DNA from: Halorussus halophilus
GTDB taxonomy: Archaea; Halobacteriota; Halobacteria; Halobacteriales; Haladaptataceae
DNA: 64,000 nucleotides
Reading direction: 5' to 3'
NCBI RefSeq assembly: GCF_008831545.1
Contig: NZ_CP044523.1
Location: 372,001 to 436,000 of the forward strand
The notes under the pieces: model-generated
Told to the model about the DNA's origin: nothing
The model's input: the letters and a program-made list of their open reading frames with translations, nothing else
Database searches by the model: none
Translations under genes and position numbers: made by a program
Part shown: positions 1 to 64,000 of the stretch, piece by piece
Layout: the number at the start of each line of letters is the position of its first letter
How positions within the stretch are numbered: position 1 is the first letter of the stretch

Positions 1-171
1 ATGTTCGAGACTGAACACGCGGTGGTCGAGGTCGTGGTCGGTCGCTTGCGCTTCGACTCGCTCGGCATCACGACCAGCGAGCGTGGGTTCGTGGCCTTCT
101 TCGAGGGCGCGTTCGACGATTAGCTTCCCGGTGTAGCCGTACGAACCGTAGACGAGGAGGTCTCCGTGCAT
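1..171 (-). CDS. Saccharopine dehydrogenase-like NAD(P)-binding protein, N-terminal part
   Basis: Only the first 57 codons lie in the window; the gene continues past the left edge. The protein opens with a beta strand and a glycine-rich nucleotide loop (YGSYGYTGK, residues 8-16) followed by a helix. This is the start of the Rossmann fold in the saccharopine dehydrogenase / trans-acting enoyl reductase family of membrane-associated oxidoreductases. The start ATG at 171 leaves only two residues before the first strand is reached, which fits the family. The substrate cannot be told from this fragment. The gene runs in the same direction as the next one, about 50 bp away. Confidence 0.75.
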   Translation of the reverse strand, partial: MHGDLLVYGSYGYTGKLIVERALEEGHEPTLAGRDAERVEAQATDHDLDHRVFSLEH

Positions 172-220
172 GACTGGTACGTTCTCTTTCGAACGGGAAA
201 GGTTGATAGGCCGAATCGAT

Positions 221-1423
221 TCACCCTGTTTCGGGACGAACGGCGTCCGCGTCGGCGAGATGTACCAGTCGAATCGTCCGGTCGTCTCGCTCTACGACCA
301 GCGTCTCGGTGCCGAGGAGTCGGTCGACGTGACTCGCTTCTCGCTCTGCCGCTGCGAGTTCTCGTTCCGAGACGCGCCACTGCGATTCGCCGAGCAGTCG
401 GTCGTAGCCGACGACGTCACCTGCCAGGCGATACTCCATCGTCAGGTGGCGAATCGACTCGTCTGCGACTCCGGCGAGGGAGAAAACGCAGAAGACGATA
501 GCGAAGGCAGTGGCGAAGAGCAGTGCGGCCTCCAGCGCTCCGAGCGCGACCATCGCCAGCGACCCGAGCAGGAATATCCCGAGAAAGAACGCCGGTGCGG
601 GGCGCACGAGACCGTGGAACGGTCCGTTAGCGAGGACGGCGAGTACCTTCGGCCGCACTGTCTCGACCGGTTCGGACAGTTCGCTATCGACTTCTGGCCA
701 CTCCGGCGGGTCGTACGCCCACCCGAACTCGATTGCGTCCCGCTCGTCGAACGCTCGCAGTCGGTCGCGGTAGACGTTCACGAGGTCGAAGAAGAACTTC
801 ACCTCGACGATGGCGACGACCAACACGCCTCCAGTCACGCCAGCCGAGACGATGCCCACGGTGAAGAACAGCACGAGCGTGAGAACCATCATCGGCGACA
901 TCACCGTCTTGAGCGCCATCTGTGCGTTGACTTCCTCGTATTCGCGGCCGAAGAAGTACTTCGAGACAGTCGAAAGACCGTTGCCGACGAAGATGCCGAC
1001 CGCTCCGAGGCCGAGCGTGAGGGTCGCTCGCTCCGTTTCGAGACCATTCGTGGCCGCGCTCGCATCGATTGCGCCGATGCTCAACGCCCCGGCGAACAGC
1101 CATATCAGCACCAGCACTGGGAGCGTGAGCGTGAGGATAGGCAGGTGCTGGACCTGTATCGTCAGGTTCGTCCGGGGAATGGACGGCCCGCCGCGCTTGT
1201 ACCGGGTCGCCCCGAGGAGGAGTTGGTCGCCGAAGTTCTCCGAGGGGCGCTGTGCGAACACCGCACGCACCGTGGACCACCAGAGCAAACTGCCGAGTTC
1301 GAGCCAGTAGAGCAACACGAGGGCGGCGATAGACCAGCCCCAGAAAGCGACGCCCACCAACGGGAGGAGATTCGTGGCGACGGCAGACGCGAGTTGGCGT
1401 CGTCGTCGCTTGGCGGAACTCAT
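221..1423 (-). CDS. DUF6498-type polytopic membrane protein
   Basis: This 400-residue protein has an arginine-rich N-terminus (RRRR at 6-9) and about six to seven hydrophobic segments: near residues 13-50, 95-118, 134-152, 172-206 and a long stretch at 277-318. A hydrophilic acidic tail of about 80 residues follows and is probably cytoplasmic. The layout and the aromatic-rich first hairpin (WGWSIAALVLLYWLELGSLL) match haloarchaeal proteins annotated as DUF6498, whose function is unknown. I see no catalytic motif. It is transcribed leftwards, with a divergent or unlinked relationship to the nucS gene, which starts 900 bp to the right on the same strand. Long opposite-strand open frames across it are arginine/glutamate-rich artefacts. 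Confidence 0.75.
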   Translation of the reverse strand: MSSAKRRRRQLASAVATNLLPLVGVAFWGWSIAALVLLYWLELGSLLWWSTVRAVFAQRPSENFGDQLLLGATRYKRGGPSIPRTNLTIQVQHLPILTLTLPVLVLIWLFAGALSIGAIDASAATNGLETERATLTLGLGAVGIFVGNGLSTVSKYFFGREYEEVNAQMALKTVMSPMMVLTLVLFFTVGIVSAGVTGGVLVVAIVEVKFFFDLVNVYRDRLRAFDERDAIEFGWAYDPPEWPEVDSELSEPVETVRPKVLAVLANGPFHGLVRPAPAFFLGIFLLGSLAMVALGALEAALLFATAFAIVFCVFSLAGVADESIRHLTMEYRLAGDVVGYDRLLGESQWRVSERELAAAEREASHVDRLLGTETLVVERDDRTIRLVHLADADAVRPETG

Positions 1424-1548
1424 TGTCTGGTGACTGGACTGTCAGTTTTTGTGGGTTGCGGTCCGTCGCGGCGGGGCGCGAGGACACTGAGTCCGAATCC
1501 GAGCGGGCCGTCACGGGGAGGCTTCGACTGTGGTGGTGACGACTACAC

Positions 1549-2358
1549 CTAAAAGTCGCTCAACTTCGCTTCCATCGAGCCTTTCGCGTCCGTCTCGAAC
1601 TCCGAGAGACCGACGAACTCCAAGCCGTTGTCGCGCAAGGCCCGCTTTACGCGTTCCGATGCAGAAGGCGCGACCAACATCCCGCGCACGTCGCTCGCGG
1701 CTTCGCCGTTCGCAATCGAGGCCCGCTCCACTTCCGTGTCGCGCACCTCGCCATTCGATTCCTCGTACAGCGACACGTACCGCTGGAGTTGGTCGAAGTG
1801 GTTCAGCGTCGCCTGAATCCGCTTGACCTCCACGACGACGGGAGTCCCCTCTTCGTCAACTGCGTAGAAGTCTACGAAGCCGTACTTCGTCTCGCGCTCG
1901 TGTTCCACGATGCGGAGTCCCTTCTCTAGCACGGCCGGGTTCGACTCGATGTACTCGTGCATCTCCGCTTCCGTGCCGGATTCTTCGTAGGTCGCGCCGT
2001 CGGTGGCGTCGAACCGAGTCACTGCGTAGGCTTCGTGGACTCTCGCCTCGACGCGCTCGCTGGGGTTCGTCCGGCGCGCGAGCAGGACGGCCTCGCCCTC
2101 GCTGACGCGTGCGGAGACGCTGCCGCCGCCCGGCATCCAGTTGACCGGCTTGTGGCCCGTCGGCTGGTGGACCAGAAACGTGCCGTCCGGTTTGGCGACG
2201 AGTATCCGGTCGCCGCGTCCGAGGTGGCCGCTCGTCCGACCCTCGTACTCGACTTGGCAGTTCGCGGAGACGGTCAGCATCGCGCCGTCGCGGACTGCTG
2301 CTTTGGTAGCTTCGACGACGGACTCGGGGTCCGGCGCGTCGAGGTGCTCGACCACCAT
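1549..2358 (-). CDS. nucS: Mismatch-specific endonuclease NucS (EndoMS)
   Basis: NucS/EndoMS cuts both strands at mismatched DNA together with the sliding clamp and provides MutS-independent mismatch repair in many archaea. The 269-residue protein has the usual length and two-domain layout: an N-terminal DNA-binding/dimerisation part (residues 1-120), then a RecB-like nuclease core. Active-site residues are visible: D163 in the GFVDFYAV segment, and E177 and K179 in VVVEVKR, the D-(x)n-E-x-K nuclease signature. The C-terminus ends in a short acidic and hydrophobic tail, where the PCNA-interacting motif of the family sits. The gene lies 3 bp downstream of the kinase-like gene on the same strand, so the two are probably co-transcribed. 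Confidence 0.93.
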   Translation of the reverse strand: MVVEHLDAPDPESVVEATKAAVRDGAMLTVSANCQVEYEGRTSGHLGRGDRILVAKPDGTFLVHQPTGHKPVNWMPGGGSVSARVSEGEAVLLARRTNPSERVEARVHEAYAVTRFDATDGATYEESGTEAEMHEYIESNPAVLEKGLRIVEHERETKYGFVDFYAVDEEGTPVVVEVKRIQATLNHFDQLQRYVSLYEESNGEVRDTEVERASIANGEAASDVRGMLVAPSASERVKRALRDNGLEFVGLSEFETDAKGSMEAKLSDF

Positions 2359-2361
2359 CGG

Positions 2362-2847
2362 TCAGAAGTGTGCCTCGACCTGCCGCTCGGTCTCTTCCGG
2401 ACTGTCCGAGTTGTCTACGGTCACGTGGTCGGCCGAGATGGCGTCGAACGTCTCGCGGTAGAGTTCGTGAATCTCGAAGTCGGCGTCGCTGGCGTCGTCT
2501 TCTCTGCTCTCGATGCGCTCTTTGACGACGCCCTCGGCGCACTCGACTTTGACGAGGCGAAAGCCCGTCTCCAACTCGGCGGCGAGTTCTCTGGCGCGCG
2601 CTCTCTCCGCTTCGTCCTGAAACGTCGCGTCGAACACCGCGGTGCGCCCGGCTTCGACCGTCTCGCGGCCGCGCCGGAATAACTCGTCGTAGACCATCTG
2701 GGACTCCTCGTCGGTGTACTCGGGGTCCGAAATAATCTCCTTGCGAATGACGTCGGTCCTGAGGAGTCGTCCGTCGGTCTCCTCGGCGATTCGTTCGGCG
2801 ACGGTAGTCTTTCCCACGCCCGGCAGTCCACAAACTACGACCAACAT
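2362..2847 (-). CDS. P-loop AAA/zeta-type kinase-like protein
   Basis: This 161-residue single-domain ATPase has the Walker A loop GLPGVGKTT at residues 7-15, right at the N-terminus. A mid-protein VFDATF segment probably holds the second magnesium/catalytic acid, and the C-terminal half is charged and helical with arginines typical of a lid. The pattern matches small ATP-binding proteins related to zeta toxins, polynucleotide kinases and gluconate kinases. The substrate is unknown. I chose the ATG at 2847 because it puts the first beta strand at residue 2; an in-frame ATG 69 bp upstream would add a basic, non-conserved leader. It is three bases upstream of nucS, suggesting an operon, but this does not by itself prove a role in DNA repair. 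Confidence 0.75.
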   Translation of the reverse strand: MLVVVCGLPGVGKTTVAERIAEETDGRLLRTDVIRKEIISDPEYTDEESQMVYDELFRRGRETVEAGRTAVFDATFQDEAERARARELAAELETGFRLVKVECAEGVVKERIESREDDASDADFEIHELYRETFDAISADHVTVDNSDSPEETERQVEAHF

Positions 2848-2939
2848 GCTGCGTTGCGCTAATCCATTCGGGAGGCGTACATCAATGTATGGGAAACGCG
2901 CGAGTAACTTCGTCACTCCCCCTCACGGACTCTCTTCGC

Positions 2940-3962
2940 TCAGCCTAGCAGATTCTCGCCGAACGCCAGCATGCGGTAGCCTTTCTTCGCGGCAGTCATC
3001 GGTGTGCCCGCCGACTCGACCACGTGGTACGGTCTGAGTTCGCCGCCGAACTTCGCCTTGTAGCGCGCGAGTCGCTCGTCGTTGGCGGTGTAGAGGTCGT
3101 AGCGTGAGATATCGTCTAGTTCAGGGTCCGTCAGAACGTCTTCGATGATTCGCCAGTGGAGCAGTCCGTTCAGACTCACGCCGTCGTAGATACCTTTCGT
3201 GCCGCCCTTCCAGAAGTAAGCGGCGTCGTTCGAGAACAGCGCCGCGATGCCGCCGAGGAACTCGCCGTCCGAACTTTCGGCGACGTACATCCGCGCGCGG
3301 TCGTCCAGAGCGTCCACGAGGTCCCGCATGAACGCCGCCGACATGGGGAACCCGATGCCCTGCTCTTCGAAGCGTTCCTTCGTCGTTCGATAGATGTCGC
3401 GCGCGCCGTCCAGTCCCCGAACCTCGACGGACACGTCCAGGTCCTCGGCGTCTCGAATGTCGCGCCGCAGACTCTTGCTGAACGATTGTTTGACTTGCTC
3501 GGGACTCCGTTCTGCCAGTGGCACGCTGTAGGTGAACCGCGTCTCCAAGTCGAGTCCGGCCCACCCGTACGGTCGGGGGTCTGCGTACTCGGTGCTACAG
3601 GAGAGTCGAAACAGCGTCCGAGCGTCGTCGGCATCGACCGCCCGGAGGACGCTCTCGGCGAATTCGCTGTTGACTTGCTCTCGTTTCCGGCGCTTCGGAC
3701 TCGTCGGCATCAGAATCGGGCCAAGTCGTCGGATACCGTACCCGAGCGGCGGGGAGAGGGCCATCCGAACGAACGGCCGGTCGCGGACGACCAGCGGGAG
3801 CAGTGCGACCGGTTGTTGGCCTTTGAACCCACCGAACAGGTGCAACTCTCCGTCCGTGTGTTCGTCGAGGACGCCGAGTGCCTCGGGCGTGTGGAAGACG
3901 CCGAACCCCTCGTCGGGGAGCGCCTGCTCCCACTCGGCGAGCGTGAGTTTCTCGATACGCAT
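2940..3962 (-). CDS. FemAB-like GNAT acyltransferase
   Basis: The 340-residue protein has the tandem acetyltransferase-like layout of the FemAB / peptidoglycan-bridge family. The N-terminal part contains an FHTPEAL segment and an LFGGFKGQQPVALLPLVV strand. The second half carries a typical GNAT beta-strand pair (MYVAESSDGEFLGGIAALF) and the segment AAYFWKGGTKG, then the LLHWRIIE helix that is characteristic of FemAB proteins. Archaea lack murein, so in haloarchaea these proteins probably transfer an acyl or aminoacyl group to surface sugars or lipids; this is inference. The gene stands alone, with about 20 bp of non-coding DNA downstream before the kinase-like gene's longer frame and about 165 bp upstream before a divergent gene. 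Confidence 0.75.
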   Translation of the reverse strand: MRIEKLTLAEWEQALPDEGFGVFHTPEALGVLDEHTDGELHLFGGFKGQQPVALLPLVVRDRPFVRMALSPPLGYGIRRLGPILMPTSPKRRKREQVNSEFAESVLRAVDADDARTLFRLSCSTEYADPRPYGWAGLDLETRFTYSVPLAERSPEQVKQSFSKSLRRDIRDAEDLDVSVEVRGLDGARDIYRTTKERFEEQGIGFPMSAAFMRDLVDALDDRARMYVAESSDGEFLGGIAALFSNDAAYFWKGGTKGIYDGVSLNGLLHWRIIEDVLTDPELDDISRYDLYTANDERLARYKAKFGGELRPYHVVESAGTPMTAAKKGYRMLAFGENLLG

Positions 3963-4091
3963 CTCTCACGCACTCAACTAGGCCGACGAGCATTGTTATT
4001 GCCCGCTTAGCGCGCCGAATCGTGAGATTGAATCGTTCGCTGGGGAACGAGAATTACTCGTCGTTCCCCAGTATCGCCGCAAAAACGGGGA

Positions 4092-4099
4092 CTTATATC
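4092..4099 (+). promoter_or_regulatory. TATA box of the trans-sulfuration gene
   Basis: An AT-rich CTTATATC box lies about 30 bp before the ATG at 4128. That spacing fits a leaderless or near-leaderless haloarchaeal transcript, and no purine-rich ribosome-binding site is seen before the start codon. Confidence 0.5.
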
Positions 4100-4127
4100 G
4101 TGGGTATTAGCATAGTTCACACTACGC

Positions 4128-5297
4128 ATGGACAGGCCCAGATTCGAGACGCGGGAGGTTCACGCCGGACACGGCACGGACGAACACGGCGCGCTGATGA
4201 CGCCGATTTACGCCAATTCGACGTACGCCTACGAGTCGCCGACCGACCTCGTGGGCGAGCATCGCTACTCGCGGATGAGCCAACCGACGCGCGACGAACT
4301 CGAAGCGGTGTTCGCCGACCTCGAAGGCGGCGAGCACGCCAGCGCGTTCGCCAGCGGGATGGCGGCTATCGACGCCGTCTTCTCGCTGCTGTCGAGCGGC
4401 GACCACGTGGTCGCCGCGAAGAACCTCTACGCGGAGACCCACGAACTGCTCACCAACGTGTACTCCCGCTACGGCGTGGACGTGACACACGTGGACGTGA
4501 CCGACGAGGAGGCAATCGCGGCGGCGGTGACCGCCGACACCGCGCTCGTCTACTTCGAGACGCCGACGAATCCCGTGTTGAACGTCGGCGACATCGAAGC
4601 GGCCGCAGACGTGGCGCACGAGAACGACGCTATTCTCGCCGTGGACAACACCTTCGCGTCGCCGTTCCTCCAGCGGCCGCTCGAACAGGGTGCCGACCTT
4701 GTCGTGGAGTCGCTGACGAAGTATCTCGGCGGTCACTCCGACGTTATCGCGGGCGCAGTCGCCACGAGAGACGCGAATCTGGCCGAGGAAATCGACTACT
4801 ATCAGTACGCCCGCGGTGGGATTCCAAGTCCGTTCGACTGCTTTCTCGTCCTTCGGGGCGCGAAAACGCTCTCGTTCCGGATGGAACGACACTGTCAGAA
4901 CGCCCAAGCAGTCGCCGACTTCCTCGTGGAACATCCGCAAGTCGAAGAGGTCTACTACCCTGGGTTAGAGAGCCACCCGAATCATTCGGTCGCCGCCAAG
5001 CAGATGGACGACTTCGGTGGCATGGTAAGTTTCGAACTCGCAGGCGGCGTCGAGGAAGCCGCGGAGTTCGCCGCGAATTTGGAAGTCATCACGCTCGCGG
5101 AGAGTCTGGGTGGCGTCGAGAGCCTCGTGGAAGTGCCCGCAGTGATGACCCATCAGGACCTCTCGCCCGAGGAACTCGCCGAGGCGGGCATCAGCGAGAC
5201 GCTCGTCCGTCTCAGCGTCGGCGTCGAACACGAGGCGGACCTGCTCGCGGACGTAGAGGGTGCGCTCGACGCGGCGTTTCAGACGATAGTGGAGTAA
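4128..5297 (+). CDS. Cystathionine gamma-synthase/lyase family PLP enzyme
   Basis: This 389-residue fold-type I PLP enzyme belongs to the Cys/Met metabolism family (cystathionine gamma-synthase, gamma-lyase, O-acylhomoserine sulfhydrylase). Visible landmarks are [13 protein letters not shown] (residues 47-59, phosphate-binding tyrosine and arginine from the neighbouring subunit), FASGMAA (phosphate cradle), AVDNTFASP with D173 facing the pyridine nitrogen, and [11 protein letters not shown] with the Schiff-base lysine K198. Length is normal. Sequence alone does not separate synthase from lyase or sulfhydrylase. The M20 peptidase gene begins 3 bp after its stop codon, so the two are almost certainly one transcript and may act in one amino-acid pathway. 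Confidence 0.9.
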
Positions 5298-5300
5298 TCG

Positions 5301-6476
5301 ATGACGGGTGACGAACCGACGAACGACCTCGCCGACCTCGCCGCCCGACTCGTCCGGATTCCCAGCGAGAACCCGCCCGGCGACGAGCGACCGTGCGTGG
5401 AGTTCGTCGTGGAGTGGTTCGAAGAGGAGGGAATCGACGCCGAACTGGTCGAGACGCCCGAGATGGACCGCCCGAACGCCGTCGCAGTCGTGGGCGAACT
5501 AGACGACGATTCGCCGACCGTCGTCCTGAACGGCCACACAGACGTGGTTCCGGCGGGCGACCACGAGCAGTGGAGCCACGACCCTTACGGGGGCGACGTT
5601 GCAGATGGAAAACTCTGGGGCCGCGGGAGCGCCGACATGAAGACCGGCCTCGCGCTCGCCATGCTCACCGCGAAGTCCCTCGCGTCCGAAATCGAATCCG
5701 GCGCGCTTGACGGTTCGCTGGTGGTTCACGCCGCCGCTGGCGAAGAGACCGGAATTCCGGGAACGCGGACGCTCATCGACGCGGGCTACGGCGGCGACTG
5801 CGCAATCGTCCTCGAACCGACGAACTTCCGCGTGGCGACCAGTGCGAAGGGAGTCGCCACGTACCGAGTGAGTGTCGAAGGCGCGGCCTCCCACGCGAGT
5901 CACCCCGACCAAGGCACGAATGCAATCGACCTCACACGCCGCGTATTGGACGCCATCGACGACTACGACGCAGACCTTCGGGGCCGCGAGGACCCGCTCT
6001 GTGGCCGTGCCTTCGCCACTGTCACCGAGTTGGAAGCGGGCACCGACTCCAACATGGCGGTGCTGCCGGAACGCGCCGAACTCCTGCTCGACCGGCGCAT
6101 CCTCCCCGACGAATCCATCGACGCCGTAGAACAGGAGTTAGACGACCTATTCGAAACTGTCGAGCGGGAGTCGGGCGTGACAGCCGAGCGGACGCTCGTC
6201 CAGCACTACGCGTCGGCCTCGATTCCGAACGACCACTCCCTCGCGATACAGTTCCGCGACCTCTCCACAAATTTGGCAGACGCGCCCGCCGGCCCGTGGG
6301 GCATGGAAGCCGCGACCGACGCGCGGGAGTTCGTCGCTGACGGGATTCCGGCCATCATCTGGGGACCGGGCAACCTCTCGCAAGCCCACACCGTAGACGA
6401 ACACATCGACCTCGGGGACGCACAAGTCGGTCTGGAGATTCTGGAGCGCGGCGTCAGCGGACTGTTGAGCGAGTAG
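5301..6476 (+). CDS. M20 family metallopeptidase (ArgE/DapE-like)
   Basis: The 391-residue protein is a zinc-dependent M20 amidohydrolase/peptidase of the ArgE/DapE/ACY1/CPG2 group. The metal-binding motifs are in the expected order: NGHTDVVPAG (H79 and D81), GRGSADMKTG (bridging D112), AAGEETG (general base E148 and metal ligand E149), LEPTN, and a late histidine in SQAHTVDEH. The lid/dimerisation domain lies between about residues 180 and 295. Likely substrates are N-acyl amino acids, succinyl-diaminopimelate or small peptides. It follows the trans-sulfuration enzyme with a 3-bp gap and ends before a small unrelated gene. Confidence 0.88.
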   Translation: MTGDEPTNDLADLAARLVRIPSENPPGDERPCVEFVVEWFEEEGIDAELVETPEMDRPNAVAVVGELDDDSPTVVLNGHTDVVPAGDHEQWSHDPYGGDVADGKLWGRGSADMKTGLALAMLTAKSLASEIESGALDGSLVVHAAAGEETGIPGTRTLIDAGYGGDCAIVLEPTNFRVATSAKGVATYRVSVEGAASHASHPDQGTNAIDLTRRVLDAIDDYDADLRGREDPLCGRAFATVTELEAGTDSNMAVLPERAELLLDRRILPDESIDAVEQELDDLFETVERESGVTAERTLVQHYASASIPNDHSLAIQFRDLSTNLADAPAGPWGMEAATDAREFVADGIPAIIWGPGNLSQAHTVDEHIDLGDAQVGLEILERGVSGLLSE

Positions 6477-6531
6477 CATCCCATCGAACGCACTCCACTG
6501 GGCTTTTGGTAGTAGGGTCTATGGAAGTAGT

Positions 6532-6927
6532 GTGCAAACCTCATTGCTCTCGGACGCTCGCGCCGACCGCATCGTCGAACCCTGCCGCGAACACGTCGGC
6601 GACGCGCTCCGCTCGATAACGTACTTCACGGCGAGCGACTACGAACAAATATTCCTCCGAAGCGACCTCGAACAGGACGCCGACCTGACGACGTTCATCG
6701 GTCTCGAATGGCGAGAGTCCGACATCACCGAGAACGCGTACCAGGGGACCGAACTCGGCGAACACACATACACACTCCGCCGATTCGAGAACGGATTCCT
6801 GCTCCGGGTCGCGACCGACAGTGCGGGCGTCTTCGTAACTACCGACGACCTCACGCTCGACGCGTTCGACGACCTCGCGGAGATACTCGACGACGTGGTC
6901 GAGTCGCTCCGGAACGGCGAGGCGTAG
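6532..6927 (+). CDS. Small haloarchaeal protein (DUF7522-like)
   Basis: A 131-residue acidic soluble protein starting with GTG. It has no catalytic motif I can identify. Several short aromatic strands (SITYFTASDYEQIFLR, TYTLRRFENGFLLRV, GVFVTTDDLTLDAFDDLAEIL) and a C-terminal helix resemble small haloarchaeal proteins annotated DUF7522, function unknown. No TATA box stands out immediately upstream, so it may depend on read-through from the peptidase gene 55 bp before it. The next gene is convergent. Confidence 0.6.
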   Translation: MQTSLLSDARADRIVEPCREHVGDALRSITYFTASDYEQIFLRSDLEQDADLTTFIGLEWRESDITENAYQGTELGEHTYTLRRFENGFLLRVATDSAGVFVTTDDLTLDAFDDLAEILDDVVESLRNGEA

Positions 6928-6947
6928 TCTCGACTGCTCCGTCGCAC

Positions 6948-7676
6948 TCAGTCGTCGAGCGACACCTGCGAGAGGTCCGCGTCTAGTTCTTCGACGTGTT
7001 CGTTGAACGTCTCGACGAAGTCGCCGAACTTCTCGGCGAGTCTGCGCACTTCGGGCGCTGACGGCGGTTCGTACTGTGAGACGAGATACGTACCGCCCTC
7101 GCCGCCGACACGCAGGTACGAGACACCGTCTTGGTCCCACTTCAACTCCCAACGCTTTCCGGCGGCGCGCTTCGCGAAGGTACCGTACTCGGTACCGTCG
7201 AACCGCTGTAATTCGCGGGCCATCGTGTCCGCGACCTCCCGAATTCTGGCGACGATTCGGTTTCGGTCCTCGACGATGGAGTCGGCCGATTCGACCGCAG
7301 GAAACTCCGTCCTCACGTCGTCTAAGACGCCGTCGAGCGACCTGACGTGGCGATTGTACGACTCGACGAACGCGGCGTAGTCGTCCATCGCTTCGGCGAG
7401 TTCGTCGGGGTCCGGTTGGCTCTTTCCAGAGACGACGTACGTCTCGCTGCCCGACTTCGGGTCGAAGCGGAGGTACTGAATCGCGCCTGCTTCGTACTTG
7501 AGCGTCCACTCACCACCGTCGGTGTCGAAGTTCTGTTGGCCGTAGTCGCCGCCGTCCAACAGTGCGAGTTCTCGCGCGATTTGGCCCGCGTGGTCCTGCA
7601 CCTGCGCGACGACCTCGTCGCGCTGTTCTGTGACGGATTCGGTCTCCTCGATTTCCGCGTCCAACCCCTCGGTCAT
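6948..7676 (-). CDS. Internally duplicated haloarchaeal protein of unknown function
   Basis: The 242-residue acidic protein is built from two similar halves of about 115 residues. Each half starts with a helix ending in AGQIARELALLDG or ADTMARELQRFDG. It continues with a short strand pair around EWTLKYEAGAIQYLRF or RWELKWDQDGVSYLRV, then a TYVVSGKSQPDPDEL or TYLVSQYEPPSAPEV segment, and ends in a helix YAAFVESYNRHVRSLD or FGDFVETFNEHVEELD. It therefore looks like a tandem duplication of one domain. No enzymatic motif, signal peptide or membrane segment is present. I do not recognise the family. It is convergent with the gene before it, and the ATP-grasp gene lies upstream on the same strand. 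Confidence 0.7.
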   Translation of the reverse strand: MTEGLDAEIEETESVTEQRDEVVAQVQDHAGQIARELALLDGGDYGQQNFDTDGGEWTLKYEAGAIQYLRFDPKSGSETYVVSGKSQPDPDELAEAMDDYAAFVESYNRHVRSLDGVLDDVRTEFPAVESADSIVEDRNRIVARIREVADTMARELQRFDGTEYGTFAKRAAGKRWELKWDQDGVSYLRVGGEGGTYLVSQYEPPSAPEVRRLAEKFGDFVETFNEHVEELDADLSQVSLDD

Positions 7677-7733
7677 GCTGGTACGAGAGAGGAACGCGGC
7701 AGGTATAGTCTCTCTGCACTGCTCTTGCTCTCG

Positions 7734-8942
7734 CTACGAACGCGGCGAAAGCATGTGTTTGACGCCGCTGACGAACGGTCGAGGGTCGTCCAGTCGGAGG
7801 TAGTCGAAGTTCGGATGCTCGTAACAGGACCACAGTAGGTCTATCGTCGCGCCGACCAGCGAGGGTTTCGGGACGTGCGGCGATTCGTCTCGGAGTACGC
7901 TCAGCAGGTAGCCGAACTCGCCGTACAGCAGGTGACTGCCGGTACCGACTTCGTAGCCCGGTTCCGGCCCGGTGTCGATTTCCTCGGGGGTCCCCGTCGC
8001 CAGTTGCCAGTAGTAGTGCGGGAAGTCAGCGCCCGCCCGGACCGAGAAGGGCAGTGATTGCCACATCCGGGGGTTGATTTCGGTGAGTTTGAACTCGCCC
8101 GTCCGCTCGTCTTTCATGTACTCGATGCAGGCGAGGCCGTGCCAATCGAGGTGGTCGAGAAGCGTCCGAGCCACTGCTTCCAGTTCCTCGTTGTAGATAG
8201 ACTCTCGATAGACACTTCCGCCACCGGTGTAAGAATTCCCCCGAATCTGGCGGTGTTGGAACGTCGCTAGCGGTTCGCCGTGGTCGTAAATCGCGGCGAC
8301 CATGTACTCGTCCGACGTGGGGACGAACTCTTGGACGATGGGGTCGTGTTTCATCTCCTCGCGGAGGGCGGTCACGTCTGGCTTCTCGCCCGGTCGGACG
8401 TGTTCGACCGTCTTCACCTCCTCGATTGCGTTCGCGTCGTAGCCGTCTACCCAGTCTTCGGCCAACAGATTGTACCGCGACTTGATTATCAGTTCGGGGT
8501 CCCAGTCGTCCACCTCGCTGAGCAGTCGAGTTTCGGGTATCGGCACGCCAGCGTCCGCGGCGGCGTCGAACAACTGCTTTCGGTCGTGGACGCGTTCGAG
8601 CGCGTCGAGCGACGGCACGGCCAGCGAGACGTGTTTCTCGAATCGCTCGCGGTACTTCGAGAGCAGGTAGATGTCCTCTTCTCGAACCGGGATTATCGTC
8701 CGCACGTCCGACCGCGTCGCGAGTTCGAGCAGTGCGTCTCTGTACGCCTGTAAGTCGTGTGGCGACGGCAGGACGGTACGTTCGTCGCAGAATCGAGAAT
8801 CGAACTCTAATGCGTCCTCGTTCTCGGAGGCGACGAGCGTGTAAACGTCGCGTTTGCTAAGCGACCGGATGCAGGGGTAACTGCCGGGGTCGTATCCAGT
8901 CGGTATCAACACTGTCTCGCTACTCGCGTCCTCTCCACCCAT
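7734..8942 (-). CDS. ATP-grasp carboxylate-amine ligase, copy 1
   Basis: This 402-residue ATP-grasp enzyme forms acyl-phosphate intermediates and joins a carboxylate to an amine or thiol. The N-terminal domain begins VLIPTGYDPGSYPCIRSL. The ATP-grasp core includes LIIKSRYN, IVQEFVPTSDEYMVAAIYD and the metal-binding strand LTEINPRMWQSLPF near the C-terminal third, where E and N coordinate magnesium. Such haloarchaeal proteins are annotated carboxylate-amine ligases; the substrate is unknown. I chose the ATG at 8942 because the paralogue at 10508-11716 starts at the same point (MTGEDA versus MGGEDA) and both are then 402 residues; a GTG 15 bp upstream is less likely. Confidence 0.82.
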   Translation of the reverse strand: MGGEDASSETVLIPTGYDPGSYPCIRSLSKRDVYTLVASENEDALEFDSRFCDERTVLPSPHDLQAYRDALLELATRSDVRTIIPVREEDIYLLSKYRERFEKHVSLAVPSLDALERVHDRKQLFDAAADAGVPIPETRLLSEVDDWDPELIIKSRYNLLAEDWVDGYDANAIEEVKTVEHVRPGEKPDVTALREEMKHDPIVQEFVPTSDEYMVAAIYDHGEPLATFQHRQIRGNSYTGGGSVYRESIYNEELEAVARTLLDHLDWHGLACIEYMKDERTGEFKLTEINPRMWQSLPFSVRAGADFPHYYWQLATGTPEEIDTGPEPGYEVGTGSHLLYGEFGYLLSVLRDESPHVPKPSLVGATIDLLWSCYEHPNFDYLRLDDPRPFVSGVKHMLSPRS

Positions 8943-9138
8943 GCCCCTACCTTGCACTGACAGCTACATGAATCCGGACGAGTGTTTCGCTATTTTTACG
9001 AAAGTAGGACCTGTGTACTGGTCGGAGCTACTACTCTTCCGACCCGACAGCCGTACGGCGTTCAGAGCGCATACGTTATAAATCAACGGCGGCCGACTCG
9101 ACTGCAACGTTTCCAGGGAGTCGGGTCGGTCCGAACCA

Positions 9139-9145
9139 TTATTTT
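9139..9145 (+). promoter_or_regulatory. TATA-like box before the bactofilin-type gene
   Basis: The AT-rich TTATTTT stretch sits 26-32 bp before the ATG at 9171. This supports that start over longer in-frame extensions reaching back to 8982, and suggests a leaderless message. Confidence 0.45.
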
Positions 9146-9170
9146 GCAGTCGGTTGATTGCAGTGCGGGT

Positions 9171-10490
9171 ATGAATGGGGGAACATCGAACCGACTCGAC
9201 CACATACTGGTCGCCGCCTTCGTCCTCTTCGTCGTGGTTGCGATGGTTCCGGGGACAGTCGCCGCGACGAACGAGGTGGGCGTCTCCGTCGTCGTCGAAC
9301 GAGGCGAGACGCTCGACGACGACCTAACCGCTGGAGCGGGGTCCGTGCTGATACTCGGCACCGTAAACGGCGACGTGACCGCGCTCGCGGGAAACGTCGT
9401 CGTGACGGGCGAAGTGACAGGTGACGTGACGGCAGTCGGCGGCAACGTCGAAGTCGTCGGCGAGGTCGGTGGGTCTGTCACCACGTTCGCGATTAACTAC
9501 GGCGTCTCCGGCGTTGTCGGAGGCGACGTGGACGCTATCGTCGGCGCACTCGCCATCAACGGCACGGTTGGGGGAAATACAGAGGCTATCGGCATCTTCA
9601 CAGAAGTCGAGCGGGGCGGCCGAATTGTCGGCACGCTACAGACGACTGCGTATCGGACGGCGGTCAACGGGACGGTTCTCGGGACGCCAGCACGAACCGG
9701 AAACGAGACTGTCGCCGGAAACGAGACGACCGTCGCAGGTGAGACGACGCAGCGCGGAGGAGGAGACGAAGAATCGAACGACGGTAACCAAACGGCCGCC
9801 GCACAGGACCGTGACCCGCCGGAAATTGACGCCGAGGGTTCACTCTCAGATGCCGCCGCGAACCAGTTCGTGACTAACGACTCGCTGGTTTCGACCCACG
9901 GTGTCGGCGGCACGGTCCTCCAGATAGTGCCGGGACTAGGCCGCGGAGACAGTCTCAGCATCTTCGACGCCTACGGATTTCTCGTCAATCTGCTCCTCGG
10001 CGCGATACTCGTCGGCTGGCTCCCAAACTTCTCGACCGACGTGGCGTCACTGGTCACTCGTCACCCGATTCGGAGCGGCTTGGCCGGAGTCGGAGTTCTC
10101 ATCGCCGCACCTATCGTCTTGCTCGTCTTGGCCTTGAGCTTTTTCGGGTTCCCGCTCGCGCTCGCTGGCGGCGCGCTCTATCTCGTCGCCTCGTGGGTGG
10201 GCGTCGCCTACGGACGCTTCGCCGTCGGCACGTGGGTGTTCGTCGCCGCCGCCCAAGCACTCGCCTACGCCGACATCGAGACCGAGACGGTTCGGAATCG
10301 TTGGGCGCGGTTGCTGACGGGCTACGTCATCGTCGCGCTGTTACTCCGAGTTCCGTACCTCGGCACCGTGGTCGATGGCGTCGTGCTGGCATTGGGGATA
10401 GGGGCACTCTCCTCGGTGGCGTACGAGGCGTACCAACGGAGTGAGGGTCTCCGGCCGTCGCCAGTCGCCGAGGCGCTCGGCCGAGAGTAG
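9171..10490 (+). CDS. Bactofilin-type polymer-forming membrane protein
   Basis: The 439-residue protein begins with a signal-anchor-like hydrophobic stretch (residues 10-33). A repeat-rich beta-helical region follows, in which short units such as GDVTALAGNVVVTGEVTGDV recur at about 10-residue intervals; this is the hallmark of bactofilin/polymer-forming domains. A low-complexity Asn/Thr/Glu linker with several N-glycosylation sequons follows (about 175-225). The C-terminal half has four to five transmembrane segments (about 265-420). It is probably an envelope scaffold whose beta-helix is exposed outside. The gene is flanked on both sides by nearly identical ATP-grasp genes pointing towards it on the other strand. 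Confidence 0.8.
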   Translation: MNGGTSNRLDHILVAAFVLFVVVAMVPGTVAATNEVGVSVVVERGETLDDDLTAGAGSVLILGTVNGDVTALAGNVVVTGEVTGDVTAVGGNVEVVGEVGGSVTTFAINYGVSGVVGGDVDAIVGALAINGTVGGNTEAIGIFTEVERGGRIVGTLQTTAYRTAVNGTVLGTPARTGNETVAGNETTVAGETTQRGGGDEESNDGNQTAAAQDRDPPEIDAEGSLSDAAANQFVTNDSLVSTHGVGGTVLQIVPGLGRGDSLSIFDAYGFLVNLLLGAILVGWLPNFSTDVASLVTRHPIRSGLAGVGVLIAAPIVLLVLALSFFGFPLALAGGALYLVASWVGVAYGRFAVGTWVFVAAAQALAYADIETETVRNRWARLLTGYVIVALLLRVPYLGTVVDGVVLALGIGALSSVAYEAYQRSEGLRPSPVAEALGRE

Positions 10491-10507
10491 CGTGAAGCCG
10501 TACCAAA

Positions 10508-11716
10508 CTACGAGAGCTTCGAGAACATGTGACCGACGCCGCTGACGAACGGCCCAGGGTCGTCCAGTCGGAGGTAATCGAAGTGCGGATGCTTGTAACA
10601 GGACGCCAGCACGGCCATCGCCGCGCCGACCAGTGAGGGTCGCTGAACGTGTGGGGACTCGTCTCGGAGTACGCTCAGCAGATAGCCGACTTCACCGTAG
10701 AGGAGGTGACTACCGGTACCGACTTCGTAGCCCGGTTCCGGCCCGATGTCGATTCGGTCGGAGTCACCGGTTGCCTGTAGCCAGTAGTAGTACGGGAAGT
10801 CAGCACCCACCCGAACCGTGAACGGGAGCGACTGCCACATCCGGGGGTTGATTTCGGTGAGTTTGAACTCGCCCGTTCGTGCGTCTTTCATGTACTCGAT
10901 GCAGGCGAGGCCGTGCCAGTCGAGGTGGTCGAGGAGCGTCCGGCCAACTGATTCGAGTTCCTCGTCGTAGATGGATTCGCGGTAGACGCTCCCGCCTCCG
11001 GTGTAGGATGTCCCTCGAATCTGGCGGTGTTGGAACGTCGCTAGGGGTTCACCGTGGTCGTAGATCGCGGCGAACATGTACTCGTCCGACGTGGGGACGA
11101 ATTCTTGGACGATGGGGTCGTGTTTCATCTGCGCTCGAAGGGCGGCCACGTCCGGTTTCTCGCCCGGCCGGACGTGTTCGACTGCCTTGATCTCCTCGAC
11201 GGTTCCCGGTCGGTAGCCGTCTATTCGGTCCTCACAGAGGAGGTTGTACCGGGATTTGATTATCAGTTCGGGACTCCAATCGTCTACGTCGCTCAGCAAC
11301 TGCGTCTCCGGTATCGGGACCCCGGCGTCTGCGGCGGCGTCGAACAACTGCTTTCGGTCGTGGACGCGTTCGAGAACCGCGACCGGTGGGACGGCCAGCG
11401 AGACGTGTTTCCCGAATCGCTCGCGGTACTTCGAGAGGAGGTACACGTCCACCTCTCGAATTGGGAGTATCGTCCGCACGTCCGGCCGGGCCGCGAGACC
11501 GAGGAGAGCGTCTCTGTACGCCTGCGAGTCGTCCGGTGACGGGAGGACGCCTCGTTCGTCACAGAACCGAGATTTGAACTCCGGCGCGTCCTCGGTCTCG
11601 GAGGCGACGAGCGTGTAAACGCCGCGCTTGCCGAGCGAGCGAAGGCAAGGATAGCTTCCGGGTTGGTACCCCGTCGGTATCAGCACGGCGTCCCGCTGGG
11701 CGTCCTCCCCAGTCAT
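10508..11716 (-). CDS. ATP-grasp carboxylate-amine ligase, copy 2
   Basis: This 402-residue paralogue of the gene at 7734-8942 is collinear along the whole length, with long stretches of identical residues. All ATP-grasp landmarks are kept: IIKSRYNLL, IVQEFVPTSDEYM, ACIEYMKD and LTEINPRMWQSLPF. Differences concentrate in the 160-200 and 325-402 regions. Since two full-length, intact copies are retained on either side of the bactofilin-type gene, a gene-duplication event is clear; whether substrates have diverged is not. It is convergent with the bactofilin-type gene, with only 17 bp between stops. Confidence 0.82.
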   Translation of the reverse strand: MTGEDAQRDAVLIPTGYQPGSYPCLRSLGKRGVYTLVASETEDAPEFKSRFCDERGVLPSPDDSQAYRDALLGLAARPDVRTILPIREVDVYLLSKYRERFGKHVSLAVPPVAVLERVHDRKQLFDAAADAGVPIPETQLLSDVDDWSPELIIKSRYNLLCEDRIDGYRPGTVEEIKAVEHVRPGEKPDVAALRAQMKHDPIVQEFVPTSDEYMFAAIYDHGEPLATFQHRQIRGTSYTGGGSVYRESIYDEELESVGRTLLDHLDWHGLACIEYMKDARTGEFKLTEINPRMWQSLPFTVRVGADFPYYYWLQATGDSDRIDIGPEPGYEVGTGSHLLYGEVGYLLSVLRDESPHVQRPSLVGAAMAVLASCYKHPHFDYLRLDDPGPFVSGVGHMFSKLS

Positions 11717-12192
11717 ACGCGTCTGTTGAATTGATGAGTAATGAATCTTGACGTGTGTTTTGTACAGTTTCGTAGGTAATGTGCGAATATAGTTGGATAA
11801 TTATGGTTTCGGGGGCGACATCGATTCGGAGTAGAGTGTTCGAAGGAGTAGTGGAATCGACAGTAGACGGCGGTTTCGAAGTCATTCGTTCCACGTATTT
11901 AAGCAGAGGTCGTACACGACACGCTCCGCTCGTCGGCTTGCGTCGTGAGGTAGAAATAGGCCAGCACGAATTGGAAGTACGTGGTTCGCTTGGTCGTTTT
12001 CGTACTTTCCGAATTAAATACCATACTCAAGCATATGCATGACGTCGTTCGCTCACGATATCGCACGATTCGTGCGCTCTTTCATCGACCGCGAAAACGA
12101 GCCTCTGATTCTAAAACGGCCTGAATTCGTCGCAATTGCTTTCTATCTCTATCGGTCCATGGGGATACTTACTGACCGTAATTTCGGTGAGT
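11717..12192. other. Intergenic region with the first copy of a 39-bp repeat
   Basis: These 476 bp separate the ATP-grasp gene from the flippase-like gene. Apart from the repeat at 11922-11960, a TATA-like TATTTAA near 11896 and AT-rich DNA, I see no convincing gene; the short open frames here have no haloarchaeal codon bias. Composition becomes AT-richer from about 11720, which marks the edge of the glycan island. Confidence 0.5.
11922..11960. repeat. 39-bp repeat, left copy
   Basis: The segment CGCTCCGCTCGTCGGCTTGC plus the following 19 bases recurs at 17691-17729 with about four mismatches, in the same orientation. The two copies bracket the low-GC glycan cluster at 12.2-17.5 kb. They are candidate recombination or insertion borders. 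Confidence 0.7.
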
Positions 12193-13185
12193 ATGAATAG
12201 TTCAGATATAAATACTTCCCATCGAAATCACCGTCCGATGGACGACCGAGTGGCGACGATTCTACGCTTGGGTATCAGTGTGGCCCTGCTTACCTTCATT
12301 GTGAATTCCGTCGGCGTCGACAAACTCGTAACGAACCTCTCCAACGTCAGACCTAGCTTTCTATTAATCGCGACGACTCTCGCGGTCTTCAACGTTGCTC
12401 TCAGCGCGTACAAGTGGAAACTACTCCTCTTGATCAAGCAAATCGACCTCTCGTTTCGGGTCCTGTTCGTCTACTACTATATCGGACAGTTTTTCAACGC
12501 ATTCCTCCCGACGATGGTGGGAGGTGACGGCGTCCGTGCGTACTATCTGCAGCAAAATCACGGAGCGGGTCCCGACGCGGTTTCGTCGGTGTTTGTCGAG
12601 CGACTCACTGGTCTCCTGACCGTATTGGCTATCGGCGGCACTGCGACGCTGTTTGTTTCGAATCGCATCCCTACAGTAGTCGTGGTCGCTATCCTTCTCG
12701 TCTGCATCCCGGGGGCAACCGTGCTCGTCGCACTCCTCTTCACCGACTTCGGCCGAGATATGTTCGAACGGACTCTGTTCCGGGTCGAACTGTTTGACGT
12801 GGGCGACCGACTCGCGTCGGTCTATGATGCGGTCTACGAATATCGTACGGCACGACATATGCTCGTCCCTGTAATCGGCCTCTCGTTGCTATTTCGTCTT
12901 GTTCTCATCTTCAATAATTACGTCGTCGCCGTCGGTCTCGGAATGGAACTTCCCCTGGTATACTTCCTCGTGTTCATTCCCCTAGTCGAGGTTCTGTTGT
13001 TTCTTCCCGTCTCCATACAGGGATTCGGTGTTCGTGAAATGTCCTACGTCTATCTCTTCGGGTCGGTCGGTGCGGCGACTGGAACGGCCTTGACGCTGGC
13101 ATTAGTGATGCAACTGATACTCGGCGTGTTGAACAACCTCATCGGCGGTATCGTCTACGTCGGTAAAGACGACTACTCCTTGTAA
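12193..13185 (+). CDS. Flippase-like/AglD-type UPF0104 membrane protein
   Basis: The 330-residue protein is almost entirely hydrophobic, with about eight membrane segments. It matches the lysylphosphatidylglycerol synthase TM / UPF0104 family, also found as the C-terminal part of AglD. Typical landmarks are the first loop motif ALSAYKWKLLL, YYIGQFFNAFLPTMVGGDGVRAYYL (the family's F-N-x-x-L-P-x-x-x-G-G-D pattern), and LPVSIQGFGVREMSY near the C-terminus. It is thought to move lipid-linked glycan intermediates. The ATG at 12193 has a GGTGAG sequence just before it; an earlier in-frame ATG at 12136 would add a non-conserved leader. The gene overlaps the convergent sulfatase gene by 13 bp. Confidence 0.82.
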   Translation: MNSSDINTSHRNHRPMDDRVATILRLGISVALLTFIVNSVGVDKLVTNLSNVRPSFLLIATTLAVFNVALSAYKWKLLLLIKQIDLSFRVLFVYYYIGQFFNAFLPTMVGGDGVRAYYLQQNHGAGPDAVSSVFVERLTGLLTVLAIGGTATLFVSNRIPTVVVVAILLVCIPGATVLVALLFTDFGRDMFERTLFRVELFDVGDRLASVYDAVYEYRTARHMLVPVIGLSLLFRLVLIFNNYVVAVGLGMELPLVYFLVFIPLVEVLLFLPVSIQGFGVREMSYVYLFGSVGAATGTALTLALVMQLILGVLNNLIGGIVYVGKDDYSL

Positions 13186-14438
13186 CCGAGGTCAGCGAGC
13201 ATCTCTTCGGTCTCCGAATCGACCTCTTGTCGTCCGGTCTCCTCGAAGCGAACCAGCCATTCGTCGAGGTCGGCAGCGAGGTCCGTTCTGCGTTCTCTTT
13301 CTCGCTCGGATACGTCCTCCCGTTCGTGCGGGTCCGCTTCGAGGTCGTAGAGTCGCTCCTCGTCAGAATCGCGGTTTCGAACGAGTTTCCATCCGTCCTT
13401 TCGAACGGCGACCGCGTTGGCGAACTCCGGGTACGCCATCGCGAATACGCGCCTGTCGGTCTCGACGGGTCCGTCGTCGAAAAGCGGTTCTCCGGGGGCC
13501 TCTAATTGTTCGGCGTCCGCGAGCGAGAGCAGTGTCGGTAGAATATCGATGGTTCGAACTTGACGCTCGACGCCCCCGTCCGGGAGGGAGTCGTGGTCGA
13601 ACACCAGCGGGACGTGCAGCTCCTCGTCGTAGAGTGTTCGGCCGTGGCCGGTATAACCGTGGTCGTCGAGCGCTTCGCCATGGTCCCCGGTCAAGACGAT
13701 CAGCGTCTCTTCGCGTAGTCCGCGTGCTTCGAGTGCTTTCAGTAGTTCACCGACGAGTTCGTCCACGTGCATCATCGCAGCGGTGTACTCGTCGTGGTCG
13801 CCGAGCCACTTTCGCGGGGCGTTACGAGGCTCGTGCATGTCGAAGTAGTGGACCCACCCGAAGAACGGTGAGTCGGCACGTTCGAGGCCCTCGATGGCGT
13901 CGTCAGTGACGCTTCGTCCGGTTCGACAGTGTAATTGAATCAACCCGAGGTCTCGAAGCAGATTCTTGACGTTGTATCGCTGAGTACCCAGGTTCTTGAC
14001 CGCACCAAATATCGTGTTGAAGAGTTTTGTGTCGTATATACGGCTCAGTATCGGGTACAGCGTGTCGTACGAGGCATCGTCGAAATAGCGGTCGAACCCG
14101 CGACCGAGTTTCGAGTGTTCGTGATTGAGGTGATCGACACTGACGACGCCGAACGTGTCGTAGCCCGCTTCGCGGAACTTTTCGGCACCGACCGGCTTGC
14201 TCTCATCGAGGCCCCATCCGTTTTGCACGACCCCGTGAGCGAACGGATAGTCGCTAGTCATGAAGGAGGTGAGACTGGGGTCCGTCGTGTTCGCGACGGT
14301 GAACGCGGACTCGAAAGATGTGCCCGAGTTCTGGAGGGAGGCGAACGTCGGAACGAGTCCGGAGTCTATCGCTTCTCCGAACCGGTCAGCACGGAGACAA
14401 TCGATGCTGATCAGGAGAACGTTCTGAATTTCACTCAT
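13173..14438 (-). CDS. Sulfatase-fold enzyme with threonine at the nucleophile position
   Basis: This 421-residue protein belongs to the alkaline phosphatase/sulfatase superfamily. Metal-binding motifs are ISIDCLRADRFG (D13 and neighbours) and LTGDHGEALDDHGYTGHG in the second half, with a sulfatase-type C-terminus (RLYDLEADPHE). In true sulfatases the nucleophile lies in C/S-x-P-S-R. Here the aligned sequence is T52-D-P-S-L, so a formylglycine cannot form and the arginine is missing. A threonine nucleophile is normal in phosphoethanolamine and phosphoglycerol transferases of this fold, so a phospho-transfer role on surface glycans is plausible (inference). The gene belongs to the glycan cluster and its 3-prime end overlaps the flippase-like gene. 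Confidence 0.8.
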   Translation of the reverse strand: MSEIQNVLLISIDCLRADRFGEAIDSGLVPTFASLQNSGTSFESAFTVANTTDPSLTSFMTSDYPFAHGVVQNGWGLDESKPVGAEKFREAGYDTFGVVSVDHLNHEHSKLGRGFDRYFDDASYDTLYPILSRIYDTKLFNTIFGAVKNLGTQRYNVKNLLRDLGLIQLHCRTGRSVTDDAIEGLERADSPFFGWVHYFDMHEPRNAPRKWLGDHDEYTAAMMHVDELVGELLKALEARGLREETLIVLTGDHGEALDDHGYTGHGRTLYDEELHVPLVFDHDSLPDGGVERQVRTIDILPTLLSLADAEQLEAPGEPLFDDGPVETDRRVFAMAYPEFANAVAVRKDGWKLVRNRDSDEERLYDLEADPHEREDVSERERERRTDLAADLDEWLVRFEETGRQEVDSETEEMLADLGYKE

Positions 14439-14600
14439 TACAGCGATCTAGTTTATTCATTCGTTAAAACTGTTGATTATCGAAAGAGACGAATGGTGGC
14501 GGTTTCGGGCGTACTCACGTCGCACACTACCCCGTTCGCTCCGTGCCGACGACGTTCTTCTCGGCCCCATGCCAACAGAGAACAATTTCCGTCCGAAGAC

Positions 14601-16328
14601 TCATTCCGGTAATTCCACCAACACGGCCGTGACCCGACACCGAGTCCCTCTACTGCGCGAACGATTGATGACGATACTTCCGCCTCTTTCTACCGCTGTG
14701 TCGGCTAACGTTTGCTGATACTCGTTCAGTGGGCCACACGGATTAGAGAGATACAATAGATCTGTGCCCGTGAGTGGCTCGTTCGTCTCGTGTACCTGAA
14801 TGTCGGCCCGTACGGTTCTACTCTTGGCAGTATCTTCCGCTGCCGACGTGTTCACCCAGAGAACCGGCCAAACCTCGCCCTCACTGTACAGGACGCTCCA
14901 CCAGTAGTTTTCGAGACTCGCTACAGCGACGGTATCGTCCGACGCCGCCACCGCCGTTAGTTCCGTTATCGGGGCCTCTTTTGAGACGCGGTCATTCTGT
15001 CCAGCAAGGTACGCGTTGACTCCGCCGTTCGCCACCAGGGCTACTAAACCGAGAACAACGAGAAGATGGACCAACTTGTTCGCGTTGAGTCGGTTCGTTA
15101 CCGTCGCGTACCGCTGACCGAGCGGTTCATTCTTACCCCACTCGACGAGACGCGCGGCACCGACTCCGAATGTGAGCGTGACCGCGAAAAACAACGGAAA
15201 GACGTGGCGCGTTTGGAACGCACCGACCCAGCCAGCGTTGCGGAACGTGAGTGCGACGAGGTAGACCGCACCGATTCCGAGAACGTACACGTCCGCGGGC
15301 TTTCGACGTTTCGCCATCGCACCGATGCCGATGCAGATGATAACGGTGAGGAACAGCGTGATGCCGGTCCACCCACCGAAGAAAATCCAAAACGCGTCAC
15401 CGAGAAAGTTCTGTAACTTCTCGACGGTTCCGAGGACGTGTTTCTCTTTGTCGAACCCACGGAGATGCCACCAAAAGTCGAAGTATTCGTAGGCGACATA
15501 TCTGACGACCTTCTCCATAACTCCGTACGAATCCGGATCCACGAAGAGGGACGACACGGCTGTTCCAGAATCTGCGGAAGCGGTCGTCAGTATCTTCTGC
15601 AGCGGTCCGAAGACGAGATACAAGACTCCGACGACAAAGGGAGGCAGGACGTACAGTACTGTCGTCGTCGTCGGCACACTCAGGGCACGAAGCCGACTTC
15701 CTTCTACCGGTGTTCGAATCCGACTGTCGAGTTGGACGAACGCCGCCGTCAAAATGCCGTACAGAACTGCCGGGACGTACAGGAGATACGAGAAGGTTGC
15801 GGTGACGCCGGCGACTACGGACCAGAAAGGCGCGCCGTTTCGTTCACGACTCGTTCCAAGTGCGTACGTCGAAATCACGATGATACCGACCGCTGACGCT
15901 TCGGGGTACCCTTTCGCAGTCAATACCAGAAGCTTCGGATACAGCGCGTACAACGTCGTCGCGTACAGTGCCGCGCGTTCGTCGAAGAATCTCCGTGCTG
16001 CGGGATAAAACACGAGCACTGACACACACGAAACGATTAGCGAGAAGACGGTCACCGCGCGAACGCCGAGAAATGGGCTGGTTGGTACGTAGAACAGTGC
16101 GGAAAACAAGTCGTAGAACGGCATTCGGCTGGGTTTGTACCCCTGAAAGTTCCCTAAGTACGGCAGCAGTGGCTGTTTGAGTACCAAGAAGGTAGCAAAA
16201 TGCTTCCAGATAGGGTACATGACCGCCCAAAACGCGACTCGCAACGCGATTCCAGCGAGGACGACTCCGGACAAGATTCGATTCTCATCGAGTAGTGGAA
16301 CGATCGCTCGTAAGCGCGTGGAGGTCAT
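14601..16328 (-). CDS. Polytopic GT-C-like glycosyltransferase family protein
   Basis: The 575-residue protein has about ten to eleven hydrophobic segments and a C-terminal soluble domain of roughly 120 residues. The first extracellular loop contains a PSRMPFYDLFSALFY segment, and further loops carry YPKLLVLTAKGYPEAS. This layout is typical of GT-C/PMT-like (family 39) mannosyl- or glycosyltransferases using dolichol-linked donors. I see no unambiguous catalytic DE motif, so the assignment rests on topology and context: it is divergent to a dolichyl-phosphate-sugar synthase-like GT2 gene and lies in the same cluster as a flippase-like gene and a sulfatase-fold gene. Confidence 0.65.
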   Translation of the reverse strand: MTSTRLRAIVPLLDENRILSGVVLAGIALRVAFWAVMYPIWKHFATFLVLKQPLLPYLGNFQGYKPSRMPFYDLFSALFYVPTSPFLGVRAVTVFSLIVSCVSVLVFYPAARRFFDERAALYATTLYALYPKLLVLTAKGYPEASAVGIIVISTYALGTSRERNGAPFWSVVAGVTATFSYLLYVPAVLYGILTAAFVQLDSRIRTPVEGSRLRALSVPTTTTVLYVLPPFVVGVLYLVFGPLQKILTTASADSGTAVSSLFVDPDSYGVMEKVVRYVAYEYFDFWWHLRGFDKEKHVLGTVEKLQNFLGDAFWIFFGGWTGITLFLTVIICIGIGAMAKRRKPADVYVLGIGAVYLVALTFRNAGWVGAFQTRHVFPLFFAVTLTFGVGAARLVEWGKNEPLGQRYATVTNRLNANKLVHLLVVLGLVALVANGGVNAYLAGQNDRVSKEAPITELTAVAASDDTVAVASLENYWWSVLYSEGEVWPVLWVNTSAAEDTAKSRTVRADIQVHETNEPLTGTDLLYLSNPCGPLNEYQQTLADTAVERGGSIVINRSRSRGTRCRVTAVLVELPE

Positions 16329-16393
16329 TCAATTCACGCTCCGAAACTGAACTTCATGTAACTTCTTATCTCGATGGTTCTATAACCAACACG

Positions 16394-16402
16394 TTTTTAT
16401 TA
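16394..16402 (+). promoter_or_regulatory. TATA box of the GT2 gene
   Basis: TTTTTATTA lies 25-33 bp before the ATG at 16427 in the 98-bp divergent intergenic region. The spacing predicts a leaderless transcript and fixes the start codon. Confidence 0.55.
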
Positions 16403-16426
16403 ATAGCTTAGCAACCACTCGACCGA

Positions 16427-17479
16427 ATGTGCCCGGACACTGTCGATTCGCATCGTACCTCCACAGAGGGCGAAACCTCCGATTCGATGCAAGTTTCTGT
16501 CGTCATCCCCGCCTACAACGAGCGAGGGAACCTCGAAGACCTTCTAACCGAGATAGCCGACGTATTCGAAGCCGACGAGATGGCTCGCTATACCCCATAC
16601 GAAGTCGTAATCGTCGACGACGGTAGTACGGACGGGACGCGACAGCAGTTACGTGACCTGATTGAGGAACACTCGTCTCTCCGCGTTGTCTTTCTAACTC
16701 GGAACTTCGGTCAGAGTGCTGCGCTCGCTGCTGGCATCGACAACTCTCTCGGCAAGTACATAATCACGATGGACGCCGATTTACAGAACGACCCTGCGGA
16801 CGTTCCTCGTCTCCTTGCGAAGTTACGGAAGGGGTACGACTGCGTGAGTGGCTGGCGACGAGACCGGGACGACCCACTCTCGAAAACGATCCCCTCGAAA
16901 ATTCAGACGTATCTCGCAACGTTGACCGGGCCGAATATCCACGACTTCGGTTGTACGCTCAAAGCGTACCGCGGAGATACTCTCCGTTCTATCGACATCT
17001 ACGGGGAAGGCCATCGGTACATCCCTGCGAAACTCCACAACAAAGGCTATCGAATTACCGAACTGGAAGTGAACCACCGACCACGGGAACACGGTGAAAC
17101 CAAGTACGGATTCCAACGCCTCATCCGCGGCTTCGTCGATTTACTCTTTCACATCTTCTGGAATCGATACTCAACGCGACCGTTGCACATCCTCGGCGGA
17201 CTCGGCGTGTTGATGGTCTGCACTGGCGGACTCATCGGTGCTCACGCAGTCGTGAGCAAGTACGCGTTCGGTACCGAACTGCTTCCACGGACCCCACGTC
17301 TCATTCTGACCGTCGCTCTCATCCTGTTCGGCTTCCAGATGTTGATGTTCGGTCTCCTGACGGAGACGTTGGTGAAACTATATTACGAAGACAACGACAG
17401 CAAGGGATATCGAGTCCAACAGACGATATCTGCGAACGAATCGGACCGACCGGTGCTTACTATCGGAGACTCCCGGTGA
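16427..17479 (+). CDS. GT2 glycosyltransferase, polyprenyl-phosphate sugar synthase type
   Basis: The 350-residue protein transfers a sugar from a nucleotide donor, most likely to dolichyl phosphate. The GT-A domain starts SVVIPAYNERGNLEDLL. It has VVIVDDGSTDGT (nucleotide-binding aspartates), ITMDADLQNDP (the metal-binding DxD), and a late WNRYSTRPLHILG segment leading to two C-terminal transmembrane helices (about 255-280 and 285-320). That membrane hairpin is typical of DPM1/GtrB-type enzymes. It probably supplies the lipid-linked sugar used by the divergently transcribed GT-C-like protein. About 20 residues of acidic leader precede the first strand. Confidence 0.85.
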   Translation: MCPDTVDSHRTSTEGETSDSMQVSVVIPAYNERGNLEDLLTEIADVFEADEMARYTPYEVVIVDDGSTDGTRQQLRDLIEEHSSLRVVFLTRNFGQSAALAAGIDNSLGKYIITMDADLQNDPADVPRLLAKLRKGYDCVSGWRRDRDDPLSKTIPSKIQTYLATLTGPNIHDFGCTLKAYRGDTLRSIDIYGEGHRYIPAKLHNKGYRITELEVNHRPREHGETKYGFQRLIRGFVDLLFHIFWNRYSTRPLHILGGLGVLMVCTGGLIGAHAVVSKYAFGTELLPRTPRLILTVALILFGFQMLMFGLLTETLVKLYYEDNDSKGYRVQQTISANESDRPVLTIGDSR

Positions 17480-17795
17480 CGAACTATCGCCTGCCTGTTT
17501 GCGGGTCTGTCAACGAATTCTTTCCGGTGTGAGTCCTTCCATAACGTCCGCGTTCCTCGATTACAGTACTGACCACTTCGTTCGACGTTTCGTCGAACAC
17601 GGGACTCCGACTGGAGATTGTGATTTGCGGTTTCACGTTGAACTGGTGACCCGAATCGCACTACTTGACTCCAGTCCCAACGTGGCTACCCGCTCCGCTC
17701 ATCGGCTTGCGTCGTTAGGTAGAAAATGGAGCCCTACTTACCCTATCCGGAACTCCTCGCTGTCGCTCGGTGTTCGTTGAATGCGGGAAAGGTAG
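17480..17795. other. Intergenic region with the second 39-bp repeat
   Basis: These 316 bp between the GT2 gene and the tRNA contain the right repeat copy (17691-17729) and no supported gene. Short open frames on both strands lack codon bias. Confidence 0.5.
17691..17729. repeat. 39-bp repeat, right copy
   Basis: This is the second copy of the element at 11922-11960, in the same orientation. It ends about 65 bp before the 3-prime end of the tRNA-Pro gene. tRNA genes are common integration targets, so the location is suggestive. Confidence 0.7.
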
Positions 17796-17868
17796 TGGGC
17801 CGGCGCGAATTCGAATCGCGGTTACGGCCACCCGAAGGCCGAAGGATACCAAGCTACCCCACCGGCCC
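17796..17868 (-). tRNA. tRNA-Pro (anticodon CGG)
   Basis: The minus strand folds into a complete 73-nt cloverleaf. The 7-bp acceptor stem pairs GGGCCGG with CCGGCCC; the D arm is GGGT-AGCTTGGT-ATCC. The anticodon stem CGGCC/GGCCG encloses the loop TTCGGGT with anticodon CGG, and the T arm is CGCGA-TTCGAAT-TCGCG, with discriminator A. CCA is not encoded. It reads proline codon CCG. The gene marks the right side of the glycan island. Confidence 0.96.
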
Positions 17869-17918
17869 GCAATTCGAACTAAAGCCCGGAGTGCCTTTAA
17901 CCGTTGCGGATTAGAACA

Positions 17919-18365
17919 CTACTCTCCGACGGCGGTTTCGACGTACTCCACGGCCTCCGCAGGCGTCTCGACCGACTCGACGTGGTCTACTTCGTGGGTC
18001 CCCAGTCCGACGATTGGCCGAGCAAACACGCCGGAGAAGCCGATCTCCGAGAGGGTGCCGGGTCCGCCGTCGATGGCGATGACGGCGTCGCCGTTCAGCA
18101 CGACCATTCCGTTTCGGGCGTGGCCGATGCCCGTGGCGATGGCTACGTCTACGTAGTCGTTCGCGTCGGTGCGGTCTTCGGTCGGCAGAATCCCGATGGT
18201 GTCGCCACCGGCCGCGTCCGCACCGCGACAGGTGGCCTCCATGACGCCGCCGAGGCCGCCACAGACGACCGTGTGGCCGCGCTCGGCGAGCAGTTTGCCC
18301 ACCGTTTCTGCAGTCGCTGCTTCTTCGCTCGTAATTGTACTCCCACCGATGACACTTACTCGCAT
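17919..18365 (-). CDS. TIGR00725/SLOG-type nucleotide-binding protein
   Basis: The 148-residue protein has the fold of lysine-decarboxylase-like LOG/TIGR00725 proteins. It opens with SVIGGSTITSEE, then HTVVCGGLGGVMEA (phosphate-binding loop) and later AIDGGPGTLSEIGF, which aligns with the family's PGGxGTxxE signature. Such proteins bind or hydrolyse nucleotides or nucleotide ribosides; the archaeal member's job is not known. It starts 3 bp after the trmY stop codon on the same strand, so the two genes form an operon. Confidence 0.82.
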   Translation of the reverse strand: MRVSVIGGSTITSEEAATAETVGKLLAERGHTVVCGGLGGVMEATCRGADAAGGDTIGILPTEDRTDANDYVDVAIATGIGHARNGMVVLNGDAVIAIDGGPGTLSEIGFSGVFARPIVGLGTHEVDHVESVETPAEAVEYVETAVGE

Positions 18366-18368
18366 GCC

Positions 18369-18965
18369 TCAGTACGTGGTGTAGCCTGCGGTGTCAAGAA
18401 AGTTGTGTGCAACTGTAATTGCGTGGTCGGCGTGGAGTAGTTCCGGGCCGAGTCGGACGCGTTCGTCCGCCGCGGCCGAGAGCAGTTCTTGCTCTTCCTC
18501 GGTGAAGTCGTGGTGGTCCGAGAGGACGAACACCGGATTCTCGGGTGGTTCGACGTCGGCGACAGGGTCACCGTCTTCGTGGAGTTGCACGACGGTTCCG
18601 TCGCGCTCGGCCTCTTCCAGTACGGGTTCGAATCCGCGTTTGGTGAGTGAGACGCCCGGCGAACTCTCGACTGCCATGTGTCCGATGGCTTCGTCTTGCT
18701 TGTCGAGGGCGTTTCGAATCAGCGCGGCCGTACTTCGCTCGTCGGGGTTGAGTCGTCGGAGTTCTTCTCCCTCGAACTGAATCGTCAGTTCGTCTTGCAT
18801 GACGAGCGAGACGCGCACGTTCTCGCGAATCGCGTGCGAGAGGAAGAACGCGGAGTTGACACACCGACACAGGACGTCGAGGCGACCGGCCCCGCCCGCG
18901 AGGTCGTCGAGCGAGAAGTCGGCCGTCGTCGGCGCGTCGTGACCGAGGACGATGAATTGTCGCAT
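18369..18965 (-). CDS. trmY: tRNA pseudouridine-54 N1-methyltransferase TrmY
   Basis: TrmY is the SPOUT-fold enzyme that uses S-adenosylmethionine to methylate pseudouridine 54 of archaeal tRNAs. The 198-residue sequence begins [19 protein letters not shown], the conserved N-terminus of the family. It contains [18 protein letters not shown], and the C-terminal half carries the trefoil-knot SAM-binding segments ([15 protein letters not shown] and [19 protein letters not shown]). Length is normal. I chose the ATG at 18965, since an in-frame extension to 19100 would add an unrelated basic leader. It is the first gene of a two-gene operon with the TIGR00725 protein. Confidence 0.93.
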
Positions 18966-19398
18966 ACCTGCCGTTCTGCCGGGGTCATAATACGCCCGTC
19001 GAAGCTTGGCCGAGTATTTCGTTGCTCGACCGAGGACGAAACAGTCTTTCGACCTGCTGGTACAGTCACCCTGACACGGAGTTGGTTGTGCCTGAAACAA
19101 ACTAACTTCCGGGTAGAGTGACTACAATGCGGTTTTTACAGATTTTTGGTTACGAACCGTTGTCGCCGCTACCGACGGACTATCGGCCCCGTGAAACGGT
19201 GCTACAACGATAGTATCATATTTCGAAACGACTTCGATGGTCAGTACAGAGTGCCTGTGAAACGGTCTCTCTCCAGTTTGGCGGTGTATAACTATACCTC
19301 TAACAGATGACCTGTCGTACGAAGCCGATAAGTCGGGCACTAACTCGCGGTAACGGTCCGGCTAACGAACCACTATCGGCGTTACGGAGACACAAAAC
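18966..19398. other. Divergent intergenic region trmY-cetZ
   Basis: These 433 bp hold the promoters of trmY and cetZ. A GGAG box about 11 nt before the cetZ ATG could serve as a ribosome-binding site. A 72-codon open frame on the minus strand (19122-19340) has no supporting features and is not called. Confidence 0.45.
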
Positions 19399-20559
19399 AT
19401 GAAGCTCGCAATGATTGGCGTCGGGCAAGCCGGCGGAAAGATCGTGGACAAGTTCGTCGAGTACGACCAGCGAACCGGGAGCAACGTCGTGCGCTCGGCT
19501 ATCGCGGTCAACACAGCTAAGACCGACCTCGCGGGAATCGAGCACATCCCCGAGGAGAATCGCGTCCTCATCGGGCAGGCACGCGTGAAGGGGCACGGCG
19601 TCGGTGCGGACAACGAGATGGGTGCCGAAATTGCCCAAGAAGACATCGGTGAGATTCAGGGCGCAATCGACCAAGTGCCGGTCCACGAAGTCGATGCGTT
19701 CCTCGTGATTGCAGGGATGGGCGGCGGCACTGGGTCCGGCGGCGCGCCGGTCATCGCCAGCCACCTCAAGCGCATCTACACCGAACCCGTCTACGGGCTG
19801 GGCGTCCTCCCCGCGAAGGACGAGGGCGGCATCTACACCCTGAACGCCGCGCGCTCGTTCAAGACGTTCGTGGACGAAGTAGACAACCTGCTCGTGTTCG
19901 ACAACGACGTGTGGCGCGAGACGGGCGAATCCGTTCGAGGCGGCTACGACCGCATCAACGAGGAAATCGTCCGCCGCTTCGGCGTGCTGTTCGCCGCCGG
20001 TGAGGTGCAGGCGGGCGACGAAGTAGGCGAGAGCGTCGTGGACTCCAGCGAAATCATCAACACGCTCGCGTGTGGCGGTGTCTCCACTATCGGCTACGCG
20101 ACCGAGCAAGTCGAGAACCCGAACGGCGGACTCCTCAGTCGCTTCTCCGACAAGGAACTCGACGCCACCGAAACGACGAACCGACTGACGAGTCTCGTCC
20201 GCAAGGCCGCACTCGGCCGCCTCACCATGCCGTGTGAGGTCCGAAGCACCGACCGTTCGCTGGTCGTCGTCGCCGGACCGCAGGACCACCTCAACCGTAA
20301 GGGCATCGAACGCGGCCGTCAGTGGCTCGAAAACGAAACCGCGAGCATGGAAGTTCGGGGCGGCGACTACCCGCTGAACGAGGACCACGTCGCGGCAGTC
20401 ACGCTACTGGCGGGCGTCACGGACGTGCCACGAATCAAGGACCTGCAAGGCGTCGCCGTCGAGACACAGGACAACATCGGTGAGATTCGCGCTGAGAGTC
20501 AGCAGAACTTGAACGACCTCGTCCACGACGAGGGCGACGAACTCGAAGCGTTGTTCTAA
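19399..20559 (+). CDS. cetZ: Tubulin/FtsZ-family cytoskeletal GTPase CetZ
   Basis: CetZ proteins polymerise with GTP and control cell shape and motility in haloarchaea. The 386-residue sequence begins MKLAMIGVGQAGGKIVDKF, the characteristic CetZ N-terminus. It has the tubulin signature loop GMGGGTGSG at residues 106-114 and the GTPase-activating region NEEIVRRFGVLF. Its C-terminal tail (LNDLVHDEGDELEALF) is acidic and flexible, as is usual for the group. Length and gene layout are as expected for a functional chromosomal copy. Which CetZ subgroup it belongs to cannot be decided without a tree. Confidence 0.93.
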   Translation: MKLAMIGVGQAGGKIVDKFVEYDQRTGSNVVRSAIAVNTAKTDLAGIEHIPEENRVLIGQARVKGHGVGADNEMGAEIAQEDIGEIQGAIDQVPVHEVDAFLVIAGMGGGTGSGGAPVIASHLKRIYTEPVYGLGVLPAKDEGGIYTLNAARSFKTFVDEVDNLLVFDNDVWRETGESVRGGYDRINEEIVRRFGVLFAAGEVQAGDEVGESVVDSSEIINTLACGGVSTIGYATEQVENPNGGLLSRFSDKELDATETTNRLTSLVRKAALGRLTMPCEVRSTDRSLVVVAGPQDHLNRKGIERGRQWLENETASMEVRGGDYPLNEDHVAAVTLLAGVTDVPRIKDLQGVAVETQDNIGEIRAESQQNLNDLVHDEGDELEALF

Positions 20560-20704
20560 CACTTTGGCGAGGCGGTTGGATTGGTTTGGGATGGGCGTGG
20601 GTTTCCGGGCGACTAAGACGGGATTGGGATAGAACAGTCGGATTGCGGGTTGATTTTCTGTCGGCTTCGGACCGGCCGTACGTTTCAGACAGTACGTTTC
20701 ACAC

Positions 20705-20870
20705 GCTACCAGACGCGAGCTGCGGGTGTGCCACAATCGTCGCAGACTGCGGCGTCGTCGCCCTTGAACTCGGCTCTGGTCAACGCTCCGTTCGCACACC
20801 AGCTACAGTCGTCGCCGACGAGAGCCGAGATGGGGTCGTGGGCCGCAGTCCGTGGAGAGGCTTCTTGCAT
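20705..20870 (-). pseudogene. Frameshifted small zinc-ribbon protein (HVO_A0556-like)
   Basis: Reading from the ATG at 20870, the first 36 codons encode a small zinc-ribbon protein with a CSWC knuckle (MQEASPRTAAHDPISALVG then DDCSWC and LTRAEFKG). Skipping one G in the GGGG run at about 20759-20762 puts the ribosome into DDAAVCDDCGTPAARVW and a stop, the standard ending of this haloarchaeal family (second CxxC knuckle, terminal tryptophan). As written, the frame misses the second cysteine pair. The gene is either inactivated by a single-base insertion or affected by a sequencing error in the G run. Location between cetZ and the YccF gene gives no function. Confidence 0.75.
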
Positions 20871-21020
20871 GGTCTCCAACTGGACTTGGTCTCAACTTGA
20901 AAGTGTCGGTACCGTAACTGCAATTACCACGAGGACGAGAAGGCTGTTCGGAATGTTTCCGCTTCCGATTCGAGGCTCGCTCTCCTACAGCTATTTTACG
21001 ACTGGAAACGTCTATCTTCT

Positions 21021-21398
21021 ATGGCTCAACGTTCGCTACTGACACGGGCGATCTGGTTCCTCGTCGTCGGCTGGTGGGCGACGCCCATCGTCGTCAACGC
21101 CGCGTGGCTCTGCAACCTCACCATCATTCTCATCCCTATCGGGTTCAAACTGATCAATCTCGTCCCGACAGTCCTCTCGCTCGCAGAACCGCGGTCACTC
21201 TCCGACCCAGCGTCCGCCCGCGGCCAGCACTCGCTCGTCGTACGAGCGGCGTACTTCGTCTTCGTTGGGTGGTGGCTCAGTTTCGCGTGGGCCAACGTCG
21301 CCGCGTTTCTCTCAGTGACCGTTGTCGGATTGCCCATCGCGTTTTGGATGTTCAACCGACTTCCGTACGTGACGTCGCTGTACCGCTTTCACGGCTAA
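21021..21398 (+). CDS. YccF-domain membrane protein
   Basis: This 125-residue integral membrane protein is made of two related hairpins. The first is WFLVVGWWATPIVVNAAWL then LIPIGFKLINLVPTVLSL, and the second is YFVFVGWWLSFAWANVAAF then VVGLPIAFWMFNRLPYVTSL. This tandem GWW-hairpin pattern is that of YccF (DUF307) proteins, small inner-membrane proteins of unknown function. A TATTTTAC box 22-29 bp before the ATG supports the start. It stands alone just before the composition shift at 21.5 kb. Confidence 0.82.
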   Translation: MAQRSLLTRAIWFLVVGWWATPIVVNAAWLCNLTIILIPIGFKLINLVPTVLSLAEPRSLSDPASARGQHSLVVRAAYFVFVGWWLSFAWANVAAFLSVTVVGLPIAFWMFNRLPYVTSLYRFHG

Positions 21399-21500
21399 CG
21401 ACTTGCTCGACAGCGTAGGGAATATTTTGTCCGACCATCGCGAGTCTCTCGTGTTGAGTGAACAAAAAGAGACTAACGAGTCGAAATAGAAGCAGGCACG

Positions 21501-22421
21501 ATGCCAGGCTCAGAGGTTCACGATGAGACGGTCCTCATCACGGGAGGTGCAGGGTTCATTGGAAGTCACATTGCAGATGCGCTGACTGAACACAACGATA
21601 TTCGAATCCTAGATAACTTCTCGACAGGCTCTCGTGAGAACGTCCCAGCCACTGCAACCACTATCGAGGGCGACATTCGAGATGAGAAAACGCTCGCGGC
21701 GGCGATGGATGGTGTCGATCTCGTGTTTCACCAAGCGGCCCTCGTCAGCGTCCAACAATCTGTCGAACAACCCGAGGTGAGCCATGCAATCAACGTAGAG
21801 GCAACTATCGAAGTCCTCGAACACGCCCGAAAAGAGGATGCACGCGTCGTCGCCGCCTCGAGTGCAGCGATTTATGGCGAACCTCAGACGGTTCCAGTCA
21901 CTGAATCCGACCCGAAAACGCCGACCTCACCGTATGGCGTCGATAAGCTCTCACTTGATCACTATCTCCGATTGTATCACGACCTCTACGACCTCGAAAC
22001 GGTTGCACTCCGATATTTCAACGTCTATGGCCCGCGACAAACAGCGGGTGACTACAGTGGCGTAATCAGTATTTTCAAAGAACAGGCGATGAATGGCGAT
22101 CCGATCACGGTGAATGGGGATGGTGGGCAGACTCGGGACTTCGTGCATGTCGACGATATCGTCCACGCAAACCTGCGGGCGGCAACGACCACACACGTTG
22201 GCGACGCCTACAATATCGGCACTGGGTCCAGCGTCACGATCCAAGAACTTGCAGAAGCGATTCGCGACGTCACGAATTCTGCATCGGACATCGTTCATAC
22301 CGATCCACGACCGGGAGATATCCGACACAGTTGTCCTGATATCACGAAAGCCCGGGAGCAACTCGAATACTCTCCGAGTGTCTCACTCGAAGATGGACTC
22401 GAAACGCTCGTTCAACTTTAG
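21501..22421 (+). CDS. NAD-dependent sugar-nucleotide epimerase/dehydratase (GalE-like)
   Basis: The 306-residue extended short-chain dehydrogenase has the NAD loop TGGAGFIGSHIAD near residue 14, the AALVSVQQSVEQP segment, an SSAAIYGE strand with the active-site serine region, and the SPYGVDKLSLD motif holding the catalytic Tyr and Lys. RYFNVYGPRQ and GDGGQTRDFVHVDD complete the UDP-glucose 4-epimerase-like pattern. Its exact sugar is uncertain. Base composition is visibly lower in GC than the cetZ region, suggesting acquisition with the CHAT island that follows. Another epimerase with the same architecture lies at 37348-38334, so the window has two related genes. Confidence 0.85.
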   Translation: MPGSEVHDETVLITGGAGFIGSHIADALTEHNDIRILDNFSTGSRENVPATATTIEGDIRDEKTLAAAMDGVDLVFHQAALVSVQQSVEQPEVSHAINVEATIEVLEHARKEDARVVAASSAAIYGEPQTVPVTESDPKTPTSPYGVDKLSLDHYLRLYHDLYDLETVALRYFNVYGPRQTAGDYSGVISIFKEQAMNGDPITVNGDGGQTRDFVHVDDIVHANLRAATTTHVGDAYNIGTGSSVTIQELAEAIRDVTNSASDIVHTDPRPGDIRHSCPDITKAREQLEYSPSVSLEDGLETLVQL

Positions 22422-22742
22422 GCTGGTTCTCGATTGCTCTACGAAAAGTATCACTGTGACCCGGTTCAAGTTCCGTACTATTCGTTAATCTACTTTTTTG
22501 CCAGTATCGAACTGCACCTGTATCAGATTCTGGACCAAGGTGAGATTCCTGGGTACGAGAGATAGGATTACAGTCGAGTATTCTACACTATTACCGGCCG
22601 CGGGAGGGATACCAGCAGATGGTTCCCAGTGTTACAAAGACTAACTCTTTCTATAAGTACTATTACTGACTAAAATACAGATAATTACTATAGGTTCTAT
22701 TCAAAAAGTTTCAATGTGTATGCCGTAAAAGGATATAGTATA
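22422..22742. other. AT-rich intergenic region
   Basis: These 321 bp contain no supported gene. A TATA-like GATATAGTATAA sits directly before the ATG at 22743 and AT-rich tracts (CTTTCTATAAGTACTATTAC) lie 90-120 bp upstream of it. The region marks the start of the CHAT locus. Confidence 0.4.
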
Positions 22743-22877
22743 ATGTCCGAGAGCAAACTCGCAGACTACATCGCATCGAACCCACGAATGGCCGGCGTCC
22801 TCTTCACGATTTGCCTCCTACTCACGCAAGCAGGCAATTCAGCCGCAGCGAACGCCTGCACTCTCAGTGGTCCGTAA
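22743..22877 (+). CDS. 44-residue single-pass membrane or exported peptide (DUF7503-like)
   Basis: This short gene encodes MSESKLADYIASNPRMAGVL and continues through a single hydrophobic segment (residues 17-30) to AANACTLSGP. The charged N-terminus, hydrophobic core and small-residue C-terminus (AANAC) resemble a minimal signal or anchor peptide. It resembles very short haloarchaeal proteins annotated as DUF7503, which I recall only loosely. Its stop codon is directly followed by the stop codon of the convergent CHAT gene with no base between, so the two coding regions abut. A role as membrane target, activator or effector of the CHAT protease is inference only. Confidence 0.7.
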   Translation: MSESKLADYIASNPRMAGVLFTICLLLTQAGNSAAANACTLSGP

Positions 22878-25001
22878 TCAGAGCGTTTCAACGTTGATAT
22901 CGCCACTCCAGCGGAGTTGGCCATCAATCCGAACTGGAATATTCTCAAGGCCTAGGAATTGCGCTAACTCCTGTTTCGACATCTCAAATGTGTCGAGACT
23001 GCCTGAAGAGAGGTAATAATCCTTATTCCCATCGATAATTGGGATCACCAGGCTCCCCATTCCACGGTTTGTCGTTGGATACGTTTTGTATTCAACTTGA
23101 TATTCACCTTCGTTTGATGTTATTTCACAGAGATTCGGTGTGCCGTTTTCTGGCTGTGTGATCGACACTCCGCCATCTCCGATGACGATGTATTTCCCAC
23201 CGACGATACTCTCCTGTCGTGCGATATTGAGCGCAGCTCGAAGCGGGAACCCAGTGTTGAGCAAGCGAGCCATTGTTCGACCAATCCGCACCGCACCACT
23301 GTTGATGACATCACTAAGCGTGACCACACCCCCGATACTCCCTGCCGCAAGGAGGCCCATCCCTTGTGTATACGACTGACACGCATTCAGCAGAAACGCA
23401 TCGACACTTACCGACTCGAGGGATGTTGCGTCGAATGCCCCATCCACACAGTCGAAACCATTGTCGTCGATATGGCCGATATAATGGAAGAAATCAGCCG
23501 GAGTAGTCAGGACGTCCCGAAGTTCACTCTTCGTCAGGTCATGTTTGACTGACACTGTGAACGGCAATTCATCACGTGACCCATAGACTTCGTTGACGAT
23601 GTCCTGCTCTTCGTTCATTGCACCATCATTACAAACGACCGTGATGTCGATATCTCCAGTCGTCGGTGACCGATTTAAGCGATGTTGGAACGCCTCAGCA
23701 GTCGCTTTACTCGCTCCAATTGGCGTTCCTTCCCCGACCCACGTCTGTTCAAGTGACTCGGAGGCTTCGGGTTGCACATAGGACTGAGATGCTGTCGAGG
23801 ATGCACCTGCACTTCGCGTGAATGCATCGTCACGGAGGAAGTCCGCAGCAGCCGTCGATTGCACTTCCGTTTCGGCCACTGAGGTCGCTGCTGGTGTCTG
23901 AACGACAGCAAGATCATTCACCACGAACGGGAGTGTCTCAACACTCGTGGGGGTTGGTTCGACGTGCGTCGTCAGCTTCCACTCTGGCAACTGCTCTTCG
24001 ATGGCCGAAAACGGAACGGACAGATACGATTCGAGCTGGTCAGCAAGCGGTTGTTCATACAGGGCCGCGAAATCGAGATCGATTGTCGACTCGAGTGTCT
24101 GGCGTTCGTGCAAATCCACGTTGTAGTAGCCTTCAGTTCGAGTCAGGCAGTCGAGGAAGAACGTTTGTTTGAGAACGCGCTCGACTTCGTGTTCAAAGCC
24201 ACGGGCAGAGGTAAGTCGATGCTCGAACCCTGCTTCAGTGACGATTTTAGGTGTCTCCCCTTCGACGACTGTTGCTCCAAGATAGTAGGCGAGTGGCGCA
24301 GCAACATAGATTGAAGCATATTCTGCGGGGAGTTCGATACGAACTCCGGTATCCGGGGTTTCTATTCCAGTTGGAATGTCGAGCTTGTCACCTATCTCGA
24401 CCGTCGGGGGGTGACCACGGAGTGTGGGATAGGAGCGTTCACAACTCGTCGTTTTTAGTGCAGACCCGAACGTGGACACAGCCTGCATCATCGCCTCGGG
24501 GTCCGGTGGTACCGTGATTGTCGCAGCGGGCCGGTCATGGTGGGACCGTCCGCCGACTAAGACCTGCGTTTGCTCTTCAAACTCAAAATGCATCTGTACA
24601 GTGTCCGAACGGACGGTCAGCGGCCCTTTGACCTTGAAGTAGAGTTTAATCGGTGCACCTAGTTCAATACTGTACGTTCCGTCTGGGAACTCCTCATATG
24701 CAAAATGCTCTGTTTCTTCAAGCATCTCCCCTGTGTCAGAATCACGGATATAGACCCCAACCACAGTTGGGAGCGTAATTGCGTCAGTAGTGATGGTAAC
24801 GCTAGCGTCAACCGGAAACAGGAAACTCTCAGACGATACTGGCGTTGGCGACACAGAGTCCGGGGTAGAGAGGGAGTAGCGGTGGCGTTCGATAGAATCT
24901 ATAACGGTCACACCACTCCCGTCTGACGGTGTTTTGAAAGAAAGAGATCGGGCGTGATCGTCACCCGAATCCATAGTGTGGTTAGAACGAAAGTCGGTCA
25001 T
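22878..25001 (-). CDS. CHAT-domain caspase-like protease
   Basis: The 707-residue protein ends in a CHAT (caspase HetF-associated with TPRs) domain. The catalytic histidine is H510 in FHYIGHIDD and the nucleophile is C541 in LLNACQS, followed by GGVVTLSDV and TMARLLNTGFPLRAAL, typical of CHAT enzymes. The N-terminal 450 residues carry beta-rich segments and no TPRs or membrane anchor that I can see. Archaeal CHAT proteases are unexplored; bacterial relatives act in gasdermin-type and CRISPR-linked cell-death systems. A DUF7504-like gene lies 106 bp upstream on the same strand, and a 44-residue membrane peptide gene abuts it convergently. Lower GC than the chromosome suggests transfer. Confidence 0.85.
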   Translation of the reverse strand: MTDFRSNHTMDSGDDHARSLSFKTPSDGSGVTVIDSIERHRYSLSTPDSVSPTPVSSESFLFPVDASVTITTDAITLPTVVGVYIRDSDTGEMLEETEHFAYEEFPDGTYSIELGAPIKLYFKVKGPLTVRSDTVQMHFEFEEQTQVLVGGRSHHDRPAATITVPPDPEAMMQAVSTFGSALKTTSCERSYPTLRGHPPTVEIGDKLDIPTGIETPDTGVRIELPAEYASIYVAAPLAYYLGATVVEGETPKIVTEAGFEHRLTSARGFEHEVERVLKQTFFLDCLTRTEGYYNVDLHERQTLESTIDLDFAALYEQPLADQLESYLSVPFSAIEEQLPEWKLTTHVEPTPTSVETLPFVVNDLAVVQTPAATSVAETEVQSTAAADFLRDDAFTRSAGASSTASQSYVQPEASESLEQTWVGEGTPIGASKATAEAFQHRLNRSPTTGDIDITVVCNDGAMNEEQDIVNEVYGSRDELPFTVSVKHDLTKSELRDVLTTPADFFHYIGHIDDNGFDCVDGAFDATSLESVSVDAFLLNACQSYTQGMGLLAAGSIGGVVTLSDVINSGAVRIGRTMARLLNTGFPLRAALNIARQESIVGGKYIVIGDGGVSITQPENGTPNLCEITSNEGEYQVEYKTYPTTNRGMGSLVIPIIDGNKDYYLSSGSLDTFEMSKQELAQFLGLENIPVRIDGQLRWSGDINVETL

Positions 25002-25107
25002 GTTATTTACCCTATTTCAGACAAGCGGCAAAAAGCTATTGCTATTTGGAAATGGTAGTGTTCATATTACATACTGTTAGTCAGTGAACCACGAACGGCA
25101 ACCGAAA

Positions 25108-25842
25108 CTACAGTCCGGAGAGCCATAACCAATCAGAAGTTATCTCAGCATCCTGTAAGTGAAATCGTTGCTGGACCTCGTTATGAGCAACCCGGAGTTC
25201 GAGGACGATGTCGAACAGGTCGGCAAAGACTTGGACCTCCTCGGACGTCCGGTCAATTGGGAGATGGAAATGCCCCATCGCGTTGACGCTACGAATTCGA
25301 CCAATGAGCACGTGCAGAAAACGGAACACGTCCTCGTGTGGATACTCGCTCAAAAGTGCTTCCAGTGAGTCGAAACAGACACGCAGTTCTGCAGGTGCAA
25401 GCCCATCAGCGATACTCTCGAACTCAGCAATTTCCTCTGAAATCGTAATCCCGAGTCCCGACAACTGATTGCCGGGTACCTGTACTTCGGGAATTTGGCG
25501 GTGGTCTGTCTGTGAGGCGACAGCAGCACTTCGTTCCTGTGCGGTCCAGGTCACGAGTCTTGCGGTCTCTGGGGTAAGCTGATCATGACTTGGCAGTCGG
25601 TCAGTTATCGACGGGAGGTCGTTGTCTGTCGTGACGAACAGACGACGACGTTGCGCTGCGGTGGTATCGCCGAGTAGATTTGAACAGGCCCGAGCGTATT
25701 CTTGATCTGGAAGATTACCGACGACAAGCAGCGATGCTCCTCGCTGCTTCAATTGAGAGAGCGCTGAAGCGAACTCGTGGTGTTCTTGTTCAGTATGAGA
25801 TTCCTCAAAACGGCGATAATCCATTATATCCGGCAAAAGCAC
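25108..25842 (-). CDS. DUF7504-like protein upstream of the CHAT gene
   Basis: The 244-residue acidic protein has a RecA/KaiC-like start, with a strand SLLVVGNLPDQEYARACSNL where a nucleotide loop would be but without the GKT of a working P-loop. LARLVTWTAQERSAA, LSGLGITISEEIAEF and the RVCFDSLEALLSEYPHEDVFRFLHVLIGRIR region match haloarchaeal DUF7504 proteins, which look like degenerate signal-transduction ATPases. It lies upstream of and in the same direction as the CHAT gene, 106 bp apart, so co-expression is likely. A sensing or regulatory role for the protease is inference. Confidence 0.7.
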   Translation of the reverse strand: MLLPDIMDYRRFEESHTEQEHHEFASALSQLKQRGASLLVVGNLPDQEYARACSNLLGDTTAAQRRRLFVTTDNDLPSITDRLPSHDQLTPETARLVTWTAQERSAAVASQTDHRQIPEVQVPGNQLSGLGITISEEIAEFESIADGLAPAELRVCFDSLEALLSEYPHEDVFRFLHVLIGRIRSVNAMGHFHLPIDRTSEEVQVFADLFDIVLELRVAHNEVQQRFHLQDAEITSDWLWLSGL

Positions 25843-26058
25843 ATGGATATATGAATGTTGCGTATCGTATCTAAAATAACTGTCATCAGCAGTTGGCCTA
25901 TCTCACCTTGCCTTCGGAACCCCAACATCGAGTAAACTAGACAGTGCTCACCGACTAGAAATCTGATTTTCTCAAGGGGAACGCATTCTAGGAAACTTCA
26001 TAGCTATTGAGCGGTAGGTGTCGTAGGGTTTAAGAGAGATTCACGATACCCAACGACC

Positions 26059-28431
26059 ATGACAGACGTACGTGAGGCCACCGACGACCTCCTCTCGGAG
26101 AAGCCGGGGGTCGAATCGGACCTCCGGGACGTTCTCTCGGTGGACGAGCGCGCCGATGGGTGGACGTTCGACGATGTGCCGCTCGATTCGGGGACGTTCG
26201 GCGAACTGGTTTCTCGGAATATCGTCTCGAAAAACGGTAACGGCGAGTACGAAGTGACGAACCGGAGTGTCGTTCGAGCGAGTCTCAACGGCGAATCTCC
26301 TACCGAAACTGGTTCCAAAGAATCGACCTTCGAGTTCTCGCTCCCCGACGTATCCAGAGAGACCGGCGTCGCGCTCGGCGCGGCCCTGGCGTTCCTCGTC
26401 CTGATGCGGTCGTACATCTACCCCAACATCTTCCGATCTGATGGCGGCGTTCTCTTGTCTTCGAACGACCCCTACTACTACCGCTACTGGGTCGATCAAC
26501 TCGCCGTCGAGGCGACAGGTATCTTCGACTTGAGTGTACTCTCTGGCTTGCCGGGTGCTGTTGCGAAGGGAGAACCGCTCACCGTGGCGGTACTATGGTG
26601 GTGGACGAATCTATTAGGTGGTGCTGACGCTTCTGGAGCGGTGTTGGCGTGGTATCCCGTCGTCTCGGGGGTCATCGTCGGCTGTCTCGTCTACGTTCTA
26701 GCGACGAAGGTGAGTGACGACCGTCGTATCGGAATTGCGTCGGTCTTGCTGTTGGCGACGATTCCTGGCTTCGCGTACAAGACCGGTCTCGGATTCGCAG
26801 ACCACCACGCGTTCGACTACCCGTGGCTCGCGCTGACTGCGCTGGCACTCGTCCTGATTTCTGACGTTTCTGAGACAGACCTTCGAGAACCGAAGACGTG
26901 GGTCGGAGCAGTCTTACTCGGAATCGCTGTCGCCGGGCAAGTACTTTCGTGGGAGGCCGGACCACTGCTCATCGGCGCGCTCGGATTCTACGTCGCAGTG
27001 CGAACGCTAGCAGACGTTCGAGCAGACCGCTCCGCACTCCTGCAGAGTGCACCGATTCTCGGTGGTCTGGCCGTGGCGTCGGTGTTGACCCACCTCGCTC
27101 ACACCGGATTCGGCTGGCACACCGACGTCGTTGCGTACTCACCTGCGTTGTTACTCGGCGGCGTACTCGGTGTCTCGCTCGTCGCGGAAGCAATTCGACG
27201 CGCAGGAATGCCACCTGCTGTACTCGGTGTGACGGAGGTCGCAGGTGTGTTGGTCGGGGTAGTGGCGCTCCAGACGTTTCTGCCGGCGTATGGAGCGAGA
27301 CTCACAGATCGACTAGGGTACCTCGTCGGGAAAACTGGTCCTGCAGAGACGCAGTCGCTGATGAAAGGCGCACTCGGCTTTTTGCTGGGACCACCGCTCG
27401 AACTCGGCTTTGCGTGGTTCGTCGCGCTTCCAATCGTCGTATGGGGTCTCGTCTACGGGTATCAGAACCGCCACTCGGGATGGCTCGTCGTGACGACTTA
27501 CGCCGCATACTTCCTTACGCTGTCGCTATTCCAGCGTCGGTTCTCCGGAGAGCTGTCACCGTTCCTCGCTATCTGTGCGGGCGTCGGCTTCGTATGGTTC
27601 GCCGCGAAGATGGAGATGGTCGAGACGCCGGGTTTCCTGCGCGACGCCGGAGGCCGTCCAGACCAAGAGGCGAATCGCGTCTCGCTTCCGTCGCTCGCGA
27701 CGCTCGACAGAGGGACCGTCGCGCCCTTACTTGTGCTGTTCCTGTTGGTCTCTAGCGTCGGCGTCGTTCAGACGGGCGTCAAGCACGAACAGGTCGGTAT
27801 CCGTGGCGAGAAGTACCACGCTGCACAGTCGATAGATTCGTACGCCGAGGAACGTGGACTGGAGTACCCCGAAAACTACGTGCTGAGCAAGTGGGGACGT
27901 AACCGGGTGTACAACTACTTCGTGAATGGGGAATCGAGATCTTACCGGTATGCCGAGCAGAACTACCGCACCTTCCTTGCTTCCAAGAAGCCACAGAAGC
28001 AGTACCAGAAATTGAATAAGCGTGTTGGATTCGTAATCACGAAAAACCTCAACTTACGTCGTGCTCCCGACAAGAAGATGATGTTCGTTCGGTTGCACAA
28101 GCGACTCGGCGCGGGCGGCTCCGGGTCAGGTCGAGCACTCGCTCACTACCGAGCTATCTTCGTCAGCGACGACAAGTCAATCAAGGCGTTCGCACTCGTT
28201 CCCGGCGCGAACGTTACAGGACAAGCACAAGCCGGGGAGACAGTCACGCTCTCGAAGCGCGTGAAGATAGATGGTGCGACGTTCACCTACGAACGGACCG
28301 TTTCGGTCAACAAGGACGGTACGTATTCGGTGACGGTTCCGTATCCCGGCACGTACACCGTCGGCGATAACACAGTTAAGGTGCCCGAGTCGGCAGTGCA
28401 GAACGGCGGCAACGTCAGTGTCGGCGCGTAA
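26059..28431 (+). CDS. STT3/AglB-like oligosaccharyltransferase with degenerate WWDYG motif
   Basis: The 790-residue protein has a soluble N-terminus of about 95 residues, roughly a dozen membrane segments (about 100-555) and a C-terminal extracellular domain. STT3 landmarks are SSNDPYYYRYW, whose aspartate fits the first catalytic metal-binding motif, and GFADHHAFD in the position of the second acidic loop. The canonical WWDYG, which binds the acceptor sequon, is replaced by SKWGRNRVYNYF. I infer a divergent glycosyl/oligosaccharyltransferase whose acceptor site differs from AglB. A TATA-like TTTAAG about 30 bp before the ATG supports the start. The N-terminal region (DLRDVLSVDERADGWTFDDV) looks like a small winged-helix-like domain, unusual for STT3 proteins. 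Confidence 0.78.
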   Translation: MTDVREATDDLLSEKPGVESDLRDVLSVDERADGWTFDDVPLDSGTFGELVSRNIVSKNGNGEYEVTNRSVVRASLNGESPTETGSKESTFEFSLPDVSRETGVALGAALAFLVLMRSYIYPNIFRSDGGVLLSSNDPYYYRYWVDQLAVEATGIFDLSVLSGLPGAVAKGEPLTVAVLWWWTNLLGGADASGAVLAWYPVVSGVIVGCLVYVLATKVSDDRRIGIASVLLLATIPGFAYKTGLGFADHHAFDYPWLALTALALVLISDVSETDLREPKTWVGAVLLGIAVAGQVLSWEAGPLLIGALGFYVAVRTLADVRADRSALLQSAPILGGLAVASVLTHLAHTGFGWHTDVVAYSPALLLGGVLGVSLVAEAIRRAGMPPAVLGVTEVAGVLVGVVALQTFLPAYGARLTDRLGYLVGKTGPAETQSLMKGALGFLLGPPLELGFAWFVALPIVVWGLVYGYQNRHSGWLVVTTYAAYFLTLSLFQRRFSGELSPFLAICAGVGFVWFAAKMEMVETPGFLRDAGGRPDQEANRVSLPSLATLDRGTVAPLLVLFLLVSSVGVVQTGVKHEQVGIRGEKYHAAQSIDSYAEERGLEYPENYVLSKWGRNRVYNYFVNGESRSYRYAEQNYRTFLASKKPQKQYQKLNKRVGFVITKNLNLRRAPDKKMMFVRLHKRLGAGGSGSGRALAHYRAIFVSDDKSIKAFALVPGANVTGQAQAGETVTLSKRVKIDGATFTYERTVSVNKDGTYSVTVPYPGTYTVGDNTVKVPESAVQNGGNVSVGA

Positions 28432-28464
28432 AGCCTCATTCTTGTCGATCAAAATCCGAAGTCC

Positions 28465-28500
28465 GTGACCCACGACTGATGTCGTGAGCTTCCTCCTTGC
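28465..28500 (-). mobile_element. Solo right-end hairpin of an IS200/IS605-type element
   Basis: The minus strand here reads GCAAGGAGGAAGCTCACGAC, a short loop, then GTCGTGGGTCAC. This is the typical terminal hairpin of haloarchaeal IS200/IS605 elements and their TnpB-associated RNA. No transposase gene is next to it. A nearly identical copy is at 51059-51094. It is probably a relic of an excised or decayed insertion. Confidence 0.6.
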
Positions 28501-28587
28501 ATCTCTGTGAATTACCGAGAAATGAGACCCGAAATGTGGGTGTTTGGGACGGAGGAAATTTGTGTCAGGCTAGCGTCTAACACTCGA

Positions 28588-29520
28588 ATGACCGATTACG
28601 CGACTCCACCAACTTTCGACATCTCGTCCGCGGAGACGATTCTCGAACCTCAAGAGACGGGAGAGGGAAACTGGGTCGGGGCACCCTGTGTCCACCGCCA
28701 CGATGAGACGACGTATCTCGCGGTCCGTCTTCGCGACCCCAAGCGCCGTGGCTACGCCGTGAGGATTTACGAACGACCAACACCCGGAACCCTGAATCAA
28801 CGCCATGAACTCACAGCGGACGACCTCGGAGTCGTCAGCGTCGAGCGTCCAGCACTCACGACGAATCCGCGCACAGGGCAACTTCAGCTATACTTACCGG
28901 TCGACCGTGGCTCCAACGACTGGGTGATTCGGAAGTTCGCCGACACCGACCACCCCGAAGAATTCGACCCGGCGACCGCTCACGACGTGCTTCGACCGCG
29001 GCCGGGCGAAAGCGACGCTGCGACCGTCAAAGATCCCTACGTCCTGACCGTCGGTGGCCGATACTACATGTACTACGCCGGGAACGACGGCCAGTCAGAG
29101 CAAGCACATCTCGCCACCAGCGTCGACGGCGAGACGTGGGAGCGCGTGAAGCGGGGGCCCGTCCTTTCTCGGGCGTACTGGCACGATTACCACACCCGGA
29201 TTTCGTGTGCAGTCCCCGCTCCGGACGCGCCAGTCTGGCTCGTCTTCTACGAGGGGAGCGGGATGGTCGACGCTAATCGGACGTGGAACATTCGAACAGG
29301 TATCGCCGTCTCGCCCGACCTCAAACGCGTGACTGATACGAGTCCGGATGGTCCGCGATACGCCGCGCCGACCGCCGATGCAGATACTGGCCTCGGTACT
29401 TTCGGGACCTTTCGCTACGTAGACGTGCTTCGTAAGGGGAGTGAGTGGGAGGTGTTCGCGGAGGTAGCGCGCGAGGACGGATCCTTCGACTTGCGGCGAA
29501 TGACGGTCCAGTTCGACTGA
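28588..29520 (+). CDS. Glycosidase-like five-bladed beta-propeller protein
   Basis: The 310-residue protein has the repeating beta-sheet pattern of GH43/GH32/GH130-type propellers. DGETWERVKRGPVL, YYMYYAGNDGQSEQ (the Y-Y-x-x-Y-A motif common to these propellers) and LVFYEGSGMVDANRTW are typical. Candidate acids are present (TVKDPYVL and FYEG), but I cannot assign the catalytic set. I chose the ATG at 28588, since an AAATTT box lies 26-31 bp upstream; an earlier in-frame GTG at 28507 would run through the IS-relic border. It is convergent with the ABC importer operon. It may process an imported sugar or oligosaccharide (inference). Confidence 0.65.
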   Translation: MTDYATPPTFDISSAETILEPQETGEGNWVGAPCVHRHDETTYLAVRLRDPKRRGYAVRIYERPTPGTLNQRHELTADDLGVVSVERPALTTNPRTGQLQLYLPVDRGSNDWVIRKFADTDHPEEFDPATAHDVLRPRPGESDAATVKDPYVLTVGGRYYMYYAGNDGQSEQAHLATSVDGETWERVKRGPVLSRAYWHDYHTRISCAVPAPDAPVWLVFYEGSGMVDANRTWNIRTGIAVSPDLKRVTDTSPDGPRYAAPTADADTGLGTFGTFRYVDVLRKGSEWEVFAEVAREDGSFDLRRMTVQFD

Positions 29521-29522
29521 GC

Positions 29523-30653
29523 TTACTGCTCTGGACGTTGTTTCTCAGCGCGACCGGCAGTCAGTATTGCTGTACCGGTTTCGGCATCGAAGACGTAGAC
29601 GTCTTCAGGTGCGACCGAAACCGCGACGCTCTCTCCGGGTTCGGGGTCAACTGACGGCGGAACAACGGCCGTGAGTTCTGTGTCTCCTATTCGAAGATGG
29701 ACGAAGTTATCGTTCCCCTGGTATTCAGTGACGCCGACCTGGGCCACGAAGCCAGACGACTCGTCGGGTGCGTCCAGAAACAGGTCTTCCGGTCGGAGTC
29801 CGAGGACCGCCTCGTCGCCATCTTTCAGCGAGACCGCATCTGTTGGGACACGCGCGAGGGTCACGTCGCCATATTCAAATCTGCTGTCGCGGTCGTCTTC
29901 CCGAACCGTAGTCTCGAACTGGTTCATCGAGGGATTACCGAGGAAGTCCGCGACGAACCGGTCGGCGGGGTCGGAGTACACCGTCTCTGGGTCGCCAACC
30001 TGGTGGAGGACGCCATCGTTCATGATCGCGACCTTGTCGGCCATCGTCATCGCTTCCTTCTGGTCGTGCGTGACGTACACCGTCGTGATGTCGAGGTCGC
30101 GTTGGAGTTGCTGGAGTTCGGTGCGCATCTCCGAGCGGAGTTTCGCGTCGAGACTGGCAAGCGGTTCGTCCAGCAAGAACACGTCTGGTTCGCGCACCAT
30201 CGCTCGCCCGAGTGCAACCCGTTGTTTCTGCCCGCCCGACAGCTGATCGATGTCGCGGTCGAGTAGCTCGCTAATGTCGAACAGTGCCGCCATGTCCTCG
30301 ACGCGTTCGCGGCGCTCCGTAGCGGAGAGGTCTGTGGAGTGTTTCAGTCCGTAGGCCATGTTCTCTTGGACTGACATCGTCGTATAGAGTCCATAGTCTT
30401 GGAATACCATCGCGATGGACCGCCGACTGGGATGCAGTTCGGTCACGTCCCGGTCGCCGATATGAATCGTGCCCTCTGTGACTGTCTCCAGTCCAGCGAC
30501 CATCCGGAGTGTCGTGGTCTTCCCACACCCCGAGGGGCCGAGCAGGACAAGCAGTTCATTCTCAACAGTGAGTGAGAGGTCCTCGACGGCTGTCTCGACG
30601 CCTTGGGCATCGTCGTAGCGCTTGGTGACGTGGTCTATGTGGAGTTCGACCAT
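29523..30653 (-). CDS. Sugar ABC transporter ATPase (MalK-like), copy 2
   Basis: This 376-residue MalK/UgpC-type ATPase energises carbohydrate import from the cytoplasmic face. It has the Walker A GPSGCGKTT (about 38-46), the Q-loop near VFQDYGLYTTM, the signature LSGGQKQRVALGRA, the Walker B VFLLDEPLASLD and the H-loop VYVTHDQKEAM. A C-terminal OB-type TOBE domain follows (about 240-370). It is the last gene of a five-gene operon and paralogous to the neighbouring ATPase, so the transporter probably has two different nucleotide-binding subunits. The same arrangement is known for the XacGHIJK xylose/arabinose importer of Haloferax volcanii, so this may be a pentose or hexose importer. Confidence 0.9.
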   Translation of the reverse strand: MVELHIDHVTKRYDDAQGVETAVEDLSLTVENELLVLLGPSGCGKTTTLRMVAGLETVTEGTIHIGDRDVTELHPSRRSIAMVFQDYGLYTTMSVQENMAYGLKHSTDLSATERRERVEDMAALFDISELLDRDIDQLSGGQKQRVALGRAMVREPDVFLLDEPLASLDAKLRSEMRTELQQLQRDLDITTVYVTHDQKEAMTMADKVAIMNDGVLHQVGDPETVYSDPADRFVADFLGNPSMNQFETTVREDDRDSRFEYGDVTLARVPTDAVSLKDGDEAVLGLRPEDLFLDAPDESSGFVAQVGVTEYQGNDNFVHLRIGDTELTAVVPPSVDPEPGESVAVSVAPEDVYVFDAETGTAILTAGRAEKQRPEQ

Positions 30654-30699
30654 CGGTCCACCCCCGTGAATCGAGTGCTGTCGAATTGCTTGTTATCTC

Positions 30700-31848
30700 T
30701 CATGCGAGTCGCTCCCCCTCCTCGTCAAATGCGTACAGTTTCTCGCGGTCGAACACGACCGTCGTCGATTCTGCCTCGTGAACGTCGTCCGGGACTGACC
30801 GTCGCCGAGCAATGAACTGCTGGTCGCCGGTCTTGAGTGTGAGCTCGTAGGCTCGTCCGATCGGTTCGATGACCGAGACCATGCACTCGATTGGGTCGGT
30901 CACCGTCGATGGTGAGTCGGCACTGCGGACCGTTCCGTCGGCGTCCGTCAAGTACACGTCTTCCGGGCGAACGCCGATACGGGTAGTTTCGGCTGGAAGC
31001 GTCTCGGTCACGACGGGAAGCGAAACCTCCGAAAACGGGGAGAGACCATCGCTTTCCTCGTGGACTTCGAGCAGGTTCATCGGTGGGTCGCCGAGGAAGC
31101 TCGCGACGAACTCGTTCGTCGGTTCGCGGTATATCTCCTTGGGCGGGCCGACCTGCTCGATTTCTCCCTTGTTCATGATGGCGATGCGGTCGGCGATGCT
31201 CATCGCCTCCTCCTGGTCGTGGGTGACGTAGATGGTCGTGATAGCCAATCGTTGCTGGAGGTCACGCAACTCAGAGCGAGTCCGGACGCGGAGTTTCGCG
31301 TCGAGGTTCGACAGTGGTTCGTCCATCAAGAGGACGGCGGGTTCACGAGCGATGGCACGGCCGACCGCGACGCGTTGGCGCTGGCCGCCACTGAGCTGGG
31401 CGGGTTGTTTGTCCAGCAGGTCGTCGATGTCGAGCAGGTTCGCGGTCTGTTCGATGCGCTCGCGGGCTTCTTCGCTGTCGATATCGAGCTTGCGGAGCGG
31501 GAATCGGATGTTCTCACTGACTGACTTGTGCGGGTACAGCGCGTAGTTCTGGAACACCATCGCGACGTCACGGTTCTGGGGAGTGACCTGTGTGACGTCG
31601 GTCCCACCGATGGTGACTCGGCCGTCAGTGATGGATTCGAGGCCAGCGACCATCCGGAGCGACGTCGTCTTCCCACAGCCAGACGGGCCGAGCAACACGA
31701 GCAACTCGCCGTCTTCGACCGCCAAGTCCACTCCATCGACCGCGACAGTCTCCTTGTAGCTCTTGGTGAGGTCATCTAGCGAGACTGCAGTACGCGTCGG
31801 GGTGTGGTCAGCGTCGCCTGCTGTCTCACTGGTATCTGTCTCGCTCAT
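30700..31848 (-). CDS. Sugar ABC transporter ATPase (MalK-like), copy 1
   Basis: The 382-residue ATPase has an acidic N-terminal leader (residues 1-20), then SLDDLTKSYKETVAVDGV, the Walker A GPSGCGKTT, LSGGQRQRVAVGRA, LLMDEPLSNLD and VTHDQEEAMS, followed by a TOBE domain. I chose the ATG at 31848, 8 nt after the stop of the MalG-type permease; an in-frame start 24 bp upstream would overlap that gene. With the downstream paralogue it supplies the two ATPase subunits of the importer. All five genes run in the same direction without clear internal promoters. Confidence 0.9.
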   Translation of the reverse strand: MSETDTSETAGDADHTPTRTAVSLDDLTKSYKETVAVDGVDLAVEDGELLVLLGPSGCGKTTSLRMVAGLESITDGRVTIGGTDVTQVTPQNRDVAMVFQNYALYPHKSVSENIRFPLRKLDIDSEEARERIEQTANLLDIDDLLDKQPAQLSGGQRQRVAVGRAIAREPAVLLMDEPLSNLDAKLRVRTRSELRDLQQRLAITTIYVTHDQEEAMSIADRIAIMNKGEIEQVGPPKEIYREPTNEFVASFLGDPPMNLLEVHEESDGLSPFSEVSLPVVTETLPAETTRIGVRPEDVYLTDADGTVRSADSPSTVTDPIECMVSVIEPIGRAYELTLKTGDQQFIARRRSVPDDVHEAESTTVVFDREKLYAFDEEGERLA

Positions 31849-31855
31849 GGTATCG

Positions 31856-32755
31856 TTATCCTTCGACTGCACCTGCGGTGAGGCCCTCGACCATGTACTT
31901 CTCGAGGTAGAGGAACATGACGACGATGGGTAACGTCGTGAGGAACGAGGCGGCCATCACTTGACCCCACACGTTCTCGAACTGGCTGTTGATCTGCTCG
32001 ATACCGATTGGAAGGGTGAGATTCGCCTGCGTCTTCAAGAAGACTGAGGCGAAGATGTACTCGTTCCAGGCAATCTTGAACGCGAAGAGGAAGGCAGCGA
32101 CAAGTACCGGGAGACTGAGCGGGATGACCACCCGGAAGATAGTTTCCACCCGCGAGTAACCATCGAGCAGCGCGGCCTCTTCGATTTCGACTGGAATGCT
32201 CTGGAAGTAGTTCCAGAGCATATACAGCGTGAGCGGTAGCGTACTCACGAGGTACGTGATGAGCAGACTGAGTCGCGTATCGACGAGTCCGAACTTGGCG
32301 ATGAGTTGGAACAACGGGACGATGACGGTGATGGCCGAGAGCATGTAGACGACGATGACGCCACGGCGAATCATGTCGTTGCCCGGGTACTCCAATCGAG
32401 TGAAACTGTAGGCGCCGATGACACCGACGAGCATCGAGAACGTCGCCGTGGCTGTGGCGACAATCGCGCTGTTGACGAAGTACGTGACGAACGGGAACGT
32501 TCCACCGGTGAGGATTGCCACGTACTGTTCGAGCGTCAGCGAGGACGGAACGAACGACGGATTGTTCGTGTAGATTTCGCCGTTGGGTGTGAGACTCGTC
32601 ACGAACATCACGTAGAACGGCAGCAGCGTGACCACCATCGTCAACAGGACGCTGGCGTAGAAGCCCAGTCGCTTGAGCGTGCTCGTCTCCGCGCGGACGC
32701 CTTCACGAAGGACGGCGAACGACGAGCGAACTTCTCGCGTGACTTGTGCGATCAT
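31856..32755 (-). CDS. Sugar ABC transporter permease (MalG-like)
   Basis: The 299-residue permease has six membrane segments. The cytoplasmic coupling loop EAALLDGYSRVETIFRVVIP carries the EAA motif (EAA-x3-G) that contacts the ATPase. The start at 32755 is fixed by an ATGA overlap with the stop of the MalF-type permease at 32752-32754; longer in-frame extensions overlap it and carry no conserved residues. The N-terminal 30 residues are cytoplasmic. It works with the MalF-type partner to form the translocation pore. Confidence 0.9.
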   Translation of the reverse strand: MIAQVTREVRSSFAVLREGVRAETSTLKRLGFYASVLLTMVVTLLPFYVMFVTSLTPNGEIYTNNPSFVPSSLTLEQYVAILTGGTFPFVTYFVNSAIVATATATFSMLVGVIGAYSFTRLEYPGNDMIRRGVIVVYMLSAITVIVPLFQLIAKFGLVDTRLSLLITYLVSTLPLTLYMLWNYFQSIPVEIEEAALLDGYSRVETIFRVVIPLSLPVLVAAFLFAFKIAWNEYIFASVFLKTQANLTLPIGIEQINSQFENVWGQVMAASFLTTLPIVVMFLYLEKYMVEGLTAGAVEG

Positions 32756-33672
32756 ACCTTCTCCTCTCCGAACAGTTTCACGAAGCCGATGACGAACATG
32801 ATCTGGATGATGAACAACAGGAGCGAGATGGCTGCGCCGAGTCCCTGTTCGAAGTTCGCGAACGCCGATTGATACGCGAATATCGGGAGCGTCAGGACTT
32901 GACGGGTGAGTAGCCACACCTGCGCGAAGGTGTTGAACTCCCAGATGAACCGCAGGAGGACGACGATTGCGATGGTGCCTTTCAGTTCTGGGAGCGTGAT
33001 GTCTTTGAACTGCGCGACTGCGCCCGCCCCATCTATCTTCGCCGCCTCGTACATCGAGTTCGGAATCGCGCCGAGACGAGCGACGAACAAGAGGAACGCG
33101 AACGGGAAGTTACGCCACGCCGAGAACACGACCACCACCGGCAGGGCAGTCGAACTCCGTTCGAGCAGGCCGACCTGTGAGGTGTAGATGCCCCAGTCAG
33201 CCAGCAGGTTCGGAATCGTCCCCCAGAGTGGACTGAGCATGAACTGCCAGACGAACGCCACGGCGATGATCGGCGTCACGTGCGGCAAGAGCACGAGACC
33301 GCGTGCCAGTCGTCGCCCCCGGAACGAGCGGTCGAACAGCATCGCCACGCCGAGACCGACGATGGTCGAGAGAATCGTACTGCCGACAGTGAAGACGAGT
33401 GTCGTCTGGAACGCACCCCAGAATCGTGGGCTTCCGAGCAACTGCTGGTAGTTCTCGAAGCCAACCCACTCCGGTGGGACGGCCGGATTCAGTGGGACCG
33501 TCGTGAAGCTCAGGTAGATGTTGTAGGCGATGGGATAGAGGATGACCGCGGCGATGAGCAGCACTGCTGGCAGGATGAGCAGGTAGCCGAGCAGGGCCTC
33601 GCGGCGCTCGACCGGGTTCTCGAGATATCGGTCGGCGCCGACGGCCGACGCGAGTCGCGTGCCGACGGACAT
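32752..33672 (-). CDS. Sugar ABC transporter permease (MalF-like)
   Basis: This 306-residue permease has six transmembrane segments and the EAA loop EAAKIDGAGAVAQFKDITLP around residues 215-235. The N-terminal helix carries ALLGYLLILPAVLLIAA, common in MalF/UgpA proteins. It pairs with the following MalG-like subunit, whose start codon overlaps its stop. The substrate-binding-protein gene ends 6 bp upstream, showing one operon. Confidence 0.9.
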   Translation of the reverse strand: MSVGTRLASAVGADRYLENPVERREALLGYLLILPAVLLIAAVILYPIAYNIYLSFTTVPLNPAVPPEWVGFENYQQLLGSPRFWGAFQTTLVFTVGSTILSTIVGLGVAMLFDRSFRGRRLARGLVLLPHVTPIIAVAFVWQFMLSPLWGTIPNLLADWGIYTSQVGLLERSSTALPVVVVFSAWRNFPFAFLLFVARLGAIPNSMYEAAKIDGAGAVAQFKDITLPELKGTIAIVVLLRFIWEFNTFAQVWLLTRQVLTLPIFAYQSAFANFEQGLGAAISLLLFIIQIMFVIGFVKLFGEEKV

Positions 33673-33678
33673 CGCAGG

Positions 33679-34983
33679 TTATTGGAGGGCGTTACGCATC
33701 TTTTGAGCCTGTTCCTTGGCGACGGTGTCGGGGTCGTGTCCCTTGACGGCGACCCGGTTGACCGCTTGGCTGACCAGCGACCGACTCGTAATCTGGCCGA
33801 ACTCTGGCAAGAGCTGGCCGCCCACGAAGTCGAATCGCTCCATGTTCCCGAGCGCCGACGAGATCTGGTTGATGGTGTCGCTCCACGCCGACAGGATGTC
33901 GTTGTCGAGATACGCCTCTTTTTCGGCGGTCGATTTCAGGACTGGCATCGTACCGCCGGGTTGCATGTGACACCACTGGATGTAGGAGTCACCCGACATG
34001 ACGTGGTTGACGAGGTTCTTCGAGGCGTTCAGCTGGGGGTCATCCCCGTTGAAGATACTGTGGCCGAGCACCTGGCCGTACGTGCTCTTGCGTTTGTTTT
34101 CGGTCGCTGGTGCGAGTCCCGTGTTCTGCACCATTTCTTTGCCGTTGTTCGCCAGCAAGTCTGGGAGCAGGTACGACGAGTAGAAGAACATGTGTTCTTG
34201 CTGGTTGCCGTAGAGATTTCGCGTGTCGTTGAACGAGACTGCGCCAGGGACGTATTGGGAGAGGTCTTTGACGAACTGTAGTGACTCGATCATCGGCTGT
34301 TCGTCGAAGACGACGTTGGCGTTCTCGTCGAGGACGAGCGCCCCGTTCGACCGCGCAATCTGGGTGAAACACTGTCTGGCGTACGCCGTCGCCTTCGTCC
34401 CGAACCCGATGCCGTACGTGTTGTTATCGGGGTCGTTGAGTGTCTCGGCTGCTTTTCTGATTGCATCCCACGTGACCGGTGGGTCCAGGTCGTTCTCCTC
34501 GAAGACGCTCTTTCGATACCAGATACCCTGCACCCAAGCGTCCGCTGGGACGCCATAGTAGCCGCCGTCTGGTGCGCCCATGAACTGAAGTGGTCCTTCT
34601 CGGAAGTCGTCCGACCCGATGTTCTCGATAACTGATGTCGCACTCTGTTTCGAGAGCGAGCCGTCCGCGCCGAGTCGCTGGATGGTCTGGATGGCGAGCA
34701 ACCCGGTGTTCGGCAGCGTGTTCGAGGCGACTGCGGCCGACAGCTGTGATTCGATGTCGTCGTTGTCGACGAATCGAGTGTTGACTGTCGTTCCAGAGTT
34801 ATTCTGGAAATTCGAGACGATGTTGTTGATGGGTTGCCGGAAATCCTCACCGTTGTGGATGTTCCAATAATCAATACTGTTCGCCTGTTTGCTACGACCG
34901 GCAGCGTGCCCTGTAAGCCCAACCGTTGCAGCCGCCGCACCACCTTTGAGAACTCGCCGTCTGGTTACCGATTTCTCCGACAT
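33679..34983 (-). CDS. Sugar ABC transporter substrate-binding protein with Tat signal
   Basis: The 434-residue extracellular solute-binding protein has a twin-arginine signal at its N-terminus (SVTRRRVLKGGAAAATVG), so it is exported folded by the Tat route, as is common in haloarchaea. No lipobox cysteine is visible near the cleavage region, so how it stays at the membrane is unclear. The mature part has the type 1 fold pattern, including VTWDAIRKAAETLND and SGDSYIQWCHMQPGG near the hinge. The ATG at 34983 places the twin arginine at residue 7; an upstream ATG adds five residues. It is first in the operon and should define sugar specificity, which I cannot read from sequence. Confidence 0.88.
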   Translation of the reverse strand: MSEKSVTRRRVLKGGAAAATVGLTGHAAGRSKQANSIDYWNIHNGEDFRQPINNIVSNFQNNSGTTVNTRFVDNDDIESQLSAAVASNTLPNTGLLAIQTIQRLGADGSLSKQSATSVIENIGSDDFREGPLQFMGAPDGGYYGVPADAWVQGIWYRKSVFEENDLDPPVTWDAIRKAAETLNDPDNNTYGIGFGTKATAYARQCFTQIARSNGALVLDENANVVFDEQPMIESLQFVKDLSQYVPGAVSFNDTRNLYGNQQEHMFFYSSYLLPDLLANNGKEMVQNTGLAPATENKRKSTYGQVLGHSIFNGDDPQLNASKNLVNHVMSGDSYIQWCHMQPGGTMPVLKSTAEKEAYLDNDILSAWSDTINQISSALGNMERFDFVGGQLLPEFGQITSRSLVSQAVNRVAVKGHDPDTVAKEQAQKMRNALQ

Positions 34984-35172
34984 AACAGGGCACACCACCT
35001 TCTCACACTTTGTTATTGAATCATTGGTGTGCGTTCACATACCTGGCATTGGTAGTAATAGGTCCGAAGAACGATATAGTCGCCAGCTACCAAATAGGCT
35101 TCCACCGGGCTATTGCCAGCCTACCCCGTGGGAATGTTCGTGCCACGTCTCTCGGGCTAGGAGCAGGGTCGT

Positions 35173-36465
35173 TTACCAAGTAAGCCCTTCGTAGGTGATG
35201 CCGTCACGCCGCTCGATGATTCGGCGCCCATCCACTACGACGGCGTCGGCCATTGCGTCGAATTCTTGGTCTAGAGCTGCGAACTCGTCCCAGTCCGTAA
35301 CGACGACTGCGCCATGGGCGTCTTCGAGTGTCGCTGCTGCCGAGTTCACGTATTCTATGTCGGGGAAGTGTTCCCGCATGTTTTCGGCTGCGACGGGGTC
35401 GTACGCGACGACCTCGGCGTTGCGGTCGAGTAGTCCCTCGATGACGGGAATCGCTCGGGAGTTACGAACGTCGTCGGTGCCGGGTTTGAACGAGAGCCCG
35501 AGGACGGCGACTTGCTTTCCGGCGACATCGACGTGCGAGTCGAGCAGGTCGAGTAGGCGTTTTGGCTGTTTGTCGTTGACTTCGACGGCGGCCTCTAACA
35601 GGGATGGCTCGTACTCCACAGCACGGGCGGCGGCAATGAGTGCTGCAACGTCTTTCGGGAAGCAACTCCCTCCCCACCCGACGCCCGAGCGGAGGAATTG
35701 CTCGCCGATACGGTCGTCCAGACCGATGGCGTCGGCGACTTCGTAGGCGTCCACATCGTACTCCTTGCAGACGTTCCCGAGTTCGTTGACGAGACTGACC
35801 TTCGTGGCGAGAAAGGCGTTGTTCGCGTACTTAATCATCTCCGCTTCGCGGGTACCCGTCTCGACGACGTCGGCATCGGAGTGGTCGAGCAGTGGTTCGA
35901 AGACGGCGTGTAGTCGCTCGGTGGCCGTCTCGGAGTCGGTCCCGAAGACGACTTTGTCGGGGTGCAGGAAGTCTTCGACTGCGCTCCCCTCGCGGAGGAA
36001 TTCCGGGTTCATCGCGACGTGGAGGTCCTCGCCGAGTGCTTTCCCAGATTCTTCTGCGAGAATCGGCGCGAGCGTCTCTTCGGTCGTCCCCGGGACGACT
36101 GTGGATTTGACGACGACGACGTGGTCGCCGTCTTTCTCGGCGAGGGTCGCGCCCAGCGAGCGGGCACCCGCTTCCATCGCGCCGAGGTCGATACTGCCGT
36201 CGTCTCTGGAGGGCGTCGGCAGCGCAAGGAAAGTCACGTCGGTCTCGCGGATGGTGTCGTAGTCGGTCGTCGCGCGAAGACGATCACCGCCGTACTCCGC
36301 GACGAGGTCGTCCAGTCCCGGTTCGTGAATCGGTGCCCCGCCGTCGTTGATTCGTGCGACGATACTTTCGTCGATGTCCACGTTCGTCACGTTGTGGCCG
36401 AGGTCGGCGAAGCAGGCGGCGACCGTCGTTCCGACGTAGCCGCTGCCGACGATGCTGAGATTCAT
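35173..36465 (-). CDS. aglM: UDP-glucose 6-dehydrogenase AglM
   Basis: The 430-residue enzyme oxidises UDP-glucose twice to UDP-glucuronate with NAD. The N-terminal Rossmann domain begins [19 protein letters not shown] (residues 2-20). The middle segment contains [20 protein letters not shown] and K212 (IKYANNAF). The catalytic nucleophile is C268 in [12 protein letters not shown], and the C-terminal domain has [14 protein letters not shown]. In Haloferax volcanii AglM works with AglF to build hexuronic acids for S-layer N-glycosylation; the divergent aglF here (88 bp away) keeps the same pairing. A role for this copy in N-glycosylation is therefore strongly suggested. Confidence 0.92.
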
Positions 36466-36517
36466 TGCAGTACACGTCTATTGGGGTGTTCTTCAGACTT
36501 CGGATACATTCGAGACT

Positions 36518-36529
36518 AAAAGTATTTAA
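36518..36529 (+). promoter_or_regulatory. TATA box of aglF
   Basis: The AT-rich AAAAGTATTTAA box lies about 25-36 bp before the aglF ATG at 36554, in the 88-bp divergent region shared with aglM. The spacing predicts a leaderless transcript. Confidence 0.5.
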
Positions 36530-36553
36530 CACTCCAGTGTTGGGCACAGAACA

Positions 36554-37300
36554 ATGAAAGCCGTCGTACTCGCTGCAGGGGAGGGAACTCGCCTGCGGCC
36601 GCTGACCGAAGACAAACCGAAGGGAATGGTCGAAGTCGACGGGAAACCGATTCTCACCCACTGCTTCGAGCAACTCGCTGACCTCGGGGCCGACGAGTTC
36701 GTGGTCGTGGTCGGCTACCGCAAGCAAGACATCATCAGCCACTACGGCGATGAGTTCGACGAGATTCCAGTCACGTACGCTCATCAGCGTGAGCAGAACG
36801 GGTTGGCTCACGCCCTCATCACGGTCGAAGAGCACATTGATGACGACTTTATGTTGATGCTGGGCGACAACATCTTCGACGCGAACTTAGAAGACGTGGT
36901 CTCGCGCCAACAGGAAGACCGGGCCGATGCCGCGTTCCTCACTGAAGAAGTACCCTACGAGGAGGCTGGTCGATACGGTGTCTGTGACACGAACCATTTC
37001 GGCGAAATCACGGATGTCGTCGAGAAGCCTGAGGACCCGCCATCGAATCTCGTGATGACCGGCTTCTATACGTTCACGCCCGCCATCTTCCATGCCTGTC
37101 ATCTCGTCCAACCGTCGAACCGCGGCGAGTACGAGATCAGCGAAGCGATCGACCTGCTCATCCAGAGTGGCCGCACCATCGACGCGATTCGCATGGACGG
37201 CTGGCGTGTCGACGTGGGGTATCCGGAAGACCAAGAGAAGGCCGAACAACTCCTGCAGGGCGACGACCCCGCCGAACTCGTCGAAGCGTCTGCGGAGTAA
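36554..37300 (+). CDS. aglF: Glucose-1-phosphate uridylyltransferase AglF
   Basis: The 248-residue nucleotidyltransferase makes UDP-glucose from UTP and glucose-1-phosphate. It starts with MKAVVLAAGEGTRLRPLTED and KPKGMVEV, the signature loop of sugar-phosphate nucleotidyltransferases. LMLGDNIF holds the metal-binding aspartate, and VEKPEDPPSNLVMTGFYTF and GWRVDVGYPED near the end match the AglF of Haloferax volcanii closely. It feeds AglM next door. The epimerase gene follows 47 bp downstream in the same direction, so the three gene products probably work in one pathway to surface-glycan sugars. Confidence 0.92.
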   Translation: MKAVVLAAGEGTRLRPLTEDKPKGMVEVDGKPILTHCFEQLADLGADEFVVVVGYRKQDIISHYGDEFDEIPVTYAHQREQNGLAHALITVEEHIDDDFMLMLGDNIFDANLEDVVSRQQEDRADAAFLTEEVPYEEAGRYGVCDTNHFGEITDVVEKPEDPPSNLVMTGFYTFTPAIFHACHLVQPSNRGEYEISEAIDLLIQSGRTIDAIRMDGWRVDVGYPEDQEKAEQLLQGDDPAELVEASAE

Positions 37301-37347
37301 CGATAACCCGGTGACTTTTTACTGACCGCGTTCGCCACAGCAAGATA

Positions 37348-38334
37348 ATGCAAATACTCGTTACTGGTGGAGCGGGCTTCATCGGCGGTCATCTCGCCGA
37401 AGGGTTCGCTCGTGACGGCCACGACGTCGTGGTCCTCGATAGCTTCGAGCCATTCTACGACCTCGGCATCAAGGACCACAACGTCGAAGCAGGGCGAAAC
37501 GCGGCTGAAGATGGTGGTGGCAGCTACGAACTCGTTCGTGGTGACATCCGTGACGACGATTTGGTCGCAGAACACGTGACTGACGCTGATTACGTCTTCC
37601 ATCAAGCCGCGCAAGCGGGCGTCAGAAGTAGCGTCGAGGAGCCGGAGAAGGTGACCGAGATTAACGTCAATGGAACGTTGAACGTGCTGGAGGCCGCCCG
37701 GAACTCTGACACTGAGCGCGTTGTCGTCGCGAGTTCGTCGTCGGTGTACGGCAAGCCCGAGTATCTCCCTTACGACGAAGACCATCCGACGACGCCTGTC
37801 AGCCCCTACGGCGCGTCGAAACTCGCTGAGGAGCAGTACACGCGCGTCTACAACGAAGTGTACGGGCTGCCGACCGTCGCACTGCGGTACTTCACCGTCT
37901 ACGGGCCGCGGATGCGCCCGAACATGGCGATCAGTAACTTCGTCTCACGGTGCATGAACGACGAACCGCCGGTCATCTATGGCGACGGCGAGCAAACTCG
38001 TGACTTCACGTACATCGACGACGTGCTTCGGGCGAACTCGACGTTGCTCGACACCGACGCCGCAGACGGCGAAATTATGAACATCGGCAGTACAGACAAC
38101 ATCGCCATCAAGACGCTCGCCGAAGAGATTCGAGACCAGATCGCACCTCAACTAGACTTGGAGTACGACGAGCGACATGATGCGGACGCCGAACACACGC
38201 ACGCCGACATCTCGAAAGCGAACGAACGCATCGGATACGAACCGACGACCACGATTCGTGAAGGCGTCGAACAGTTCACGGAGTGGTACGCGGAGAACCG
38301 CGACTGGTACGAACCACTCGTCCGCAACTCGTAA
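37348..38334 (+). CDS. NAD-dependent sugar-nucleotide epimerase (GalE/UDP-glucuronate epimerase-like)
   Basis: The 328-residue enzyme belongs to the extended SDR family. It starts MQILVTGGAGFIGGHLAEGF with the NAD loop at residues 6-14, has the HQAAQAGVRSSVEEP segment, the SSSSVYGKPEY strand and the SPYGASKLAEEQYTRVY motif with the catalytic tyrosine and lysine. GVRSSVEEP in the substrate region and DGEQTRDFTYIDDV point to UDP-glucuronate or UDP-glucose 4-epimerases. Downstream of aglF, it probably makes UDP-galacturonate or UDP-galactose for glycans. It is the last chromosomal-type gene before the element at about 38.4 kb. Confidence 0.87.
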   Translation: MQILVTGGAGFIGGHLAEGFARDGHDVVVLDSFEPFYDLGIKDHNVEAGRNAAEDGGGSYELVRGDIRDDDLVAEHVTDADYVFHQAAQAGVRSSVEEPEKVTEINVNGTLNVLEAARNSDTERVVVASSSSVYGKPEYLPYDEDHPTTPVSPYGASKLAEEQYTRVYNEVYGLPTVALRYFTVYGPRMRPNMAISNFVSRCMNDEPPVIYGDGEQTRDFTYIDDVLRANSTLLDTDAADGEIMNIGSTDNIAIKTLAEEIRDQIAPQLDLEYDERHDADAEHTHADISKANERIGYEPTTTIREGVEQFTEWYAENRDWYEPLVRNS

Positions 38335-38454
38335 ATCGCCTCGTTAGAGGTTCTCCTTGGAGGGGGTTCTGACTGATTGACGAGGCGGCTATCGTGTCTC
38401 ATTGTATTTGGTGTAGGTCGTTCGTGGAGATTCTGGTTTGCTGAGTTCCCCGAA

Positions 38455-38490
38455 AACGCGAGATAAGAACTCAGGAAAAATGGTGTAGGT
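38455..38490 (+). repeat. 36-bp direct repeat, copy A
   Basis: AACGCGAGATAAGAACTCAG plus the following 16 bases ending GGTGTAGGT recurs at 38559-38594 with three differences. A third partial copy lies between (38525-38548). The GGTGT(A/G)GG end resembles the end of the ORB-like repeats near the Orc1 gene, so these may bind a replication initiator. Confidence 0.65.
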
Positions 38491-38524
38491 CAACCACTGA
38501 GTTGGACCCATGCATACTCTGTAA

Positions 38525-38548
38525 TAACTCGGGAAAACTAGTGTGAGG
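38525..38548 (+). repeat. Partial repeat, copy B
   Basis: TAACTCGGGAAAACTAGTGT plus GAGG is a degenerate copy of the core of repeats A and C, in the same orientation, about midway between them. Confidence 0.5.
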
Positions 38549-38558
38549 GTGGACCGAG

Positions 38559-38594
38559 AACGCGAGGTAAGAACTCAGGAAAACTGGTGTGGGT
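38559..38594 (+). repeat. 36-bp direct repeat, copy C
   Basis: This is the best match to copy A (33 of 36 positions), exactly 104 bp downstream, ending AAAACTGGTGTGGGT. Confidence 0.65.
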
Positions 38595-39567
38595 GTCATC
38601 TTGAACAGCGAACAGTGGCCGAATGCACCTGGCCTGTCCTCCTTTCCCGTCTGTTCAAATACCGATGATACACTACTTCTCAGGGGTGTTTTCTTTGCAA
38701 ATCTGCTGTTCACTCCCTGCTACCGGAATGAACAGAATGGCTAATATCCGGGAGATAGACTTCATAGGGTTGTGTACACTGCTGTTTTGTAATTCGGTTC
38801 GATCGGGTGTTCCGGGGGTAGGCGGTGAGCGCACGACTCTCCGGTTTCGGGCCGCTTTAAGGCGTCTGTACGGTCGAATTATGAGATTCGGGTATACCCC
38901 CGTTCAGTGTGGGTAGTTGCTCTCCACTCTGGTGGCTGATACGAAGTCAGGATTTGACGGTACATCCCTGGTTTTGAACTTGAATTCGGGGGTTTCAGGA
39001 ATTCCGGAAGCGGTCTGTGACGGCCCTTATTATGCGTTGGAGACCTCTTCTTCGGCGCTTCTATATCCTGTATTCGGGCGAATTAGGATATTGAACAGAG
39101 CCCAGCATACGATTCAATAGCTTAATAGAAAATTTGAGAACGGGGGTGTACACCCACTTCTGATGTTGAAATCGCGGGGTTTGACCGTAGACAACCGAAC
39201 CCACCAAAATCAAGAACACTGGATAGAAGCCGTCTCTCCCGCTCTCTCAAATTCCGCCAAGTAGCATCTGTCCCAGTCTCTCGTTCAAGCACCACCCTGA
39301 GTGTCCACCCTGCCACAAGAACCGTTCTCCCGGATGATTAGCGGGGTGTACACGAATGGAGGCTAGCCTAGCGACCCTATCGGAGTATCTCCGACGGCAG
39401 ATCGGTCTCTACAGCACTGTAGAAATCATGTGCAGAACTATTGGTGCGAAGACGTGTCTGGAGGGGTTGAGATACCGATACCGGGAACCATCAAGTACCT
39501 CGGTCCAAAGTACGACTACAGTCTTCGCTGTTGGACTCGCTCTGGTGGCGAACGATACTCTGAGGCA

Positions 39568-40872
39568 ATGACGACGTTTCCAACCGCTTCCGAGATACCG
39601 GCATCGCTGCATGAGTACGACCAGTGGGTGTGCTGGCGCACCCAGGCACGGGACGGCAAACAGACGAAGGTTCCCGTGAACCCGCATACTGGCCGCTATG
39701 GGTCTGCGACAGACCCTGATACATGGGGGAGCTTCGAGCAAGCCCGTGCATACGCGGTCGATGGGTCCGCATCAGGGTTGGGCTTCGTGTTCACTGACAA
39801 CGACCCGTTCGTGGGGGTTGACCTCGACGATGCACGTGACCCAGAGACAGAAACTCCGACCGAGTGGGCCGAATCGATTATCCAAAATTTGGATTCATAT
39901 ACGGAAATCAGTCCGTCTGGGACAGGATATCACGTCCTCGTCGAGGGGAATCTCCCTCCGGGTCGGAATCGGCGTGGGGACGTAGAACTCTACGAGACAG
40001 CACGCTTCTTTACCGTCACCGCGAATCAACTCGACGAGACTCCCGAAGAAATATTGCGCCGTACACAGGCTCTCGCTGGGGTGTACGCCGACCACGTCGC
40101 AGCCGACCACGACGACACGGATACTGATGCTGGTTCCGATGCCGGTGGCGATGAGGACCACAAGCGTGTGGACACCCAAGAGTCATCGAGCGACGGGAAT
40201 GAGACGCGGTCTGATTCCGATTCTAGCGGGTCAACGACGCTCTCTGATGACGAGTTGTTGTCGTTAGCCCGGGCGGCGTCGAACAGCGCGAAGTTCGAGC
40301 GACTGTGGCGTGGTGATACGCAGGGCTACGACAGTCACTCAGAGGCGGATATGGCGTTGGCGTGCCTGCTCGCGTTCTGGACGGGCGGGGACACGACTCG
40401 TATGGATCGGCTGTTCAGGCAGTCTGGACTCCTGCGTGACAAGTGGGATGCAGTTCATTATGCCGACGGCAGTACGTATGGCGAGACGACGATCGAGCGT
40501 GCAGTGAGTGTGACGACCGAGTACTACTCACCGAACGGCGAAGACTCCGACGACGAGGATGACCAGCCGCAGTCTAACGGTGAGATAAGCCATGTGAGCG
40601 AATCGAGCGACGATCAGGGCCCAATAGGCGACCACCCTGAGTCGGCGGCTGAGGCAAGTCTGTATAGCCGTGAGCAGGAACGCATCGAGACGATTCAAAC
40701 CCTCGAACAGCGACTTCGTGAACTCGAAGCCGAGAACGAACGACTGCGTGACCAACGAGACGCAGAACGCGCGAAACGGCAGGCTCTCGAAGAGAACGAG
40801 TCAGTAGGGGGCGCATCACAGTCCGGCGTCCTCGCGCGCCTCAAACGTGTCTTCACTCGGCAGTCCTCGTGA
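39568..40872 (+). CDS. Primase-polymerase-like replication protein (NrS-1 type)
   Basis: The 434-residue protein has an N-terminal archaeo-eukaryotic primase-like core. The acidic metal motif is FVGVDLDD (D85, D87, D88), followed by SPSGTGYH with the conserved serine and histidine (about 115-122), and ELYETARFFTVT. The middle is an acidic Asp/Ser-rich linker. Then comes LSDDELLSLARAASNSAKFE with TRMDRLFRQSGLLRDKW, the helical domain seen in phage NrS-1-like polymerases. A charged coiled coil (EQRLRELEAENERLRDQRDA) and a basic tail end the protein. I chose the ATG at 39568 because the N-terminal SLHEYDQWVCWRT then falls at the normal place. No helicase domain is fused. It probably starts element replication near the repeats upstream. 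Confidence 0.75.
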   Translation: MTTFPTASEIPASLHEYDQWVCWRTQARDGKQTKVPVNPHTGRYGSATDPDTWGSFEQARAYAVDGSASGLGFVFTDNDPFVGVDLDDARDPETETPTEWAESIIQNLDSYTEISPSGTGYHVLVEGNLPPGRNRRGDVELYETARFFTVTANQLDETPEEILRRTQALAGVYADHVAADHDDTDTDAGSDAGGDEDHKRVDTQESSSDGNETRSDSDSSGSTTLSDDELLSLARAASNSAKFERLWRGDTQGYDSHSEADMALACLLAFWTGGDTTRMDRLFRQSGLLRDKWDAVHYADGSTYGETTIERAVSVTTEYYSPNGEDSDDEDDQPQSNGEISHVSESSDDQGPIGDHPESAAEASLYSREQERIETIQTLEQRLRELEAENERLRDQRDAERAKRQALEENESVGGASQSGVLARLKRVFTRQSS

Positions 40873-40971
40873 TTAGCGCGGAAAGTGAGTCGGTGCGGCC
40901 AACGATGTGACAGCCCCACGCTGTTTCCCCGTCTACAATTCCACTGATGATTGACCAACCACTCGCTCTGG

Positions 40972-42132
40972 CTAGGGATTATATGGCTCAACAATCTCAA
41001 GCACATCCGACGCTTCATATTGCCGGTTCCGTTGCTGGCCGGTCGTCTCCCGCAGGATGTCGTCATTCCACAATCGTCGAATCGCCTGATTGACCGCCGG
41101 TTGTGACCGGTTGAGCACATCAACCGCCTGCGACTCGGTGAGATACGGGTGTTCGATCATAAAGTCGATAAGTTCTCGGATGACGGCACCCTGCCCCTGG
41201 TATTGCTCTCGGTAGCGGTCACGGAGGGCCAGTAGTTCGCGAGCGACTGTGTAGGCCTCACGCCCCTGTTCAGAGATTGCCTGGACGAAAAACGATACCC
41301 ACTCGGCCCAAGCGCCGTCTCGGCTTACCGCGAGGAGTTTGTCGAGATACGTGTCGCGGTTCGCGTTGAAATACGACGAGGGGTAGAGGTAAGGACCGGG
41401 TAATAGGTCCCACTTGTAGAGTGCCAACATCACGAGGAGACGACCAAGACGACCGTTGCCGTCCTGAAACGGATGGATTGTCTCGAACTGGTAATGAATC
41501 AATGCCAAATCAATCAGCGGAGCATACGTCGGTCCCGACCGAATATACTGTAGGAGGCTCCGTAAGGCATATGGGATACTCGCCGGTGGCGTCGGCACAA
41601 AACGGGCCTCGCTGAGTGGCGTCCCAGGTTTGTCAATGCCAACGATATCATTTCGGAACTCTCCGGGATTCTTTTGTTCTCCACGAGCACCCTGTAGCAA
41701 TATTTCGTGCAGTCTGCACAAGAGATCTCTGTCTAACTCGGTTCCCTCACGCAGAGCTTGAATTCCAGTTGTAATCGCCTCAACGTAGTTCTGGGCCTCC
41801 GCGATGTCGGCCCGTTCAGTCTCCGTTTGGCCAGGTTTTTCGCCAGCTTCGCGCCGGTAGATATCCGAGAGTGTAAGACGCGTCGTGGTTTCGATATTCG
41901 AGGAGTCGACGGCTTCACGATGAATTAGCGGACTCAGGATGACTTCAGGGGAATCGAGCCACGTATCCAAATCAGAGAGTTGGCCTATGGAATACATCGC
42001 GTTCCCGTTCTCGGTCAGGAGCTCATGGGTCGCGTCGAGATCTGGTGGGAGCGGATCTGGGCTAAAGGCGAAGATACCGTCAACCGTCTCGACTTCGCCT
42101 GGAGGGTTTTCAATAAAGTCTTCGGGTCGCAT
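40972..42132 (-). CDS. Fic-domain protein with winged-helix C-terminus
   Basis: The 386-residue protein has the Fic active-site motif HPFQDGNGRLGR at residues 220-231, which transfers AMP or another group onto a target hydroxyl. The N-terminal DUF4172-like part carries S77-x3-E81 (SSNIE), the position of the self-inhibitory glutamate in class II Fic proteins, so activity is probably restrained. The C-terminus (YLTESQAVDVLNRSQPAVNQ with RRLWNDDIL) is a winged-helix domain for DNA binding or autoregulation. There is no separate antitoxin gene next to it. It lies between the primase-like and ATPase genes and is probably accessory cargo. Confidence 0.88.
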   Translation of the reverse strand: MRPEDFIENPPGEVETVDGIFAFSPDPLPPDLDATHELLTENGNAMYSIGQLSDLDTWLDSPEVILSPLIHREAVDSSNIETTTRLTLSDIYRREAGEKPGQTETERADIAEAQNYVEAITTGIQALREGTELDRDLLCRLHEILLQGARGEQKNPGEFRNDIVGIDKPGTPLSEARFVPTPPASIPYALRSLLQYIRSGPTYAPLIDLALIHYQFETIHPFQDGNGRLGRLLVMLALYKWDLLPGPYLYPSSYFNANRDTYLDKLLAVSRDGAWAEWVSFFVQAISEQGREAYTVARELLALRDRYREQYQGQGAVIRELIDFMIEHPYLTESQAVDVLNRSQPAVNQAIRRLWNDDILRETTGQQRNRQYEASDVLEIVEPYNP

Positions 42133-42342
42133 CGTTATCCAAGATACGACCTACGACAATATAGATAACGGAAGCGTACTTTCCCTATCCAAAAATCCCG
42201 AATCTCGATCTAAGATAACGCTGTATCGAAGCAACATTGTTATCCAATTATTATTATGGGGAATTAAATAGCTAACTGGCAAATCATCTATTCCACCCGT
42301 CGTATCCTCTTGGATACGACCAAATTTGTCTCTCTATCTTCC
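42133..42342. other. Intergenic region, AT-rich
   Basis: This 210-bp region upstream of the Fic gene and downstream of the large ATPase gene is rich in short A/T tracts and carries the Fic promoter. I see no gene. Confidence 0.35.
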
Positions 42343-45300
42343 CTACGCGGGTGGTGATAGCTCGAGCAGTGACTCTCGAAGATACCGGAGCGTGTGAATC
42401 TGTGAACAGCCTGCCGCGTCGAGTTTGAACCGTTGTGGCGGCGAAGACCGACTATACGTCTTTTCGACGCGTTGGTCGCCGGTCGGCGGATCGTTTAACG
42501 CCTCCAGAACGTTGTGGGCATCATCACGGCTTCTGACGATCCAGATCGCGTCTTCAGGGTCTACCCCCGCCATCTTATCGTAGTCCTCTGGCACCGCACG
42601 CAGCACGTCGTTGTTGACGCGCTCGGCTTCGACGACAGCCCGAACCTCCCCATTCGCGTCGAGACCTGCAATGTCCAATCGATGGCCGTCCTCCAACTCG
42701 TAGTAGGGGACGACCTCCACAACATCAGAATCCGAACTGTTCGCGTACTCCGCTTCGATGTATCGACGACCAAAGTCGACCATCACGCGATGCAAACTCG
42801 ATTCGCCAAGGTCGCCGACGCCGTGGCCGTACGCGATGCCCTCACGGTAGGCGACCTGAATCTCCGCGCGGCCGTCTGCCGTAACTGTGTACAGTCGGTG
42901 CGGACTGTCACAGTCAACGGCGAGCAACCCATCCTCGAGGAGTTCCTCGACTGCCTCGGGGTCGATGCCAACGTACTCCTGCAGACGGAGCATGCTGTCC
43001 CAGCCGATGTCGTACTCCCACTCCGGGTCGTACTCGCCCTGATGGGCTGCATAGACTGCTTGTAGGAACGCCAATTGCCGGTCGGAGTACTCGCTTGCTT
43101 CGCGTTCCGCTGCTGAGAGCGTGAGATTGATATCCGAGATTGGGACGTTGTCGCGGTCGATTCGGTCGAGACTCGAACAACACTCGATACCGCGTTTTAC
43201 GCCCGCTGGCGATGGGTCGTGGCGGCTCTCACAGCCCGTACAGACGATGGCATGTACATCAGAGTCGTAGCGAATACAGACCGGCAGGCGCTTCGTGTAC
43301 GGCAACGCAGAGTCCACGCGCCCCGTGGACGACTCGCCCGCATTCGTTCCAGTGTGAGCGCTCACACTGCTCGAAGACCGAGACGTGGGACTGGACTGCG
43401 CTTGGCCCTGTCGCTTGAAGTCAAGACCGTGATGCAGTCGCGTGTCATCTCTCACACTATCGAACAACGCCTCGAACGCCATTCGCTGGGTCTCAGATAA
43501 CGGACTGTCGCTCTCTGGATGCCCAGCCGGGAGGGGCGCGGACGACAGCAAGAACGGCCGTGGTTCACGGTCTTGGAAGCCCGCTGGCAGACTCGCGAAC
43601 CACTGGCCACGACGGAGCGCACGCAACCGATTCCCAACCTCACTCGGCGGGATGTCCTCGGTCGCAAGCCGTTTCTCCAAGTCCCGGTCGACCGAGACGT
43701 TCCCCGTGAGGAACGTCGAAATATTGTTCAGGATTTCAGCGTACGCCTCCGTGTCGGCGTTCCGGACTTGTGCGGGGAACTGCATCGCGAGTGTCACGGA
43801 CAGATTGAAGCTCCGTGATTTCGCGAGCAATTCCGTCATCAACCCCGACGCCGCAACCTCTGCGGCCTCCTCGACGTAGAGATTCACCAACGCCATCTCG
43901 TCGTCACCATCGTTAGACTCGTGTTGGCGCTGGCGGCGCTGCAGTGACGTCCAGAGATTCGAGAGCAAGACAGTCGTGAGTGCCTTCCGACTCTCCTTGC
44001 GCAACCCACTTGTATCGAAGATGACGACCGCGTCCTCATCGAGTACGTCCGCGAAGTCGAACTGCGGGTCCGGCTCGTCTTCTGATTCGGTCTCGGTCTC
44101 GTTTCGAGGGACGTGATTGAACAAGAGGGCGAGTCGGTCATCGAGCGGAATCTTCTCGATGCGGTTCAGCACGCCCTGCATGAGTTCGTCGAACGACCGC
44201 TTGCTGTTCGTAACAACGCCACCGAGCATCACCTCCAAGTCCTCGTCTGTGACTGGTGGTGCGTCCCGTGTTTCAGCCATCTGGCGGGCCGCCTGCTGGA
44301 ACTCGCGATGCGTGTAGGCGTCCGATCCATGGACGGGGTCGAACAGGGCTTTCACGAGATACCGAATGATGTCGGGCGACCTGACCGCACGCTCGAAGCG
44401 GTCCCGTCCCATGATGCTGACCAAGAGTTCGATGTAGTGGTCGACCTTGTTCTGAACCGCCGTCGCACGGTCGATACCCGCCGCTAGTTCGGGTCGAATG
44501 TCGAAGAACGAGAGCGCGGGCAGCACTTCCGCACAGTCGAAGTAGTAGACGTTCTCGAGATTGCCGTACTTCGCGTAGTGTGCGCGCAAGTATTCGACGG
44601 GCATGCCGTCGCCTTTCGGTTCGATGAGAATTGAGGGCCCATCGGTCGCGGCGTGATTATCGCGGATGCCTCTGGTGAGGACCGTCGACTTCCCTGACCC
44701 CGTTTTCCCAAAGATTGCCATGTGTAGCGGTTGGAGGGCTGGCGGCAACGCAATCAGCGGTGTCGGCGTGTCGTCCTGTGAGAGCGGTTGGCCGAGCGTA
44801 AACCCACCATTTCGATACTGGTCGAGAATCTCTTCTGGTGGCCGAGGGAGTGCCGTCTGCTCACCACGCGATGGTGCCAGCGCACGACTGCCTGCCGTGG
44901 GCAAGGCAGCACCATCGAGCAGGCAGAAACTCGGTGCTTCCGAGACGTCCGCAACAACGCCACGACTCCGGTTCGTCGTCAGTGGGAGCTTCGTCGTCCA
45001 TCGCTCGTAGTCTGGTGGGTGGAAGGTGCGGTCTCGAATCATCTCGAATACGTCTTCGGCCTCGGTATCGGTGCGAACCTTGCTCTCGATCTCGTAGGTG
45101 TTGTAACTCACCCCACTGAACGCCGCTGTCAGCTCTCGAACGGCGTCCACCGAGCGGTCCGCATACGTGTCCGTCCCGGTATTGTCGAGTGCGATAGCGC
45201 GTGCGTTCACGTCGAACGACCGCCGCGCGTCTTTCTCTTCGAGTTCCTCGATTCGGTCTTCGTCACTCGAGGTCAGCGACGGGTTTTCGGGCGTCCCGAA

Positions 45301-45999
45301 AATCGCGTTCGCTATCTTCCCACCCACCGTATCGACGTTCATCTCGATATCCAAAAGGCGGTCCTCAAGTTCCGCCGTCCACGCTTCCTTTGGCCGCAAC
45401 AGCGTCTGGTACACCAGTGTGACATCGTGTTCGGCCATCGTCTCGATGACCCCGGCCAGCGGAATCCGCGCGTGGTCGTCATTGTCGTCGTTCGTGAACT
45501 CCGCGAACGACGTGAGTTTCGTCTGCCAATCACGGCGGCGCTCCGCGTCGCCCCAGAATTCGACGCCAGCAATGTCTGGGCTGTCGCCATCGTCTTGCTC
45601 GGTGCTATCGTCACTGGGGGTAAGCTGGTTGGGATGCCAGTCGACCTGGGAGAACTCGTAGGTGTTCGGGAAGACACTCCGTAAGAGCCGGTCGAGTTCG
45701 TCGATATCTCCATTCTCGATGCCGACATAGTAGGTGAGCGTCGAGTACGGCTCGTGTTCGGAGACGAGTAAGAACTCGAGCGTTGGCGGCGTGGCTGTCC
45801 GGAACCGACTAAGCAGGCCAGAACCAGTGTCGGTGGGCCGGAGTTGTTGGAGTCGCCGGAACTGACTCTCGACCGTCTTCGCGTTGAGCGCGCTGTCAGT
45901 CGGGTTGATCTGGATGTACGTCCGTGTCGGGTCGCCAGTGTCTGTCTCGGGAGTCGATGCCTCAGGGTCGGAATTCGATGGGGGAGTTGACTTCGCCAT
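42343..45999 (-). CDS. Large HerA/TraD-like conjugative coupling ATPase
   Basis: The 1218-residue protein has an N-terminal half without recognised domains (1-400). The RecA-like motor has the Walker A GKTGSGKST at residues 431-439 and a second strand AVVIFDTSGL near 656-664. The Walker-B-like VNLYVEEAAEV (about 706-716) has glutamate where most relatives have aspartate, followed by LAMQFPAQVRNADTEAY. After about residue 850 comes a Ser/Thr linker, a zinc-knuckle-like CTGC with a later ECC, winged-helix segments, and a nuclease-like GEVRAVVEAERVNNDVL region. The organisation fits a VirD4/TraD or HerA-type DNA pump of archaeal conjugative plasmids. It is transcribed opposite to the transfer operon near the right edge. 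Confidence 0.78.
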   Translation of the reverse strand: MAKSTPPSNSDPEASTPETDTGDPTRTYIQINPTDSALNAKTVESQFRRLQQLRPTDTGSGLLSRFRTATPPTLEFLLVSEHEPYSTLTYYVGIENGDIDELDRLLRSVFPNTYEFSQVDWHPNQLTPSDDSTEQDDGDSPDIAGVEFWGDAERRRDWQTKLTSFAEFTNDDNDDHARIPLAGVIETMAEHDVTLVYQTLLRPKEAWTAELEDRLLDIEMNVDTVGGKIANAIFGTPENPSLTSSDEDRIEELEEKDARRSFDVNARAIALDNTGTDTYADRSVDAVRELTAAFSGVSYNTYEIESKVRTDTEAEDVFEMIRDRTFHPPDYERWTTKLPLTTNRSRGVVADVSEAPSFCLLDGAALPTAGSRALAPSRGEQTALPRPPEEILDQYRNGGFTLGQPLSQDDTPTPLIALPPALQPLHMAIFGKTGSGKSTVLTRGIRDNHAATDGPSILIEPKGDGMPVEYLRAHYAKYGNLENVYYFDCAEVLPALSFFDIRPELAAGIDRATAVQNKVDHYIELLVSIMGRDRFERAVRSPDIIRYLVKALFDPVHGSDAYTHREFQQAARQMAETRDAPPVTDEDLEVMLGGVVTNSKRSFDELMQGVLNRIEKIPLDDRLALLFNHVPRNETETESEDEPDPQFDFADVLDEDAVVIFDTSGLRKESRKALTTVLLSNLWTSLQRRQRQHESNDGDDEMALVNLYVEEAAEVAASGLMTELLAKSRSFNLSVTLAMQFPAQVRNADTEAYAEILNNISTFLTGNVSVDRDLEKRLATEDIPPSEVGNRLRALRRGQWFASLPAGFQDREPRPFLLSSAPLPAGHPESDSPLSETQRMAFEALFDSVRDDTRLHHGLDFKRQGQAQSSPTSRSSSSVSAHTGTNAGESSTGRVDSALPYTKRLPVCIRYDSDVHAIVCTGCESRHDPSPAGVKRGIECCSSLDRIDRDNVPISDINLTLSAAEREASEYSDRQLAFLQAVYAAHQGEYDPEWEYDIGWDSMLRLQEYVGIDPEAVEELLEDGLLAVDCDSPHRLYTVTADGRAEIQVAYREGIAYGHGVGDLGESSLHRVMVDFGRRYIEAEYANSSDSDVVEVVPYYELEDGHRLDIAGLDANGEVRAVVEAERVNNDVLRAVPEDYDKMAGVDPEDAIWIVRSRDDAHNVLEALNDPPTGDQRVEKTYSRSSPPQRFKLDAAGCSQIHTLRYLRESLLELSPPA

Positions 46000-46224
46000 A
46001 GTCGTCGTTCGTTCGTCGGAATGACTACTACAGTAGCGCCACCCACTCAGCTTCGATTGATAAATCCCTGCTCTCTGTCTCTGAGACGTACTTTTTGCTA
46101 GGAATTAGGGGTAAACGAGAAAAGATGTATTGCACCAGTTTAGGTCAGCGTGACTCTGTACGTGTTGTGATGAGAGAACAGAACGAAGTACTGGTAAAAC
46201 TGATTTGAATCGTTGTGGCCGAGT

Positions 46225-46268
46225 TCTCATGAATCTCGTCATGCAATCATCTTATATCTCATGAACTC
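46225..46268. promoter_or_regulatory. Putative autoregulatory operator of the VapBC pair
   Basis: TCTCATGAATCTC (46225-46237) and TCTCATGAACTC (46257-46268) are direct repeats 32 bp apart, about three helical turns, with a TATAT box (46253-46257) between them and 30-73 bp before the antitoxin ATG. This is where a VapB-type repressor would be expected to bind; no binding data exist. Confidence 0.45.
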
Positions 46269-46297
46269 ATAGGGAGCAGTAGAAGCCGAGGGATTGC

Positions 46298-46609
46298 ATG
46301 AGTAGCAACAACTCGAAACACGTCCAAACCGAACTGAGTAAAGACGAGTACGAGCAGTTTCGTGAGTTCGCCAGAGAGCATGGCTTGTCGCTCAAAGAGG
46401 CAGGCCATGAAGCGGTAACCGAGTGGATTGACCGACAACAGCAGGCTAATCCGAACGATCGGGCGTTCACCGTTCTTGACGAGCTTGAAGCATCGTCACT
46501 TCCGGACACAGCAGAAACAGATGCACGAGAAGAAGACGACTTGGTGGACGAATGGGACGGAAGTGACGAGACCTTTACTCTCGCCGATGAGCCACCCATG
46601 GAGTCCTGA
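46298..46609 (+). CDS. VapB-like antitoxin
   Basis: The 103-residue acidic protein has a short N-terminal DNA-binding-like segment (HVQTELSKDEYEQFREFARE with LSLKEAGHEAVTEWI), resembling ribbon-helix-helix antitoxins. The C-terminal half is disordered and acidic, and would wrap the toxin. It lies six bases upstream of a PIN-domain gene on the same strand. Putative operator repeats lie 30-73 bp before its start. Confidence 0.72.
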   Translation: MSSNNSKHVQTELSKDEYEQFREFAREHGLSLKEAGHEAVTEWIDRQQQANPNDRAFTVLDELEASSLPDTAETDAREEDDLVDEWDGSDETFTLADEPPMES

Positions 46610-46614
46610 ATTGT

Positions 46615-47112
46615 ATGGCAGAGCCAGTTGAAACACCAATTGGGAGTGTTACTGCGGACCATTTCCGACCAGGGCATGTTCGTCATCAGGTAGTTGTCGG
46701 TCCAAAGTTTCTGTACGCATTATTCAACCCCCAAGACAAAATGCATGTGGTCTCACGGGCGTTCATGGACTTTGTTCGAGACGGTGACCTCCCCTTTCGT
46801 CGACTTGTGGTAAATGACCACATTGTTGACGAGGCTGCAACTCGCTTGAAAAAGCAGGCCTCAATTCGGAATGCAGGCGCCTTTCTGGAAACACTTGACG
46901 AGAGCAGTCTCTATCAGTTTGAATCGGTATCTGTGGAGGTATTTGGAGAGGCCAAGGATACGTTTATTAGTTGGACTGATCTGGATGCCTCGTTCACTGA
47001 CTTTATTGTCGCATCACATATGGCCGACTTGGAAATTGATCATATTCTCACGTATGACCGACACTACGATGCGTTCGATGTCACGACGCTCCCCTACCGG
47101 AGCCAGAACTAA
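46615..47112 (+). CDS. PIN-domain toxin (VapC-like)
   Basis: The 165-residue protein has PIN-fold segments: VVVGPKFLYALFNPQDKMH, LVVNDHIVDEAATRLKK and TDFIVASHMADLEIDHILTYD. PIN RNases need acidic residues at the ends of the first strand, the middle helix and the last strands. Here the first aspartate position, usually after the VV of the first strand, is glycine-proline (G29-P30). The later acids (D83 region, D-F-I-V, YDRHYD) are present. The protein is therefore a possible inactive or divergent toxin paired with the antitoxin 5 bp upstream. Confidence 0.75.
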   Translation: MAEPVETPIGSVTADHFRPGHVRHQVVVGPKFLYALFNPQDKMHVVSRAFMDFVRDGDLPFRRLVVNDHIVDEAATRLKKQASIRNAGAFLETLDESSLYQFESVSVEVFGEAKDTFISWTDLDASFTDFIVASHMADLEIDHILTYDRHYDAFDVTTLPYRSQN

Positions 47113-47635
47113 CTGCTCCCAGTATCAGCATAATTTTACATTCTGAAGCGATAGATAGGGCAGATTCGAATACCGTTTGACCTTTTTCTGATAGCTACTG
47201 GCCCGCCCCGCGCGCCGCTGCCGCCTTCCGCTTGCTCACGGCTCGCTCCACTCACCGTTCGCATCGAGACGCTCCCACGGGTCGCGTCTCGCTTCGCTCG
47301 CGACCGACCAGTCCGGGCATGCGGCGCTTCGCGCCGGTCCGGGCATCTGGCTTCGACGCCAGCATTAAGCACGTTTTCGGTTGCGCCCCTTGCGGGCCGG
47401 ACACGAGAAACTGCTTAAAGCTGGCCGCTCGCTCCAGGCGGGTCGGCGCGCGGTGCTGGATGGCTCCTCTTGTGGTGCTCTCGCTCGCGCCCAGGCAAGC
47501 TGGGCGAAGGCGCGAGCGAGAGCGCATATCGGTAAAGTTGGTCGAAGAGAGAGCCACGGCTGGAGAGTCGTGGTGTCGGAAGAAGACGCCGAGTGAGCGC
47601 CTTCAGCGGTAATCCAAGGTCAATTGGAGCTACCA
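47113..47635. other. GC-rich non-coding segment before the ssDNA-binding gene
   Basis: About 520 bp, of which 47190-47560 is very GC-rich with repeated CGCTC-type stretches. Open frames on both strands are rich in Arg and lack consistent haloarchaeal codon use, so I do not call a gene. A possible hairpin CCACG...CGTGG lies at about 47553-47572 before the ssDNA-binding gene. Confidence 0.4.
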
Positions 47636-48529
47636 ATGTCAAGTACGAACGTTACTAGTAAGGTCGTTTCGGTCGATGCACAGGCTTTCGAACAGACGGA
47701 CGAACAAGCGGGCGAGGACGAGTTCGAGACGGTGACGGAGACGCCGGAGTTGCGGGCGACGGTGCAGATGGAGACGCAAGCGAAAGTCGATACGAACCAT
47801 CCGGGTGGACTCCTTGAGACGAGCGATGAACGGATGGCGGGCGTGACCCTTGAACAGGAAGAGCGCATTCGGGCACGGGAAGCCGAACTGGAGTACATCA
47901 GTGCAAAGGCGAAACTCGGAACACAAGATGGTCGAGCAGAGCGGACGCGTGACGAGGTAGCGGACGGGAGCGCGGAACGGCGAGCAGAATTCCAGAAGGG
48001 TGCGGCGAGTGTGGACAAGTGGGCGGACCCGGACAAACGGGACCCACGCGAGGAGTTGACGCAAGGTGAGTTGGCGAGCGTGAACGAGCAGACAGTGCGA
48101 TTGCACGAGAAACTTGCGGGGTGGTCGCGGGCGGCGATCAGTCGGCGACTGGCCGAGCGCATGGTCGATGGCGTGGATCTGACGAGCGCGGTCGTGGGCG
48201 TGTTCGAAGAACTGCAGACGGCACCCGGACACGTGATTCCGATTGGGAAACTCGAAGAGGTCAGTCGCAAGGAGGTGAGCATCGAAGGAACCGTGGTTGA
48301 GTTGTGGGAGCCATCCAGTGCAGCCATTGCACAGGTTGGACTCATCGAAGACGAGAGCGGGCGAACGAAGTTCACGAGTTGGACGAAATCGAATCCAAAG
48401 CACGTCTCGGAAGGCGAGCGAGTGTGCATTCGCGGCGCAGCCCGGAACTGGTACAATGGGCGTGTCTCGCTGGCCGTCACAGGGTGGTCGACCATCCAGT
48501 TCCCCGAACGCGGTCGGTGGTGGGAGTAG
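47636..48529 (+). CDS. RPA-like OB-fold single-stranded DNA-binding protein
   Basis: The 297-residue protein has a long charged N-terminal region (1-190) and a C-terminal OB fold. The latter is GTVVELWEPSSAAIAQVGLIEDE with TKFTSWTKSN, ERVCIRGAARNWYNGRVSLAVTGWSTIQ, the standard pattern of haloarchaeal RPA-type ssDNA-binding proteins. The conserved KFTSW aromatic strand is present. I chose the ATG at 47636; an in-frame TTG 12 bp upstream adds four residues. It lies just before the Orc1 origin region, and is most likely part of the element's replication set. Confidence 0.8.
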   Translation: MSSTNVTSKVVSVDAQAFEQTDEQAGEDEFETVTETPELRATVQMETQAKVDTNHPGGLLETSDERMAGVTLEQEERIRAREAELEYISAKAKLGTQDGRAERTRDEVADGSAERRAEFQKGAASVDKWADPDKRDPREELTQGELASVNEQTVRLHEKLAGWSRAAISRRLAERMVDGVDLTSAVVGVFEELQTAPGHVIPIGKLEEVSRKEVSIEGTVVELWEPSSAAIAQVGLIEDESGRTKFTSWTKSNPKHVSEGERVCIRGAARNWYNGRVSLAVTGWSTIQFPERGRWWE

Positions 48530-48730
48530 TCAACTAGAGTGGTCTTCTTTTTTGTTTTCTGCCAGACCGACCCTGACCCCGCCGCCCCACCCTCCGCTCC
48601 GTGCTCGCGTTGCTGCGCGCGCAGCCACGACCTCAGAAGCTAATATTTCGCCGGAAATGGGCGGTGCTTGGTATTCTATCTTCTACATTGAGGATGCTTC
48701 GTCTTGGAAGGTACTCCTCGTTCTGACACC

Positions 48731-48755
48731 CCCACACCGGATTTCAGATGAAATC
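48731..48755 (-). repeat. ORB-like repeat 1
   Basis: Minus-strand copy of the unit GATTTCATCTGAAATCCGGTGTGGG; it contains the palindromic TTTCANNTGAAA core and the GGTGTGGG arm. Confidence 0.7.
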
Positions 48756-49044
48756 GGTTCCACGGGAAGGGGAGAAATGAGTCAAATGCTGGAAGCCCAC
48801 GAAGCTTGTCCGGTGGACTCGTTGATCCGGTATCTTAGAACGATAGTATTCATTTCAAGTTGAGACGAGCTGGCTCACCCGCGTTATTATATATTTATCT
48901 ATATCGGTAAAGTAGTAGTAATAGATTACCGGAGAAGTGCACTCAACCGACTCCACGACGATAAAAGGCATCCATCTCTGCAGCATTTATAAGAGTAGTT
49001 GGCGCGACAGAAACAGTCAAAGGTCCGAACGTTATCGTCTTCGA

Positions 49045-49067
49045 CACACCGGTTTTCAAATGAAATC
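49045..49067 (-). repeat. ORB-like repeat 2
   Basis: Minus-strand copy: TTTCATTTGAAAACCGGTGT when read on the minus strand, flanked by G-rich DNA. Confidence 0.75.
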
Positions 49068-49160
49068 CTTGTTCGAACCGCTTAGACGAGAAATTTTTTG
49101 CATCTGGGGAGTTCGACAGTTGTATTTCAGACTAAAATTCGTCTCGGAATCATGGCACAA

Positions 49161-49184
49161 TTCAATTGAAATCCGGTGTGGGGG
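49161..49184 (+). repeat. ORB-like repeat 3
   Basis: TTCAATTGAAATCCGGTGTG followed by GGGG. Confidence 0.75.
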
Positions 49185-49216
49185 TGGTGAACGAATTCAG
49201 TGTTTTGCTGGAGTAT

Positions 49217-49241
49217 GATTTCATTCGAAACCTGGTGTGGG
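49217..49241 (+). repeat. ORB-like repeat 4
   Basis: TTTCATTCGAAACCTGGTGT core followed by GGG. Confidence 0.75.
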
Positions 49242-49324
49242 TCTGTTTTACTACCAGATTGGTCGCGTCTACTTTCCTGTATAATCATAAGGGGACGTCC
49301 GATTCCAGACAACATCCTGCAGAT

Positions 49325-49347
49325 ATTTCATTTGAACTACGGTGTCG
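49325..49347 (+). repeat. ORB-like repeat 5
   Basis: ATTTCATTTGAACTACGGTG then TCG; a weaker copy. Confidence 0.65.
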
Positions 49348-49387
49348 AACCTTCGAACCTCCGCCCACCCCGATATCGATCTCCAAA

Positions 49388-49439
49388 ATCATTTGAAAGA
49401 TGGTGTTCTTCAACACCGATTTCATTTGAAGAACGGTGT
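49388..49439 (+). repeat. ORB-like repeats 6 and 7
   Basis: ATCATTTGAAAGATGGTGT at 49388-49406 and GATTTCATTTGAAGAACGGT at 49418-49437. Repeat 7 also has ACACC on its left side, so it reads as a dyad. Confidence 0.7.
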
Positions 49440-49545
49440 ATATCCTATTCGAAGACTGCGAATTATCCGTTTTAGGCATCTGGGAATATACAAGATTCCA
49501 CGTTTTCGATCACTCTACCGTGCGCAGATAAGAAAGAACTAAGAC

Positions 49546-49564
49546 GATTTCATTTGAAACATGG
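49546..49564 (+). repeat. ORB-like half repeat 8 at the orc1 start
   Basis: GATTTCATTTGAAACATGG ends four bases before the orc1 ATG. Binding by Orc1 here would autoregulate its own gene. Confidence 0.6.
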
Positions 49565-49567
49565 CTT

Positions 49568-50947
49568 ATGACCACAGACTCGGACCCACAAACCCTCGGT
49601 GAATACGCTACCAACCGTGGGGCCGTCTCCTATTCACGAACTGAACAGCGGGATGACCCACTCTCAGTTCTTGACGAAGAAGACCCGATATTTGCCGATG
49701 AAAGCCTCCTCCGTATCGACCACATTCCAAACCAAGACAAAATTGTTGGTCGAAATCAGCAAATTGAAACGGTTGCTCGCCGCCTCAAACCGACACTCAA
49801 TGGTGGGTCAGGGAAAGGAACACTTCTGTTGGGTAAGTCCGGATCTGGAAAGACGCTCGTCACACGATACGTAAGTCGAGAAGTCGACCAGCGAGCAACA
49901 GAGAACGACACTCGAATTGGTCGTGCAATTGTTGACTGTGGCCAACGCCGCTCGGAAACCCAGACAGTCATTACTCTCGCAAAATCACTCAACGACCCTA
50001 GCCAAACTGGGGTTTCAGTCCCCTCGTCTGGCATTGCCACTGGTGCATACTACGACCGACTGTGGAAGATAATAGACGACCTCTACGATGCCGTGATCGT
50101 GGTCCTCGACGAAATTGATCGCCTTGCCCCCAACGAGAATGTGGATCAACCGATCCCGCCAGAAGAAGCCGACGACAGCAAACTCTTGATGCAACTTTCG
50201 CGTGCTGGTGAGGAAGTCGATATCGACGCTGGCATGACGGTTATCGGTATTAGTAACGATCTCAAATACGGTGATCGGCTCGATACGCGTGTGGAAAGTT
50301 CGTTCTCGCCGGACGAAATTGTGTTTCCAGCCTACGACGCGAACCAACTTGGCGATATTCTGCGCCGTCGACGAGACGCCTACCGTGATGGAGTACTTGC
50401 CGACGATGTAATTCCACTCTGTTCTGCTTTCTCCGCGCAAGAACATGGCGATGCGCGACGGGCAATCGACCTATTCCGGCTCGCTGGTGAAATTGCCCGC
50501 GACGAAGACGCCGCGAAAGTGACCGAACCACACGTCCGATCAGCAAACGACGACGCCGAAGTAACTCGTATTCGGGACTTAATCCGTGGCTGTCCAACGC
50601 AGGCGAAAATTGCCATTGCCGCGCTCGCTGCGATGGACGAGTTCACCGACCAGTCATACTTCCGTGCGACTGAGATGTATCGTGTCTATCGAGCGTTCGC
50701 GGAGTCAATTGATGCAGACGTTCTCGGCCAGAAGCGAATCACTGACCAGCTTCGAGAGTATGAAACGCTGAAAATCATCGACATGGAGAGAACGAGCGAT
50801 GGATACCGTGAAGGCACATATCTAAAACTCTCATTGCTTGACGATTCCAGTTTGATTCTGCAGTCTGTTGGTCTCGATAGTCGATTAGAGCAGATTCCGA
50901 TCGGCAGTGGAATGAAACAGGAAATCGCACGGCTTGTTGAGTCCTAA
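49568..50947 (+). CDS. Orc1/Cdc6 replication initiator of the element
   Basis: This 459-residue AAA+ initiator binds origin repeats and recruits the helicase. It has the Walker A GKSGSGKT at residues 89-96, Walker B VVLDEIDRL (about 178-186), a sensor-1 region GISNDLKYGDRLDTRVESSF, sensor-2 GDARRAIDLFRLAGEIA and a C-terminal winged helix (SYFRATEMYRVYRAFAE). The adjacent ORB-like repeats confirm its job. Gene and repeats are on the lower-GC element, so this is an origin separate from the main chromosomal ones. Confidence 0.93.
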   Translation: MTTDSDPQTLGEYATNRGAVSYSRTEQRDDPLSVLDEEDPIFADESLLRIDHIPNQDKIVGRNQQIETVARRLKPTLNGGSGKGTLLLGKSGSGKTLVTRYVSREVDQRATENDTRIGRAIVDCGQRRSETQTVITLAKSLNDPSQTGVSVPSSGIATGAYYDRLWKIIDDLYDAVIVVLDEIDRLAPNENVDQPIPPEEADDSKLLMQLSRAGEEVDIDAGMTVIGISNDLKYGDRLDTRVESSFSPDEIVFPAYDANQLGDILRRRRDAYRDGVLADDVIPLCSAFSAQEHGDARRAIDLFRLAGEIARDEDAAKVTEPHVRSANDDAEVTRIRDLIRGCPTQAKIAIAALAAMDEFTDQSYFRATEMYRVYRAFAESIDADVLGQKRITDQLREYETLKIIDMERTSDGYREGTYLKLSLLDDSSLILQSVGLDSRLEQIPIGSGMKQEIARLVES

Positions 50948-51058
50948 CTCGTTCGTCAGAGCGAACGCCAGCCGACGAAATAAAAAGACTTCGTTCTAGC
51001 AATTATCTAACTCGGGATTTCACTAATTAAATGAATGCACGTATAGGTAGCTGTGTCA

Positions 51059-51094
51059 GTGACCCACGACCGAAATCGTGGGCTTCCTCCTTGT
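51059..51094 (-). mobile_element. Solo right-end hairpin of an IS200/IS605-type element
   Basis: The minus strand reads CAAGGAGGAAGCCCACGATT, then TCGGTCGTGGGTCAC: a perfect CCCACGA/TCGTGGG stem. It matches the copy at 28465-28500 across about 34 bases with four or so differences. No tnpB or tnpA lies beside it. Confidence 0.65.
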
Positions 51095-51141
51095 ATTCGT
51101 GTGAGAAGACCCCTATATCACATATATTTGCGGGGGCGGAA

Positions 51142-51150
51142 GATATATTG
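51142..51150 (+). promoter_or_regulatory. TATA box of the HTH gene
   Basis: GATATATTG lies 24-32 bp before the ATG at 51174, giving a leaderless transcript for the regulator-toxin pair. Confidence 0.6.
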
Positions 51151-51173
51151 AGCATAACTACGTATAGTCAAGC

Positions 51174-51701
51174 ATGACTGACTTCGACCCAGCCCCGGAA
51201 CCCGATGCCTCTCAGCAACAGTGGTCGGAAGGGACCGACACGTTTGGTCGTGTCTATGACGTGGCTCTTGGAATCACGTCGCTCACCGCGTACACGGATA
51301 TTGCAGAGCTTGCGGACTGCTCACCGAACGCTGCAAAAAAGCATCTTGACCGCCTTGCCGAGATGGGAGTCGTTCGGGCAGACCGAGACAGCCGTCCCAC
51401 CCAGTACCAACGAAACGAGGGCTATCTCGAATGGCAAGACGCGAGTCGAATTGCCGATGAACTCACTATCGAAGAGATAATCGACCGTGTGAAAGCTCTC
51501 GAACAACAACGCAAGGAGTACGAAACCCAGTTCGAGACGACAGACCCAACGGAAGTATCCGTGTTCGACCACGAAGACCATGAGACCATCCACGAACGGA
51601 TGACTGCGGTCAGCGAGTGGCAGGGTGTGATTCGAGATATCCGACTCTACGAACTCGCCCGCCAACTCTCGCAAAACGAAGGCCACCTAATTCCAGCGTA
51701 A
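51174..51701 (+). CDS. HTH regulator/antitoxin (DUF7342-like)
   Basis: The 175-residue protein has an N-terminal winged helix (TSLTAYTDIAELADCSPNAA with KKHLDRLAEMGVVRADR) like ArsR/DUF7342 regulators. A middle helical region (IEEIIDRVKALEQQRKEY) and an acidic C-terminus follow. The following gene begins inside its stop codon (TAATG), showing tight translational coupling. Paired with a TumE-like protein, it is likely to be the antitoxin and autoregulator of a toxin-antitoxin pair; this is inference from gene order. Confidence 0.68.
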   Translation: MTDFDPAPEPDASQQQWSEGTDTFGRVYDVALGITSLTAYTDIAELADCSPNAAKKHLDRLAEMGVVRADRDSRPTQYQRNEGYLEWQDASRIADELTIEEIIDRVKALEQQRKEYETQFETTDPTEVSVFDHEDHETIHERMTAVSEWQGVIRDIRLYELARQLSQNEGHLIPA

Positions 51702-52156
51702 TGAGTCCGCCAGAAGACGAGTCGGCGTCTCCTGCAACCGGGCCACCGGACCGCCAAACGCTGCAACTGCTCGAACGCCAGTTAGCTTCGGACTCACGTA
51801 TTGCTGAGACTGAATTCGATCCAGATTCCTACGAACCACGACTCCTCCATGCAACGCTTGATGCTGAGCGCTATCCGGACTCCATAGCTATCGCTCGACT
51901 CGATATCCGGTGGTTCACGACCGACGATTTCTCAATCCACTACATCGAGAACCACGATGCTGCCGGTACGGACACGTGGGAGTGTCGCTGGGACCGCCAT
52001 CCGAATACGCACAACGCACGGCTCCATTTTCACCGACCACCAGATGCAGAGAAAATCACTGACCTTTCGCTGTCTTCGCTGCATCCACTCGACGTGTACT
52101 CGACCGTCCTGACCGCAATCGAACAGCGTATCGAGACACTATGGTCAACTCAATGA
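51701..52156 (+). CDS. TumE-like (DUF6516-type) putative toxin
   Basis: The 151-residue protein has the feature set of DUF6516/TumE proteins: a compact beta-rich domain with IARLDIRWFTTDDFSIHYIE, then ECRWDRHPNTHNARLHFHRP (the H-x-H strand), and SLHPLDVYSTVLTAIEQRIE with the conserved HP turn. The first 30 residues are disordered. It is translationally coupled to the upstream HTH gene. TumE-type proteins are toxins in type II-like modules, so that role is plausible but not established here. Confidence 0.55.
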   Translation: MSPPEDESASPATGPPDRQTLQLLERQLASDSRIAETEFDPDSYEPRLLHATLDAERYPDSIAIARLDIRWFTTDDFSIHYIENHDAAGTDTWECRWDRHPNTHNARLHFHRPPDAEKITDLSLSSLHPLDVYSTVLTAIEQRIETLWSTQ

Positions 52157-52267
52157 CCCGGTTGCACGAAGGAGTATTCTCGCATCTCGCGGACGCTCGC
52201 TACGGCGAACAGTGTTGCTGTGGAACCCATCCGCGATGGAATCCCGGAACAATCGTTGTTTCCGCAA

Positions 52268-53344
52268 CTAGGAGAGATGTTGCCAAATCTCAGTGGGGTT
52301 TGTCTCGTTCAGCTCGGCATTTGTCCGCATTTTGCGGAGTTCTGCGATACACCGTTTAGCGACTAGCGGATACACGTCTGCAGGTGTGAACGCCACCTCA
52401 AGCCCCATAAGCGCCGGCCAGTTCTCGGCCCAGATGTCTTCGACGACTCGCGGGTAGAGATCATCGTTCAGATGAAGCCCGAATTCGTAGTCTTCTTCGA
52501 CAACCATCGTTCGGACCTGTTTGCGAATCCGTGCTGGCGTACAGTAGGTCGCAACGACGTATTCCGCGCCTGACTCGGCCTCTTCGGGACGCTGACCGAA
52601 CTGCTCGCGGTTCAACTCTTTGAATTGCTCGCGCACCACTTTCACGCGACGGTTACGGGCAGTGCTTCGCACGACAACACCCTCCACCTGCACGTCACCT
52701 GCCAGTGTCGAGGATGGAAACGTGTACGACTCCGGATCGAATTGCTCGACATTGCGGCTGAGAATCGACCCTGGAACGAACGAAAGCTCGGTCGGCGCAT
52801 TCTCGACTTGGATGCGCTCGAATACGTCCCACGCTGTGTCGGTGTCCAGAAACCCATCGAACGTCTCTTCGTACGGATTCCCAGGTGGTGTCATCGTCTC
52901 AACTGCCGTGTATGGCAGGACGTCGAACCCGACGAGTGCCGGAAGGTCAGTGTCTGTGTACCCGTAATCGAGCGTCGAGTACACGAGGTTCTCGGCATAG
53001 ACGATTAGCGGACAGTCGAATTCGTCGTGGAATGCTCTGAGCGCGGTGGTGTCGATTCCCTCGCGGAGACACCGGACTGCGCGGTGAAGGGCACCATCGA
53101 TCGATTCGAGTGGGTCGTGGTGCGAGCCCCGAATCGTCTTTCGCGTCCCGAACACGAGACTCCCATCCCCGTTGGCAGCTGTCTCGACCTGTTCTGGGTA
53201 GTGGTCCGCGTATCGGTCCTCGTAGAGTGTGAATCGAAATGCACTCCCATCGAATTTCTCGACAAGAGTCAGGTCGTCTGCGTCAAAGAACGTCGACGGG
53301 ACGACGGGATGGTCAAACCGTGGAATTTTCGGATAAACTTTCAT
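52268..53344 (-). CDS. RNA-ligase-family nucleotidyltransferase
   Basis: The 358-residue protein has the ligase motif I EKFDGSAFRF with the adenylated lysine K30, motif III-like LVGFDVLPYTAVE, motif IV VEGVVVRS near residue 220, and motif V-like RRVKVVREQF. The C-terminal 120 residues are helical and specific to this group. It resembles the Rnl2/T4-type or DUF-type RNA ligase family rather than DNA ligases, since there is no BRCT or OB zinc part. In mobile elements such ligases mend cut tRNA or RNA ends, which would fit the many RNase-type toxins around it (inference). It stands alone on the minus strand, convergent with the TumE-like gene. Confidence 0.8.
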   Translation of the reverse strand: MKVYPKIPRFDHPVVPSTFFDADDLTLVEKFDGSAFRFTLYEDRYADHYPEQVETAANGDGSLVFGTRKTIRGSHHDPLESIDGALHRAVRCLREGIDTTALRAFHDEFDCPLIVYAENLVYSTLDYGYTDTDLPALVGFDVLPYTAVETMTPPGNPYEETFDGFLDTDTAWDVFERIQVENAPTELSFVPGSILSRNVEQFDPESYTFPSSTLAGDVQVEGVVVRSTARNRRVKVVREQFKELNREQFGQRPEEAESGAEYVVATYCTPARIRKQVRTMVVEEDYEFGLHLNDDLYPRVVEDIWAENWPALMGLEVAFTPADVYPLVAKRCIAELRKMRTNAELNETNPTEIWQHLS

Positions 53345-53483
53345 AGTTCGATTAAACTACCTCGGCAAGGCTTTATTAATAATATTTGCAATAGTGGCTA
53401 GATCGATAAATTTGACGCCCCTCGTCGAGACTACTGATGTCCAAGTCTCTGTGCCTGCGACCTGGAGGAAGCCGAACCTTTAG

Positions 53484-53837
53484 ATGACTTCCGACGTACA
53501 TAGCAGTATGACCAGTTCTGACTCCTCGATACACGAACAAGCGGCTGAGGCATTTGCAACGGCTGCTACAGAAGAATATGGGGGCAAAATTAAGGATCTA
53601 ATCGTTTTCGGCAGCACTATCCGAGATGAAACTCGTGGGATGGATTCGGATGTCGATATTTTCGTTGTCGTTACTGACGATACAATCACTGATGGCCTAC
53701 GAGACCTCGCGTACGACATCCAACTTGAATATACGGTCGTAGTTTCAGTACATATCCAAACGACTGAGCGGTTCAACGAACGACAGGACCATCCGTTCAT
53801 CAAGCATGTGATGACTGAAGGACGCTCGTATGCCTGA
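53484..53837 (+). CDS. MNT-type nucleotidyltransferase antitoxin
   Basis: The 117-residue minimal nucleotidyltransferase has G43-S44 and D56-x-D58 (IVFGSTIRDETRGMDSDVDI), the metal- and NTP-binding core of MntA/HEPN-linked antitoxins. They inactivate HEPN RNases by adding AMP or other nucleotides. A second in-frame ATG at 53508 is equally possible and would give 109 residues. It overlaps the HEPN gene by 8 bp. Confidence 0.85.
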   Translation: MTSDVHSSMTSSDSSIHEQAAEAFATAATEEYGGKIKDLIVFGSTIRDETRGMDSDVDIFVVVTDDTITDGLRDLAYDIQLEYTVVVSVHIQTTERFNERQDHPFIKHVMTEGRSYA

Positions 53838-54225
53838 TCCTGACTACGTTACTGAAGAACTCGAACAAGCCAGCACAGCACTTGCTGATGCGGAAATTCT
53901 CGAAGACGGCAAGGGATCTGACACTGCGGTAGTGAATCGACTGTATTATGCGTGCTTTCACGCTGCACAAGCAGTACTCTACGCGAAAGGGTTCGATCCT
54001 ACGTCTCATCGTGGGGTTTCAACTCTGTTTGGCAAAGAAGTCGTGCTCAAAGAGGAGGTTCCACGAGACGACGGCCGATTTCTGAGCGAGTTGTGGGACT
54101 ACCGCGAACAGGCAGACTACGGTTATGACACGCTTGACGTGGATCTCACCACACTCCGTGCTCGAACAGAAACCTTTGTTGCCCGAATGAGTGACCTCGT
54201 TGGCGAACTCGAAGACGAAGAGTAG
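53830..54225 (+). CDS. HEPN-domain toxin (RNase)
   Basis: This 131-residue helical protein carries R37-x6-H44 (NRLYYACFHAAQ), the HEPN ribonuclease motif. It continues with VLYAKGFDPTSHRGVSTLFG and the helical bundle SELWDYREQADYGYD. The MNT gene overlaps its start by 8 bp, the standard order of MNT-HEPN modules. Both parts look intact, in contrast to the second module at 55649-56585. Confidence 0.85.
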   Translation: MPDPDYVTEELEQASTALADAEILEDGKGSDTAVVNRLYYACFHAAQAVLYAKGFDPTSHRGVSTLFGKEVVLKEEVPRDDGRFLSELWDYREQADYGYDTLDVDLTTLRARTETFVARMSDLVGELEDEE

Positions 54226-54585
54226 TTTGCTGACGTATCATGCGACAGTGCAATCTATACTGTCTCGTTGCTCTGCTTGCTGACTCTTCTCGGTGTCGCG
54301 CCTTCATGTTTTCTGCCTTCCTCCCAGTTGCCCCCTTGGCGCGAATTATTGGATTTGGACACACTATAGTTTCGTACGATATTCAGATCACTGTGTTCAG
54401 ACAACTGAATACTACATCAGCTAATTCGAGGTATCTTCTGACAACTACGTCGCGCTAAGAGGTGTTGCGTTCTCTCTCACGTTACAGTCCTCGTCGATAG
54501 AGAGCGACCACGGCGATTTTATGAGCCCCACAAGGGGTGAGGGCTTCGTCTAGGTGGCGCTGTCCTCGGAGAAGTTCTGAGAGCC
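54226..54585. other. Intergenic region with a TATA-dyad promoter
   Basis: These 360 bp contain no supported gene. The last 70 bp carry an ATTTTAT box and the GC-rich dyad at 54524-54545, forming the TFB promoter. Confidence 0.45.
54516..54545 (+). promoter_or_regulatory. TATA box with GC-rich dyad before the TFB gene
   Basis: The T-rich box ATTTTAT (54516-54522) is followed directly by AGCCC-CACAAGGGGTGA-GGGCT (54524-54545). The AGGGGTG core recurs in two other promoters of the element (57830 and 58272 regions). The location between TATA box and start site suits an operator. The start codon is 40 bp further. Confidence 0.55.
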
Positions 54586-55515
54586 ATGTCGAAGAGTGAT
54601 ATCTACGAGACGACGTTCGACGAAGACGTACCGCGCGAATCGACCAACCAGTGTCCCGAATGTGATGGCCGTGTCACGACGAACGCAGTCGAAACGGTCT
54701 GTGAGGATTGCGGACTCGTGATCAAAGAGAACCAGATAGACCGTGGTCCGGAGTGGCGGTCGTTTGAGGACGACGACCACACTCGTGCTCGGACTGGCGC
54801 GCCGTTGACTGCGACGCGCCACGACCGTGGGCTTGCGACGACAATCGGGTATGGAACCGATGGGAACGGAAACGCGCTCTCCGGGCGAAAACGTGGGCGG
54901 TTCGCGCGACTGCGCCGTGAACAGAGTCGCGGCCGTTTTCAATCGACAGCCGACCGCATCCTCGCCCACGGCCTTGGCGAGGTTCGTCGCATCACGAGCG
55001 CACTCGGTCTATCTAAGCAGATCCGTGAGCAAGCGTGTACGCTATTCCGGCGTGCACAGAACGAAGACCTCCTGAAGGGCCGGTCGGTCGAAGCAATCGC
55101 AACGGCGAGCGTCCACGGCACCGCTCGTTGTAACGGTCTCTCTCGAACACTTGGGGAAGTCGTTGCTGTGTCGCGGGTCGACCAATCGAGCGTCCGGAAC
55201 GCCTACAAGGTATTGAATACGGAGCTCGGACTGCCTACAAAGCCGGTGACGCCGAGCGACTTCGTTCCACGGTTCGCCTCGGCGCTCGACGTTTCCGACG
55301 AAATACAAAGGCGTGCGCTACTGTTCGCAGACACTGCAGAGAGCGCAGAGATTACGGTTGGTGTGCAACCGTCAGGCTTCGCTGCGGCGTGCTTATACAA
55401 GGCGAGCAACGAACGAGGGCTGTTACTCACCCAGTCGCGAGTAGCTGAAGTCGCTGATACCTCCCCGGTGACGATCCGAGCGCACTGTGAGTCACTTGAA
55501 GAAGTCGATGGTTGA
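54586..55515 (+). CDS. Transcription factor B (TFIIB homologue)
   Basis: The 309-residue TFB has an N-terminal zinc ribbon (C23-x2-C26 and C39-x2-C42), the B-finger/reader region around RGPEWRSFEDDD and the two cyclin folds of the core domain. Key regions are KRGRFARLRREQSRGR, RDQ-like helices with SALGLSKQIREQACTLFRRA and VAEVADTSPVTIRAHCESL at the C-terminal helix-turn-helix. Length is normal. Haloarchaea carry many tfb genes; this copy, on the mobile element and with an operator-like dyad, might direct expression of element promoters that share this architecture. Confidence 0.92.
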   Translation: MSKSDIYETTFDEDVPRESTNQCPECDGRVTTNAVETVCEDCGLVIKENQIDRGPEWRSFEDDDHTRARTGAPLTATRHDRGLATTIGYGTDGNGNALSGRKRGRFARLRREQSRGRFQSTADRILAHGLGEVRRITSALGLSKQIREQACTLFRRAQNEDLLKGRSVEAIATASVHGTARCNGLSRTLGEVVAVSRVDQSSVRNAYKVLNTELGLPTKPVTPSDFVPRFASALDVSDEIQRRALLFADTAESAEITVGVQPSGFAAACLYKASNERGLLLTQSRVAEVADTSPVTIRAHCESLEEVDG

Positions 55516-55615
55516 AATAGATCCGAGTAGACAGACCCGAGAAAGTCATGCTATCCATGCCGAATCCACCAGATTTGACCCTTCCACTCATCCCGCTGCC
55601 GTTCTTCCGACTGAG

Positions 55616-55621
55616 TTTTTA
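55616..55621 (+). promoter_or_regulatory. TATA box of the second MNT gene
   Basis: TTTTTA lies 28-33 bp before the ATG at 55649. It favours this start over longer in-frame alternatives reaching back to 55487 inside the TFB gene. Confidence 0.5.
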
Positions 55622-55648
55622 TGTGGCTCGAGAACATGGTTTCGACTA

Positions 55649-56131
55649 ATGAGGACCGTGGAGACAGCTGGGTTCAGTAAGGGATTCCCTGTGGAGAGAC
55701 TGCAGCGCGTTCTTCGGGACCACCCTGTGCAACTTGCTCTTCTCTTCGGTTCACACGCTACCGCAACTACACATTCCCAAAGCGACGTTGACATCGCAGT
55801 TGAGTTCGATTCGGCCGAACCCGACGACTCAAAATACAACGACATGTTCTTCGCATTGAGTGCGGAGCTCAGCGAAGCACTGGAGACTGATCAGATAGAT
55901 TTAGTTGATCTCCACACTGCGTCACCGGACGTTGTAGCGTCTGTCTTCGAACATGGTATCTTACTCGTTGGTGATCCGGAGCATGCTGAGAATCTTCAAC
56001 ACTCTCTCACACCAACTTCCAAAAGCCAGTCGCCACGTGAGCGCTTCGACGCCGCACTCGCAAAAATCGACCAGCATCTTAGCGGCGACTCTGCTGTTTC
56101 AGCGGTCGAAGGTTCGAACAAAGAGCGATGA
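55649..56131 (+). CDS. MNT-type nucleotidyltransferase, second module
   Basis: The 160-residue protein carries G34-S35 and D46-x-D48 (LLFGSHATATTHSQSDVDIA), with EFDSAEPDDSKYNDMFFALS and the DQIDLVDLHTASP strand. The fold is that of MntA-type antitoxins, longer than the 117-residue relative at 53484. Its stop overlaps the start of the following HEPN gene by ATGA, the normal coupling. It is intact even though the toxin partner is frameshifted. Confidence 0.82.
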   Translation: MRTVETAGFSKGFPVERLQRVLRDHPVQLALLFGSHATATTHSQSDVDIAVEFDSAEPDDSKYNDMFFALSAELSEALETDQIDLVDLHTASPDVVASVFEHGILLVGDPEHAENLQHSLTPTSKSQSPRERFDAALAKIDQHLSGDSAVSAVEGSNKER

Positions 56132-56585
56132 CTTCGAACGGCTTTCCGGCAGACCGTCTCAATCGTATTCTAGCCGCAGTCGAAACCATCGAGGAGAGCC
56201 TTGGTATCCTCGCCAGCAAACAACAACTCAGCCGTGACCGATACAAAGCCGACCCAGAAACGCGTGATATCGTCGAACGTCGATTCGTCAAGATGACCAA
56301 GCAGCGATCGATATCGGCGAAGAACTCGCGAAACACGAACGAGGACAGTCGCCACCGAGCAATCCAAAGTCAATGCGTATACTAGGAGAAATTGGTGTTC
56401 TCTCACCGACAACAGCCGAACAGATGACGCAGGCTGCTCGGTTTCGGAACGTCCTTTCGCATACCTACGGTCAGATCATCGATCACGGAATGGTGTATAA
56501 CGCGCTTCAAGATCTTGAACGCTATCGAACATTCGTTCTTGAAGTTCGCGATTACCTTGACGACATCGGCGCAATACCGGACTGA
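56128..56585 (+). pseudogene. Frameshifted HepT/DUF86-type HEPN toxin
   Basis: Read from 56128 the frame encodes SNGFPADRLNRILAAVETIE and DPETRDIVERRFVKMT. It then needs a one-base correction near 56297 to continue as QAAIDIGEELAKHERGQSPP, then RILGEIGVLSPTTAEQMTQA, RFRNVLSHTYGQI and DYLDDIGAIPD before the stop. That joined product is a normal DUF86/HepT protein. In the present sequence the N-terminal frame ends at 56385. The catalytic R-x4-H (RNVLSH) lies in the second frame, so full-length toxin cannot be made. A fragment from an in-frame ATG at 56373 could exist. A one-base deletion, or a sequencing error, explains it. Confidence 0.75.
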
Positions 56586-56695
56586 ACACTATTCTGTTAG
56601 GCTCGTTTCACCGACTGAGCTGTGTGATGTCAAGTCGGGTCTCATAGATTGCACCTCCGGTAATGAGAAGCCACGACCGACTAGTTCTGTTTGTG

Positions 56696-56722
56696 GTCGC
56701 CTCCAGCAGGAGTGGAGGCGAC
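56696..56722. promoter_or_regulatory. GC-rich dyad before a small gene
   Basis: GTCGCCTCC-AGCAGGAGT-GGAGGCGAC forms a perfect 9-bp stem five bases before the ATG at 56728, after a weak TTCTGTTT box. It is a member of the dyad group though with a shorter distance to the start codon, so it may also act as an RNA hairpin. Confidence 0.5.
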
Positions 56723-56727
56723 AAGTA

Positions 56728-56940
56728 ATGGGTCACTCACCAAATCCTGACGACGAATCGAACGGTCTCTCACCCGAACAGCGACTTGAACCGCCGAATA
56801 TTCGACTTATCGAACCCGGTATCACGACTATTCGGGACATGGAGACGTTGCGGGCCTGCGTCGCCTACGAGAACGCAAACCAACAACGGATGCAGGTACT
56901 TCGGAAATTGGAGGAACAGGCCAGAGCAATTCGTTCCTAG
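56728..56940 (+). CDS. Small acidic protein, unknown
   Basis: The 70-residue protein begins MGHSPNPDDESNGLSPEQRL and has a helical C-terminal half (METLRACVAYENANQQRMQV with LRKLEEQARAIR). It has no motif that I recognise. The GC-rich hairpin directly before the start and haloarchaeal codon use support it as a real gene. It resembles short haloarchaeal proteins of plasmid origin without known function. Confidence 0.55.
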   Translation: MGHSPNPDDESNGLSPEQRLEPPNIRLIEPGITTIRDMETLRACVAYENANQQRMQVLRKLEEQARAIRS

Positions 56941-57009
56941 GAGGACTGAGACGAGTCCTATGTGAGTTAACTAAGAAAAGACCCGACAGACGGTACAGTC
57001 CGAGGCGAT

Positions 57010-57441
57010 TTACTTGAAGGGGTTATCGGCGACTTCCAGACGTGTGACGTTATCAAGTACGTCGAAGTCGTCATCAAACGAATAGAGATATTCGATGTTC
57101 TCGCGCTCCATATATGCCGCGATGGTTGCATCACCGAACGCAAGATTGTCGTAGGTTTCGAATAGTTCGACAGCGTGATGGAAGTCCTTTTGAGCCGAGT
57201 GGACAAGTTCGAATCCCGCCGAATTTGAGAGTCGTTGTCGAAGGTCTACCGCGATGTCGTGACGGTGACGCTCGTGAATCCAATTCAGAGTTTCGACTAA
57301 AACGTAGTTCGTCACCCGACCAGTGGGAAGAGTGCCGCTATCGATGGCCTGTACGATAGTTTCAGCCCGTTCGTGACGTTCGCCGAGCCCGGTGTTTTTG
57401 TAATCAATGAGGATATTGGAATCGATGACCGAAACTGCCAT
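57010..57441 (-). CDS. PIN-domain toxin VapC
   Basis: The 143-residue PIN RNase has all four acid positions: D7 in VIDSNILIDY, a conserved glutamate in YVLVETLNWI, and the aspartates of LAFGDATIAAYMER and YLYSFDDDFDVL. Its start codon overlaps the stop of the upstream AbrB-type antitoxin (TGATG). Active VapC toxins cut tRNA or rRNA. In this module, unlike the one at 46615, the first aspartate is intact. Confidence 0.87.
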   Translation of the reverse strand: MAVSVIDSNILIDYKNTGLGERHERAETIVQAIDSGTLPTGRVTNYVLVETLNWIHERHRHDIAVDLRQRLSNSAGFELVHSAQKDFHHAVELFETYDNLAFGDATIAAYMERENIEYLYSFDDDFDVLDNVTRLEVADNPFK

Positions 57442-57707
57442 CAGCTATCCTCCATAGACTCGGGCTCATATCCTGCGAGGTCGTGGGTTTCGAGACTGTC
57501 CTCGCCGAGGTCAGCCTTCAAATCATCCTCGGCGAACGCCCCGTATCGCTGTCGGACAATCTCGACGCTTAGTTTCCCGTCGTCCTCAACATCCCAGCGA
57601 AGCTTATCGCCAGCTTCGATGTCAAGCCGATGTCGGAGTGACGCCGGAATCGTGACCATTCCTCGGTCGCTGACTTTTGTTTCCTCAGGAGTGTCCTCAG
57701 TTGCCAT
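57441..57707 (-). CDS. AbrB-type antitoxin VapB
   Basis: The 88-residue protein has the swapped-hairpin AbrB DNA-binding fold: KVSDRGMVTIPASLRHRLDI and DKLRWDVEDDGKLSVEIV, the usual SpoVT/AbrB pattern. The acidic C-terminus (DDLKADLGEDSLETHDLAG) would bind the toxin. I chose the ATG at 57707; a GTG-type start further upstream adds nine residues with no conserved part. It overlaps the toxin gene by one base. Confidence 0.85.
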   Translation of the reverse strand: MATEDTPEETKVSDRGMVTIPASLRHRLDIEAGDKLRWDVEDDGKLSVEIVRQRYGAFAEDDLKADLGEDSLETHDLAGYEPESMEDS

Positions 57708-57821
57708 GTTTGCTAGTACAGACCTCGACACCATACATGTTGCGCCACATGTGCCTCGTCCTATGAAAAGTGTGTTCTACAAGTCGGCTCCTCTCGCTCT
57801 CTTTCGTTTGTGTACCTGCGG

Positions 57822-57851
57822 TTTATTTTGCGCCTGCAGGGGTGCAGGCGC
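57822..57851 (+). promoter_or_regulatory. TATA box with GC-rich dyad (third copy)
   Basis: A TTTATTTT box (57822-57829) is followed by GCGCCTGCA-GGGG-TGCAGGCGC (57830-57851), containing CAGGGGTG. It is 30 bp before the ATG at 57882. Confidence 0.55.
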
Positions 57852-57881
57852 AATCGAAATGGGCCTGCGCTGAGGCCAGAT

Positions 57882-58064
57882 ATGACCCAAAAACGCATTC
57901 AGAGAGAGGCGACTGAGCGAGAGCTCAAACGATTGCTTGCAAAACACGCTGTGGCTGGGTTGCCCGAATTGGTTCTGGCCGAATTGCTTCGCGATTACGC
58001 AACGACCATCGAGACCATCGGGTACATCTCGCGAACGTGGTCCATGCCCACTTCTGATAAGTAA
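57882..58064 (+). CDS. Small basic helical protein
   Basis: The 60-residue protein (MTQKRIQREATERELKRLLA then KHAVAGLPELVLAELLRDYA) is mostly helix, strongly basic at its N-terminus. I cannot name the family. It starts a two-gene unit with the zinc-ribbon gene two bases after its stop, behind a TATA-dyad promoter. It may bind DNA or a protein partner. Confidence 0.55.
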   Translation: MTQKRIQREATERELKRLLAKHAVAGLPELVLAELLRDYATTIETIGYISRTWSMPTSDK

Positions 58065-58066
58065 CG

Positions 58067-58222
58067 ATGATAGCACTCTTTCTCCAGCGGCTTATGAGCG
58101 GTGGTACCTCAAATACGGAGTTCGTCTACGAGTGTCGCCGCTGTGGCACCACGGTCGATGCCCAGAGCGAGGAGTGTCCGTACTGTGGCCCAGCCGACAT
58201 CGTCGAGTACGAGATTCCCTGA
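58067..58222 (+). CDS. Small zinc-ribbon protein
   Basis: The 51-residue protein carries two CxxC knuckles (YECRRCG and CPYCG) with an acidic tail DIVEYEIP, the classic rubredoxin-like haloarchaeal zinc ribbon. It starts two bases after the previous stop codon; a second in-frame ATG at 58094 would give 42 residues and better fit the ribbon domain. Such small zinc proteins bind nucleic acid or proteins; the role here is unknown. Confidence 0.72.
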   Translation: MIALFLQRLMSGGTSNTEFVYECRRCGTTVDAQSEECPYCGPADIVEYEIP

Positions 58223-58263
58223 CGACAGTCGCTGATTGTCAGGTCACTTCTTCCGCGGGGAAG

Positions 58264-58291
58264 TTTTTCTGGCCCCCGAGGGGTGCGGGGC
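58264..58291 (+). promoter_or_regulatory. TATA box with GC-rich dyad (fourth copy)
   Basis: A TTTTTCT box (58264-58270) is followed by GCCCC-CGAGGGGTGC-GGGGC (58272-58291) with the AGGGGTG core, 25 bp before the ATG at 58317. Confidence 0.55.
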
Positions 58292-58316
58292 TTTCGGAGT
58301 CCCGTACGTGATTACA

Positions 58317-58937
58317 ATGGGACATCGCGCTCTTGTTGCATACGAACGACCGGACGAGTTGTACAACCTCCACTATTCGCACAACGGTGGACTCAACCTT
58401 CGACTGAGACACGCCATCACCCGTGAGACGCCCCTTGGCGGAGAGGAGTCGATGCGGAGACGGGAACTGTTCTGTACGCAACTAACTGGTGACCGCAGGC
58501 CCACTGTAGCCCAGGGTTCCGTAGACTGTACTCGACCGAGGACACCAGTCGATATCACACCGCTTGCGAGCGAACTGACCCTTGAAGCAATTCTCACGGA
58601 GCAACTGAATTACGCCAACCACGAAGCGTTCTACGTCGTCTCACGCGAATTCGACGTAACTGCGTACCGAACGCACTGGTTTGGACTCCACCATGTCGCC
58701 GACACCGCCGAACAGAGTCCCTTGCACGGCAACGGGGCGATTCGAACGGTTCGCTGGTACGACGGCGACCCTGTCGGCGACGGCTTTGCTCGCGGCGAGT
58801 TCAAGGCGCTCAAACGAGTCGTCGCAGACTTGCTCGACCGCGACGTATTTTCTCAGGAGCAAGCCATCCAGTATTTAGAAGCGAAACTCCGAGCGTGGAC
58901 TAACGACCACTGCGAGCTCGTTGTGCGAACTCCCTAG
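58317..58937 (+). CDS. DUF6735 protein
   Basis: The 206-residue protein starts MGHRALVAYERPDELYNLHY and HAITRETPLGG, the characteristic N-terminal part of the haloarchaeal DUF6735 family (function unknown, often on plasmids and near conjugation genes). The C-terminal region is acidic with TVRWYDGDPVGDGFARGEF. I chose the ATG at 58317, since the TATA-dyad promoter lies just before it and the family starts with MGHRALVAYER. Confidence 0.82.
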   Translation: MGHRALVAYERPDELYNLHYSHNGGLNLRLRHAITRETPLGGEESMRRRELFCTQLTGDRRPTVAQGSVDCTRPRTPVDITPLASELTLEAILTEQLNYANHEAFYVVSREFDVTAYRTHWFGLHHVADTAEQSPLHGNGAIRTVRWYDGDPVGDGFARGEFKALKRVVADLLDRDVFSQEQAIQYLEAKLRAWTNDHCELVVRTP

Positions 58938-58952
58938 CATCCCGCAGGCCAG

Positions 58953-58981
58953 TTTTATCGGCCTCTGATGGCCGAGAGGCC
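58953..58981 (+). promoter_or_regulatory. TATA box with GC-rich dyad (fifth copy)
   Basis: A TTTTAT box (58953-58958) is followed by GGCCTC-TGATGGCC-GAGAGGCC (58960-58981), 30 bp before the ATG at 59012. The core differs from the AGGGGTG type. Confidence 0.5.
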
Positions 58982-59011
58982 ACGACACAATCGAGCTTCT
59001 CAGACTGACTT

Positions 59012-59449
59012 ATGACGACGAATCCACTTGAGCAGCTAGACGTAACGAATCGCACACTCAAACGAGCGCAGTACGAGGCGCTAACGTTCAGTCTCGCCTC
59101 GGATGGCATTCAGGTTCGGAACAACAGTCACGCGACTCCCAGCGAACACGTGTACCTCGTTGAAGTCACGGACGGCGTGCCAACGTCGTGTACGTGTCCT
59201 GCCGACGAACAGTACAGTGGTGCGTGCAAACACCGGATTGCGGTGGCGATTCGCCGGCCCATCCTCGATGTGGTTGCACGACAGCAGTTGGTTGCAGACG
59301 GCGGCGTCGAGACGCGGCCACAGACACGCTCAGAGACTGAGAGTGATGAGAAGAGAGACTGGGACTGTGATTGTGCGGACCTGCCGGACGATTTCCCGTG
59401 TTGGGAGTGTTATCGGCGGGGAGAACGCGAATTGCCGTCGAATATCTGA
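59012..59449 (+). CDS. SWIM zinc-finger protein
   Basis: The 145-residue protein has the SWIM motif C60-x-C62-x9-C72-x-H74 (TSCTCPADEQYSGACKH), used for nucleic-acid or protein binding. A second cysteine-rich patch (DCDCADLPDDFPCWECYRRG) near the C-terminus could be another zinc site. Haloarchaeal plasmids carry many such short SWIM proteins. It follows the fifth dyad promoter. Confidence 0.8.
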   Translation: MTTNPLEQLDVTNRTLKRAQYEALTFSLASDGIQVRNNSHATPSEHVYLVEVTDGVPTSCTCPADEQYSGACKHRIAVAIRRPILDVVARQQLVADGGVETRPQTRSETESDEKRDWDCDCADLPDDFPCWECYRRGERELPSNI

Positions 59450-59662
59450 TAGTGAATCCGATACTTATGGCACTATTCATTTTCTTCGATTACTCTATAG
59501 CAACTATTTGAAAACGGTATCTGATTTCTCTCTTCAATATTTCAATGTGGACGGGAAGATTTTTATAGAGTTGTTGCTCTGGACAGAGTCGCAGTAAGCC
59601 TGCCATGTCATGCGACGTTCGAAAAGCGTCGCGTCAGCGGACAGGATGCTGCGTACGAAACC
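59450..59662. other. Promoter region of the transfer operon
   Basis: About 210 bp. A TTTTTATA box lies near 59551, and a GCGACG...CGTCGC hairpin (about 59612-59632) is 30 bp before the first transfer gene. No gene is supported. Confidence 0.45.
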
Positions 59663-60079
59663 ATGAATTCACTCGAATACTGGACCGCAACAGTCGAAGC
59701 GTACTATCGAACATTCATCGCACGCCGCGACTCACAACTCCGCCTGCTCGCACTCTCGATAATGGGCGTGAGCCTGCTCGCGGTCGCTCCCGCAAGCGCA
59801 CAGTCCTCCGGTACAGCATTTTGCCAGACGAACATGGCAGGCACCGTCCGGAACCTCTTTACAGTCATTCAGTTCGGCGGCCCGCTCATTGGTGGCGTCC
59901 TCACACTTGGTGCCACCGTCTTCATGCCGATAGTCCGCCGAGCAGACCTCAAGAAAGAGCTGAAAGAAATCCGCAACCAGGGGTTCGTTTGGGGCGTCAT
60001 TGTCGCCCCACTCGGCACATCCATCATTCAGTTCGCGCTCAACAACATCGTCGTTGGGGGAGCAAGTTACAGCTTCTGA
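59663..60079 (+). CDS. VirB2-like pilin/transfer protein
   Basis: The 138-residue protein has an N-terminal signal sequence ending SLLAVAPASAQSSG (cleavage after Ala near residue 46). Two hydrophobic segments follow (VIQFGGPLIGGVLTLGATVF and VWGVIVAPLGTSIIQFAL) with a basic KKELKEIRN loop. This is the arrangement of VirB2/TrbC pilins, here with a linked VirB6- and VirB4-like set. It is the first gene of the transfer operon. Homology itself needs a profile search. Confidence 0.68.
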   Translation: MNSLEYWTATVEAYYRTFIARRDSQLRLLALSIMGVSLLAVAPASAQSSGTAFCQTNMAGTVRNLFTVIQFGGPLIGGVLTLGATVFMPIVRRADLKKELKEIRNQGFVWGVIVAPLGTSIIQFALNNIVVGGASYSF

Positions 60080-60819
60080 GATATTTCCTCGGAAGTCTCT
60101 GTGTCCTCAATCTCGTCGCCGGAGCGCCAGCCACAGCAACGACACTTCCAGCACGGCAACCACCCGATTCTGACCACGCTGGTAACAACTCCACCCAGAA
60201 CACACACTGGGCTGACGACACGGACACCCCGCCGGTGAATCGGTCGAACCGGACGACGATTTCCCTTCGTGAATTCGCAAATCGGACCAACGTTTCGATT
60301 GCGGCGTCACCGACGGCTGTCGAACGACGGCATCGTAGCACCGAAACGGCCTATTCAGACCTCGCTGGGAACACGTCGAAGCAGCCGACGAACGCGACAC
60401 TCACAAACGACCGAGACGAGGGCAACGTCACGCTCCGCGTCGTCAACCAGACCGACGAAACGGTCACTGTCGAAGTCCACTTGACAGACACAGCAACGGG
60501 CGACCCCATCAACACGACGGAGCGCAGTGGCTCCATCGTTCTTGACGGCAGGCGAGTGAACACTTCTGAGAACGGCACGGTCGTCACGACGGTCGCGCGA
60601 ACGAATGGTGGTCTCTCGGCGCGCTACGACCCCGGGCAGGGGCAACAGTCCACGAGGTACGTCGGTGACAGCGACACGATGTACGTCCAGAGCGCAGGCT
60701 CGGACCTCCTATCCGTGCTGTATCGCATCGGTGTCTTCGTCGCCATCTACTTCGCCGGCATGGTTATTGTCGGTCGATTCACCGGTTGGCATCTCTGGCC
60801 ACCATGGAGGGGGCTGTGA
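60076..60819 (+). CDS. Secreted glycoprotein-like membrane-anchored transfer protein (CTG start)
   Basis: The 247-residue protein has a signal peptide (LRYFLGSLCVLNLVAGAPAT), a serine/threonine/asparagine-rich ectodomain with about ten N-x-S/T sequons (for example NNST, NRSN, NVTL), and a C-terminal transmembrane segment (YRIGVFVAIYFAGMVIVG). It is probably a surface glycoprotein of the transfer apparatus. No ATG, GTG or TTG lies near the signal sequence. A CTG at 60076-60078 overlaps the stop of the previous gene as CTGA, which would couple translation. The downstream gene starts inside its 3-prime end. Confidence 0.65.
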   Translation: MRYFLGSLCVLNLVAGAPATATTLPARQPPDSDHAGNNSTQNTHWADDTDTPPVNRSNRTTISLREFANRTNVSIAASPTAVERRHRSTETAYSDLAGNTSKQPTNATLTNDRDEGNVTLRVVNQTDETVTVEVHLTDTATGDPINTTERSGSIVLDGRRVNTSENGTVVTTVARTNGGLSARYDPGQGQQSTRYVGDSDTMYVQSAGSDLLSVLYRIGVFVAIYFAGMVIVGRFTGWHLWPPWRGL

Positions 60820-62198
60820 CGCGACTCCAAGACACGCTCCACAGAGGCGGGGGCACGCTGCGGGAATCGCTTCAGTCTTGGACTGCCTTGCTGATGCCGC
60901 TCGCCGTGATCAGTGGCTTGTCTCTCGCCGTACACCCTGCACTCGCCCAAAGTGAGGGCGGCGGAACCAGTGGCAGTGGCGGTGGCGACGGCGGAAGTTC
61001 GCTCGGCGACGTCATCGTCTGGGCGATTCAAGAGGCCCTGCGAGTCCTGTTTAGCCCAATCGAGGGCCTCATCCAACAGCACGCGGACGCGCTCGTTGCA
61101 ATCGCCGTCGAGACACCGTATCCTAACGCAGTGTTCCGCGCCCCGACGAACGGAGCGTGGCCACAACTCTACGAGTACTACTGGAACGCCATCATCCCGG
61201 CTTCACTGTTTCTGTACGCGCTCGCAATCGCTCTCGTCATCTTCCTCGAATCGACGAGCTACCTCTTCAGCAACTACCATCAGACGAAACTCAAGAAACG
61301 AGCCTTTTCGGGCTTGCTTGGTATCTTGTCGTGGTGGTGGATCGATGCACTCGCTCGCCAATTGGTGAGCGAACTCACCGTGTTCTTGGTGCCAGACCTC
61401 TCGCAGGTGTCGTTATTCCAGACGCTGTCCTTCAGTTCGATGGGCGTGCTCGGACTCGTCCTTTCACTTGGTGTGGACTTCGGGCTGTTCGTCCTCGTCG
61501 CGCTCATCTACTTCCTCCGGCAAGTCGTCCTCTACCTCTTCACGCTCGTGATGCCGCTGTTGATCGTGTTCTGGATTCCCGGCGTCGGGCCATTCACGAT
61601 GGTGTCTCGGCTTATGAAGCGACTGGCGGGGTTCTACGTGCCGTTCCTGTTCATGACCGTGCCGGTCGCAGTCTTGTTCCGCCTCGGCGAACTCTTGGGG
61701 TCGAATTTCGGCCTCTCGATGGGCGGCCTTGGCGCATGGCTGACCGCGCTCGTCATTCCTATCGTCGCCGTGTTGTCGCCGCTCGTCCTGTTCTGGCAGG
61801 CCGGCGCGATATTCTTCATGGCCGACCGCATGGGCCGCCATGCCTCTGTGAACCGCGCGAAAGGCCGACTCGGCACGGCGCGAGAACACGGCCAGCAACT
61901 CACGCATGGCAGTCGAAACTTCGCCCGTGGACTGCGCGACAGTCCGCCCGTCAATCAGGATGGGCAGACGATGCTCGGGTCAGGCAATTCCCGTGCCCAC
62001 GCGCTGAGTTCGCGGGTCAAATCCACGGGAACAGCAATCCAAGACAAAGTGACCGATGGCGGGAGTTCGCCTTCGAGTCAGTCGTCTCAGACAGGGTCTA
62101 GTAGTCGTGACGTCACGTTCACCAACTTGCGGTCTGACGAGCAGTCGAATCGTTCTGCGAACACGCCTGAATCGACAGACAGAGATACGAAAGAATGA
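60804..62198 (+). CDS. VirB6/TrbL-like polytopic transfer membrane protein
   Basis: The 464-residue protein has a hydrophobic N-terminus ending ALAQSEGGG, a glycine-rich stretch, about six to seven membrane segments (about 110-365) and a long hydrophilic tail of 100 residues rich in Ser/Gln. The segment ALIYFLRQVVLYLFTLVMPL with VFWIPGVGPF is typical for VirB6/TrbL membrane channels, and the genomic place next to VirB4-type genes agrees. The ATG at 60804 overlaps the preceding gene's end by 16 bp. Confidence 0.72.
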   Translation: MEGAVTRLQDTLHRGGGTLRESLQSWTALLMPLAVISGLSLAVHPALAQSEGGGTSGSGGGDGGSSLGDVIVWAIQEALRVLFSPIEGLIQQHADALVAIAVETPYPNAVFRAPTNGAWPQLYEYYWNAIIPASLFLYALAIALVIFLESTSYLFSNYHQTKLKKRAFSGLLGILSWWWIDALARQLVSELTVFLVPDLSQVSLFQTLSFSSMGVLGLVLSLGVDFGLFVLVALIYFLRQVVLYLFTLVMPLLIVFWIPGVGPFTMVSRLMKRLAGFYVPFLFMTVPVAVLFRLGELLGSNFGLSMGGLGAWLTALVIPIVAVLSPLVLFWQAGAIFFMADRMGRHASVNRAKGRLGTAREHGQQLTHGSRNFARGLRDSPPVNQDGQTMLGSGNSRAHALSSRVKSTGTAIQDKVTDGGSSPSSQSSQTGSSSRDVTFTNLRSDEQSNRSANTPESTDRDTKE

Positions 62199-63208
62199 GT
62201 CAACACGATCCAACGAAACGAATTCCGAAATCACTTGGCACAGACTCGAAACTGTTCGGCCGGTACACCCTTACGGACCTGTCGGTCGCACTCCTGCCCG
62301 GCGTGCTCGTCTTGCTCGTGATGCAGGTCGTGTTGCCTGCGTCGCTCACCATCGCGGGCTATCGCGTCCAGACACTCACACTCCCCATCGCAGGCCTCGC
62401 AATCGCGTTCGGTGGCCTGTTCGTCTTCCTCACGCCATCCTATGCGTCGAGTGTCGATTGGCTTGAGACGTTCGCGCGGTTCCACACGAGTTCGACCGAG
62501 CACAACCACGAACAGGCAAAACAGTACACACAGGTTGAGCGCGTCCACCCGGAGCGTGATGCAATCGAGCGAACTGACGGCACCTTCATCGGACTGGTGC
62601 AGGTCAACCCACCGACGATGGCACTCGCAACTGACGAGGAATGGCAGGCGAAAGCCAGTGCATTCCGTGATTTCCTGAACACCACCGTCGAGTTCCCCAT
62701 CCAAATCTATTCGACGACACAATCGTTCCCTGTCGAGGAGTACCTCAACCGGTATAGATCGCGACTGAACGACCGCGACGTGCAATCGAATCCGCAACTC
62801 GCGGCACTCATCGAACACTATACTGGGTGGTACGAAGCGGAACTCGACGAGCGCCAGATGACCATCCGTGACCACTACGTTGTGGTCACGGTCGCACCAC
62901 GTGAGGTGCAGTTCGAACGCGAGAGTCTCAGTCAAAAACTCACCGACCTCCCCATTGTCGGGTTACTCGTCCAGGTGTGGTTCGGCCCGCATCCTGCAGT
63001 CCAACAGGAACAGCTGGCGGAGACGTTGGACGAGCGTCTACGGCAAGTCCAATCGGGTCTGCGCGAGATAGACGACTGTAACGCACGGCGCGTCGACGCC
63101 ACCGATGCCAGCCAACTAATCGGCGAGTTCTGGGCGGGCGACGCCCGCGAGTACGGCGATATGGCGTCCGCCCTCCGAACCAACCCCTTCGTTCGAGGTA
63201 AGTCATGA
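62195..63208 (+). CDS. VirB4-associated N-terminal membrane protein (PrgI/VirB3-like)
   Basis: The 337-residue protein starts with a short leader and two transmembrane helices (about 25-80: LSVALLPGVLVLLVMQVVLP and LPIAGLAIAFGGLFVFL), as in PrgI/VirB3-type proteins. It continues with the VirB4 N-terminal domain pattern (RDAIERTDGTFIGLVQVNPP, LNTTVEFPIQIYSTTQSFPV, DHYVVVTVAPRE). It therefore looks like a VirB3 plus VirB4 N-terminal part split from the ATPase encoded next. Its start and stop overlap neighbouring genes by ATGA. Confidence 0.7.
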   Translation: MSQHDPTKRIPKSLGTDSKLFGRYTLTDLSVALLPGVLVLLVMQVVLPASLTIAGYRVQTLTLPIAGLAIAFGGLFVFLTPSYASSVDWLETFARFHTSSTEHNHEQAKQYTQVERVHPERDAIERTDGTFIGLVQVNPPTMALATDEEWQAKASAFRDFLNTTVEFPIQIYSTTQSFPVEEYLNRYRSRLNDRDVQSNPQLAALIEHYTGWYEAELDERQMTIRDHYVVVTVAPREVQFERESLSQKLTDLPIVGLLVQVWFGPHPAVQQEQLAETLDERLRQVQSGLREIDDCNARRVDATDASQLIGEFWAGDAREYGDMASALRTNPFVRGKS

Positions 63209-64000
63209 TTCGAGAACACCTTCCTTTCTGGAACAATAGCACGACGAATAGCGAGTCAATCGAGAACTCTGAGCGTCCACCCGTGGACTACGAGAATGAG
63301 TCGAGCGACCTCGATACGATTCCGGACATCCACCAGACCGTCGTGTCGCCGTCGAGTATCGAGGAGCGACCGAGCGCCGTCCGCACAGGACCGAGTTGGG
63401 CACAGACGCTGTGGGTTGGTGAGTATCCGGATGCACCGCGTGACGGCCTCTTCGAATCGCTGTACTCCACCCCCGAAACCCGCAATACCGATCTCTCGCT
63501 GCATCTCGACCCACGGGAGACACGCGCAACCCTCGATGCGCTCGAAAACAAAATCGAAGACCTCGAAGCCGACCACGAGTACCTCTCGGAGAAACGCCGT
63601 GCAGGCGCGCGTGGCGTGAAAAAAGACCTCGAAGATTATCAGGAGATGTACGACGTCCTCCGGAACACACCAACGACGGCGTTCGACGTCTCGATGTATC
63701 TCGCGACGCACAGTGGGACAGAGACCGACCTCGGGACGGACGCAGTCAGCAGTACTGCACGGCGGTCGCCAACGAATCTGACGCCAGTGACGCCGCGCTG
63801 GTCGCAACTGGAAACGCTCATCTCGGGCAGTCCCGTGGGCGTCGATAAGTTGAACGAGACGATGGACACCCAAACACCGATGCTAAGCGGTGCTGTTGGC
63901 GCGATGTTCCCGTTCGTATCCGGGGCGTTCGCCGAACCCGGCATCGAATATGGGACGTATGCGCTCAACGAGAGCCCGCTGATTCTGGACCGCTTCGAAC
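63205..64000 (+). CDS. VirB4-like transfer ATPase, N-terminal part (cut by window end)
   Basis: The first 265 codons are in the window; the frame stays open to the edge. The protein starts MIREHLPFWNNSTTNSE, has an acidic disordered leader, then TLWVGEYPDAPRDGLFESLY, TDLSLHLDPRETRATLDALE, a helix ENKIEDLEADHEYLSEKR and KDLEDYQEMYDVLRNTPTTA, matching the N-terminal domain of VirB4/TraC ATPases. PMLSGAVGAMFPFVSG near the edge corresponds to the segment just before the motor domain. The Walker motifs must lie beyond the window. It overlaps the previous gene by ATGA. Confidence 0.7.
   Translation, partial: MIREHLPFWNNSTTNSESIENSERPPVDYENESSDLDTIPDIHQTVVSPSSIEERPSAVRTGPSWAQTLWVGEYPDAPRDGLFESLYSTPETRNTDLSLHLDPRETRATLDALENKIEDLEADHEYLSEKRRAGARGVKKDLEDYQEMYDVLRNTPTTAFDVSMYLATHSGTETDLGTDAVSSTARRSPTNLTPVTPRWSQLETLISGSPVGVDKLNETMDTQTPMLSGAVGAMFPFVSGAFAEPGIEYGTYALNESPLILDRFE

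Follow-up and report, generated by a model that had tools for sequence, protein, structure and literature searches.

An STT3-like protein of 790 residues (STT3L) is encoded, from ATG to stop, at positions 26059–28431 of the forward strand of the 64,000-nucleotide stretch of Halorussus halophilus DNA analysed here, which is referred to as the window. The gene was delimited from the open reading frame list and Pfam, and all STT3L features described below lie on the same strand. Two Pfam families match the protein above cut-off: STT3 at residues 124–317 (E 1e-7) and AglB_L1, the AglB long peripheral domain, at residues 716–783 (E 3.9e-11). A sub-threshold Lipocalin_4 hit is the sole other match. 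The AF2 model, computed with a 47-row alignment as input, has a mean pLDDT of 90.9 and a pTM of 0.84. Its best PDB matches are the structures of Archaeoglobus fulgidus AglB (AfAglB), with a Foldseek E of 9.7e-24 for 7e9s and a superposition on 3waj over 594 residues (Z 36.6, rmsd 4.1); eukaryotic STT3 and PglB follow. STT3L is a real gene, and its product is predicted to have the STT3/AglB fold. The membrane part (residues 100–579, positions 26356–27795) aligns to the AglB/STT3 transmembrane region in both alignment and model. The AglB_L1 beta domain is retained at residues 716–783 (positions 28204–28407) by Pfam, and 3wai superposes on model residues 630–789 with Z 13.4.

The N-terminal 95 residues (positions 26059–26343) form a small domain in the AF2 model, with helices and a two-strand wing in the order H-H-H-E-E-H. 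In canonical AglBs, 23–40 residues precede the alignment column that holds residue 96, versus 95 in STT3L. An STT3-like protein at this place, with its membrane part kept and a soluble domain added at the N-terminus, had been proposed in a preliminary description of the DNA, and all three points are borne out. The domain is assigned to no Pfam family, and a Foldseek search restricted to it produced no match with E below 0.001; MarR, MotA and PhiH1-repressor-like proteins are among the weak ones. It is presumably cytosolic, and a winged-helix-like fold is our guess from the order of its elements alone. A second STT3L copy in another genome (L193:1605-3707, G295) has no such domain, retains KWGRNR and lies directly adjacent to a gene of PF02397, the WbaP-type phosphoglycosyltransferase family. 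The domain is thus not needed for the STT3L family.

Several genes around STT3L belong to sugar metabolism. Neighbourhood comparison identified three recurrent partners: a UDP-glucose/GDP-mannose dehydrogenase (UGD; 35173–36465, reverse strand), a sugar nucleotidyltransferase (PF00483; 36554–37300, forward strand) and an NAD-dependent sugar epimerase/dehydratase (37348–38334, forward strand). A second epimerase/dehydratase of this type was found with Pfam at 21501–22421 (forward strand). The only PF02397 gene of the genome starts at C1:437311, 1.3 kb past the window end. After it come genes for sulfatases, GT4-type glycosyltransferases, an asparagine synthase, a MurJ/MATE flippase, a Wzy-like protein whose PF14296 match (E 5.9e-6) falls slightly short of the cut-off, and DUF4330; two epimerase-like genes and one GT2-like gene of the cluster were assigned by eye. 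In Halorussus salinisoli (L036) the arrangement is compact and reads STT3L-UGD-nucleotidyltransferase-epimerase-PF02397-GT4. The window keeps this gene order, with sugar ABC-transporter genes after STT3L.

Between the window epimerase and PF02397 lies a block that spans 38400–64000 and continues to about C1:437100 (L139 1-3127). It contains genes for a NrS-1 primase-like domain, Fic, a weak HerA-type match, Cdc6/Orc1, TFB, a TrbL-like protein and an AAA_10 ATPase. This block is likely an integrated conjugative/replicative element that splits the polysaccharide cluster at this point. No att-like repeat longer than 10 bases was found between the two stretches compared at the element ends. Five imperfect 25-base repeats at 49216–49569 lie immediately upstream of the Cdc6/Orc1 gene (49568) and are perhaps an origin of the element. 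On the other side, between the second epimerase and STT3L, two divergent genes occupy 22878–25842. One encodes a DUF7504 protein and the other a 707-residue protein without any above-cut-off Pfam match, the C-terminal half of which presumably resembles CHAT/caspase-like proteins. At 12136–17868, beside tRNA-Pro, lie further glycan-related genes (LPG_synthase_TM, sulfatase, PMT_2 and GT2).

The acceptor motif and the catalytic positions

In the alignment, the place of WWDYG is taken by KWGRNRVYN at residues 611–619 (positions 27889–27915). Residues 608–625 of STT3L read VLSKWGRNRVYNYFVNGE, and the corresponding stretch of the canonical AglB of the same genome reads VMSWWDYGHWITVQGE. Among 90 distinct STT3L members, Trp612, Arg616 and Asn619 are invariant (90/90 each), and residue 615 is Asn in 86 and Ser in 4. 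Position 613 is Gly in 72/90, position 614 is Arg in 43/90, and position 611 is Gln, Glu, Arg or Lys in most members. The invariant core of the family is W-x-x-[NS]-R-x-x-N. A pattern test over whole sequences found WWDYG in none of the 90 members, neither in the window protein nor in the other 89, and WWDYGH is present in all 30 canonical haloarchaeal AglBs examined. The replacement of the motif, noted in the preliminary description, is therefore confirmed. The same description had asked about conservation of W-G-R-N within a clade; a conserved clade does exist, but its shared core is the looser pattern given above. Twenty STT3-type open reading frames were also collected from regions chosen mostly outside the order: 18 have WWDYG or WWDDG, one is the second STT3L (L193), and the remaining one, on a short contig (L185), has neither motif.

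The Ser/Thr pocket of AglB is described as built by WWDYG together with the DK/MI motif (PMC8342417). At the aligned place, the STT3L consensus has no conserved D/K/M/I pattern in the sequence alignment, and the DK pattern after WWDYG is a feature of the canonical AglB copies. To judge from these alignments, both motifs of the Ser/Thr pocket are gone across the whole STT3L clade. The flanking pattern VxS-x-W ... GE is common to STT3L and canonical AglB. These flanks and the same fold would fit an ordinary sequon-dependent AglB in which WWDYG had merely been misplaced or misread, but this is barely credible. It is contradicted by the alignments, with WWDYG in 0/90 members, and by the separate clade with support of 100; in addition, the NCBIfam archaeal oligosaccharyltransferase model TIGR04154 scores 139 bits on STT3L, far below its curated cut-off of 450.

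The catalytic side is conserved. A profile of 47 STT3L members, searched against the PDB, retrieves AfAglB with E 4e-33; AfAglB residue numbers were counted along this alignment. Asp137 (positions 26467–26469; 90/90) in the first DXD motif, which reads NDP, corresponds to the AfAglB metal ligand Asp47, and the preceding Asn136 is also found in 90/90. Asp248-His249-His250 (positions 26800–26808) corresponds to Asp161-His162-His163 in the second DXD motif. The two acidic motifs had been called kept in the preliminary description, which was an understatement. Glu430 (positions 27346–27348; 89/90) aligns with Glu360, the TIXE glutamate, and Arg494 (positions 27538–27540; 90/90) aligns with Arg426 on the lipid-phosphate side. 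In the window protein the TIXE region reads GPAE, with the glutamate kept and the Thr and Ile not. For AglB, Asp47, Asp161 and His163 are given as metal ligands, Glu360 as the TIXE glutamate, and Arg426 is placed near the phosphate site (PMC8342417). His348 and Trp353 are two further invariants that are private to the STT3L family.

The second acidic motif shows variation. The Asp248 column contains Asp in 79 and Glu in 11 of the 90 members, and the His250 column contains His in 78, Arg in 11 and Gln in 1, which indicates that the metal site of STT3L is not strictly kept. A subset that includes L093 and L100 has E-H-R instead of D-H-H, a changed metal ligand set. This variation in 11/90, a long branch in the tree and an N-terminal domain that has no assigned role, and that could be a regulatory part, are what an inactive relative kept as scaffold or regulator would present. 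Such a protein is very improbable here. Asn136, Asp137 and Arg494 (90/90) and Glu430 (89/90) are maintained over deep divergence, with 46 aligned members only 35–71% identical to the window protein, and one copy dropped the N-terminal domain and kept the rest. The retention of the catalytic positions in 90 divergent members argues that STT3L is no decaying copy.

Distribution of STT3L and its association with PF02397

Of 392 genomes of the order that were searched for STT3L, 334 have a match with an E value of 0.001 or lower, and 207 were counted as carriers, with a best match below 1e-40. When 294 genomes of the phylum were searched with a profile, scores above 700 bits were confined to the order, and the best score outside it was 111 bits. 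In a 77-row tree made with a quick method, a branch with support of 100 separates the 44 STT3L rows from the 17 canonical haloarchaeal rows (support 100) and 16 others; the long branch noted above belongs to STT3L in this tree. By tree and profile scores, the STT3L family is one clade limited to this order. A literature search that left phylogenies of AglB evolution outside its scope found no description of this clade.

Canonical AglB scores above cut-off in all 40 chosen genomes, 37 of which carry STT3L, and STT3L is therefore an extra gene. Replacement of AglB by STT3L was considered and rejected on the same count. In its own genome (4.45 Mb), the canonical AglB with GVMSWWDYGHW lies 350 kb from STT3L.

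PF02397 was found in 248 of the 392 genomes. STT3L and PF02397 occur together in 197 genomes, STT3L alone in 10, PF02397 alone in 51 and neither in 134, as counts that ignore kinship. The only kinship-aware comparison was made within one genus (g7; 29 genomes among the matches listed), where PF02397 is present in 15/15 STT3L carriers versus 2/14 non-carriers. The genes are also close. Places for both were available in 90 genomes among the matches listed, with 80 pairs on one contig; the median distance in these pairs is 8.9 kb, with 29 pairs within 5 kb, 43 within 10 kb and 64 within 25 kb. For canonical AglB in 24 genomes, 16 have it on one contig with PF02397, and the distance is at least 115 kb in all 16. 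In two genomes that have two STT3L genes (G176 and G295), each STT3L has a PF02397 gene next to it, and the genome holds at least two PF02397 genes in all. In a survey of 66 distinct STT3L neighbourhoods, based on crude gene calls, the genes within 10 kb include PF02397-type in 33, sugar epimerase in 32, nucleotidyltransferase in 26, GT4 in 23, UGD in 21 and a DUF4330 cluster, identified by resemblance to L194:4751-5242, in 13.

DUF4330 is present in 180/392 genomes. Among PF02397 genomes it occurs in 160/197 with STT3L versus 12/51 without (kinship ignored). Among the matches listed, 71 genomes have DUF4330 and STT3L on one contig, and in 43 of these the two are no more than 25 kb apart. The DUF4330 protein (L194:4751-5242, C1:457751 in the H. 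halophilus genome, and relatives) is a candidate partner or acceptor of STT3L. DUF4330 is also present in Synechococcus, a control genome.

Wzy_C shows a different distribution. Among PF02397 genomes, it is found in 122/197 with STT3L (mean 0.79 copies) versus 43/51 without (mean 2.65), a difference with p 0.0025 when kinship is ignored; the H. halophilus genome itself has no Wzy_C match. This pattern would be expected if STT3L were a polysaccharide polymerase that joins lipid-linked repeat units, with a glycan as acceptor, in place of Wzy. We consider such a role improbable: its own cluster has another Wzy-like protein, the PF14296 match, most STT3L genomes also hold Wzy_C, and the p value takes no account of kinship. 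With the genes so often co-existing, the case for STT3L as a simple stand-in for Wzy_C is weak.

A possible role in surface-polysaccharide attachment

The fold, the conserved catalytic positions, the loss of the Ser/Thr-pocket motifs, the clade and the genomic coupling were computed, and from them we infer the activity of STT3L, its donor, the order of steps and an acceptor other than the standard sequon. The most economical reading of the sequences would be that the donor side and the chemistry of AglB were retained in STT3L while its acceptor side was altered. The loss of both pocket motifs would make the acceptor something other than an Asn sequon, and together with the position of STT3L among surface-polysaccharide genes it suggests that these sugars are attached to something else. 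We regard it as an evenly poised proposition that STT3L is an active membrane en-bloc glycan transferase of STT3/AglB descent, which serves a WbaP-started surface-polysaccharide pathway. The idea in the preliminary description that the acceptor, or the class of polymer transferase, may be a different one is partly supported: it fits the pocket loss with the catalytic positions kept and the PF02397 coupling, but neither acceptor nor reaction can be read from the sequence.

In the proposed pathway, the neighbouring UGD, nucleotidyltransferase and epimerases would make sugar nucleotides, and the PF02397 enzyme would load a sugar-1-phosphate onto polyisoprenyl phosphate to give a diphosphate-linked sugar. 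Phosphoglycosyltransferases are described as the first step of Wzx/Wzy pathways (PMC12802240). Glycosyltransferases would then extend the glycan, the MurJ/MATE-type flippase would turn it outward, and the Wzy-like protein may polymerise it. With a flippase and a Wzy-like protein in its own cluster, the final transfer is the step left without an enzyme, hence the term ligase for STT3L. STT3L would hold the lipid-linked glycan via the metal site (Asp137, Asp248 and His250) and Arg494 and transfer it to an acceptor held near Glu430; this acceptor would be read by the new W-x-x-N-R-x-x-N pocket and not as Asn-X-Ser/Thr.

STT3L combines features of several known systems. It shares the GT-C fold, the AglB_L1 beta domain, both acidic motifs, the TIXE glutamate and the phosphate-side arginine with AglB (A. 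fulgidus 3waj, 5gmy and 7e9s; TIGR04154). Unlike AglB, it has no WWDYG and DK motifs, has an extra N-terminal domain, forms its own clade and is linked to PF02397. PglB reads a protein sequon with a WWDYG pocket. The fold of STT3L is also like that of Campylobacter PglB (3rce, 5ogl and 6gxc; Z 26.3–27.1), but this pocket is absent. As the last step of a Wzx/Wzy-type pathway, WaaL and PglL (PF04932, Wzy_C) move a lipid-diphosphate-linked glycan en bloc onto an acceptor that is not a sequon. The job proposed for STT3L would be analogous, and its genomic place within a WbaP-initiated polysaccharide pathway is similar, which bears on how it may work and not on family membership; STT3L belongs to another protein family and has no PF04932 match in Pfam. 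With a WbaP-type start, the donor would be a diphosphate-linked glycan, the type that PglB is described to use, whereas AfAglB uses monophosphate donors (PMC8342417).

Some observations do not sit easily with a ligase. Asp248 is Glu and His250 is Arg in 11/90 members each, 10 of the 207 carriers have no PF02397 match, and only 33 of the 66 neighbourhoods have PF02397 within 10 kb. Any polysaccharide gene may co-occur with PF02397, as Wzy_C does. Moreover, the conserved Asp137 and Glu430 fit an Asn acceptor, since a twisting of the Asn carboxamide is proposed for their counterparts in AglB (PMC8342417). Through this retained pair, the main rival is a second protein N-oligosaccharyltransferase that still acts on Asn in a different or looser sequence context, with an arginine-bearing pocket whose +2 site may be filled by an acidic residue or stay empty. 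The kept AglB_L1 beta domain agrees with this rival, as does an N-glycan made independently of AglB that is described for Hfx. volcanii grown in low salt (PMC10384203). In the control genome of this species TIGR04154 has a match but PF02397, Wzy_C and DUF4330 have none, and with PF02397 missing there the low-salt pathway is probably another matter. Against the rival, STT3L has neither of the two motifs from which the +2 Ser/Thr pocket is built, and its gene partners are polysaccharide genes. An Asn acceptor in another context is on balance unlikely, though it deserves serious weight.

Returning to the ligase, STT3L, the WbaP-type initiator and DUF4330 might constitute a module by which archaea attach long surface polysaccharides to an acceptor that is not a sequon, with an oligosaccharyltransferase turned polysaccharide ligase; we put this forward tentatively, and with less than even confidence. 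The STT3 family is chiefly associated with a single reaction on a single sequon. A clade of this size, with the catalytic positions kept and the acceptor pocket replaced, would show how the STT3 fold can be re-aimed. If the module exists, it would provide an STT3 counterpart of WaaL/PglL and a second extracytoplasmic glycan attachment beside AglB in one cell. STT3L would also be a candidate for a missing archaeal step, the finishing or anchoring of WbaP-started lipid-linked surface polysaccharides. The absence of PF02397, Wzy_C and DUF4330 matches from the control genome of Hfx. volcanii could explain how the pathway came to be overlooked.

The published name Agl23 of Haloarcula hispanica was considered for STT3L and rejected, as Agl23 is presented as a putative flippase in PMC11182771, where Agl22 is a glycosyltransferase. 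For Har. hispanica, S-layer glycans of both the N- and the O-linked type and an acidic exopolysaccharide of unknown pathway are reported (PMC9943897, PMC5467301). Several Haloarcula species carry STT3L, among them Har. vallismortis, Har. argentinensis and Har. amylolytica, and their relative Har. hispanica can be manipulated genetically, with gene deletions described in PMC5467301.
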